35,195 bases of DNA, from assembly GCF_024509035.1 (NCBI RefSeq), contig NZ_JANINT010000137.1:1-35195 (forward strand), given 5' to 3'. The DNA comes from Nocardioides sp. (GTDB taxonomy: Bacteria; Actinomycetota; Actinomycetes; Propionibacteriales; Nocardioidaceae). The position numbers and the translations under genes were made by a program. Positions within the stretch are counted from its first letter, which is position 1. Each line of letters opens with the position of its first letter. The notes below the pieces were generated by a model. That model made no database searches. It was not told the DNA's origin and saw only the letters and a program-made list of their open reading frames with translations. Positions 1-35,195 of the stretch are shown one piece after another.

Positions 1-269
1 ACCAGGAAGTGGTGGCCGCCGAAGACCTTCGTGCCGCCGCCGGGGAGCGACGCCGTCGGCGGCGGGCCCGGGCGGTCGCCACCCGGGGAAGCTGCGGGGG
101 TCTCGACATCGGTCGGCGCCGGGGCGCCTCCCTGCTCGACCTGCGACGACGGGCCTTCGTCCACGTCGGCCGCGTCGGACTCCTCCTGGCCGACGCCCCA
201 CGCGACCACCAGCAGGCCGACGATCGCGAGCAGGACCAGGAAGAGGACCGGCGCGCGCTCGTCGCGCAT
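1..269 (-). CDS. membrane-anchored secreted protein, N-terminal part only (cut by window start)
   Basis: The first 89 codons of a gene that runs off the left edge. The ATG at 269-267 shares one base with the ilvD stop (TGATG), so it is probably translationally coupled to ilvD. The product starts MRDERAP, then has one hydrophobic segment at about residues 8-26 (VLFLVLLAIVGLLVVAWGV). An acidic, then Pro/Gly-rich linker follows to about residue 78, and then the start of what may be a folded domain (GGTKVFGGHHFLV). The layout suggests a signal anchor with a tethered extracellular domain. The domain itself lies outside the window, so no function can be given. Codon use (GC-rich third positions) matches the neighbours. 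Being next to ilvD says nothing specific about its role. Confidence 0.75.
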   Translation of the reverse strand, partial: MRDERAPVLFLVLLAIVGLLVVAWGVGQEESDAADVDEGPSSQVEQGGAPAPTDVETPAASPGGDRPGPPPTASLPGGGTKVFGGHHFL

Positions 270-1963
270 CAGCCGGTGATGGCCCCGTGGGCCGCCGACT
301 GCACGATCTTGGCGTACTTGCCGAGCACGCCGCGGGTGTACTTGGGCGGGTTGGGCTCCCAGCCGTCCTTGCGCCTCTCCCACTCGGCCTCGTCGCCCAT
401 GTCGACCTCGAGCAGCCGGTTGGCGACGTCGAGGGTGATCTGGTCGCCGTCGCGCACGAACGCGATCGGGCCGCCGTCGACCGCCTCGGGCGCGATGTGC
501 CCGACGCAGAGGCCGGTGGTGCCGCCGGAGAACCGACCGTCGGTGATGAGCAGGACGTCCTTGCCGAGCCCGGCGCCCTTGATCGCACCGGTGATCGCGA
601 GCATCTCGCGCATGCCCGGGCCGCCCTTGGGGCCCTCGTAGCGGATGACGACCACGTCGCGAGGCTTGATCTCGCCGGCCTCGAGGGCGTCCATCGCGGC
701 GCGCTCGCCGTCGAAGACGCGGGCGGTGCCGGTGAACACGGAGTCGTCGAAGCCCGCGGTCTTGACCACGGCGCCCTCGGGGGCCAGGGACCCCTTGAGG
801 ATCGTGAGGCCGCCGGTCTTGTGGATCGGCCGGTCGAGGCTGCGGATGACCTCGTCGTCGAGGGCCGGCGGGGCCAGGTCCTCGAGGTTCTCGGCCAGCG
901 TCTTGCCGGTGACGGTCAGGGCGTCGCCGTGCATGAGGCCGGCGTCGAGCAGCGCCTTCATCACCACGGGGATGCCGCCGATCTTGTCGACGTCGTTCAT
1001 CACGTACTTGCCGAACGGCTTGAGGTCGCCGAGGTGCGGGACCTTGTCGCCGATCCGGTTGAAGTCGTCGATGGTGAGGTCGACGTCGGCCTCGCGGGCC
1101 ATCGCCAGCAGGTGCAGCACGGCGTTGGTCGAGCCGCCGAGCGCCATCGCCACGGTGATCGCGTTCTCGAACGCCTCACGGGTCATGATCTGGCGGGCGG
1201 TGATGCCCTGGCGCAGGAGGTTGACCACGGCCTCGCCCGAGCGGTGGGCGAACCCGTCGCGGCGCCGGTCGACGGCCGGCGGGGCCGCCGAGCCCGGGAG
1301 CGACATGCCGATCGCCTCGGCGATCGAGGCCATCGTGTTCGCGGTGTACATGCCGCCGCAGGCCCCCTCGCCCGGGCAGATCGCCCGCTCGATGCGGTCG
1401 ACCTCGTCGCGGGTGATCTTGCCGGCCAGGCAGGCGCCGACCGCCTCGAAGGCGTCGATGATCGTGACGTCGTTGCCGTCGACCTGGCCGGGCATCGTGG
1501 AGCCGGCGTAGAGGAAGACGCTGGCGAGGTCGAGCCGGGCGGCGGCCATCATCATGCCGGGCAGCGACTTGTCGCAGCCGGCCAGCAGCACCGAGCCGTC
1601 GAGCCGCTCGGCCATCATCACGGTCTCGACGGAGTCCGCGATCACCTCGCGGGAGACCAGCGAGAAGTGCATGCCCTCGTGGCCCATGGAGATGCCGTCG
1701 GAGACCGAGATCGTGCCGAACTCCAGCGGGTAGCCCCCAGCCGCGTGCACGCCGTTCTTGGCGGCCTTGGCCAGCCGGTCGAGCGAGAGGTTGCACGGGG
1801 TGATCTCGTTCCAGCTCGACGCGACGCCGATCTGGGGCTTGGCGAAGTCCTCGTCGCCCATGCCGACCGCGCGGAGCATGCCTCGCGCGGCGGCCTTCTC
1901 CAGGCCGTCGGTGACGTCGCGGGAGCGGGGCTTGATGTCGGGGCGCGAGGTGGGCTCGGTCAT
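269..1963 (-). CDS. ilvD: dihydroxy-acid dehydratase
   Basis: Converts 2,3-dihydroxyisovalerate and 2,3-dihydroxy-3-methylvalerate to the 2-oxo acids in valine and isoleucine synthesis; cytosolic Fe-S enzyme. The 564-aa product has the family landmarks: [15 protein letters not shown] (about 88-102), GCDKSLPGM (129-137) and [15 protein letters not shown] (197-211). The three expected cluster cysteines are C57, C130 and C202, consistent with the [2Fe-2S] type known in actinobacteria. Length fits the short bacterial form. I start at the ATG at 1963 ([18 protein letters not shown]) because the extra 29 codons upstream in the open frame are low-complexity and unlike the family. The gene is divergent from the HAD gene at 2124, with a 160-bp gap. 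The next gene overlaps its stop by one base. Confidence 0.97.
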
Positions 1964-2123
1964 GCGCTCAGGGTATTCCGGACCGCGAGCGGGGTCTCGA
2001 CAGGCTCGACCACCGAGAAGCGCGGCCCTCCCGGCCGGACGCGGGACCAAGGTCCGTCGACGACAGGACGTCCGCGCGCCGTTTGTGGTCGTCGGCAGCC
2101 GGGCGACCCCCTAACCTCTTCTG
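1964..2123. promoter_or_regulatory. divergent intergenic region ilvD / HAD gene with a repeat-like motif
   Basis: This 160-bp gap holds the promoters of both divergent genes. Two things are visible. First, TAACCT at 2112-2117 ends 6 nt before the GTG at 2124 and fits an actinobacterial -10 (TANNNT) for a leaderless transcript of the HAD gene; no convincing -35 is seen. Second, an imperfectly palindromic stretch GGTCTCGACAGGCTCGACC lies at about 1993-2011. As I recall, closely similar motifs recur between genes of Nocardioides and related actinomycetes, but there is only one copy in this window, so the repeat status rests on memory. Confidence 0.4.
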
Positions 2124-2876
2124 GTGAGTTCTGTGAGCTGGCGGCAGTACGACGCCGTGCTGTTCGACCTTGACGGCGTGGTCACCCCCACCGCCGAGGT
2201 GCACATGCGCGCCTGGTCGGAGATGTTCAACGCGTTCCTGTCCTCCTGGGCGGGAGGCGGCGACACCTCGCCGTACACCGAGGACGACTACTTCGCCCAC
2301 GTCGACGGCAAGCCCCGCTACGACGGCGTGCGCGACCTGCTGTCCGCACGCGGGATCGTCCTCCCCGAGGGCAGCCCCGCCGACCCCGGCACCGCGGACA
2401 CCGTCTGCGGCCTGGGCAACCGCAAGAACGACGCGTTCAACGTCGTCCTCGAGCGCGACGGCGTCACGGCCTACCCGGGCTCGGTCCTGCTGCTCGACCA
2501 CCTGCGCGGTCTCGGCCTGCCACTGGCGGTCGTGTCGTCGTCGGCCAACGCCCCCGCGGTGCTGGCGGCGGCCGGGCTGGCCGACCGCTTCCAGACGGTC
2601 GTGAGCGGCACCGTCGCGCACGAGCTCGGCCTGCCGGGCAAGCCCGCGCCCGACACCTTCGTGCACGCCGCTCAGGTGCTCGGGGCCACGGCCGATCGGT
2701 CTGTCGTGCTGGAGGACGCCGTGTCGGGAGTGCGCGCGGGCGCCGCCGGCGGCTTCGGGCTGGTGATCGGGGTCGACCGCGGTGCCGGTCACGCGACCCT
2801 GACCGACGCCGGCGCGACCGTCGTCGTCACCGACCTGGCCGAGCTGGTCCCCGACGCGTCGGAGGTCGACCGGTGA
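2124..2876 (+). CDS. HAD-superfamily hydrolase, beta-phosphoglucomutase-like
   Basis: Likely interconverts beta-glucose 1-phosphate and glucose 6-phosphate, or dephosphorylates a sugar phosphate, in the cytosol. The 250-aa product has the HAD motifs in order: FDLDG (nucleophile D15, acid/base D17), VVSSS in the middle (motif II), the Lys of GKPAPDTF (motif III) and VLEDAVSGVRAG (motif IV). A helical cap with VDGKPRYDGVRDLL is typical of the beta-PGM group. The GTG start at 2124 is placed by family length and by a -10-like TAACCT 6 nt upstream. Its TGA overlaps the GTG of the GH65 gene by 4 bp. That pairing matches the known maltose/trehalose phosphorylase plus beta-PGM module and resembles the Rv3400-Rv3401 pair of M. 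tuberculosis. The context makes a beta-PGM more likely than a general phosphatase. Confidence 0.88.
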   Translation: MSSVSWRQYDAVLFDLDGVVTPTAEVHMRAWSEMFNAFLSSWAGGGDTSPYTEDDYFAHVDGKPRYDGVRDLLSARGIVLPEGSPADPGTADTVCGLGNRKNDAFNVVLERDGVTAYPGSVLLLDHLRGLGLPLAVVSSSANAPAVLAAAGLADRFQTVVSGTVAHELGLPGKPAPDTFVHAAQVLGATADRSVVLEDAVSGVRAGAAGGFGLVIGVDRGAGHATLTDAGATVVVTDLAELVPDASEVDR

Positions 2877-5449
2877 CGCGCAGCTTCGGTCAGGAGGTCG
2901 GGCCCGACCCGCTCGACCGAGGACGATTCCCCGCCAACCCGTGGGCGTTGGTCGAGACGGGCTACAGCCCCGTCGACCTGGGCGTGACCGAGACGCTGTT
3001 CTCGGTCGCCAACGGCTACCTCGGGATGCGCGGCAACCCCGAGGAGGGGCGCCCGTCGTACGCCCACGGGACGTTCGTCAACGGCTTCCACGAGACCTGG
3101 CCGATCCGGCACGCGGAGGCCGCGTTCGGGTTCGCCCAGACCGGCCAGACGATCGTCAACGCGCCGGACACGATGGTCCTCAAGATCTACGTCGACGACG
3201 AGCCGCTGACGTTCGGCACGGCCGACCTGGAGCACTACGAGCGGTGCCTGGACTTCCGCGACGGCATCTTGCGCCGCCACCTGATCTGGCGCACGCCGTC
3301 GGGCAAGCGGGTGCGCATCGACTCCACCCGCATGGTGTCGATGACGCAGCGGCACCTCGCGATCATGAGCCTCGAGGTCGAGATGCTCAGCGGCGACGCC
3401 CCGGTGGTGATCTCCTCCCAGATCCTCAACCGACAAGACGGCCTGGACGAGTACCGCGCGGTCCACCCCACGGGCGGCGAGATGGTCGACCCCCGCCGGG
3501 CCCAGACGTTCGGCGAGCGGGTGCTCGTCCCACGGCTCGGCTACGCCAGCCAGGACCGGATGGCACTCGGCTTCCGGTGCGCGCACTCCGGGATGACCAT
3601 CGCCGTCGCGGCCGACCACGTGCTCGAGACCACCGACGAGCACGAGGCGCTCGCCCGGCACGAGGACGACCAGGCCAAGATGGTCTTCCGCGTCGACGCC
3701 ACCCAGGGCACGACGATGCGGGTGCAGAAGACCGTGGCCTACCACACCTCCCGGGTCGCGCCGGTGCGCGAGCTCTCCGATCGCTGCGACCGCACCCTCG
3801 ACCGGGCGCGACGGCACGGCGTCGAGCGCTGCCTCGCCGACCAGCGCGCGTGGTACGCCGACTTCTGGGCGGCCGCCGACGTGGAGGTGACCTGCGAGAC
3901 GCCGGAGCAGCTCGCCATCCAGCAGGCCATCCGCTTCAACCTGTTCAGCCTCGCCCAGGCGACCGGCCGCATCGACGGCCTCGGCGTACCCGCGAAGGGG
4001 CTGACCGGCTCGGGATACGAGGGCCACTACTTCTGGGACACCGAGATCTACGTGGTGCCCTTCTTGACCTACACGCGGCCCGAGGTCGCGCGCAACGCCC
4101 TGCACTTCCGCTCGGTGATGTTGCCCGCGGCGCGCGAACGGGCGCGAGAGATGGCGTTGAGCGGCGCGATGTACCCCTGGCGCACGATCAACGGCGAGGA
4201 GGCGTCGGCCTACTACGCCGCCGGCAGCGCGCAGGTGCACATCGACGCCGACATCGCCTACGCGGTGACGAAGTACGTCCGCGCCACGGGCGACCACGGC
4301 TTCCTGCTCCGCGAGGGCATCGACATCCTGGTCGAGACCTCCCGCATGTGGGCCGACCTCGGTTTCTGGCGCAGCAACGGTGAGCCGTCGTTCCACATCC
4401 ACGGCGTCACCGGCCCCGACGAGTACACGACGGTCGTCAACAACAACCTGTTCACCAACGTGATGGCCCGCTTCAACCTCGAGCAGGCCGTCGAGGCGCT
4501 GGAGTGGATCCGCGCCGAGCACCCCGACGACTACGTCCGGGTCGCCGCCCGGTTGCACCTGGACCCCGACGAGGTCGCGGAGTGGCGCCGGTGCGCGGAG
4601 GGCATGACGATCCCCTACGACGAGGGGCTCGGCATCCACCCGCAGGACGACTTCTTCCTCGACCGCGAGGTCTGGGACCTCTCCCGCACGCCCGTGGAGC
4701 TGCGGCCGCTGCTGCTGCACTACCACCCGCTGGTGATCTACCGGTTCCAGGTGCTCAAGCAGGCCGACGTGGTGCTGGCGCTGTTCCTCCAGGGCGACCG
4801 GTTCACCCTGGAGGAGAAGCGTGCCGACTTCGAGTACTACGACCCGATCACCACCGGTGACTCGACGCTGTCAGCGGTCGTGCAGTCGGTGATCGCAGCC
4901 GAGGTCGGCTACCACGAGGCGGCGCTGCACTACTTCCACGAGTCGCTCTACGTGGACCTCGCCAACCTGCACGGCAACACCGTCGACGGCCTGCACGTCG
5001 CCTCGACGGGCGGCGTGTGGAGCGCGCTGGCCTTCGGGTTCGGCGGCATGCGCGACCACGGCGGCCGGCTCAGCTTCGAGCCGCGACTGCCCCTCACCTG
5101 GCCGGGCCTGACGTTCCGCGTGTGCTGGCAGGGCTCGCGGATGCAGGTCGAGCTCACCCAGGACCGGGTGGTCTTCACGATCGTCGAGGGCGAGTCGGAC
5201 GTCCCGGTCCGGGTCCGCGGCACCGACCACGTCGTCGCCAAGGGCGCGCCCGTGGTCGTCGAGCTCCCCGACCAGGGTGACCGGATCGACGGGTTGCTCG
5301 GCGAGCACCCGATCATCGGCGGCACCCGCGCCGACGGCAGCACGATCACGGCCGGGGTGCCCGAGCCGATCCAGCCGCCGCCCGACGACCTGGACATGAC
5401 CGGCGAGCTGCCGGCGTACGTGGACACCGCGCCGCCGCTGGCGCCGTAG
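2873..5449 (+). CDS. glycoside hydrolase family 65 protein (disaccharide phosphorylase/hydrolase)
   Basis: GH65 enzymes split alpha-glucosidic disaccharides (maltose, trehalose, kojibiose, nigerose), most by phosphorolysis with inversion to beta-glucose 1-phosphate. The 858-aa product has an N-terminal beta-sandwich (NGYLGMRGNPEEG near residue 46), then the (alpha/alpha)6 catalytic barrel with GSGYEGHYFWDTE, and GVTGPDEYTTVVNNN carrying the expected catalytic acid E517. A C-terminal beta domain follows. The coupled upstream HAD gene would use beta-glucose 1-phosphate, which favours a phosphorylase over a hydrolase. Which disaccharide is used cannot be told from sequence alone. No sugar transporter sits nearby, so the substrate may be an internal one such as trehalose. 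The next gene (pcaJ-like) is convergent, 35 bp away. Confidence 0.93.
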   Translation: MTRSFGQEVGPDPLDRGRFPANPWALVETGYSPVDLGVTETLFSVANGYLGMRGNPEEGRPSYAHGTFVNGFHETWPIRHAEAAFGFAQTGQTIVNAPDTMVLKIYVDDEPLTFGTADLEHYERCLDFRDGILRRHLIWRTPSGKRVRIDSTRMVSMTQRHLAIMSLEVEMLSGDAPVVISSQILNRQDGLDEYRAVHPTGGEMVDPRRAQTFGERVLVPRLGYASQDRMALGFRCAHSGMTIAVAADHVLETTDEHEALARHEDDQAKMVFRVDATQGTTMRVQKTVAYHTSRVAPVRELSDRCDRTLDRARRHGVERCLADQRAWYADFWAAADVEVTCETPEQLAIQQAIRFNLFSLAQATGRIDGLGVPAKGLTGSGYEGHYFWDTEIYVVPFLTYTRPEVARNALHFRSVMLPAARERAREMALSGAMYPWRTINGEEASAYYAAGSAQVHIDADIAYAVTKYVRATGDHGFLLREGIDILVETSRMWADLGFWRSNGEPSFHIHGVTGPDEYTTVVNNNLFTNVMARFNLEQAVEALEWIRAEHPDDYVRVAARLHLDPDEVAEWRRCAEGMTIPYDEGLGIHPQDDFFLDREVWDLSRTPVELRPLLLHYHPLVIYRFQVLKQADVVLALFLQGDRFTLEEKRADFEYYDPITTGDSTLSAVVQSVIAAEVGYHEAALHYFHESLYVDLANLHGNTVDGLHVASTGGVWSALAFGFGGMRDHGGRLSFEPRLPLTWPGLTFRVCWQGSRMQVELTQDRVVFTIVEGESDVPVRVRGTDHVVAKGAPVVVELPDQGDRIDGLLGEHPIIGGTRADGSTITAGVPEPIQPPPDDLDMTGELPAYVDTAPPLAP

Positions 5450-5484
5450 GGCTCAGTCCTGCAGCGCGGACCCGGCCGGGCCGA
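5450..5484. terminator. convergent gap with a short GC palindrome
   Basis: The 35 bp between the stops of the convergent GH65 and PcaJ-like genes contain the perfect 10-bp palindrome CCCGGCCGGG (5471-5480). It could help end transcription in both directions, but it has no loop and no T-run, so this is a weak call. Confidence 0.25.
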
Positions 5485-6165
5485 TCAGGGGTACCCGCGG
5501 ACGAGCGGGACCTCGACGCGCGTGCACAGCTCGTCGTACGAGAGCCCCCAGGTCTCGCGGACGACGACGGCTCGCGCGGTGATCTCGAAGGTCGCGACGT
5601 CGGTGTAGACGCGGTCGACGCACCGCAGGGCGGTGAGGGGGTAGCTGCACGACGGCACCAGCTTGGCGGTGCCCGCCTTGGTGAACAGCGACATCATCAC
5701 GAACACCTGCCGGGCCCCGACGGCGAGGTCCATCGCGCCGCCGACCGCCGGGACGGCGTCCGGGTCGCCGGTGTGCCAGTTGGCGAGGTCACCGGTCGCA
5801 GACACCTGGAAGGCGCCCAGCACGCAGAGGTCGAGGTGGCCGCCGCGCATCATCGCGAAGGAGTCGGCGTGGTGGAAGTACGCCGCACCCGGCAGCTCGG
5901 TCACGGGTTCCTTGCCGGCGTTGAGCAGGTCGAGGTCGACCGCATCGCCGGACGCCAGCGGTCCCATGCCGAGCATCCCGTTCTCGGTGTGCAGGGTGAC
6001 CCCGGAGTCCGGGGCGAGGTGGTTGGCCACCAGGGTCGGTTGGCCGATCCCGAGGTTGACGTACCAGCCCGGCCGGATGTCGCGGGCGACCACCCCCGCC
6101 AGCTCGTCTCGGCCCAGCGGGCCGCGGTCGGTGTGCTCGTCGAGGTTCGCGTCGGCCACGGTCAT
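5485..6165 (-). CDS. pcaJ: 3-oxoadipate-type CoA-transferase, beta subunit
   Basis: With the alpha subunit it moves CoA from succinyl-CoA (or acetyl-CoA) to a beta-keto acid such as 3-oxoadipate. The 226-aa product carries WYVNLGIGQPTLVANHL (34-50) and HTENGMLG (59-66), whose Glu (E61) is the residue that forms the glutamyl-CoA thioester in this family. The ATG at 6165 overlaps the alpha-subunit stop (ATGA). It is the last gene of the minus arm of the catabolic island, and its order after thiolase and alpha subunit supports a shared final step. A role with another beta-keto acid such as acetoacetate (ScoB-like) cannot be excluded. Confidence 0.85.
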   Translation of the reverse strand: MTVADANLDEHTDRGPLGRDELAGVVARDIRPGWYVNLGIGQPTLVANHLAPDSGVTLHTENGMLGMGPLASGDAVDLDLLNAGKEPVTELPGAAYFHHADSFAMMRGGHLDLCVLGAFQVSATGDLANWHTGDPDAVPAVGGAMDLAVGARQVFVMMSLFTKAGTAKLVPSCSYPLTALRCVDRVYTDVATFEITARAVVVRETWGLSYDELCTRVEVPLVRGYP

Positions 6166-6824
6166 GCCGGCACCCGGACGACCCGGTCGACGTAGATCCC
6201 CGGCGTGACGACGGCCTCGGGGTCGAGGTCGCCGACCTCGACGACGTGGCGCACCTCGGCGATCGTGGTGGTCGCCGCGGTGGCCATCACGGGACCGAAG
6301 TTGCGGCCGGTCTTGCGGTAGACGAGGTTGCCGCGCCGGTCGGCGACGTGGGCGCCGATGAGCGCCACGTCGCCGGCGATCGGGTACTCCAGGACGTAGG
6401 TGCGTCCCCCGATCTCGCGGGTCTCCTTGCCCTCGGCGAGCATCGTGCCCACCCCCGTCGGACAGTAGAAGGCCCCGATCCCGGCGCCGGCCGCGCGCAT
6501 CCGCTCGGCGAGGTTGCCCTGCGGGACGACCTCGAGCTCGATGCGGCCCGAGCGGTAGAGCCCGTCGAAGACCCACGAGTCGGCCTGACGCGGGAACGAG
6601 CACAAGATCTTGCGGACCCGCCCGGCCGCGAGCAGGGCGGCGAGCCCGGTGTCGGCGTTGCCGGCGTTGTTGGAGACGACCGTGAGGTCCGTGGCTCCCT
6701 GGCGGATCAGCGCGTCGATGAGGTGGACCGGCATCCCGGCCATCCCGAACCCGCCGACCAGCACCGTGGAGCCGTCGGCGACGCCGGCGACGGCCTCGTC
6801 CGCCGAGTCGCAGACCACGCTCAC
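6162..6824 (-). CDS. pcaI: 3-oxoadipate-type CoA-transferase, alpha subunit
   Basis: Binds CoA and works with the downstream beta subunit. The 220-aa product has VLVGGFGMAGMP (about 21-32), SNNAGNADTGLAALL, SFPRQADSWVFDGLY, VVPQGNLAERMRAAGAGIGA and LAEGKETREIGGRTYVLE. This series closely follows PcaI of the beta-ketoadipate pathway as I remember it. It starts at GTG 6824, overlapping the thiolase stop (GTGA), and ends overlapping the beta subunit (ATGA), so the three genes are translationally coupled. The substrate is likely 3-oxoadipate or a close analogue, because the thiolase is also PcaF-like. No ring-cleavage dioxygenase or other pca gene is present in the window. Confidence 0.85.
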   Translation of the reverse strand: MSVVCDSADEAVAGVADGSTVLVGGFGMAGMPVHLIDALIRQGATDLTVVSNNAGNADTGLAALLAAGRVRKILCSFPRQADSWVFDGLYRSGRIELEVVPQGNLAERMRAAGAGIGAFYCPTGVGTMLAEGKETREIGGRTYVLEYPIAGDVALIGAHVADRRGNLVYRKTGRNFGPVMATAATTTIAEVRHVVEVGDLDPEAVVTPGIYVDRVVRVPA

Positions 6825-8014
6825 GCGACGTTCTCCAGCACGACGGCCAGCCCCTGTCCCACGCCGATGCAGATCGCGGCCACTCCCCAGCGCTCACCGG
6901 ACTCCGCGAGCCGGGCGGCGAGCGTGCCGACGATGCGCCCGCCGGACGCGCCCAGAGGGTGCCCGATGGCGATCGCTCCGCCCTTGGCGTTGACGACCTC
7001 GGGGTCGCGCAGCCCGGCCTCGAGCCACGCGTCGACACAGGCGATGCTCTGGACCGCGAACGCCTCGTTCAGCTCGACCGCACCGACGTCGCCCCAGGTG
7101 ATCCCGGCTCGCGCCAGCGCCGCGTTGGCCGCCTCGACCGGCGCGTAGCCGAACGCCTGCGGCTCCAGGGCCGACCAGCCGCGCCCGGCGATGCGGGCGA
7201 CCGGGTCGCGGCCGATGGCGCCGGCCGCCACCTCGGAGCCGATGAGCACCGCACTCGCGCCGTCGTTGAGGGGCGAGCAGTTGCCCGCCGTCAGCGTCCC
7301 GTCGGGGCGGAACGACGGCTTCAGCGCAGCCAGCGCCTCCACGGTGCTCTCGGGCCGGATGCACTCGTCGCGTGCGAGGTCCGCCCCCGGGACCGGCACC
7401 ACCAGGTCGTCGTAGAAGCCCTTGGCCCACGCCTCGGCAGCGAGCCGGTGGGAGCGTACGGCGAACTCGTCCTGGCGCTCCCGGGAGATCGAGAACCGCT
7501 CCTGCAGCTGCTCGTTGCACTCCCCCAGCGACGCCGTCCACTCGCTCGGCATCCGCGGGTTGACCAGCCGCCAGCCCAGCGTCGTGGACACGGCGGTGAC
7601 GTTCCCGGCGGGGAACGCCCGCGTCGGCTTGGGCAGCACCCACGGCGCGCGGGTCATGGACTCCACTCCCCCGGCGACCACGACGTCGGCATCACCGACC
7701 TCGACCGTCCGCGAGGCCATCATGGCCGCGTCGAGCGAGGACCCGCAGAGCCGGTTGACCGTCGTCGCGGTCACGCTGACCGGCAGCCCCGCGAGGAGCA
7801 CGGCCATCCGGCCGACGTTGCGGTTGTCCTCGCCGGCGCCGTTGGCGTTGCCCCAGAACACGTCGCTGACCTGCGCGGGGTCCAGCGCGGGCGCGCGGCC
7901 CATCAGCGCCTCCAGCGCGACCGCCGCGAGGTCGTCGGGCCGGGTCTGGGCCAGGGCACCGTTGAACTTCCCGAAGGGTGTCCTCACCGAGGCGTAGAGG
8001 AAGGCGTCGTGCAC
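6821..8014 (-). CDS. pcaF: thiolase, PcaF-like acetyl-CoA acyltransferase
   Basis: Thiolytic cleavage of a 3-oxoacyl-CoA, probably 3-oxoadipyl-CoA to acetyl-CoA and succinyl-CoA. The 397-aa product has the nucleophile Cys in VNRLCGSSLDA (C90), NEAFA, GGAIAIGHPLGASG with the catalytic His, and CIGVGQG with the second Cys. GEDNRNVGRMAVLLAGLP and VAGGVESMTRAPW resemble PcaF. I start at the GTG at 8014 because GGAG lies 7 nt upstream and translation begins VHDAFLYASVRTPFGK as in the family; the longer open frame upstream is the cyclase gene read in another frame. A 74-bp gap with a small hairpin separates it from the cyclase gene. Confidence 0.87.
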   Translation of the reverse strand: MHDAFLYASVRTPFGKFNGALAQTRPDDLAAVALEALMGRAPALDPAQVSDVFWGNANGAGEDNRNVGRMAVLLAGLPVSVTATTVNRLCGSSLDAAMMASRTVEVGDADVVVAGGVESMTRAPWVLPKPTRAFPAGNVTAVSTTLGWRLVNPRMPSEWTASLGECNEQLQERFSISRERQDEFAVRSHRLAAEAWAKGFYDDLVVPVPGADLARDECIRPESTVEALAALKPSFRPDGTLTAGNCSPLNDGASAVLIGSEVAAGAIGRDPVARIAGRGWSALEPQAFGYAPVEAANAALARAGITWGDVGAVELNEAFAVQSIACVDAWLEAGLRDPEVVNAKGGAIAIGHPLGASGGRIVGTLAARLAESGERWGVAAICIGVGQGLAVVLENVA

Positions 8015-8036
8015 GTGCTTGCTCCGATCTGTGTGA

Positions 8037-8053
8037 GCCCCCTCTGCGGGGGC
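8037..8053 (-). other. small GC hairpin between cyclase and thiolase genes
   Basis: GCCCCC and GGGGGC arms around a 5-nt loop form a 6-bp stem inside the only sizeable gap (8015-8088) of the minus arm. There is no T-run, so it is not a classical terminator. It could be an mRNA processing or attenuation element that sets different levels for the downstream thiolase/CoA-transferase genes. That role is inference. Confidence 0.3.
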
Positions 8054-8088
8054 CGTGGGGGCTGGCTGGGGAACGGCGTGAGCGGACC

Positions 8089-9099
8089 TCACTTGATCGC
8101 CATGGCGTTGGGCGGCGAACCGACGCCGCCGACGAGGTTGAGGGGCTTGGCGGTGAGGAGGAACTCGAAGACCCCGTCGCGCGCGCAGTCGTCGGCGAGC
8201 GCCTCGAGGTTCCACAGCTCCCCGAGGGAGAGGCCGAGGAGCGCGATCAGCGGCCGGTGCATCATGCCGTTGTGCAGCACCCCGCGTTCGGGGGCGGGCT
8301 CGTCGGGGTCGACGAGCCCTGAGTCGGGGTCGACCGGGTGGGCCTCCACCCCGGAGTCGTCCGAGGCCACCATCGCGAGCTGGCGGTCCCACAGCCAGGC
8401 GATCATCTCCTCCGACTGCGCCAGCCCAGGGTGGCGGATCCGGGTCGAGAACGCCGCCCGCTCGGAGTCGCTGAGCGTCTCGATGTAGTACGCCGCCCAG
8501 CCGGTGCGCAGCAGGAGGATGTCACCGCTGCGAAGCTCCAGGCCCTGCGCCGCGGCCGCGTCCTCCAGGTCGGCGGGGGTGAACATCTGGTTGGAGGCGA
8601 GGTCGATGGGCGTGCCGCGCCGCTCGAAGTGCCGCCCGAGGTCCAGGAGCACTCCGCGGCCCACGATGCCCTTCTCGGCGAGAAGCTGGATGCCCAGGCT
8701 CGGGGCGCCGACCGCGATGTCGTCGTCGGCCGCCCCGCCGTAGAAGCCGTGCCGGGGATGCCGGATGTGGCGCAGCGCGTCGATCTGGGAGCTGGACTGG
8801 AGGTAGAACGAGTCGAGCCAGTCGTCGCGGTGGTTCGGGTTGTTGGCGAAGATGTGGTGCTGCGCGGCCGGCCGGGTGCCGGACGGCGCGGGCCGGAACG
8901 CATTGACGGCGTAGTCGAGGTTGAAGATCCTGCCGGAGCGGACCAGGCGAGTCGCCTCCACCGCGTGCTCGGCGGTCAGGAAGTTCATCGTGCCCAGCTG
9001 GTCGTCGGTGCCGAAGACCCCCCAGCTCGACCCCGGAGGGCCGTCCGTGCGTGCCTTCAGCTCCGCATAGGTCGGCACGTCGCGTCGATCACCGATCAT
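8089..9099 (-). CDS. cyclase-family metal-dependent hydrolase
   Basis: Belongs to the cyclase superfamily that includes arylformamidase (KynB) and isatin hydrolase: metal-dependent opening of amide, lactam or lactone bonds. The 336-aa product has SSQIDALRHIRH (about residues 98-109) where the family has its metal-binding HxGTHxDxxxH-like motif, and GDILLLRTGWAAYY, VASDDSGVEAHPVD and LHNGMMHRPL further on. The motif is the divergent form of the longer (over 300 aa) members, so the true substrate may differ from kynurenine or isatin. The ATG overlaps the stop of the LLM gene (ATGA). In this operon it most plausibly opens a ring made by one of the oxygenating enzymes; that is inference. Confidence 0.78.
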   Translation of the reverse strand: MIGDRRDVPTYAELKARTDGPPGSSWGVFGTDDQLGTMNFLTAEHAVEATRLVRSGRIFNLDYAVNAFRPAPSGTRPAAQHHIFANNPNHRDDWLDSFYLQSSSQIDALRHIRHPRHGFYGGAADDDIAVGAPSLGIQLLAEKGIVGRGVLLDLGRHFERRGTPIDLASNQMFTPADLEDAAAAQGLELRSGDILLLRTGWAAYYIETLSDSERAAFSTRIRHPGLAQSEEMIAWLWDRQLAMVASDDSGVEAHPVDPDSGLVDPDEPAPERGVLHNGMMHRPLIALLGLSLGELWNLEALADDCARDGVFEFLLTAKPLNLVGGVGSPPNAMAIK

Positions 9100-10064
9100 C
9101 CTGCGTCTCCTGCATCTGTGGGTGGTACGACGTGGTCCCCGACGAGGCTGATCGTGCGGTGCGCGATCTCCGCCGGGGTGCCCACCGGGGCGACCCGCAG
9201 CTGCAGCGAGGTGACCCCGGCGCGGGCGTAGCGAGCCACCGCGGCCGCGACCTCGGCGGGCGAGCCCACCAGCGGCAGCTCGACCGCTGCCGGCCCGTCC
9301 GCGCCCACCCAGGCCCCACGCCCGGTGTAGTAGTCGAGCGCCGGCGCGAAGTAGCGCGCGGCGAGGGCCCGAGCGGTGGCCGGGTCCTCGTGGACCAGGC
9401 AGAACCGCGTCGTGGCGACCTCGCCAGGGGCTTCGTGGGCCTGCTCGCCCCGCCGAGCCCAGAAGGCCGCTGCCTGCGTGGCGAGCAACCCGTCGGTGTA
9501 GTTGGTGGCGCCGTAGAACCCGTCCGCGAGATCGGCCGCGCGCCGTACGGACGCCGCGGTCTTGCCGCCGACCAGGATCCGCGGGCCACCCCGCTGGACC
9601 GGCGCGGGCACCGCCCTGACCCCGTCCGGCCCGGCGGAGGGCAGGTCCGACCACGCGGCACGCAGGATGGCCAGCGCTGCATCGAAGGCCGGCCCGGCCG
9701 GTGCGCCGGTGGAGACGCCGGCGCGCCGACCGACCTCGGGAGCACCGAGACCGATGCCGAGGGTGAACCGCCCCTCGCACAGCTGGTCGAGGAGCGCGGC
9801 CTCGTAGGCGAGCCGCTCGGGTGGGTGCGCCCGGAGCAGGAGGACCGCGGTGCCGAGGTGCAGCCGGGTCCGCCCGGCGAGGTGGCCGAGCACGATCAGC
9901 GACGCCGGGAGGTGGAAGGCCTCCGGCTGCCGGTGGTAGCTCTCCCCCACCCAGACGGAGTCGAGACCGTTGGCCTCCGCGTGTGCGAGCAGTGCGACGG
10001 TGTGGTCGACCTGAGCCCGGACCGGGTGGGCCGAGCTCAGGTCGACGGCGAGCCCGATGCGCAT
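9096..10064 (-). CDS. luciferase-like (LLM class) flavin-dependent oxidoreductase
   Basis: A TIM-barrel enzyme using reduced FMN or F420; members hydroxylate, oxidise or cleave C-N and C-S compounds. The 322-aa product begins MRIGLAVDLSSAHPV and has GLDSVWVGESYH, AGRTRLHLGTAVLLLRAHPPERLAYEAALLDQL, GRFTLGIGLGAPEV and GGPRILVGGKTAASVRRAADLADGFYG. These are the usual bacterial luciferase-family landmarks, including the cofactor-binding GG segment. The ATG follows the TAG of the substrate-binding protein gene with no gap. It is in one operon with an importer component and a ring-opening hydrolase, so it probably acts on the imported compound. Cofactor and substrate cannot be settled from the sequence. 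Confidence 0.85.
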   Translation of the reverse strand: MRIGLAVDLSSAHPVRAQVDHTVALLAHAEANGLDSVWVGESYHRQPEAFHLPASLIVLGHLAGRTRLHLGTAVLLLRAHPPERLAYEAALLDQLCEGRFTLGIGLGAPEVGRRAGVSTGAPAGPAFDAALAILRAAWSDLPSAGPDGVRAVPAPVQRGGPRILVGGKTAASVRRAADLADGFYGATNYTDGLLATQAAAFWARRGEQAHEAPGEVATTRFCLVHEDPATARALAARYFAPALDYYTGRGAWVGADGPAAVELPLVGSPAEVAAAVARYARAGVTSLQLRVAPVGTPAEIAHRTISLVGDHVVPPTDAGDAG

Positions 10065-11150
10065 CTAGGAGGCGTCCGTGGCCTGCTGGCGGATCTCGTC
10101 GTGGTCGAAGTCGTTGATCTCCTCGAAGAACTCGTCGGTGTAGATCTCCGAGGCCGGATAGTCCCCGATCAGCCCGGCCGAGGCCATGAAGGCGAGCGCA
10201 CTGGTGATGCCGTCCTCGGGGATCGTGAGCAGGTTCTCGCCGTCGAAGTCCTGCCCGTCGAGCCTCACCTCGAGACCCTTGACGGCCTTGGCCAGCGCCA
10301 CGTCCTCCGGCTCGGACCCCCGGGTCTCGGGATAGAGCTCCCACAGGTCCCGGATCGCCGCCTCGGGATCGGCCTCGGCGAACACGAAGGCCTTCGCGAC
10401 CGCGCGGCCGAACTTCTCCAGCTCCTCGGCCTTGTCGTCGATGACGCCCTGCTTGGCCGCGAAGCCGCCGCCCCAGGCGTTGGCCGTCTCGTCCACGGGG
10501 AGCGGGGTGAGGTCGATGCCCGCGTTCCTGATGTCCTGGTAGACCGTGTCCCACATCGCCAGCGCGTCGACCTTGCCGCTCTGGATCGCATTGATCTGCT
10601 GCGGGCCGACCCCGATCGGGACCAGCTGCGCCGCGGAGGAGTCCATGCCGTTGAGCTCCAGCGCGGTGCGGGCGAACGTCGACCCGGAGCTCGCGACGCT
10701 GGAGACGCCGATGCGCTTGCCGTCGAGGTCCTCGATGCTCGTCACGTCGGACCCCTCGGGCACCTGCAGGCTGTAGATCCACCTGGGCCAGTACGACGCG
10801 AAGTACTTCATGTCGAGGCCCTTCTCGTGACCGATGGCCACCGGCTCCACGGTCATCAGACCGACGTCCGCGCCACCCCCGGCGAGCTGCTGGAGTGCCT
10901 CGGTGGCCGAGGCGAACACGTTCATCTCGACGTCGAGTCCCTCGTCCTCGAAGTAGTGCTCCGCCTGGACCACGGCCATCACGGCGTACCCGGGGTTCCA
11001 GCCACCCGAGGCCATCGCGAACCGCAGAGAGGCCTGATCACCCGAGTCGCCACCCGAGCCTTCGTCGTCGGAACCGCAGGCCCCGAGCAAGGCGGCCGCG
11101 CACAGCAGCGCGGCCGTCCCGGACAGCGCCCTCCTGAATCGTCTGGTCAT
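10065..11150 (-). CDS. NitT/TauT-type ABC transporter substrate-binding lipoprotein
   Basis: Extracytoplasmic lipid-anchored receptor for an ABC importer. The 361-aa product has a signal peptide ending in the lipobox LGAC (lipidated Cys C25), an Asp/Gly/Ser-rich linker, then an NMT1/SsuA-like domain: GGWNPGYAVMAVVQAEHYF, EALQQLAGGGADVGLMTVEP, IEDLDGKRIGVSS and INAIQSGKVDALAMWD. No transporter partner lies in its own operon. The matching ATPase and permease are in the divergent operon at 13992 and 14801, so the importer is split by strand. The ligand is probably an organic anion, as for many taurine, sulfonate or aromatic acid receptors of this group; this is inference. The gene starts 5 bp after the bicupin stop. 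Confidence 0.92.
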   Translation of the reverse strand: MTRRFRRALSGTAALLCAAALLGACGSDDEGSGGDSGDQASLRFAMASGGWNPGYAVMAVVQAEHYFEDEGLDVEMNVFASATEALQQLAGGGADVGLMTVEPVAIGHEKGLDMKYFASYWPRWIYSLQVPEGSDVTSIEDLDGKRIGVSSVASSGSTFARTALELNGMDSSAAQLVPIGVGPQQINAIQSGKVDALAMWDTVYQDIRNAGIDLTPLPVDETANAWGGGFAAKQGVIDDKAEELEKFGRAVAKAFVFAEADPEAAIRDLWELYPETRGSEPEDVALAKAVKGLEVRLDGQDFDGENLLTIPEDGITSALAFMASAGLIGDYPASEIYTDEFFEEINDFDHDEIRQQATDAS

Positions 11151-11155
11151 GGTCG

Positions 11156-12049
11156 TCAGCTCTCTCTCCGTGACTGGGGTGACTGGGGCAATGGGTAGGT
11201 CGCTTCGTTGAGCACGCGGCCCGGCGTCAGGGAGAAGTCCAGACGCGGTGGGCAGAAGATGTCGATGAGCTGGTTGACGCCCGCACCGACAGCCTCGCTC
11301 GTGTGGATCATCGGCGGGGGGATCACCGCGACCGACGGGCTCCCGCACCGCACGTGCTCGTCCTCGCGCCACTCCCGGCGGCTCTTCGACCAGGGCGTCC
11401 GCAGGTGGTGGACGTACTCCCCCTCCACGGCGAGCGAGCACTGCTCGAAGTCGTCGTGATGGTGCGGGGACAGGCTGTCGGGATCGCGCGGGCCGATCCG
11501 CGGCGACAAGAAGTTGACCATGAACGTGCTGCAGCGCAGCAGCTGCCCGGGTCGCACCTGGTCCTGGGTCACGGTCAGGTCGTCGAGCCGGTAGGCCCGG
11601 ATCCGGTAGCCCTCGGGCGGGTCGGGCCAGGCGGCGAACGGCGCGACGTTCGGGTGAGGCACCCGATAGGCCTCGGCGTTGCCCGCCCGGCCGATCAGAT
11701 CCGTGGACCGCGCGCTGACCAGGCGTACGACGGTGCACTCCTCGACAGCGGTGATCGTGCTGTGCCCCGGCGGGACCATCACGACGGCCCGCCCGGTCAC
11801 CTTCTCGGCCTCGTCCCCGGCCCGCACCTCGACGCTGCACGAGTCGAAGGGGAGGATCACGACGTACTCGTCGGGCTGGTCGGCTCGAGTCAACGCGTCG
11901 CCGGCGACCAGCGTCGTGTAGGCGAGCGCGAAGTTGTGGCCGCGGAAGTACCACGTCGACGACCCGGCGGGGCTCGTCTCGTCGGGCGCGCCGGTGCCGA
12001 GGTCGGACCAGGTGGCGACGGGTGGGGTCTGGGGATCGGTCTTCGGCAT
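11156..12049 (-). CDS. bicupin protein of unknown function
   Basis: The 297-aa product has two cupin-like halves. The N-terminal half (about 35-115) has the strand pattern DEYVVILPFDSCSVEV and GRAVVMVPPGHSTI but lacks a full set of metal ligands. The C-terminal half (about 165-275) has HHHDDFEQCSLAVEGEYVHH and IPPPMIHTSEAVG, with likely ligands H196/H198, E202 and H249. That pattern suggests one mononuclear metal site (Fe, Mn or Zn) and possible dioxygenase, isomerase or decarboxylase activity. It starts at ATG 12049, with GGAGG near the end of the upstream gene as ribosome site. Lying between the DUF6282-like gene and the importer receptor, it is very likely a catabolic enzyme of this island. 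A specific reaction cannot be assigned. Confidence 0.72.
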   Translation of the reverse strand: MPKTDPQTPPVATWSDLGTGAPDETSPAGSSTWYFRGHNFALAYTTLVAGDALTRADQPDEYVVILPFDSCSVEVRAGDEAEKVTGRAVVMVPPGHSTITAVEECTVVRLVSARSTDLIGRAGNAEAYRVPHPNVAPFAAWPDPPEGYRIRAYRLDDLTVTQDQVRPGQLLRCSTFMVNFLSPRIGPRDPDSLSPHHHDDFEQCSLAVEGEYVHHLRTPWSKSRREWREDEHVRCGSPSVAVIPPPMIHTSEAVGAGVNQLIDIFCPPRLDFSLTPGRVLNEATYPLPQSPQSRRES

Positions 12050-12054
12050 CGGTG

Positions 12055-12945
12055 TCAGTCCTCCAGACCGAGCAGGAACGCGGGGTTGTCGCAGAAGACG
12101 AGGCGCAGAGACTTCTCGTCCAGCCCCAGGTCGAGCAGTGCGGACGCGACGCGGATGAAGGCGTCCACCGGCTTCGGGCGGTTCTCCTGACCCAGGTCGG
12201 AGGCGATCACCGTGTGCTCGGGGCCGACCTTCTCGATCCACTCCAGCAGCTGCTTGGGGTCCCACTTCTTGGTCCCCTCCGGGTCGTAGAACCCGGCCTC
12301 GTGCTCCACGAAGGCCCCGAGGGCGACCAGCTCGTGACACTTGTCCGGGTCGGCATCGACCACGTAGTCGGGGTGGTTGAGGAGCATCCGCTTGATGCCC
12401 TTGTCGCGTGCGGCCGTGAACAGCTGCGTGATCGAGTCGGGCGCCATGTGTCCGCCGGTGACCATCGCTCCGGTCTCCTTGACGAGGTCGAGCACGTCGA
12501 ACACCTCCGAGATGAGCTCGCCGTTGCTCCGGTGCACCTCGACACGCTCGTTGGGCACCTCGACGATCGCGGACGGGAAGCCCACGCCCTCGGGGTGGCA
12601 GTCGATGTGCTGCTCCGCGGAGAGCGTCGGGAACCACACAGCCCGACCACCCATCCGCAACGACATCGCGACCGCGGACGGATTGATGCCACCCACGTGG
12701 TTGTTGAGGGCGATGCCGCCGAAGACCGGCACGGTGCTCTGCGCGAGTCGATCACTCATCGCCAGCAGGTCCATGACGGTGTTGTGGTGGTGGGACTTCA
12801 CCAGCACGCCCCGCATGGCGAGGCGTTCGCCGTCCTTGGCGGCCTCCGCGTGGTCGAAGCGGCGCCGGAACGGGTTCGGCCCGGAGTGGCAGTGCAGGTC
12901 GACGCACCCGTGCAGGAGCGTCTCGATGGCGGGTGTCTGGGTCAT
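12055..12945 (-). CDS. DUF6282-like amidohydrolase-superfamily protein
   Basis: The 296-aa product looks like a metal-dependent TIM-barrel hydrolase: VDLHCHSGPNPF (H18, H20), VLVKSHHHNTV (51-54), MVTGGHMAPDS, LLNHPDYVVD and VIASDLGQ supply the expected His and Asp ligands. The DLHxHSGP-P-F opening and KSHHH segment match what I recall as the DUF6282 family, found in catabolic clusters without a proven reaction. The ATG at 12945 has GGGAG upstream. It is the first gene of the minus arm and is transcribed away from iclR. It is distinct from the second amidohydrolase at 19831, so the island encodes two such enzymes, probably at different steps. Confidence 0.75.
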   Translation of the reverse strand: MTQTPAIETLLHGCVDLHCHSGPNPFRRRFDHAEAAKDGERLAMRGVLVKSHHHNTVMDLLAMSDRLAQSTVPVFGGIALNNHVGGINPSAVAMSLRMGGRAVWFPTLSAEQHIDCHPEGVGFPSAIVEVPNERVEVHRSNGELISEVFDVLDLVKETGAMVTGGHMAPDSITQLFTAARDKGIKRMLLNHPDYVVDADPDKCHELVALGAFVEHEAGFYDPEGTKKWDPKQLLEWIEKVGPEHTVIASDLGQENRPKPVDAFIRVASALLDLGLDEKSLRLVFCDNPAFLLGLED

Positions 12946-13154
12946 GGATGTGCTCCCGTGTCGGTTGCGTCACACTGTTCGGATGTCAGACTCTGTGTTC
13001 GTTATGTGATCTGTCAAGAGCTTGATCCGATCGACTCCGATCATGAGTTCGAGCGCATTTCGTCCGAGAGTCTTGTGATGTCCGGCACAGCGTGCGTAGG
13101 CTCGGTGTCCGTAGTCCGAACACCAACTTCTCACTACGAACCAAGGAGTAGCCC
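12946..13154. promoter_or_regulatory. shared divergent control region of the catabolic island
   Basis: This 209-bp region separates the minus arm from iclR and must hold both promoters. Two inverted repeats stand out. One spans 13104-13124 (GGTGT-CCG...CGAACACC, 17 of 21 positions symmetric) and lies 30 bp before the iclR start. The other spans 13023-13043 (TGATC...GATCA outer arms, about 14 of 21 symmetric) in the middle. IclR regulators bind such palindromes, so these are candidate operators for autorepression and for control of the minus arm. AAGGAG lies 6 nt before the iclR GTG. The rest of the gap is unusually AT-rich for this window. No unambiguous -35/-10 pair was found. Confidence 0.5.
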
Positions 13155-13946
13155 GTGGCCCAGCCGCCGGTGGACGAGCAGGAGGACGGCTCGCCGTCGT
13201 CTCGCGAGCACGACATCCAGGCGGTCAGCCGCACCGCCCAGATCCTGGGCCTGTTCGCCCCGGACTCACCCGCGGTGTCGGTCGCTGACGCCACCCGCCG
13301 GCTGGGGATGAACCGCACGACGGTGCACCGCTACTTCAGCTCGATGATCGCCTCGGGACTGCTCGAGCGCATCGAGGGGACGACCCAGGTCCGTCCGGGC
13401 CGGTCGCTGCTACAGCTGGGCACCTTCGCCGTCAGCCAGCAGCAGATCATGCACCTCGCACCGGCCTACCTGCGCGAGCTCGCTCTCGAGGTCAAGGTCA
13501 CCGCCGTGATGTCCCTCTGGGGCACCTCGGGACCGGTCGTCTCGCTCGTCGAGGAGGCCGAGCATCCGACGCTGGTGACCGTGCGCGTGGGCTCGCAGCT
13601 GGCGCTGGACACCTCACAGGCCAAGATCTTCCTGGCCTTCCTCGCCGACCAGTTCCACGCCGAGCGGCTCACCGGTGGACTCCCCGAGCCGCAGCGGACC
13701 CAGACCCGCACCCAGATCGAGGAGGCGCGCGAGCACGGGTTGAGCGGCAGCGTCAACCATCGCGGGATCTCCATCGTCGCAGGCCCGGTCTTCGGCGCCA
13801 CCGGCATCTGCGCGGCGCTGGCGATCGTCGGGACGGAGCGGATGCTGTCCGCCGCGCTCGACTCCCGCGAGGCCACGGCGCTCAAGCGTGCCTGCCGAGG
13901 ACTGACCAAGGAGATGGGCGGCACCTGGCCGTCGAGCCTCGCCTGA
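13155..13946 (+). CDS. IclR-family transcriptional regulator
   Basis: DNA-binding regulator, usually ligand-responsive, of catabolic operons. The 263-aa product has an N-terminal winged helix (about 22-85; recognition helix region RLGMNRTTVHRYFSSMIASGLL) and a C-terminal IclR effector domain (about 95-255) with VTVRVGSQLALDTSQAKIF and ISIVAGPVFGATG. GTG start at 13155 with AAGGAG 6 nt upstream. It is the first gene of the plus arm and faces the divergent minus arm, the classic position for a local regulator of both. The ligand is probably the imported compound or an intermediate. Whether it represses or activates is not visible. Confidence 0.92.
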   Translation: MAQPPVDEQEDGSPSSREHDIQAVSRTAQILGLFAPDSPAVSVADATRRLGMNRTTVHRYFSSMIASGLLERIEGTTQVRPGRSLLQLGTFAVSQQQIMHLAPAYLRELALEVKVTAVMSLWGTSGPVVSLVEEAEHPTLVTVRVGSQLALDTSQAKIFLAFLADQFHAERLTGGLPEPQRTQTRTQIEEAREHGLSGSVNHRGISIVAGPVFGATGICAALAIVGTERMLSAALDSREATALKRACRGLTKEMGGTWPSSLA

Positions 13947-13991
13947 CCGGCCGCCCCACGTCCCCCTGCCCGCCAACGAGAGGAGCCGCTC

Positions 13992-14792
<801 letters not shown>

Positions 14793-14800
14793 GAGGAGCG

Positions 14801-15688
14801 ATGTCCGCCCACACCGCGAGCGGCCGCGACCGCAGGTCCGCGAGCACGGCCGCAGCAGCACCACCGGCCGATCCCGAGACGGCGACCATCGACGTCCCGC
14901 CGCGCCAGCGCCGCCGCCTGCCCGGCGCGGTCTACAGCACGGCGGTGTTCGCCGGGCTGCTGCTGGCCTGGCAGCTGGCCGTCAAGGTCTTCGACGTCTC
15001 CGAGATCCTGGTGCCGACCCCTCTGGCCGTCGGTCGGTCGCTGGTCGACGGGTTCCAGGACGGCATCCTCGTGACGCACGCGATCGTGACGCTCGAGGAG
15101 GTCGTCTACGGGTTCGGCCTCGCCGTCGGCTCGGCGTTGCTCTCGGCCGTGCTGATCACCCAGTTCCGGCCGGTCGAGCGGGTCCTCTTCCCGTTGCTGG
15201 TGCTGACGCAGACCATCCCCAAGGTCGCGATGGCGCCGCTGCTGATCGTGTGGTTCGGGATCGGGACCACCTCGAAGGTGCTCACCGTCGCCCTCATCGC
15301 CTTCTTCCCGCTGCTCATCAACTCCGTGCTCGGATTCCGGTCGGCCCCGCACGACCAGGTCGAGATGCTCCGGTCCTTCGGGGCCTCACGACTCCAGGTA
15401 CTGCGCTACCTGCGCATCCCCTCGGCCCTCCCCCACATCTTCGCCGGCCTCGAAGTCGCGGTGATCCTTGCCGTCACCGGCGCCGTCGTGGCGGAGTTCG
15501 TCGGCAGCTCCGAGGGCCTGGGCTACCTGATCCAGGCCAGCAACTTCACCCTCGACGTCGCGCGCACCTTCGCGGTGATCGTCGTGCTGTCGGCGATCGG
15601 CATGCTCCTGCACGCGATCGTCGTCCACCTGGGCAAGTGGCTGGTCTTCTGGACCGAGAGCCCCACGACCTCCGGCATCGAGAGCTGA
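14801..15688 (+). CDS. NitT/TauT-type ABC transporter permease
   Basis: Membrane component of the importer. The 295-aa product has a basic, Ala-rich N-terminus of about 45 residues, then about six hydrophobic segments (e.g. AVYSTAVFAGLLLAWQLAV, LLVLTQTIPKVAMAPLLIVW, VAVILAVTGAVVAEFVG, VIVVLSAIGMLLHAIVVHL). The cytoplasmic coupling loop EMLRSFGASRLQVLRYLRIPSALP is the EAA-like motif of the binding-protein-dependent permease family. AGGAGGAG lies just before the ATG. It is co-transcribed with the ATPase and with the catabolic enzymes downstream (the next start is 3 bp after the stop). Confidence 0.93.
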   Translation: MSAHTASGRDRRSASTAAAAPPADPETATIDVPPRQRRRLPGAVYSTAVFAGLLLAWQLAVKVFDVSEILVPTPLAVGRSLVDGFQDGILVTHAIVTLEEVVYGFGLAVGSALLSAVLITQFRPVERVLFPLLVLTQTIPKVAMAPLLIVWFGIGTTSKVLTVALIAFFPLLINSVLGFRSAPHDQVEMLRSFGASRLQVLRYLRIPSALPHIFAGLEVAVILAVTGAVVAEFVGSSEGLGYLIQASNFTLDVARTFAVIVVLSAIGMLLHAIVVHLGKWLVFWTESPTTSGIES

Positions 15689-15691
15689 GCC

Positions 15692-16474
15692 GTGCTGCGC
15701 ACACGCAATGCGGACGAAGGGTCCGCCCTGGGCACCTGGGTGAAGCTGTCCAGCCCCGAGAGCGTCGAGATCCTCGCCCACGCCGGCTTCGACTTCGTGG
15801 TCATCGACCTCGAGCACACGACGTTGGACCTCGGCGCGTGCTCCACCCACATCGCGCTCGCCCGCGCCCTCGGGGTCGACCCGCTGGTGAGGGTTCCCGA
15901 CCATGGCCAGAGCACGATCCAGCGGGTGCTCGACGCCGGCGCCGTCGGCGTGATCGTGCCGCACGTCGACACCGCCGACCAGGCCCGCGCTGCCGTGCGC
16001 GCCACGAGGTTCCCGCCTCACGGGGTCCGCGGGTCCGGCGGGACGAGCCGGGCGGGCCGATGGGGGACGTTGCCTCGTGCGGACTACCTCCGCTTCGGCA
16101 ACGACGACGCCCTGTGCATCGTCCAGCTCGAGAGCCCGGAGGCGGTCGCCAACGCCGCGGAGATCATGGCGGTCGACGGCGTCGACTCCGCGTTCGTCGG
16201 CACGGCGGACCTCTCGATGTCGATGGGAGTCGCCGCGGGCTCCGAGGAGGTACGACGCCTCGTGGGCTCAGTCCTCGACGCGGCCGCCGCGGCCGGGCGG
16301 CCGCTCGGGACCGCCGCGGCCACGAGCGGTGCGGCGCGCTCGGCCCTGGCGAGCGGCTACGACTACGTGGTGCTCAGCAACGACACCTCGATCCTCGCGA
16401 GCGGTGCCCGCGAGCTCGTGAGCGCCGTGCACGGGTCCGTCGACGAGCCGGTCGTGGAGGGAGTGCCGCGATGA
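15692..16474 (+). CDS. HpcH/HpaI-family aldolase
   Basis: A metal-dependent class II aldolase or lyase that usually splits 4-hydroxy-2-oxo acids to pyruvate plus an aldehyde. The 260-aa product has DFVVIDLEHTTLD with the catalytic His H42, VRVPD (R68), IVQLESPEAV (metal ligand E147) and VGTADLSMSMG (metal ligand D173). The arrangement fits HpaI/GarL. GTG start 3 bp after the permease stop; the end overlaps the SDR start (ATGA). In the island it would cleave a linear intermediate after ring opening. The exact substrate is unknown. Confidence 0.88.
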   Translation: MLRTRNADEGSALGTWVKLSSPESVEILAHAGFDFVVIDLEHTTLDLGACSTHIALARALGVDPLVRVPDHGQSTIQRVLDAGAVGVIVPHVDTADQARAAVRATRFPPHGVRGSGGTSRAGRWGTLPRADYLRFGNDDALCIVQLESPEAVANAAEIMAVDGVDSAFVGTADLSMSMGVAAGSEEVRRLVGSVLDAAAAAGRPLGTAAATSGAARSALASGYDYVVLSNDTSILASGARELVSAVHGSVDEPVVEGVPR

Positions 16475-17229
16475 GCGCTGCACGCGTCGCCCTCGTCACG
16501 GGATCGAGCTCGGGCATCGGCGAGGCGATCGCCCGCACGCTCGCCGCCGACGGCTTCACGGTCGTCGTCAACTCCGCGACCTCGGTCGAGGCCGGGGAGC
16601 GGATCGCGGCCGAGCTGCCGGGCGGGAGCTACGTCCGAGGCGACGTCGCCGACCCCGCCGACGCCGTCCGGCTGGTCGAGACGGCCCTGGAGCGGCACGG
16701 GCGGCTCGACGTCCTCGTCAACAACGCCGGGACCTCCACTCCCGTCCCGCACACGGACCTCGACGGCGTGAGCGCCGAGGACTGGCACCGGATCCTCGGC
16801 GTCAACGTGGTCGGCCCCTGGCAGCTGTCGGTCGCCGCTGTGAAGGCCATGGAACCCGGTGGCCTGATCGTGAACATCAGCTCCGTGGGCGGGACCAGGG
16901 CGCTCGGCAGCTCGATCCCGTACGCCGTCAGCAAGGCGGCCCTCAACCACTTGACCCGTCTCCTCGCCAAGGCCGTCGGACCCGACATCCGGGTCAACGC
17001 CGTCGCACCGGGGCCGGTCGAGACCCCGATGTCGGCCGGATCGCTGACGGACCGGGCGGCGCGGACGGCGTCGATGACGCCCCTCGGCCGGATCGGCCGG
17101 CCGTCCGACGTGGCCGCGGTGGTGCTGGCCTTGGTCAACACGCCGTTCATCACCGGCGAGGTCGTGCACGTCGACGGAGGCATCAACCTCGTCACGCACA
17201 TGGACGCCCCACGCGAGGTCGGCCGATGA
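16471..17229 (+). CDS. short-chain dehydrogenase/reductase
   Basis: NAD(P)-dependent oxidoreductase of the classical SDR type. The 252-aa product has the nucleotide motif TGSSSGIG (10-17), NNAG (84-87), the catalytic Ser in VNISSVGG (S138), YAVSK (Y151, K155) and PGPVETPM after the active site. FITGEVVHVDGG near the end is typical of FabG-like members. The start overlaps the aldolase stop and the end overlaps the [2Fe-2S] subunit start, both ATGA. It probably oxidises or reduces a hydroxy/oxo intermediate of the pathway. Substrate unknown. Confidence 0.92.
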   Translation: MSAARVALVTGSSSGIGEAIARTLAADGFTVVVNSATSVEAGERIAAELPGGSYVRGDVADPADAVRLVETALERHGRLDVLVNNAGTSTPVPHTDLDGVSAEDWHRILGVNVVGPWQLSVAAVKAMEPGGLIVNISSVGGTRALGSSIPYAVSKAALNHLTRLLAKAVGPDIRVNAVAPGPVETPMSAGSLTDRAARTASMTPLGRIGRPSDVAAVVLALVNTPFITGEVVHVDGGINLVTHMDAPREVGR

Positions 17230-17705
17230 CGGCATCCGAAGCCTCGTCCCGGTTCGACGTGCGGGTCAACGGCCGGGCCGTCCCCGTCTCCGTACCGTCC
17301 GAGACCTCGCTCCTGGAGGTCCTGCGCAACGACGTCGGCGACAAGTCGCCGAAGTTCGGGTGCGGTCTCGGGCAGTGCGGCGCCTGCATGGTGTGGCTCG
17401 ACGGGCACCCGACGCCCTCGTGTGACCTGCCCATCGAGTACGTGACCGGCGAGGTCCGGACGGCGTCGGGCCTGGGGACCCCCGACGGCCCCCACCCGCT
17501 CCAGGCGGCCTTCCTCGAGCTCCAGGCCGGCCAGTGCGGCTACTGCGTGTCCGGCGTCCTCGTCAGCGCTGCTGCCCTGCTCCGCGACAACCCCTGTCCC
17601 ACCCGGGACGAGGTGACGGCCGCGCTGGAGCGTCACCTCTGCCGGTGCGGCACCCATCAGCGCTTCGTGGACGCCGTGCTGGCGGCCGCAGGAGCCGGAG
17701 CATGA
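17226..17705 (+). CDS. molybdenum hydroxylase small subunit, two [2Fe-2S] clusters
   Basis: Electron-transfer subunit of a xanthine-dehydrogenase-family enzyme. The 159-aa product has a plant-type ferredoxin domain (C46, C51, C54, C66 in KFGCGLGQCGACMVWLDG and SCDLP). A helical second-cluster domain follows with AGQCGYCVSG (C104, C107) and HLCRCGTHQR (C139, C141). All eight cluster cysteines are present. Length is the norm for CoxS/IorA-like subunits. It is coupled by ATGA to both neighbours and clearly pairs with the large subunit at 17702. No FAD subunit gene is nearby, so electrons probably pass to an external acceptor, as in isoquinoline oxidoreductase-type enzymes. Confidence 0.94.
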   Translation: MTASEASSRFDVRVNGRAVPVSVPSETSLLEVLRNDVGDKSPKFGCGLGQCGACMVWLDGHPTPSCDLPIEYVTGEVRTASGLGTPDGPHPLQAAFLELQAGQCGYCVSGVLVSAAALLRDNPCPTRDEVTAALERHLCRCGTHQRFVDAVLAAAGAGA

Positions 17706-19828
17706 GCGACCGCACGACCACGGGGTTGCCGGACTCCCTCGTCAGCAATCCGCGGGTCTCGACCTGGCTGACGGTCACCGAGCACCGGGGCATCGAGCTG
17801 CGGGTCGGCAAGGTCGAGCTCGGGCAGGGCATCGTGACCGCGCTGACGCAGCTGGCCGCCCACGAGCTCGACGTCCCCCCGGACGCGATCCGCCCCACGG
17901 CCACCAACACCGCCGCGTCGCCCGACGAGGGTCTGACCGCGGGGAGCTTGTCGGTCATGACGTCGGGCTCCGCCGTACGCCGCGTCTGCGCCGAGGCGCG
18001 CGAGCTGTTCCGTCGCGCGGCGGCCCACCGTGCCGGCCTCGACGTCGACGACGTCGCGCTGGTGTCCGGACTGTTCGTCCGGGCCGACGGCTCGCGCATC
18101 GGCTCCTACGCCGACCTGGCGGCAGCGGTCGACCTGGACGTCGAGGTCGGCGACCCCACGCTCCGCGTCGAGCTCACGCCGTCGTCGTCGAAGGACCTGC
18201 ATCGTCTCGACCTGCCCGACAAGGTGATGGGGCGCCCGCGGTTCATCCACGACCTCGAGTTCGCGGGGATGCTGCACGGCCGGGTTGTTCGCCCGCCGCG
18301 ACCCGGCGCCCACCTCGTCGACATCCCGGACGTCACGACCCTTCCCGGCGTCCACACCGTCGTGCGCGAGGGCGACTTCCTCGCCGTCGTCGCAGCCCGG
18401 GAGGGCCAGGCCGTGCGCGCGGCGGAGGCGCTCGTCGCCGGGGCCACGTGGACCGGCGGCCTCCAGCTCCCCGACGCCGACGACATCGGCAGCTGGCTGC
18501 GGTCGGTCGACGCGGAGACCACCGCCTTGCGGGCGGACGGCGCGCGCCACGACGGCGCGAGGACCACGCTCCGCGCGTCGTACTCGCGTCCCTTCGTCGC
18601 GCACGGGTCGATCGGACCCGGCTGCGCGATCGCGGTCCTCGACGAGGGACGGCTGAACGTCTGGAGCCACAGCCAGGCGGTGTTCCTGGTCGGCCGCGGC
18701 ATCGCGTCCGCGCTGGGGCTCGCGCCGGACGCGGTCGTCGTCCAGCACGTCGAGGGCGCCGGGAGCTACGGGCACAACTCCTCCGACGACGTCGCGATGG
18801 ACGCTGCTCTGCTGGCCACCCACCTCCCGGGGCGGCACGTGCGCGTGCTGTGGAGCCGCGCGGACGAGCTGGGCTGGGAACCGTTCGGGCCCGCGATGAC
18901 CGGCGAGGTGACGGCGACGCTCGGAGCCGACGGTCTGGTGAGCGACCTGTCCTACGAGGTCTGGGGCAACGGCCACGTGGCACGTCCCGGCTACGCGCCG
19001 CAGCACAGCCTGCTCGCCGACGCCCACCGCGGCGGCGTCGACACGATGCCTCCCGCGACCGACCCGCCGCCCGAGCGCGGCGCGGGCACCGGGCGCAACG
19101 CGGAGCCCTATTACGACATCGCGCGGGTCGACGTCGTCGCCCACCGGGTGCTCGCGATGCCGCTGCGGACCTCCTCGCTGCGCTCGCTGGGGGCCAACCT
19201 CAACGCGTTCGCGCTCGAGTCGGCCATGGACGAGCTCGCCGCGGCCGCCGGCCGGGATCCCCTGGAGTTCCGGCTCGCCCACCTGAGTGACCCCCGCGCG
19301 CGCGACGTCCTCACCACCGCCGCCGACGCGGCGGGTTGGGGCGGCCCACTCCCCGAGGACCGGGGCCGCGGACTGGCGTTCAGCCGCTACAAGAACCGCA
19401 ACTCCTACTGCGCGGTCGTCGCCGACGTCGAGGCCGCGGATGCCGTCCGGGTGACGCGTCTGACCATCGCGGTCGACGTGGGCCGGGTCGTCAACCTCGA
19501 CGGCGTACGCAACCAGATCGAGGGCGGCGCACTCCAGGCCACCAGCTGGGCGCTCCTGGAGCGCGTCGCTTTCGACCGGCAGCGGGTCCTCAGCACCGAC
19601 TGGGACTCCTACCCCATCCTCCGCTTCTCGCAGGTCCCCCACGTCGAGGTGCATGTGCTCGACCGCCCCGACCAGCCGTCGCTCGGTGCCGGCGAGGCGA
19701 CGATGGGGCCGGTGCCAGCGGCGATCGCCAACGCGGTCGCCGACGCCCTCGGCGTCCGGGTGCGCACCCTGCCGCTCACCTCCGACGCCATCGTGGCGGC
19801 CATCGAGGCCGAGATCGAGGCCGACTGA
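17702..19828 (+). CDS. molybdopterin-binding subunit of a permuted (IorB-like) molybdenum hydroxylase
   Basis: Catalytic subunit that would hydroxylate a (hetero)aromatic C-H or oxidise an aldehyde with water as oxygen donor. The 708-aa product starts directly with a cofactor-binding part (VGKVELGQGIVTALTQLAAHEL from about residue 36) that in xanthine oxidase lies after the hammerhead domain. The hammerhead-like segment (PDKVMGRPRFIHDLEFAGMLHGRVVRPPRPGA) follows at about 175-205, then the remaining Mo-binding domains. This order is that of the isoquinoline 1-oxidoreductase/nicotinate dehydrogenase beta group. The active-site Glu is E665 in GAGEATMGPVPAAIANAV. No CoxL-type VAYxCSFR loop is present, so it is not a CO dehydrogenase. 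Maturation genes (XdhC-like) are not in the window. Confidence 0.9.
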   Translation: MSDRTTTGLPDSLVSNPRVSTWLTVTEHRGIELRVGKVELGQGIVTALTQLAAHELDVPPDAIRPTATNTAASPDEGLTAGSLSVMTSGSAVRRVCAEARELFRRAAAHRAGLDVDDVALVSGLFVRADGSRIGSYADLAAAVDLDVEVGDPTLRVELTPSSSKDLHRLDLPDKVMGRPRFIHDLEFAGMLHGRVVRPPRPGAHLVDIPDVTTLPGVHTVVREGDFLAVVAAREGQAVRAAEALVAGATWTGGLQLPDADDIGSWLRSVDAETTALRADGARHDGARTTLRASYSRPFVAHGSIGPGCAIAVLDEGRLNVWSHSQAVFLVGRGIASALGLAPDAVVVQHVEGAGSYGHNSSDDVAMDAALLATHLPGRHVRVLWSRADELGWEPFGPAMTGEVTATLGADGLVSDLSYEVWGNGHVARPGYAPQHSLLADAHRGGVDTMPPATDPPPERGAGTGRNAEPYYDIARVDVVAHRVLAMPLRTSSLRSLGANLNAFALESAMDELAAAAGRDPLEFRLAHLSDPRARDVLTTAADAAGWGGPLPEDRGRGLAFSRYKNRNSYCAVVADVEAADAVRVTRLTIAVDVGRVVNLDGVRNQIEGGALQATSWALLERVAFDRQRVLSTDWDSYPILRFSQVPHVEVHVLDRPDQPSLGAGEATMGPVPAAIANAVADALGVRVRTLPLTSDAIVAAIEAEIEAD

Positions 19829-19830
19829 CG

Positions 19831-20775
19831 GTGCACGCCATCGACATGCACGCCCACCTCGCCGTGCCCGGGCGAGCTCTCGTGGTCTCCCGGGCCCGCG
19901 GGACCGAGGTCGTCGCACGCGAGTCGCCCGACACCGGGACACGGCTGGCGGCCATGGACGCCATGGGAGTGCGGATCCAGGCCGTCAGCCTCTCGCCGTC
20001 GCAGTACGACGACGGGCTCGACCCGGGCCTCGCACGCGAGGTCGTGGAGATCGCGAACGAGGCCCTCGCCGCGCTGGTGTCGACCCACCCCGACCGGTTC
20101 GTCGGGATCGCCGACGTGGCGCTGGCACATCTCGACTTGGCGGCCGAGCAGCTCGAGCGCGCCGTCGTGCACCACGGATTGCGCGGCGTGCAGATCCCCG
20201 GCCGCGCCGGGCAGCGGGAGCTCTCCGCTCCCGGGCTCGAGCCGTTCTGGGCCGCGGCCGAGCGTCTCGGCGTGCCGGTGGTGGTGCACCCCTACGGGTG
20301 CTCGCTCGGGGCCCGGCTCGCGCCGTACTCCCTGAGCAGCACCGTGGGGACGCCCACGGAGCATGCCGTCGCGCTCTCGCACCTGATCCTCTCGGGGGTG
20401 CTCGACCGACACCCGGGACTCGAGGTCGTCGCGACCCACGGCGGCGGCTACCTGCCGCTGTCGATCGGGCGTGTCGACCATGCCTGGCTGATCCGACCCG
20501 ACAGCCGGGGTTGCAAGGACCTGCCGAGCAGCTACCTGGCGCGGCTGTCCTTCGACTCCCTGGTCTACCGGGGCGACGCGCTGCGCCACCTGCTCGACCT
20601 CGTCGGCGCGGACCGCATCGTGCTCGGCAGCGACTACCCCTACGACGTGGGTGTCCGAGATCCCGTCGAGCGCTTGGACAGGGTGCCCGGCCTCACCGCC
20701 GGCGAGCGCGAGGCGGTCCTGCACCGGACGGCGGCCCGCCTGCTCGGCCTCGCGGACCATCCTGCGGGAGCCTGA
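19831..20775 (+). CDS. amidohydrolase 2 family protein (ACMSD/decarboxylase-like)
   Basis: Metal-dependent TIM-barrel hydrolase or non-oxidative decarboxylase of the ACMSD/gamma-resorcylate decarboxylase group. The 314-aa product begins VHAIDMHAHLAVPG (metal ligands H7, H9) and has VVVHPYG, VATHGGGYLPLSIGRVDHAW and IVLGSDYPYDVG with the conserved Asp. I start at the GTG at 19831, 2 bp after the large-subunit stop, because the HxH motif must be near the N-terminus. It is the last gene of the closely spaced plus arm. Decarboxylation of a hydroxy-aromatic or ring-opened acid would suit the pathway, but hydrolysis is equally possible. Confidence 0.85.
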   Translation: MHAIDMHAHLAVPGRALVVSRARGTEVVARESPDTGTRLAAMDAMGVRIQAVSLSPSQYDDGLDPGLAREVVEIANEALAALVSTHPDRFVGIADVALAHLDLAAEQLERAVVHHGLRGVQIPGRAGQRELSAPGLEPFWAAAERLGVPVVVHPYGCSLGARLAPYSLSSTVGTPTEHAVALSHLILSGVLDRHPGLEVVATHGGGYLPLSIGRVDHAWLIRPDSRGCKDLPSSYLARLSFDSLVYRGDALRHLLDLVGADRIVLGSDYPYDVGVRDPVERLDRVPGLTAGEREAVLHRTAARLLGLADHPAGA

Positions 20776-20852
20776 GCATCGGACCGTTTGGGCAACCGCC
20801 TCGTCGGGCACGGAACTCGGTGGCCCACCTCCGAGCGCTCGAGGAGCTCGAC

Positions 20853-22517
20853 ATGACGATCGACGTGCAGACAGCCGAACAACCTCAGCTCAAGCGACAT
20901 GTGGGGATCGTCGGTCTCCTGTTCGCGAGCGTCGGTTCCATCATCGGCTCCGGGTGGCTGTTCGGTGCCCTCAACGCCTCGCAGCAGGCGGGCCCGGCCG
21001 CGGTGATCTCCTGGGCGCTGGGCGGGGTGATGATCCTGCTCATCGCGCTCGTGTACGCCGAGCTCGGCACGATGTTCCCGCTCTCGGGCGGCGTCGTGCG
21101 GTTCCCCCACCTGGCCTTCGGCTCCTTCGCCAGCTACACCGCGGGGTGGATCACCTGGGTCGCGGTCGCCACGACCGCCCCGATCGAGGTCGAGGCGGCG
21201 CTGCAGTACGCCACGAAGTACGCGCCCTTCACCAGCGAGCACACCGTCAACGGCGAGATCGTCCACACGCTCACGGGCCTGGGCTACGCGAGCGCCGTGG
21301 CGCTGATGGCGGTGTTCGTGGTCGTCAACTACTACGGCATCCGCTGGTTCGCCCGCATCAACAACGCCCTGGTCGTCTGGAAGATCGCCATCATCCTGCT
21401 CGTGATCGCGGCGTTCGTCCTCACCGCCTTCCACGGGGACAACTTCACCAGTCACGGCTTCAAGCCGGCCGGTTGGCACGGCGTCTTCACCGCGATCGCG
21501 ACCTCCGGCATCGTCTTCTCCTACCTCGGCTTCCGACAGGGCATCGAGCTGGCCGGCGAGACCGACAACCCCCGGCGCAACGTCCCCATCGCCGTCATCG
21601 GGTCGGTGCTGCTCACCGGCCTGATCTACATCGCCCTCCAGGTCGCCTTCATCGGGGCGCTGTCGCCGAGCACGATCTCCGACTCCGGCGGCTGGGCCAA
21701 GCTCAGCTTCGAGAACGACTTCGGGCCGCTCGCCGCCGTCGCCTCCCTGCTCGGACTGAGCTGGCTGGCGATCCTGCTGTACGTCGACGCGATCGTCTCG
21801 CCCGGCGACACCGGCCTGATCTACACCACCGTCACCTCGCGGATCTCCTACGCGATGGCGCGCAACGGCAACGCGCCTCAGGCGCTGGCTCGGACGACCG
21901 ACCGGGGCGTCCCCTTCATCTCGCTGATCGTGACGTTCGTCGTCGGGCTGATCGTGTTCCTGCCGTTCCCCAGCTGGCAGCAGCTGGTCGGGTTCATCAC
22001 CTCGGCGACCGTGCTGTCGTTCGCCTCCGGGCCGCTTGTGCTGTCCGCGCTGCGGCGCCAGCTCCCCGACCACGAGCGCCCGTTCCGCCTGCCCGGTGGC
22101 CACGTGATCCCCGTGCTCGCGTTCTGGGCGTCCAACCTGATCATCTACTGGTCGGGCTGGGACATCGTGTGGAAGCTCGCGGTCGCGGTGGCGATCGGGT
22201 TCGTGCTGCTCCCGATCTACCACGTGCTCGGGCAGGACACCCCCAAGCTCGACCTGCGCGCCGGCGCGACGTGGGTGGTGCCGTGGCTCGTCGGCCTGCT
22301 GGTGATCTCGTGGCTCGGCAACTACCCCGAGCCGGCGGCAGGCAACCAGGACCTGCTGGAGTTCAGCACCGCGATCCCGGTGATCTTCGTGTTCTCCGTG
22401 GCGATCTACGTGCTGGCCATGATGTCGCCGCTGAGCACCGAGGAGATCCAGGCCCACGTCGACCGCGCCATGGAGGAGTCCGAGCAGGAGGAGCAGGAGC
22501 TCGGTTCCGCGCCGTAG
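20853..22517 (+). CDS. APC-superfamily amino acid/organocation permease
   Basis: Secondary transporter with about 12 hydrophobic segments. The 554-aa product has the TM1 motif GSIIGSGWLFG (28-38) of the APC family, GMxFPLSGG-like LGTMFPLSGGVVRFP, and FSYLGFRQGIELAGETDNPRRNVPIAV typical of the TM6 region. The acidic tail is EESEQEEQE. GAGGAG lies 6 nt before the ATG at 20853. A 77-bp gap separates it from the amidohydrolase, so it may be transcribed with the island or from its own promoter. It could carry a pathway substrate, a side product or amino acids in general; no specificity can be read. Confidence 0.9.
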   Translation: MTIDVQTAEQPQLKRHVGIVGLLFASVGSIIGSGWLFGALNASQQAGPAAVISWALGGVMILLIALVYAELGTMFPLSGGVVRFPHLAFGSFASYTAGWITWVAVATTAPIEVEAALQYATKYAPFTSEHTVNGEIVHTLTGLGYASAVALMAVFVVVNYYGIRWFARINNALVVWKIAIILLVIAAFVLTAFHGDNFTSHGFKPAGWHGVFTAIATSGIVFSYLGFRQGIELAGETDNPRRNVPIAVIGSVLLTGLIYIALQVAFIGALSPSTISDSGGWAKLSFENDFGPLAAVASLLGLSWLAILLYVDAIVSPGDTGLIYTTVTSRISYAMARNGNAPQALARTTDRGVPFISLIVTFVVGLIVFLPFPSWQQLVGFITSATVLSFASGPLVLSALRRQLPDHERPFRLPGGHVIPVLAFWASNLIIYWSGWDIVWKLAVAVAIGFVLLPIYHVLGQDTPKLDLRAGATWVVPWLVGLLVISWLGNYPEPAAGNQDLLEFSTAIPVIFVFSVAIYVLAMMSPLSTEEIQAHVDRAMEESEQEEQELGSAP

Positions 22518-22569
22518 ACACGGCGCGCCTCCACCAGAACCGCACCCACGTCCGGCGCCTCAGACCGGC

Positions 22570-22731
22570 ATGCACCGTGGGGTCCTGGCTCTCGCCGTCG
22601 TGGTGGCCGTGGGTTCGATCGCCGGGTGTGACGACGAAGACCCGGGTCCGCCGAGCGTGCGACTTCGCGGTCCGCCTGCTGCTCGTCCAGGACGGGAGAT
22701 CGCGGCGGTCGCCTTCGACTTCCTCGGGTGA
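22570..22731 (+). CDS. possible small lipoprotein (53 aa)
   Basis: A short frame with a clean lipoprotein signal: MHRGVLALAVVVAVGSIAGC, where I-A-G-C is a good lipobox and C20 the lipidated residue. An acidic start of the mature part (DDEDPGPP) follows, then a basic stretch, ending REIAAVAFDFLG. Codon third positions are mostly G/C. No strong ribosome site is seen, and the tail after the lipobox is only about 33 residues, so this could be the decayed front of a longer lipoprotein gene. It sits 52 bp after the APC permease stop and ends just before the 63-bp repeats. The signal peptide is convincing; whether the gene is alive is uncertain. Confidence 0.4.
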   Translation: MHRGVLALAVVVAVGSIAGCDDEDPGPPSVRLRGPPAARPGREIAAVAFDFLG

Positions 22732-22744
22732 GCCCCGGGTCCCC

Positions 22745-22983
22745 GGGACGTCATACGACCCGGTCACGGGGACAGCCACCTCGGATGACCTCCGCCCGGG
22801 CCTGCCCGGGACGTCGTCCGATGTGGGGGTTCTGGCGCCCAGGACGTATGACCTCCGCCCGGGCCTGCCCGGGACGTCGTCCGATGTGGGCGTTCTGGCG
22901 CCCAGGACGTATGACCTCCGCCCGGGCCTGCGCGGGACGTCGTCCGATGTGGGCGTTCTGGCGCCCAGAACGTATGACGTCCC
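22745..22983. repeat. three tandem 63-bp hairpin units flanked by 13-bp inverted repeats
   Basis: Units at 22785-22847, 22848-22910 and 22911-22973 are almost identical; a handful of changes are seen (e.g. one in the first CCCGGGC palindrome and one in the CCAGAA arm of unit 3). Each unit holds CCCGGGC-CT-GCCCGGG (perfect in units 1 and 2) and TTCTGG-CGC-CCAGAA-type stems. In unit 3 the second stem has perfect 8-bp arms (22954-22972). The array is bracketed by GGGACGTCATACG (22745-22757) and its exact reverse complement CGTATGACGTCCC (22971-22983). It lies between convergent genes, ending 9 bp before the BNR gene stop. A multi-hairpin transcription barrier or a REP/BIME-like element are the simplest readings. 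Confidence 0.9.
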
Positions 22984-22992
22984 CGGGTGCGC

Positions 22993-24081
22993 TCAGAACG
23001 CGGCGGCGCGCACCACCAGGACGTCGGGGAGGTCGGCGACGACCTGCCGCCAGGTCTCGCCCTCGTCCGCCGAGCCCCACACCGCGCCGTTGCGGGCACC
23101 GAAGTAGAGGCCGGTGCGGTCGTGGCCGTCGGCGCACATGCCGTCGCGCATGACGGCGACGTAGAAGCTGTCGGGCAGGCCGGTGCCGAGCTCCTCCCAC
23201 GACTCCCCCGCGTCGCGCGAGCGCCACACCCGGGCCTTGCCGCCGGGCGGGTAGCGGCCGTCACCGGAGCCGTTGGGGAAGACGTAGATCGTGTCGGGGT
23301 CGTGCGGGTGGACCACCACGGGGAAGCCGAAGTCGGACGGCAGGCCGTCGCCGATGTAGGTCCAGGAGGCGGCGTGGTCGTCGGAGCGGTAGACGCCGCC
23401 GTGGTTCTGCAGGTAGAGCCGCTCGGGCCGGGAGGGGTGACGGGTGATCTTGTGGACGCACTGGCCGAACTCGGGGAACTGCTGGCCCTCGGGCAGGAAC
23501 TCCGCGCGGATGCCCTGGTTGCGCGGCGCCCACGACGCACCGCCGTCGCTGGTCTGGTAGCACCCGCCGGTCGAGATCGCGACGGTGACCGACTGCGGGT
23601 CGGTCGGGTGCGGGAGCACCGTGTGGAAGGCCTGGCCGCCGAAGCCCGCGCCCCAGTGCGGCCGGTGCGGGTGGTCCCAGAGGCCCTGCTCGAGCGTGAA
23701 CGTCTCGCCGCGATCGGTCGAGCGCCACACGGCGCCCGGCTCGGTGCCGGCGTACACGACGTCCGCCTCGGTGCCCGTCACCAGCTGCCAGACCCGCTCG
23801 ACGGTGGCGTCGGCGCCCTCGGGGAAGCGGATCGCGCCGTTGGGCGTCTCGTGCCAGGTCGCGCCGAGGTCGTCGGAGCGGCGCACCTGGGGGCCGAGCC
23901 AGCTCGAGGAGGCGCCGGCGAGCAACCGAGGTGGGTCGCTGCGGGTGTCGACGAGGCAGGAGTAGACCTCCTCCATGTCGCAGTGCGGACCGGTGAACTC
24001 CCAGTCCCTGCGCTCCTCGTCCGAGGTGCCGAGCCACAGGCCCTTGCGGGTCCCGACCATCAGCAGCGTCCGGTCAGCCAT
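22993..24081 (-). CDS. BNR/Asp-box beta-propeller protein (sialidase-fold, probably not a sialidase)
   Basis: The 362-aa product starts MADRTLLMVGTRKGLWLGT and has six Asp-box-like repeats of the S-x-D-x-G-x-x-W type: RRSDDLGATW, RSTDRGETF, QTSDGGASW, RSDDHAASW, RSRDAGESW and GSADEGETW. This predicts a beta-propeller of the VPS10/sialidase-like class. No signal peptide or lipobox is seen, so it is probably cytosolic, unlike secreted sialidases. The catalytic Arg triad and Tyr of sialidases are not evident. GGAG lies 5 nt before the ATG at 24081. Function unknown; such proteins are commonly annotated only as BNR or WD40/YVTN-like. It is divergent from the EamA exporter. Confidence 0.85.
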   Translation of the reverse strand: MADRTLLMVGTRKGLWLGTSDEERRDWEFTGPHCDMEEVYSCLVDTRSDPPRLLAGASSSWLGPQVRRSDDLGATWHETPNGAIRFPEGADATVERVWQLVTGTEADVVYAGTEPGAVWRSTDRGETFTLEQGLWDHPHRPHWGAGFGGQAFHTVLPHPTDPQSVTVAISTGGCYQTSDGGASWAPRNQGIRAEFLPEGQQFPEFGQCVHKITRHPSRPERLYLQNHGGVYRSDDHAASWTYIGDGLPSDFGFPVVVHPHDPDTIYVFPNGSGDGRYPPGGKARVWRSRDAGESWEELGTGLPDSFYVAVMRDGMCADGHDRTGLYFGARNGAVWGSADEGETWRQVVADLPDVLVVRAAAF

Positions 24082-24170
24082 CTGCACTCCATTCGTGTTC
24101 GCGACCCCTCGAGTGACCCCTGGTGTGCCCAGCGTGCACCTCGGCGGGGACAACCTTCTAGATTGACCGG
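24082..24170. promoter_or_regulatory. divergent promoter region with a leaderless-type -10 and a direct repeat
   Basis: In these 89 bp TAGATT at 24159-24164 ends 6 nt before the GTG of the EamA gene and fits a -10 of a leaderless transcript. Two copies of GACCCCT (24103-24109 and 24115-24121) repeat with a 12-bp period, close to one helix turn, near the start of the minus-strand gene. They could be a binding site for a regulator. Confidence 0.4.
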
Positions 24171-25049
24171 GTGACCGTCCCGAACTCATCGCGCGGGCCG
24201 GTCTCCCCGATCTCACCGGTCTGGCTGGTGCTGGTCGGCATCTTGTCGGTGCAGTTCGGCGCCGGCATCGCCAAGAGCCTCTTCGACGAGGTCGCGCCGA
24301 CGACGATCGTCTGGCTGCGGCTGGTCACCAGCGCCCTCGTGCTGGTGGCCGTCGCCCGACCCGTGCTCCGCGGACGGTCGCGCACCGACTGGCTGGTCGT
24401 GCTCGGCTTCGGCATCAGCCTCGGGGTGATGAACTGGGCGATCTACCAGGCGTTCGCGCGGATCCCCCTGGGGGTCGCGGTCACGCTGGAGTTCGTGGGC
24501 CCGCTGACGCTCGCGGTCCTCGGGTCGCGCCGGGCGCGTGACCTGCTGTGGGTCTTGCTGGCGGCGATCGGCGTCGCGCTGCTCGGGCTGCGCGACGGCG
24601 ACCTGACCCTGGCCGGGGTGCTGTTCGCGCTGCTCGCCGGGGCGATGTGGGCGTCGTACATCCTGATGAGCGCGCAGACCGGACGCCGGTGGCCCGGCTT
24701 CGACGGCCTGGCCGTCGCGTCGGTGATCGCGACGGCGATGCTGACGCCGTTCGCGATCGGCACCGGCGGCAGCGACCTGCTCGACCCGCGCATCCTCGCG
24801 CTGGGCGCGGCCGTCGGGCTGCTCAGCTCCGTCGTCCCCTACAGCTGCGAGCTGGTCGCGCTGCGGTCGCTGCGGCCCTCGGTGTTCTCGGTGCTCATGA
24901 GCCTCGAGCCGGCAGCGGCCGCGCTCGCCGGCATCGTCGTGCTCGGCGAGCTGCTCAGCGTCGAGCAGTGGGTGGCGATGGTGTGCGTGGTCGTCGCGTC
25001 GGTGGGCGCCACCCGCTCGGCGCCGGCGGTCGCTCCGGCGCCGGACTGA
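24171..25049 (+). CDS. EamA/DMT-family transporter (RhtA-like exporter)
   Basis: Inner-membrane transporter of the drug/metabolite superfamily; RhtA-like members export threonine and homoserine. The 292-aa product has about ten hydrophobic segments in two EamA repeats, with the typical MNWAIYQAFARIPLGVAVTLEFVGPL and VLMSLEPAAAALAGIVVLGELLS segments (the ends of repeats 1 and 2). The GTG at 24171 has no ribosome site but a -10-like TAGATT just upstream, which suggests leaderless translation. Substrate is not readable; amino acid efflux is the common case. Confidence 0.9.
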   Translation: MTVPNSSRGPVSPISPVWLVLVGILSVQFGAGIAKSLFDEVAPTTIVWLRLVTSALVLVAVARPVLRGRSRTDWLVVLGFGISLGVMNWAIYQAFARIPLGVAVTLEFVGPLTLAVLGSRRARDLLWVLLAAIGVALLGLRDGDLTLAGVLFALLAGAMWASYILMSAQTGRRWPGFDGLAVASVIATAMLTPFAIGTGGSDLLDPRILALGAAVGLLSSVVPYSCELVALRSLRPSVFSVLMSLEPAAAALAGIVVLGELLSVEQWVAMVCVVVASVGATRSAPAVAPAPD

Positions 25050-25170
25050 CCCCGCCGGGTCCGGCCCGACCGAAGTTCACGGAACCGTCACACGACGTTG
25101 ACCGGAGCGAATCGGCCGGTGGCTAGCGTGGAGCGCACACCACTCGGGAGTGCTTCACGGGGAGCTCGCA

Positions 25171-25404
25171 ATGAACGCCGTCACACACGTCGTCACACAC
25201 CGCGCCGGCCGGGCAGTCCGTCTCCTGGCCGATCCCGTGAGGCGTTGGCCGGTCGAGTCCCAGCTCCGGGCTCGGCGCAACGCCATGGTCGCCTCCACCG
25301 CTCTCGCACAACGGCGTGCGGAGCTCGACGAGGTCGAGGAGTTCCTGGCGGCTCGACGCCAGGCTCCGGCACCGGAGGTCGCAGCGCACGCTGCGCACGG
25401 CTGA
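25171..25404 (+). CDS. small conserved-looking protein (77 aa), function unknown
   Basis: ATG at 25171 with GGGGAG 6 nt upstream. The product is basic in its first half (VVTHRAGRAVRLLADPVRRWPVESQLRARRNA) and helical and acidic in the middle (ALAQRRAELDEVEEFLAARR), with no transmembrane segment or signal peptide. It might form a short coiled coil or bind nucleic acid, but no family is recognised. Strong ribosome site, high third-position GC and a following hairpin argue that it is a real, singly transcribed gene. TAGCGT at 25124-25129 is a candidate -10. Confidence 0.65.
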   Translation: MNAVTHVVTHRAGRAVRLLADPVRRWPVESQLRARRNAMVASTALAQRRAELDEVEEFLAARRQAPAPEVAAHAAHG

Positions 25405-25450
25405 GCCCGCTGGGCGGCGCGGCCTCTCCCTGGCCGCCCGGTGGGCTCAG
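25401..25450 (+). terminator. interrupted long hairpin after the 77-aa gene
   Basis: CTGAGCCC (25401-25408) pairs with GGGCTCAG (25443-25450), and inside it GGGCGGC (25412-25418) pairs with GCCGCCC (25433-25439). The structure begins over the stop codon of the small gene. No T-run follows, as is common for actinobacterial terminators. Confidence 0.6.
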
Positions 25451-25488
25451 CCACGCCTCTGCCCACCGGGCAAGGCACAATCGAGCCC

Positions 25489-26403
25489 ATGTCCGCGACC
25501 CCTGCCCGCGCCCTCCCCGCGCCGACGCTCGCGTTCCACGACGTGCTGTCCGACGACGGCACCCGGCTGCGCGCCTGGACCAACGACCCCGACGGCACCC
25601 GCACCGGGCCGACCGTGGTGCTGTGCAACGGACTCGGCACCAGCGCCTGGGCGTGGCCCGCGTTCCTCGATCCCGCCTGCGACGTGCGGGTGGTCTCGTG
25701 GAACCACCGCGGCACCGGCGGCTCCGAGCGCCCGGCCGACCTCGACCACGTCGGCGTCGAGGCGTTCGCCGAGGACGGCCTCTCGGTGATGGACCACTTC
25801 GGCATCGACCGCGCCGTCCTGGTGGGCTGGTCGATCGGCGTCAACACGATGTACGAGCTCGCCGCCCGCCACCCCGAGCGGGTCACCGGCCTGTTCGCGG
25901 TCGCCGGCGTGCCGGGCGACACCTTCGCCACGATGCTGCGCCCGCTGCGCGTGCCGGCGTTCGCCGCCAAGGCCATCGCGGTCAACTTCTCCCGCGCCCT
26001 GAAGTACGGCGGCCACCTGGTCACCCCGATCTCCACCCGCCTCCCGGTGGGCCGGCGCACGGTCGACGTCGTCAGCCACAGCGGGTTCATGCTCCCGGTC
26101 GCCGACCCCGAGCTCACCCGCCGCACGATCGCGGCGTTCCTCGAGACCCCCGTCGAGTGGTACTTCCACGTCGCGCTGCACACCTCCAAGCACCCGAAGG
26201 TCTCGCTGAGCCGGGTCACGGCACCGGCCGCGTTCGTGGCCGGCACCTTCGACGTGCTGGCCGGCACCCACGCGATGGCCGAGGCGGCCCGGCGCATCGA
26301 GGGGGCCACCTACACCGAGCTGCGCGGCACGCACTTCGTGCAGATGGAGCACCCCGACCGCGTGCACGCGCTGCTGCTGGAGTTCCTGCGTAAGGTCGGC
26401 TGA
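25489..26403 (+). CDS. alpha/beta-fold hydrolase
   Basis: Serine hydrolase-type protein of 304 aa, cytosolic. It has the oxyanion segment VVLCNGLGTSAWAW, WNHRGTGGS, the nucleophile elbow GWSIGV (S115), the acid in VAGTFDVLAG (D255) and the His in LRGTHFVQMEH (H282 most likely). The ATG at 25489 is chosen over the in-frame start at 25441, which would overlap the upstream hairpin; CACAAT 7 nt before the ATG may be a leaderless -10. The next gene starts 1 bp after its stop, so it forms a unit with the sugar dehydrogenase lipoprotein gene. Substrate (ester, lactone or halide) unknown. A lactonase would make sense beside a sugar dehydrogenase, but that is only a guess. Confidence 0.87.
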   Translation: MSATPARALPAPTLAFHDVLSDDGTRLRAWTNDPDGTRTGPTVVLCNGLGTSAWAWPAFLDPACDVRVVSWNHRGTGGSERPADLDHVGVEAFAEDGLSVMDHFGIDRAVLVGWSIGVNTMYELAARHPERVTGLFAVAGVPGDTFATMLRPLRVPAFAAKAIAVNFSRALKYGGHLVTPISTRLPVGRRTVDVVSHSGFMLPVADPELTRRTIAAFLETPVEWYFHVALHTSKHPKVSLSRVTAPAAFVAGTFDVLAGTHAMAEAARRIEGATYTELRGTHFVQMEHPDRVHALLLEFLRKVG

Positions 26404-26404
26404 C

Positions 26405-27583
26405 ATGCGACGCACCACCGCCCTGGTCGGCACGGCCACGCTCGCCGCCGTGCTGCTCAGCGGGTGCGGTGGTGACGACGAGCCCGAGGACTCCGGCGAC
26501 ACCGTCACGGCGACCCCGCAGCCGACCGGACCGTCCTCCCCCACGACCCCCGGGACCGGACCGTCCAAGCCCACCGGCGACAACACGCCGTCGACCGACG
26601 ACGGTCCCGCGAAGGTGGTCGGCACCATCGCCACCGGCCTGGCCGCGCCGTGGGGCCTGGCGTTCCTGCCGAACGGCGACGCGGTCGTCACCGAGCGGGA
26701 CACCCGACGGGTGCTGCTGCTCGACGCGCCGTCGTACGACGTGCGCCAGGTCGGCCTCATCGACGCGGCCGTCTCCAACGGCGACACCGGCGGCGAGGCC
26801 GGGCTCCTCGGCGTCGCGGTCTCCCCCGACTTCGGCTCGGACCGGACGCTGTTCTTCTACCTGAGCACCGCCGCGGACAACCGCATCGTGAAGGCGCGGC
26901 TCGAGGGCAGTCGGCTCGGCACCCCGACGGTGATCCTCGACGGGATCCCCGTCGGCGGGATCCACGACGGCGGGCGGCTCGCGTTCGGCCCCGACGGCTA
27001 CCTCTACGCCTCCACCGGCGAGACCGGCGACCGCGACCTCGCCCAGGACAAGGGCACGCTGGCGGGCAAGATCCTGCGGATCACCACCGACGGCGAGCCG
27101 GCGCCGGGCAACCCGTTCCCCGGCTCGGAGATCTGGTCCTTCGGGCACCGCAACGTCCAGGGGCTCGCGTTCGACGACGCGGACCGGCTGTGGGCCTCGG
27201 AGTTCGGCGACCAGACCTACGACGAGCTCAACCTGATCCGCCCGGGCGAGAACTACGGGTGGCCGATGGTCGAGGGTCGCGGCGGCACCGGCGGCCTGAT
27301 CGACCCACAGGTGGTGTGGGAGACCGACGTCGCCTCGCCCTCGGGGCTGGCCTGGCTCGACGGGCACCTGTGGCTGGCCTCGCTGCGCGGCGAGCGGCTG
27401 TGGCGCATCGATGTCCACGGCGACCACGCCAGCCACCCCGTCGACTTCTTCGTCGGGAAGTACGGCCGGATGCGCACCGTGGTCGCGACGCCCGAGGGTC
27501 GGCTGTGGGTGACGACCAGCAACCGCGACGGCCGCGGCGATCCGGCACCCGGTGACGACCGGATCCTGCTCATCGAGCCGTGA
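26405..27583 (+). CDS. PQQ-type sugar dehydrogenase, lipoprotein
   Basis: Soluble-glucose-dehydrogenase/sorbosone-dehydrogenase family beta-propeller, exported and lipid-anchored. The 392-aa product has a signal peptide ending LLSGC (C21), a Thr/Pro-rich linker (about 25-68), then the propeller: LAAPWGLAFLPNGDAVVTER, GEAGLLGVAVSPDF, GGIHDGGRLAFGPDG (candidate catalytic His H187), WSFGHRNVQGLAF and ENYGWPMVEG. These are the family landmarks. Oxidation of a sugar or other alcohol with PQQ outside the membrane is the expected role. PQQ synthesis genes are not in the window, so the cofactor may be scavenged or the family role may differ. Its last 14 bp overlap the convergent ECF S-component gene. 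Confidence 0.88.
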   Translation: MRRTTALVGTATLAAVLLSGCGGDDEPEDSGDTVTATPQPTGPSSPTTPGTGPSKPTGDNTPSTDDGPAKVVGTIATGLAAPWGLAFLPNGDAVVTERDTRRVLLLDAPSYDVRQVGLIDAAVSNGDTGGEAGLLGVAVSPDFGSDRTLFFYLSTAADNRIVKARLEGSRLGTPTVILDGIPVGGIHDGGRLAFGPDGYLYASTGETGDRDLAQDKGTLAGKILRITTDGEPAPGNPFPGSEIWSFGHRNVQGLAFDDADRLWASEFGDQTYDELNLIRPGENYGWPMVEGRGGTGGLIDPQVVWETDVASPSGLAWLDGHLWLASLRGERLWRIDVHGDHASHPVDFFVGKYGRMRTVVATPEGRLWVTTSNRDGRGDPAPGDDRILLIEP

Positions 27584-28403
27584 CGGAGACCCCGCTGTCG
27601 ACCGGACGCTCGACCGTGCCGGTCACGGTGGCCCGCCGTGCCGCCCGGCGCAGCGTGGTGAGGACGGCCGGGCCCAGCAGGACGATCGCGACGACGTTGG
27701 TGATCGCGCGCACCGAGTCCCAGCTGCCGGTCGAGGTCAGCAGCGTGTAGACGAGGAACGTGTGCAGGTTGTCCAGCAGCGGCGCACCGGGCACGTAGGA
27801 CAGCGAGCCCTCGTGGCCGGGCACCTCGATGCCGGTGATGAACGGCCACCCCGAGAGGTTCATGAGCAGGCCGAAGAGGTACGCCGCCACCACGCCGTAG
27901 GCGGCCAGCACCGCGATCTCGGCCCGCCCCCGCAGGCCGCGCGGCAGCAGACCGGCTCCCATGCCGACCCAGGCGGCGCAGAGCATCTGGTAGGGCAGCC
28001 ACGGCCCGACGCCGGCGGTCATCAGCGCCGAGGCGAACAGCGACGTGCAGCCGAGCACGAAGCCGAATCCGGGCCCGAAGACGCGCCCGGCGAGGATCAG
28101 CAGGAAGAACGTCAGCTCCACCCCGGCGGTGCCGGGCGAGATGCCGCGGAGCACGGCGTTGACCGCGCTGAGCACGCCGAGCACCGCGAGCACACGGGGG
28201 TCCATGCCGCCCTCGTTGAGCTCGGCGAGCACGACCGCGAGGACCACCGGCAGCAGCGCGACGAACAGGAACGGCGGGTCGACCCGCGCACCCTCGGGCA
28301 CCCGCAGCAGCAGCGGCCAGCACAGCATCATCAGCCCCGCGGCCGACGCGACCGCCAGCACCGCGCCGGAGCGCAGGGAGACGCGGACCGCGGGGCGGCT
28401 CAT
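27570..28403 (-). CDS. ECF transporter substrate-binding (S) component, probably for cobalamin
   Basis: Membrane protein of 277 aa with about six or more hydrophobic segments (e.g. GAVLAVASAAGLMMLCWPLLL, PPFLFVALLPVVLAVVLAEL, LTFFLLILAGRVFGPGFGFVLG, AAYGVVAAYLFGLLMNLSG, AITNVVAIVLLGPAVL). The ELTFFLLILAGRVFGPGFGF segment and the place next to T and A genes are typical of S components. It is longer than most vitamin S components (about 190 aa). The start at 28403 overlaps the ATPase stop (ATGA). It is the last gene of the riboswitch-controlled operon, so cobalamin or a precursor is the likely ligand; this is inference from control and context. Confidence 0.85.
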   Translation of the reverse strand: MSRPAVRVSLRSGAVLAVASAAGLMMLCWPLLLRVPEGARVDPPFLFVALLPVVLAVVLAELNEGGMDPRVLAVLGVLSAVNAVLRGISPGTAGVELTFFLLILAGRVFGPGFGFVLGCTSLFASALMTAGVGPWLPYQMLCAAWVGMGAGLLPRGLRGRAEIAVLAAYGVVAAYLFGLLMNLSGWPFITGIEVPGHEGSLSYVPGAPLLDNLHTFLVYTLLTSTGSWDSVRAITNVVAIVLLGPAVLTTLRRAARRATVTGTVERPVDSGVSVTAR

Positions 28404-29992
28404 GACGCGCTCGGCTCCTGCTCGAGCCGCCGGACGACCTCGTCGACGCGCAGCCACCCCGCGCCGAGCACCTTGGTCACCTGGGGCGCGAACGACGGCG
28501 ACTCGGCGACCACCCGGCGTACCGGGCCCGAGGAGACGACCTCGCCCTCGGCGAGCACGACGACGTCGTCGGCCACCTGGGCGACGAACTCCACGTCGTG
28601 GGTCGCGACGAGCACCGTGCGGCCGTCGGCGGCGAGCCCGCGCAGCACCCGCGCGAGCACGTGCTTGGCGGCGTAGTCGAGGCCGCGGGTCGGCTCGTCG
28701 AGCAGCAGCACCTGGGGGCGCGCGGTCAGCACGATGGCGAGCACCAGCGCGAGCCGCTGCCCCTCGGAGAGGTCACGCGGGTGCTGGTCGGCGGGGATCC
28801 CGGGCACCAGCTCCTCGAGCAGGCCCTGGCAGGCGCCGGTGCCGCCGTCGGCGGCCGCACACTCCTCGGCGACCGTCTCGAGGTAGAGCAGGTCGGCGGC
28901 GTTCTGCGGGACCAGCCCGACCAGGCCGCGGCGCTCGGCGACGGCGAGGTCGGCGGGATCGACCCCGCCGATGGTGATCCGGCCGCCCGAGCGTCGGCCG
29001 CTGCCCTGCAGCGCCCAGATCAGCGAGGACTTGCCGGAGCCGTTGCGGCCCATCAGCGCGGTCACCCGGCCCCCGCCGAGCTCGAGGTCCACGTCGCGCA
29101 CGGCCACGGTCTCGCCGTGGACGACCGCGAGGCGCCGTACGGCGACGGCGGGCTCCTGCTCGGCCTCGGCGACGTCCGGCGGGACCCCGAGGCGCTCGAC
29201 GAGGCCGCGGGCCCGGCGGCGGGCGTCGCGCACGCTCAGCGGCAGCGGACGCCAGCCGGCGGCCCGGCCGAGCTCGACGATCGGGGGCACGACCGGCGAG
29301 GTCACCAGCAGCTCGCCCGGCTCGCCCACGTGCACCCGCCCGGCCCCGGTGAGCAGGCACATCCGGTCGGCGAACGGCACGACCCGCTCGAGGCGGTGCT
29401 CGGCGACCAGCACCGAGACGCCGAGGTCGTGCACGAGCCGGGTCAGGGTCGCCAGCACCTCCTCGGCGGCCGTGGGGTCGAGGGCCGAGGTCGGCTCGTC
29501 GAGGACGAGGAGGCGGGGATGCATGGTGAGGACCGAGCCGATCGCGACCCGCTGCTGCTGACCGCCCGAGAGCGTGCGCAGGTCGCGGGCGCGCAGGTCG
29601 GCGATGCCGAGCAGGTCGAGGGTCTCCTCGACGCGCCGCCGCATGGTGTCGGGCGGCAGGCCGAGCTGCTCCATGCCGTAGGCGAGCTCCTCCTCCACGG
29701 TGTCGGTGACGAACCCCGCGGCGGGGTTCTGCCCGACGAAGCCGATCGCGTGCGCGCGGTCGCGCGGCGGGGTGTGCACGATGCTCGCGCCGTCGAGCAG
29801 CACATCGCCGCGCAGGGTGCCGCCGGAGAAGCGCGGGACCAGGCCGGTCACCACACCCAGCAGGGTCGACTTCCCGGCGCCGGTCGGGCCCGAGACGAGC
29901 ACCAGCTCGCCCTCGTCGACCTCGAGGTCGACGTCGGCCAGGACCGGTGGCCCGTCGTCGTAGGAGAACCCGATGCCGCGCAGCTCGATCAT
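28400..29992 (-). CDS. ECF transporter ATPase, two fused ABC domains
   Basis: Energy module of the importer: both nucleotide-binding domains (EcfA and EcfA') in one 530-aa chain. Domain 1: Walker A GPTGAGKS (35-42), signature LSGGQQQR (from 141), Walker B LLVLDEPTSALD (from 161), switch VAEHR. Domain 2: Walker A GRNGSGKS (315-322), variant signature LSEGQ (408-412), Walker B VLLLDEPTRGLD (from 428), switch VATHD. A linker of about 40 residues joins them. The domains differ in signature and switch, which may make the two ATP sites unequal. The start overlaps the T-component stop and the end overlaps the S-component start (both ATGA), so A, T and S are produced together. Confidence 0.93.
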   Translation of the reverse strand: MIELRGIGFSYDDGPPVLADVDLEVDEGELVLVSGPTGAGKSTLLGVVTGLVPRFSGGTLRGDVLLDGASIVHTPPRDRAHAIGFVGQNPAAGFVTDTVEEELAYGMEQLGLPPDTMRRRVEETLDLLGIADLRARDLRTLSGGQQQRVAIGSVLTMHPRLLVLDEPTSALDPTAAEEVLATLTRLVHDLGVSVLVAEHRLERVVPFADRMCLLTGAGRVHVGEPGELLVTSPVVPPIVELGRAAGWRPLPLSVRDARRRARGLVERLGVPPDVAEAEQEPAVAVRRLAVVHGETVAVRDVDLELGGGRVTALMGRNGSGKSSLIWALQGSGRRSGGRITIGGVDPADLAVAERRGLVGLVPQNAADLLYLETVAEECAAADGGTGACQGLLEELVPGIPADQHPRDLSEGQRLALVLAIVLTARPQVLLLDEPTRGLDYAAKHVLARVLRGLAADGRTVLVATHDVEFVAQVADDVVVLAEGEVVSSGPVRRVVAESPSFAPQVTKVLGAGWLRVDEVVRRLEQEPSAS

Positions 29993-31113
29993 GCCGCCAC
30001 CTCCTGGGGCGTCTCGGTCCGCACGAGCGCGGCGCTCATCGCTCGCGGGGGCTGGGGGGAGCAGAGGGCGCCGGCCAGCGCCACGACCGCCGCGGCGAGC
30101 GCGGTCGCGCTCACCGGAGGCATGGCGTCGAGCACCGGGTAGGCGACCAGGAGCTGGTGGTGCGCGAGCCACCAGCCGATCGCACCGACGGTGAAACCCG
30201 ACCCCGCCACGGCGAGCTCCGGTGCGTGCCACCGGTCGGCTCGATAGCGGGTGCGCTCGACCCGGCGGCCGGCGCTGAGCAGGCCGGCCCCGGCCGCGAG
30301 GACGCCGAACGCCAGCATCGGCAGCGCGAGGTAGCGCGGCGCGGTCGTGTCGAGGACGGCGTACACGCCCACGCAGATGCCGCCGAGACCGACGAGCATG
30401 AGTGCTCCCGTCGTCCGTCGTCGGGCGCGGGTCAGGCCGGTCGCGCGGCCGTAGCCGCGGGTGTCCATGCCGGCGGCCAGCGCGAGCGAGCGCTCCAGCG
30501 CGTCCTCGAGCACGGGCACCAGGAAGCGGCGCAGTCGCCCGATCCGGCCGGTGTCGCCGCCGCGCAGGACCTGGGCCGCCTTGACCCGGCGCGCGCTGTC
30601 GGCGAGCTGCGGGAGGATGCTGACCGCGACCACCAGCGCGGTGCCGATCTCGTAGAGCGCCGGCGGCACCGAGCGCAGCAGCCGCTTGGGGTTGGCCAGC
30701 GAGTTGGCGGCGCCGATGCAGATCACGATCGTGGCCAGACGGAGGCCGTCGTAGAGGGCGAAGAGCAGCGCCTGGGCGTGCACCGGCCCGAGCAGGGTGA
30801 TGCCGGCGACCCAGTCGGGCAGCGGGATCTCCGGCAGGTCGAGCAGCACCGGCCCGCCCGACCAGCCGCCGAAGACCAGCCGGAACACCACGCGGATCAC
30901 GACGATCGCGACCCCGAGCCACAGGTAGAGGCCGAACGAGAGCGCCCACGGGTGGTCCGAGCGTCGCAGCGACACCGCAGTGGCGGCCACGCCGATGATC
31001 ATCAGCAGGAGCAGGGGGTTGGTGGTGAACGACGCCGCCACCGCGAGCCCGACCGCCCACAGCCACCAGGCCACGGGGTGCAGGTCGCGGTGTCGGCGTA
31101 CGTTCGCGGTCAC
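29989..31113 (-). CDS. ECF transporter transmembrane (T) component
   Basis: CbiQ/EcfT-type coupling protein of 374 aa. It has hydrophobic segments at both ends and the cytosolic coupling helices between: ILPQLADSARRVKAAQVLRGG (Ala-Arg-Arg at 174-176) and LALAAGMDTRGYG (up to 222). These are the two Arg motifs that contact the ATPases in this family. GTG start overlaps the stop of the DUF4430-like gene (GTGA). It is longer than a plain EcfT by a further membrane part of about 130 residues (from about 230) with about four hydrophobic stretches; the role of that extension is unknown. Confidence 0.92.
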   Translation of the reverse strand: MTANVRRHRDLHPVAWWLWAVGLAVAASFTTNPLLLLMIIGVAATAVSLRRSDHPWALSFGLYLWLGVAIVVIRVVFRLVFGGWSGGPVLLDLPEIPLPDWVAGITLLGPVHAQALLFALYDGLRLATIVICIGAANSLANPKRLLRSVPPALYEIGTALVVAVSILPQLADSARRVKAAQVLRGGDTGRIGRLRRFLVPVLEDALERSLALAAGMDTRGYGRATGLTRARRRTTGALMLVGLGGICVGVYAVLDTTAPRYLALPMLAFGVLAAGAGLLSAGRRVERTRYRADRWHAPELAVAGSGFTVGAIGWWLAHHQLLVAYPVLDAMPPVSATALAAAVVALAGALCSPQPPRAMSAALVRTETPQEVAA

Positions 31114-32003
31114 GGCCGGGCCGACCTCCGGCGCCGCGCCAGGGCGGCGCCGCCAGCGGCGCCGAACAGCGCGACGATCGCCACCGGCGCGACCCAGGAC
31201 GGGAGCCCTGGGTCGTCGGAGCCCTCGGGGTCGGTGGCCTCGGCGGACACCGGGGCCGCGTCGGCGCTCGGCGCCTCGCTCGGTGCGGTGCCGTCGGTGG
31301 CCGTCGGGCTGGGGTCGACGCTGCCCGGAGCCGGCGGCTTGTCGCCCTTGCGGTCACCCTTGCCGGCCCCTCGGGTCGGCGCTGCGGTGGCGTCGCCGGA
31401 GGCGTCCGCGCTCGGCGAGGCCGAGCCCGACGGGTTCCCCTGGCCGGAGCCCGAGCCGACGGGCCCAGGCCCGTGGCTCGTGCCGTGGGTGGGCGCCTTC
31501 GTCGGCGCCGTGGTCGGGGTCGGCTCGGCCGCCGGGTGCGGTGACGGGTTGACCCCGGGGGTCGAGCGGGCCGAGGAGCCGTTCCAGGAGAAGGCCACGT
31601 AGCCACCGTCGGGGACCTTCAGCGATCCGGCCCCGGTCGTGGCGTAGGTCCACGACCCCGACGTCCCGTCGGACCAGTACAGCCCCCAGTAGGCGTCGGC
31701 CGGGGGCGTGTTCACGCACGGGTCGTCGGCAGGCTTGCCGGCCACGCGGCACACGAAGCTCGGCTGGCGCTGGACATAGGTCAGCGAGAAGCCGGCGGCC
31801 GCGAACAGGCTGGCGGCCGTGTCGCCACCGCCGCCCGCGACGCACGCCGACTGCACCCCGCCGCCGAGCTCGTGGAAGTCGACGACGACGCTGACGCCGT
31901 CGGCGGACGCACAGGTCGACGCGCTCGCCGGGGAGGCCGGCATGCCGGCGTACGCCGCCGCGGCCATGGTGGCCGCGGCGGCGATCCGAGACAGTGTCCG
32001 CAC
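31110..32003 (-). CDS. secreted, tail-anchored DUF4430/transcobalamin-beta-like protein
   Basis: The 297-aa product has a Sec signal peptide (VRTLSRIAAAATMAAAAYAG, cleavage near PASA-ST about 29). A small domain (about 31-145) with four Cys (C31, C54, C85, C96) ends in AYWGLYWSDGTSGSWTYATTG and VPDGGYVAFSW, the YW...W.Y...G...DG...W pattern of the DUF4430/transcobalamin C-terminal fold. A Pro/Ser/Thr/Ala-rich stalk (about 146-262) and one membrane helix (VAPVAIVALFGAAGGAALA) with RRRR follow. No LPXTG motif. I recall similar actinobacterial proteins named the SCO2322 family. GTG at 32003 lies 1 bp after the barrel-protein stop. The likely role is surface capture of cobalamin with the upstream barrel protein and hand-over to the ECF S component; the role is inference. 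Confidence 0.75.
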   Translation of the reverse strand: MRTLSRIAAAATMAAAAYAGMPASPASASTCASADGVSVVVDFHELGGGVQSACVAGGGGDTAASLFAAAGFSLTYVQRQPSFVCRVAGKPADDPCVNTPPADAYWGLYWSDGTSGSWTYATTGAGSLKVPDGGYVAFSWNGSSARSTPGVNPSPHPAAEPTPTTAPTKAPTHGTSHGPGPVGSGSGQGNPSGSASPSADASGDATAAPTRGAGKGDRKGDKPPAPGSVDPSPTATDGTAPSEAPSADAAPVSAEATDPEGSDDPGLPSWVAPVAIVALFGAAGGAALARRRRSARP

Positions 32004-32004
32004 G

Positions 32005-33630
32005 TCAGCGGGTGACGGTGAAGGAGCCGGCGGCCTTGCGGTGGGCGAACTGTCCGCGCACCACGACCTTGGCCTTGCCCGGGCGGTTCGGGACCTTGGT
32101 CCGGAACACCAGGACACCCTTGCCGTTGGCCTGGCCCGACGCGCCCTCGCCCGCCCCGCTCGAGCCCTTCGCGGGCCAGGTGATCTTGGCGGTGCCGATC
32201 TCGCCCGGGGCGAGGCCGGCGATCTTGATGACCTGCTTGGCGCCGGGGGCGACGCGCGCCTTGAGGGTGAGCTTCAGCCTCGTCCTGCCCAGGGCGTTGA
32301 TGGTGACCTTGTTGATCGTCCCGGCGGCGTTCGCGACCGTCACCCGGCTCTTGCCGGTCGTGGCCGGGATCCGGACGCGGAGCTGGGCCTCACCGGACGT
32401 GTCGGCGTAGCCGAGCACGGACTGCTCGCCGAGCATCGCGCAGAGTGCCTCGCCCGGAGCGGCGTCGATCACGCCGACCGGCTTGAAGCCACCGGCCCGG
32501 ACGTACTCGGCCGCGAACAGCGCGTGCGGCTCGCCCGTGCCGGCCGGTGCCCACTGGAGGGCGGGCAGCGCCTGGGCGGTCGCCATCAGGAACTGGCCCT
32601 GGGTGGCCGCGTCGATCGCACCGCCGCTCTGGATGGCCTTCAGCGCGGCGTCGTCGTAGGCGATCGCCCCGAGGTCGGCTGCTGCGTAGTAGACGCAGTT
32701 GGCGACGTTGGCCGCCTGGTGCGCGCGGATCCACGAGGCCGCGTCGGCCGCCGCGTCGGTCGCGCCCAGGGTGGCGAGCGCGGAGGCGGCGAGCCCGGTG
32801 CTGTTGGTGTTCGGAGCCTCGGTGGTGGGACCGCCGCCGAAGGCGCCGTTCGCCCGCTGGCTGTCCAGCAGCCACGTCTTGGCGCGAGCGAGCGCGTCGG
32901 CCACACCCGGCGCGGTCGCGTCGCCGGCCAGGGCGAGCACGGCCTGGGACGTCGAGTCGGTGTCGGGCTCGTCCCCGGCGCCGCAGGACTGCGCGCCCGG
33001 GGCCGCGGGGATGTCACCCCGGAAGAAGCCCGCGGGGCACTGCTGGTCGAGCAGGTAGTCGACGGCCGCGGCGTACGCCGTGCTGCCGGTGCCGCGCAGG
33101 CCCTCGGCCGCCAGGGCCTGGATGTAGGTGTTGTCGTAGCTGTCGTCGGGCGCGCCGTCGGCCGTCGAGATCACCCGGCCGCTGTCGGCGACCAGGGAGT
33201 CGAGACGCTCGACGAGGTCGACACCGCCGAACGCGTGCTCGTCGCCACCGACGCGCTGGGCCAGCACGAGCACCTTGGCGGTCGACCCGCCCGACTCGCC
33301 GGTGTGGGTGACGCCCTTGTCGTCGTAGGAGTAGGCGATGTAGTCGTTGACGCCGGCCTCGACCGCGTCGCGGATGCGGGTGACGGTGGCCTCCTGGCCA
33401 CCGACGGCGTGCAGGCCGAGGGCGACGTCGATGCCGAGGCCGTACTGCGGGCCGTAGTCGCTCGGGAACAGTCCCGAGTCGGGCACCTGTCCGGCCAACC
33501 AGGCGGCGGAGGCCGCGGCCGGAGCCGGGTCGGTCGCGGCGGCGGCCGGAGCGGAGGTCGCCGCCAGCGCGGTGAGAGAGAGGGCCGGGACCGCCAGGAG
33601 GGCGGTCGAGCGGCGCACGAGGGTGTGCAT
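32005..33630 (-). CDS. secreted alpha6-alpha6-barrel protein (prenyltransferase/intrinsic-factor alpha-domain-like)
   Basis: The 541-aa product has a Sec signal peptide (about 1-33, ending SAPAAAA). A helical-repeat domain (about 40-375) follows with repeated QW-like elements: WLAGQVPDSGLFPSD (44-58), YLLDQQCPAGFFRG (192-205), TSQAVLALAG (227-236) and WLLDSQRANGAFGGG (253-267) before NTNSTGLAASALATLG. A beta-rich tail (about 413-541) is Lys/Arg-rich and resembles an Ig-like domain. This toroid fold is shared by terpene cyclases, prenyltransferases and the alpha domain of intrinsic factor/transcobalamin. A DxDD cyclase motif is not seen and the protein is exported, so binding rather than catalysis is likely. 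ATG at 33630 with AAGGA 6 nt upstream. First gene after the cobalamin riboswitch. Confidence 0.82.
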   Translation of the reverse strand: MHTLVRRSTALLAVPALSLTALAATSAPAAAATDPAPAAASAAWLAGQVPDSGLFPSDYGPQYGLGIDVALGLHAVGGQEATVTRIRDAVEAGVNDYIAYSYDDKGVTHTGESGGSTAKVLVLAQRVGGDEHAFGGVDLVERLDSLVADSGRVISTADGAPDDSYDNTYIQALAAEGLRGTGSTAYAAAVDYLLDQQCPAGFFRGDIPAAPGAQSCGAGDEPDTDSTSQAVLALAGDATAPGVADALARAKTWLLDSQRANGAFGGGPTTEAPNTNSTGLAASALATLGATDAAADAASWIRAHQAANVANCVYYAAADLGAIAYDDAALKAIQSGGAIDAATQGQFLMATAQALPALQWAPAGTGEPHALFAAEYVRAGGFKPVGVIDAAPGEALCAMLGEQSVLGYADTSGEAQLRVRIPATTGKSRVTVANAAGTINKVTINALGRTRLKLTLKARVAPGAKQVIKIAGLAPGEIGTAKITWPAKGSSGAGEGASGQANGKGVLVFRTKVPNRPGKAKVVVRGQFAHRKAAGSFTVTR

Positions 33631-33640
33631 GGTGTTCCTT

Positions 33641-33693
33641 CCCGCTGCGACAGCGGGAGGCGGTCAGGGAGGTTCCCCGGCGGCCACCCGCTG
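33641..33693 (-). promoter_or_regulatory. candidate riboswitch expression platform over the ribosome site
   Basis: In the RNA, CAGCGGG (a, 33693-33687) and CAGCGGG (c, 33647-33641) are identical and both are complementary to CCCGCTG (b, 33657-33651). Pairing b:c makes a 7-bp stem with a 3-nt loop. With CCT before b it can extend, with one bulged A, into the AAGG of the Shine-Dalgarno that follows c. Pairing a:b would free it. The two forms exclude each other, as expected for translational control. The switch direction is inferred. Confidence 0.55.
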
Positions 33694-33719
33694 CTTTCCT
33701 CGACAGCGTGTGATCAGGA

Positions 33720-33850
33720 CGCGTCGCTTCGGGTGCTCCGGCTCGCCCCCGGCCCTGGCTGGTCGGGAGGCCTACGGTTGCGGGTCAGCGCCGGACTCGG
33801 ACCGGCTTCCCCCAGCTGCGGGCGTGGTGAATGTGTTGAGTTGTAGGGCC
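33720..33850 (-). ncRNA. cobalamin (AdoCbl) riboswitch aptamer
   Basis: On the minus strand the leader contains the conserved cobalamin aptamer core: GGGAA, then GCCGGTCCGAGTCCGGC and CGCTGACCCGCAACCGTA (33810-33770), matching the known GGTnnnAgtCC hairpin and GCnGaCCCGCaACnGT joining segment. The B12-box equivalent GAGCCGGAGCACCCG follows at 33744-33730. Outer limits are approximate. The aptamer lies about 100 nt before the first gene of the ECF operon. These elements normally turn expression off when adenosylcobalamin is present, so the operon should be induced by B12 shortage. Confidence 0.93.
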
Positions 33851-33914
33851 GTGCTCAGGTGATACGAGCGCAGCATATCGCTCGCCCGCCTCCCCTCGGC
33901 CCCCGGTCCGATCC
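33851..33914 (-). promoter_or_regulatory. probable promoter of the cobalamin operon
   Basis: The promoter must lie between the gatB terminator palindrome and the aptamer. TATGCT on the minus strand at 33877-33872 fits the actinobacterial -10 TANNNT. No clear -35 is visible about 18 bp upstream, so the exact site is uncertain. Confidence 0.35.
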
Positions 33915-33951
33915 GCGTTGACCCGCCCGAAACTTTCGGGCGGGTCAACGC
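33915..33951. terminator. 37-nt near-perfect palindrome after gatB
   Basis: Two 18-bp arms (GCGTTGACCCGCCCGAAA and its reverse complement) flank a single central base at 33933, starting 9 bp past the gatB stop. In RNA this is a long stable hairpin with a small loop from the AAAC/TTT centre. No T-run follows. It probably ends gatB transcription and insulates the cobalamin riboswitch operon that runs in the same direction. Confidence 0.8.
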
Positions 33952-33960
33952 AGACGAGCC

Positions 33961-35195
33961 TCAGCTGAGCTTCTCGAGGACGAGCTCGCGGACCCGGCCG
34001 GCGTCGGCCTGGCCGCGCATCTCCTTCATGACCGCGCCGATGAGGGCACCGGCGGCGGCGACCTTGCCGTCGCGGATCTTGTCGGCGACGTCGGGGTTCT
34101 CGGCGATCGCCTTGTCGACAGCGGCCGAGAGCGCGCCCTCGTCGGAGACGATCGCGAGACCGCGGGCGGCGACGATCTCGTCGGGAGTGCCCTCGCCGGC
34201 GAGCAGGCCGTCGAAGACCTGGCGGGCCAGCTTGTCGTTGAGCTTGCCCTCGTCGACCAGCACCTGCACGCGGGCGACGTCGACCGGGGTGACACCCAGC
34301 TCGGCGACCTCGACGCCCGCCTCGTTGGCGCGGCGGGCCATCTCGCCGAGCCACCACTTGCGGGCGGCCTGGGGCGAGGCGCCGGCGGCGATCGTCTCCT
34401 CGACGATCAGCAGCGCGCCCGCACCGACGGTGTCACGCATCTCGAGGTCGGAGAAGCCCCACTCGGCCTGCAGCCGGGCGCGCTTCTGGGTCGGGTTCTC
34501 CGGCAGCGTGGCGCGCAGCTCCTCGACCCACTCGCGCGTCGGCGCCACCGGCACCAGGTCGGGCTCGGGGAAGTAGCGGTAGTCCTCGGCGTCGGACTTC
34601 TCGCGGCCGCTGGTGGTGACACCGGTGTCCTCGTGCCAGTGGCGCGTCTCCTGCAGGATCTTCTGCCCGGACTCGAGGACGGCCGCGTGCCGCGACATCT
34701 CGTAGCGCACCGCGCGCTCGACCGAGCGCAGCGAGTTGACGTTCTTGGTCTCGGTGCGGGTGCCCAGGGTGCCCGTGCCCTTCGGCGAGAGCGACAGGTT
34801 GACGTCGGCGCGGATCGAGCCCTGGTCCATCCGCGCGTCGGAGACCCCGAGGGCCACGATCAGGTCGCGCAGCTGCGCGACGTACGCCCGCGCGACCTGC
34901 GGCGCCTTCTCCCCCGCACCGAGGATCGGCTTGGTGACGATCTCGATGAGCGGGATGCCGGCGCGGTTGTAGTCGACCAGCGAGTGGTCGGCGCCGTGGA
35001 TGCGGCCGGTGGCGCCGCCGACGTGCAGCGACTTGCCGGTGTCCTCCTCCATGTGCGCGCGCTCGATCTCGACCCGGAAGGTCTCACCGTCGCCCTCCTC
35101 GTTCGGCACAGTGACGTCCATGTAGCCCTCGAACGCGATCGGCTCGTCGTACTGCGAGGTCTGGAAGTTCTTCGGCATGTCCGGGTAGAAGTAGT
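33961..35195 (-). CDS. gatB: aspartyl/glutamyl-tRNA amidotransferase subunit B (N-terminus cut by window end)
   Basis: GatB of the GatCAB complex, which amidates mis-charged Glu-tRNA(Gln) and Asp-tRNA(Asn); it binds and phosphorylates the glutamyl end. The visible 411 residues begin [19 protein letters not shown], so the N-terminal part (roughly 80-90 residues) lies outside. Seen: [56 protein letters not shown] and [11 protein letters not shown], then the helical linker and the C-terminal YqeY-like domain ([16 protein letters not shown] to the end). All are family landmarks and the frame is intact. The ATG at 35178 is internal (the Met of YFYPDM), not the start. The stop is followed by a strong palindrome. 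Confidence 0.97.

Follow-up and report, generated by a model that had tools for sequence, protein, structure and literature searches.

The animal carriers of vitamin B12, intrinsic factor, transcobalamin and haptocorrin (2pmv, 2bb5, 2bb6, 4kki), hold an alpha/alpha toroid and a beta domain in one chain and operate by endocytosis. In Bacteroides, BtuG and BtuH are surface B12 lipoproteins that have other folds and work with outer-membrane transport, and to our knowledge little is known about surface B12 capture by Gram-positive bacteria. A vitamin B12 ECF transporter, ECF-CbrT, is described from Lactobacillus delbrueckii, where it belongs to the cluster nrdJ-cbrS-cbrT-pduO, and the role of binding protein falls, in ECF systems, to the S component in the membrane (available sections of PMC5997447). 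Lactobacilli also have an "Additional lipoprotein component of putative cobalamin ECF transporter", named in the accessible table of PMC9963975, which may be a DUF4430 protein. The accessible literature passages on bacterial DUF4430 give no tested function, and the literature searched, which had most subscription papers outside its scope, held no description of a bacterial transcobalamin-like ECF system.

The window, by which we mean the whole analyzed stretch of 35,195 nt from the soil bacterium Nocardioides sp. (GCF_024509035.1, contig NZ_JANINT010000137.1), carries on its minus strand (27570-33840) a divergent cobalamin riboswitch followed by five genes, here called BARREL, BETA, ECF T, fused A-A and S, which lie +1, -4, -4 and -4 bp apart in this order (all feature coordinates below are on the minus strand). 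Both this operon and ECF-CbrT are ECF systems with a B12-linked S component; unlike ECF-CbrT, the operon includes T and A-A plus two carrier-like proteins that are predicted to be exported. We consider it likely that the operon is a cobalamin-repressed importer of vitamin B12 or a related corrinoid, and that its secreted halves clamp B12 in the manner of transcobalamin. The preliminary description of this DNA had proposed such a clamp with delivery to S, and our results support its interpretation. The proposed role shares the surface capture of B12 with BtuG and BtuH.

Coordinates and Pfam matches confirm the arrangement first reported for this locus, a riboswitch and five coupled genes that include ECF T, a fused A-A and an S component. 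The T component (29989..31113) belongs to the CbiQ family (PF02361, 39.1 bits against a cut-off of 25). The fused duplicated ATPase A-A (28400..29992) has two ABC_tran stretches (5.6e-50) and matches the cbiO model above its cut-off, with TIGR04521 and TIGR04520 below theirs. S (27570..28403), the substrate-binding membrane component, matches ECF_trnsprt (PF12822) with 35.4 bits against a cut-off of 30.7, and has no sequence match among PDB chains at E<=10. The parts of a dedicated ECF set (T, two ATPase domains and S) are hence found together, and the T-AA-S order is kept in relatives. The CbiQ family of T would also suit a cobalt importer like CbiMNQO whose surface proteins bind metal, as would the title "putative metal binding protein" of 3u7z, a structure with the fold of BETA. 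We regard this as very improbable, given that S matches ECF_trnsprt, that CbiM is not among the Pfam matches of S, and that the beta fold is the one of the cobalamin carriers. The Pfam matches of the five operon genes include neither a BtuF-like binding protein nor a FecCD-type permease; the earlier statement that the system works without a BtuF-type lipoprotein thus stands for the operon itself, but in some relatives BETA is a lipoprotein.

The riboswitch (33696..33840, covering the aptamer and the first part of the following hairpin) is of a divergent actinobacterial subtype, and the segments 33770-33810 and 33730-33744, reported earlier as its core, fall within it. RF00174 matches the core at 33811-33751 (model positions 46-168) with 26.5 bits (E 5.6e-5), short of its gathering score of 31.5. 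We class the leader as a divergent RF00174 subtype because of the leaders of its relatives, which exceed this cut-off at 32 to 42 bits (L179, G034, G012). R1, a covariance model derived from 41 leaders with the window leader among them, gives 124 bits at 33840-33696, its sole window match at E<=0.1; five distant loci outside its training set (L106, L103, L112, L141, L131) score 58-91 bits. In the 41-leader alignment, 9 of the 20 predicted base pairs have changed on both sides. Downstream, a hairpin CGCTG...CAGCG (at about 33708-33689) is followed by a second, CCCGCTG/CAGCGGG (33657-33641), which abuts the Shine-Dalgarno-like AAGGA (33640-33636) upstream of the ATG at 33630. Read from the sequence, the two hairpins and AAGGA form a probable expression platform (33636..33708), which suggests that the leader controls the operon at the level of translation. 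As judged by eye and uncounted, most of the relatives' leaders inspected show a similar layout of hairpin and Shine-Dalgarno. The host genome has another cobalamin riboswitch, adjoining a corrin-methylase ORF in divergent orientation.

BETA (31110..32003, 297 aa, GTG start) consists of a signal-like N-terminus, a transcobalamin-beta-like domain (31566..31922, aa 28-146, from the 74-row alignment A5), a Pro/Ser/Thr-rich linker and a C-terminal hydrophobic segment (31137..31193, aa 271-289, from a hydropathy scan) with arginines, an architecture that points to export and membrane anchoring. Pfam gave no match to BETA, DUF4430 (PF14478) included; DUF4430 was also absent from the matches of BETA and 31 relatives at E<=1, and its profile had no match in the host genome at E<=1. 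A PDB search with the single sequence returned one meaningless match (E 1.5) and one with a 31-row profile returned none. These sequence-only tests led nowhere, and it was fold comparison that identified the domain. A profile-profile comparison gives a weak match to DUF4430 (E 2.3e-4, probability 44%). With a model of only moderate confidence (pLDDT 80.3, pTM 0.73), the top 15 VIA rows (Z 9.4-10.5) consist solely of 3u7z and structures of transcobalamin, intrinsic factor and haptocorrin, and the first row outside this set drops to Z 5.8; transcobalamin, haptocorrin and 3u7z likewise fill ranks 1-17 in Foldseek (best E 9.1e-4). As modeled, BETA has the beta-domain fold of the animal carriers, and shares it with RUMGNA_00854 of Ruminococcus gnavus (3u7z), which we take to be a DUF4430 protein. 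The label "DUF4430-like" used at first for BETA is right for the fold, but the Pfam DUF4430 model does not match the protein.

In BARREL (32005..33630, 541 aa), a signal-like N-terminus precedes an alpha/alpha toroid (roughly aa 33-362), and an all-beta region (roughly aa 369-541) makes up the C-terminal part. There is no later hydrophobic segment, so that no anchor is visible in the window protein; like the animal carriers, BARREL and BETA are both predicted to be extracytoplasmic. The AlphaFold2 model of BARREL (pLDDT 94.7, pTM 0.91) resembles transcobalamin (VIA Z 16.7, 3.1 A over 237 residues) and haptocorrin (Z 16.6); intrinsic factor is absent among the 50 VIA rows listed, which excludes nothing. 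The predicted toroid is that of the carriers' alpha domain, yet the likeness is unspecific, as terpene cyclases score higher (Z 23.6). The expected structural match to the transcobalamin domains was thus very specific for BETA, whereas for BARREL the same fold was found without the specificity. Squalene-hopene-type cyclases are the closest to BARREL both in fold and in sequence profile (PDB profile match to squalene-hopene cyclase, 7.6e-21), as would be expected if BARREL were an enzyme of the class II terpene cyclase or prenyltransferase type, present in the operon by chance. The DXDD motif of class II terpene cyclases is broken in the BARREL family, where the third position is Asp in 73/73 proteins and the fourth in 1/73, and we rejected BARREL as such a cyclase. 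Together with the signal-like N-terminus, the fusion to BETA in relatives and the B12 riboswitch upstream, this makes an enzyme sharing the operon by chance hardly credible.

The toroid of the BARREL family holds conserved Asp, Gln and Asn. At E<=0.1, Pfam Cobalamin_bind (PF01122) matches only 6 of the 73 members, with 0.019 as the best value, and, among ten distant proteins, a single one (7.8e-4, under the cut-off); BARREL is not classed in this family, another difference from the animal carriers. BARREL does match SCO2321_fam (NF053823) at 1.2e-11, far under the curated cut-off, and in one relative with both domains in a single protein (L139) this family covers the toroid and SCO2322_fam (NF040672) the beta domain, likewise far under the curated cut-offs. 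SCO2322_fam weakly matches 8/8 distant BETA proteins, far under the curated cut-offs, and has no match to the window BETA. Neither family name carries a function, and the neighboring SCO numbers suggest a gene pair of the BARREL-BETA type in Streptomyces coelicolor. A literature search for SCO2321-SCO2325 gave nothing beyond an unrelated subject.

The system is spread across the phylum Actinomycetota. All five genes are found in order in 73 of the 80 named relatives, the exceptions being cut by contig ends, and the riboswitch core lies upstream of BETA in 77 of the 80 named loci, the remaining three being at contig ends. In a set of 43 genomes, RF00174 immediately precedes BARREL or BETA in 34, with one more recovered by R1. 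Among 198 genomes of the host's family, 130 have BARREL and BETA, 1 has BARREL only, 19 have BETA only and 48 have neither; BARREL without BETA is thus found in 1 of the 131 BARREL-bearing genomes. The two are fused into one protein in seven genomes from five genera, in both domain orders (alpha-then-beta in 6/7), while six genomes have an orphan BARREL with a riboswitch near gatB and BETA elsewhere with its own riboswitch (6/6). These counts, the adjacency and the natural fusions bear out the conserved pairing that the preliminary description had predicted. Cobalamin riboswitches also precede the canonical DUF4430 genes of the phylum, and most of these loci include ECF and toroid genes. The places where a cobalamin riboswitch is missing before BARREL or BETA are contig ends, four metH-linked genomes, the DUF4430 locus G274 and first copies of tandem BARREL genes, and no different riboswitch was found at homologous operons in the loci examined. 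Four findings had been named at the outset as counting against the first reading of the operon; three of them (on structure, pairing and riboswitch class) were checked here, and the reading survived all three.

In the importer that we propose, B12 shortage would lead the leader to permit expression of the operon, and T, A-A and S would form a dedicated ECF transporter. BETA would present its beta domain outside the membrane on the flexible linker and C-terminal anchor, and BARREL would be a secreted toroid resembling the alpha domain of intrinsic factor and transcobalamin. The beta domain would take B12 first and the toroid would then close over it, in a B12-dependent assembly by which the ternary complex becomes tethered next to S; B12 would finally be passed to S and imported with ATP. 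When human TC-alpha and TC-beta were produced as separate proteins, they eluted together only if CNCbl was present (available sections of PMC5599065). Animal carriers have one chain and are endocytosed, whereas the window operon has two chains, fused only in the seven relatives, together with an ECF importer and an apparently membrane-anchored beta domain. If true, this would explain what DUF4430-type and SCO2321/SCO2322-type proteins do, add a carrier-assisted mode to ECF transport and offer a genetically tractable bacterial transcobalamin clamp in split and fused forms. A broader proposal, which we put forward as tentative and rather doubtful, is that Bacteria own an intrinsic factor/transcobalamin clamp, with the animal carriers as its descendants or sharing its ancestor and the alpha-beta fusions of Actinomycetota as prokaryotic counterparts. 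Where the two domains are separate chains, B12 would glue a freely secreted alpha "corrinophore" back to the anchored beta, a siderophore-like capture.

The ECF genes are constantly accompanied by BETA, and not by the BARREL-BETA pair. Of the 19 genomes with BETA and no detected BARREL, 15 were looked at: in 13 there are riboswitch, BETA and ECF genes but no toroid close by, one proved to have BARREL and one is at a contig end. Four phylum loci (L114, L121, L133, L135) bear a riboswitch and no recognized toroid, and four genomes have BETA and a one-chain ECF near metH, with no toroid and no RF00174 or R1 match at the locus. Because of these toroid-less loci the clamp is not obligatory, and they fit an arrangement in which the corrinoid is captured by BETA alone, together with S, and BARREL is a separate protein on the surface that the system can do without, such as a scaffold bound to the wall, with no clamp at all. 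Two further points agree with it, the crystallization of human TC-beta alone with CNCbl (available sections of PMC5599065) and the faster evolution of BARREL, whose mean column identity of 29% compares with 58% in BETA and 75% in S (different row sets, 19 rows for S). However, BARREL and BETA are fused in both orders, BARREL is nearly never found without BETA, and orphan BARREL genes retain their own B12 riboswitch, and we therefore think capture by BETA alone unlikely.

Regarding the substrate of the proposed clamp and importer, the corrin-methylase ORF beside the second riboswitch suggests that the biosynthetic pathway may be present in the host, at least in part, which would agree with the uptake not of B12 but of a precursor or fragment, be it cobinamide, another cobamide or dimethylbenzimidazole. 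BtuF, the human carriers and CbrT are poly-specific for cobalamin and cobinamide (available sections of PMC5997447). Still, we rate such a substrate as quite unlikely, since a transcobalamin-like fold would imply a corrin-ring ligand and not dimethylbenzimidazole alone, and since BETA and the ECF genes are kept near MetH where MetH is the only B12-binding domain detected. No B12-binding domain was found in two genomes of the metH-linked genomes' family that are without BETA, and in the metH-linked genomes themselves MetH was the only one found genome-wide (4/4).

On the window's minus strand (27570-33840), a single leader precedes five genes. BARREL, encoding a toroid with a signal-like N-terminus (33630-32005), is followed by BETA, encoding a transcobalamin-beta-like protein (32003-31110), and by the ECF transporter components T (31113-29989, CbiQ match over the cut-off), A-A (29992-28400, two ABC ATPase stretches, over the cut-off) and S (28403-27570, ECF_trnsprt match over the cut-off), with spacings of +1, -4, -4, and -4 bases between successive genes. 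The upstream neighbor is gatB, and a gene for a glucose/sorbosone dehydrogenase-family protein (26405-27583) and, beyond it, one for an alpha/beta hydrolase (25441-26403) lie downstream on the plus strand. Nocardioides are the nearest relatives with a name, and most likely the window belongs to this genus as well. The Rfam cobalamin riboswitch model (RF00174) scored 26.5 bits (E 5.6e-5) over the core at 33811-33751, short of its gathering score of 31.5, and reached 32.4 bits (L179) and 38-42 bits (G034, G012) in the leaders of relatives. A covariance model built from 41 leaders, the window's own among them (R1), gave 124 bits here, its sole match in the window, and 58-91 bits at five distant loci outside the training set. 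The aligned leaders share a nearly unchanging core and show covariation in the variable stem, with both-side changes in 9 of 20 predicted pairs. Since a hairpin abuts the ribosome-binding site in the window (and, by eye, in relatives' leaders), control of the operon is probably translational, judging from the sequence. The only other RF00174 match in the same genome (L001, G000:C81:5805-5947, minus strand, 52.3 bits) is divergent from a tetrapyrrole-methylase ORF (PF00590), in a locus whose sequence is partly N.

The BARREL sequence was searched against 198 genomes of the family and was matched in 131. Among 39 loci excised, chosen non-randomly and mostly from the better-scoring matches, 31 carry BARREL, BETA, T, A-A, and S as separate genes in this order; the others have BARREL fused to BETA (L071), a rearrangement (L050), or BARREL alone (six loci). 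All 39 have a riboswitch core ahead of a BARREL gene, recognized only with a looser pattern in L054 and L071. In a set of 80 named loci, which overlaps the first (L038 and L165, for example, are the same contig) and counts one assembly twice (L192 and L195), the five genes are present in order in 73, and in the other 7 the missing genes fall at the contig end. The core lies upstream of BETA in 77 of the 80 (between BARREL and BETA in L164), and the three loci without it (L145, L155, and L180) start no more than 177 bases from BARREL or BETA. Across the 198 genomes, 130 have both BARREL and BETA, one BARREL only, 19 BETA only (an upper bound, because BARREL was sought with a single sequence and BETA with a profile), and 48 neither. 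Likewise, BETA and a close S homolog (E<1e-85, a chosen threshold that leaves out weaker matches) occur together in 144 genomes, BETA alone in 5, S alone in 1, and neither in 48.

The six genomes with BARREL alone belong to one genus. In all of them, the orphan BARREL is near gatB, as in the window, and has a riboswitch, and BETA is found elsewhere with its own riboswitch ahead, followed by T, A-A, and S in five (in the sixth, the contig stops at this locus). That the unlinked parts stay under the same kind of switch is a strong sign that BARREL and BETA serve a single function. A homolog of the dehydrogenase adjoins the orphan BARREL in three of these six loci (L051, L054, and L060).

The predicted structures were compared using Foldseek and VIA. 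For the BETA model (74-row alignment, pLDDT 80.3, pTM 0.73), Foldseek placed transcobalamin, haptocorrin, and Ruminococcus gnavus 3u7z at ranks 1-17 and intrinsic factor at ranks 25 and 39; VIA gave Z 9.4-10.5 to those carriers and 3u7z, the next row being archaeal SAMP1 (Z 5.8). The BARREL model (73 rows, pLDDT 94.7, pTM 0.91) is an alpha/alpha toroid with an all-beta region at the C-terminus. Its VIA scores were Z 23.6 for squalene-hopene-type cyclases, 16.6 for haptocorrin, and 16.7 for transcobalamin (3.1 A, 237 residues, 20% identity). Foldseek ranked complement C3b first with a poor superposition (TM 0.28), probably due to its joining of toroid and beta domains. The beta match is thus specific and the alpha match one of common fold only. 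Polar toroid residues kept in at least 90% of the 73 sequences (Asp68, Lys119, Gln171, Gln196, Gln197, Asp225, Gln258, Asn274, Asn276, Gln305, and Gln353) would suit an amide-rich ligand. The all-beta region (32005-32520, minus strand) is apparently absent in some relatives, such as L143, where BARREL stops after about 318 toroid residues, and so may be dispensable for what the family conserves functionally; a role in wall binding is only a guess.

Database naming reflects a likeness between DUF4430 and the C-terminal domain of transcobalamin. Pfam DUF4430 gave no match to BETA, and profile against profile the match was weak (E 2.3e-4, probability 44%). Of 296 genomes sampled from the phylum, 51 carry DUF4430 itself. 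Loci were inspected in 20 of the 51, and 18 have RF00174 on the same strand, no more than about 4 kb upstream (three below the gathering score), the two without being those of G274 and of G489, whose contig stops 1.6 kb upstream. A-A and S genes are present in 17 of the 20 and a toroid in 13. In L106, the order is BETA, T, A-A, S, BARREL, and then a Pfam DUF4430 protein.

Of 396 genomes taken from the phylum, 47 gave a match to the BETA profile. RF00174 was sought in 43 genomes, four from the family and 39 of the 47 with BETA, leaving out the window's own genome and seven with partial BETA matches (E 2e-4 to 9e-4; G212, G241, G319, G395, G459, G489, and G548). Under stricter filters, it lies just upstream of BARREL or BETA in 34; R1 recovered one further case (G018), and in four the contig stops at the gene (G438, G518, G531, and G558). 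G422, counted by its first locus, has a second BETA-ECF locus (L127) with a riboswitch found by R1 only. The remaining four (G205, G421, G464, and G539) gave no RF00174 match in the genome and no R1 match at the locus. Their BETA genes have T, A-A, and S beside them in one ECF chain (L113, L116, L117, and L298). Each of these genomes yielded just one B12-binding domain, located 4-7 kb from the BETA gene, and in all four it belongs to the methionine synthase MetH (the L116 ORF is truncated where the locus ends). No B12-binding domain was detected in G453 and G512, from the same family and without BETA. This pattern links BETA-ECF to B12 independently of the riboswitch. These four loci point towards metH, and a LAAC lipobox is present in the three BETA genes read for it. 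In L296, tandem riboswitches (3104-3235 and 3436-3575, plus strand; 93 and 53 bits with R1) precede T, A-A, S, and BETA.

Toroid and beta domain are joined in one ORF in seven genomes of five genera. Six fusions are alpha first (L139 and L140 from one genus, L103 and L138 from another, L112, and L131), L138 carrying two beta domains, and one is beta first (L142, an overlong ORF call, as the riboswitch falls within its 5' part). The L139 protein ends in a hydrophobic stretch followed by arginines (read from L071, same genome). According to one study, separated human transcobalamin domains coelute only with CNCbl present, and TC-beta was crystallized with CNCbl (PMC5599065). The split bacterial pair, whose beta half is predicted to be anchored, fits such ligand-dependent joining: B12 would tie the secreted toroid to this half, next to S. 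Riboswitch, BETA, and ECF genes occur without a toroid in 13 of 15 loci inspected from the 19 BETA-only genomes (all except G045, G064, G070, and G083), so BETA may act alone; in that case, the role of the toroid would be raising affinity or guarding the vitamin. ECF transport of B12 is already described for CbrT (PMC5997447), and a table in PMC9963975 annotates a "lipoprotein component of putative cobalamin ECF transporter." Relative to this known transport, the toroid-beta pairing with a B12-regulated ECF set, the fusions, the split regulons, and the metH link appear new, as no published account was found in literature that lacked most subscription papers.

A pair of tandem toroid genes flanks the riboswitch in 24 of the 80 named loci (L167, L170-L173, L175, L177-L179, L181, L183, L184, L187, L188, L190-L192, L194, L195, L198, L203, L204, L207, and L221), and therefore the first toroid is outside the control of that leader. 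Of these loci, 23 were scanned with R1, and none showed a second riboswitch. In L070 and L038 (contig shared with L165), the BARREL-BETA pair is doubled ahead of a single T, A-A, and S set, each pair having its own riboswitch core.
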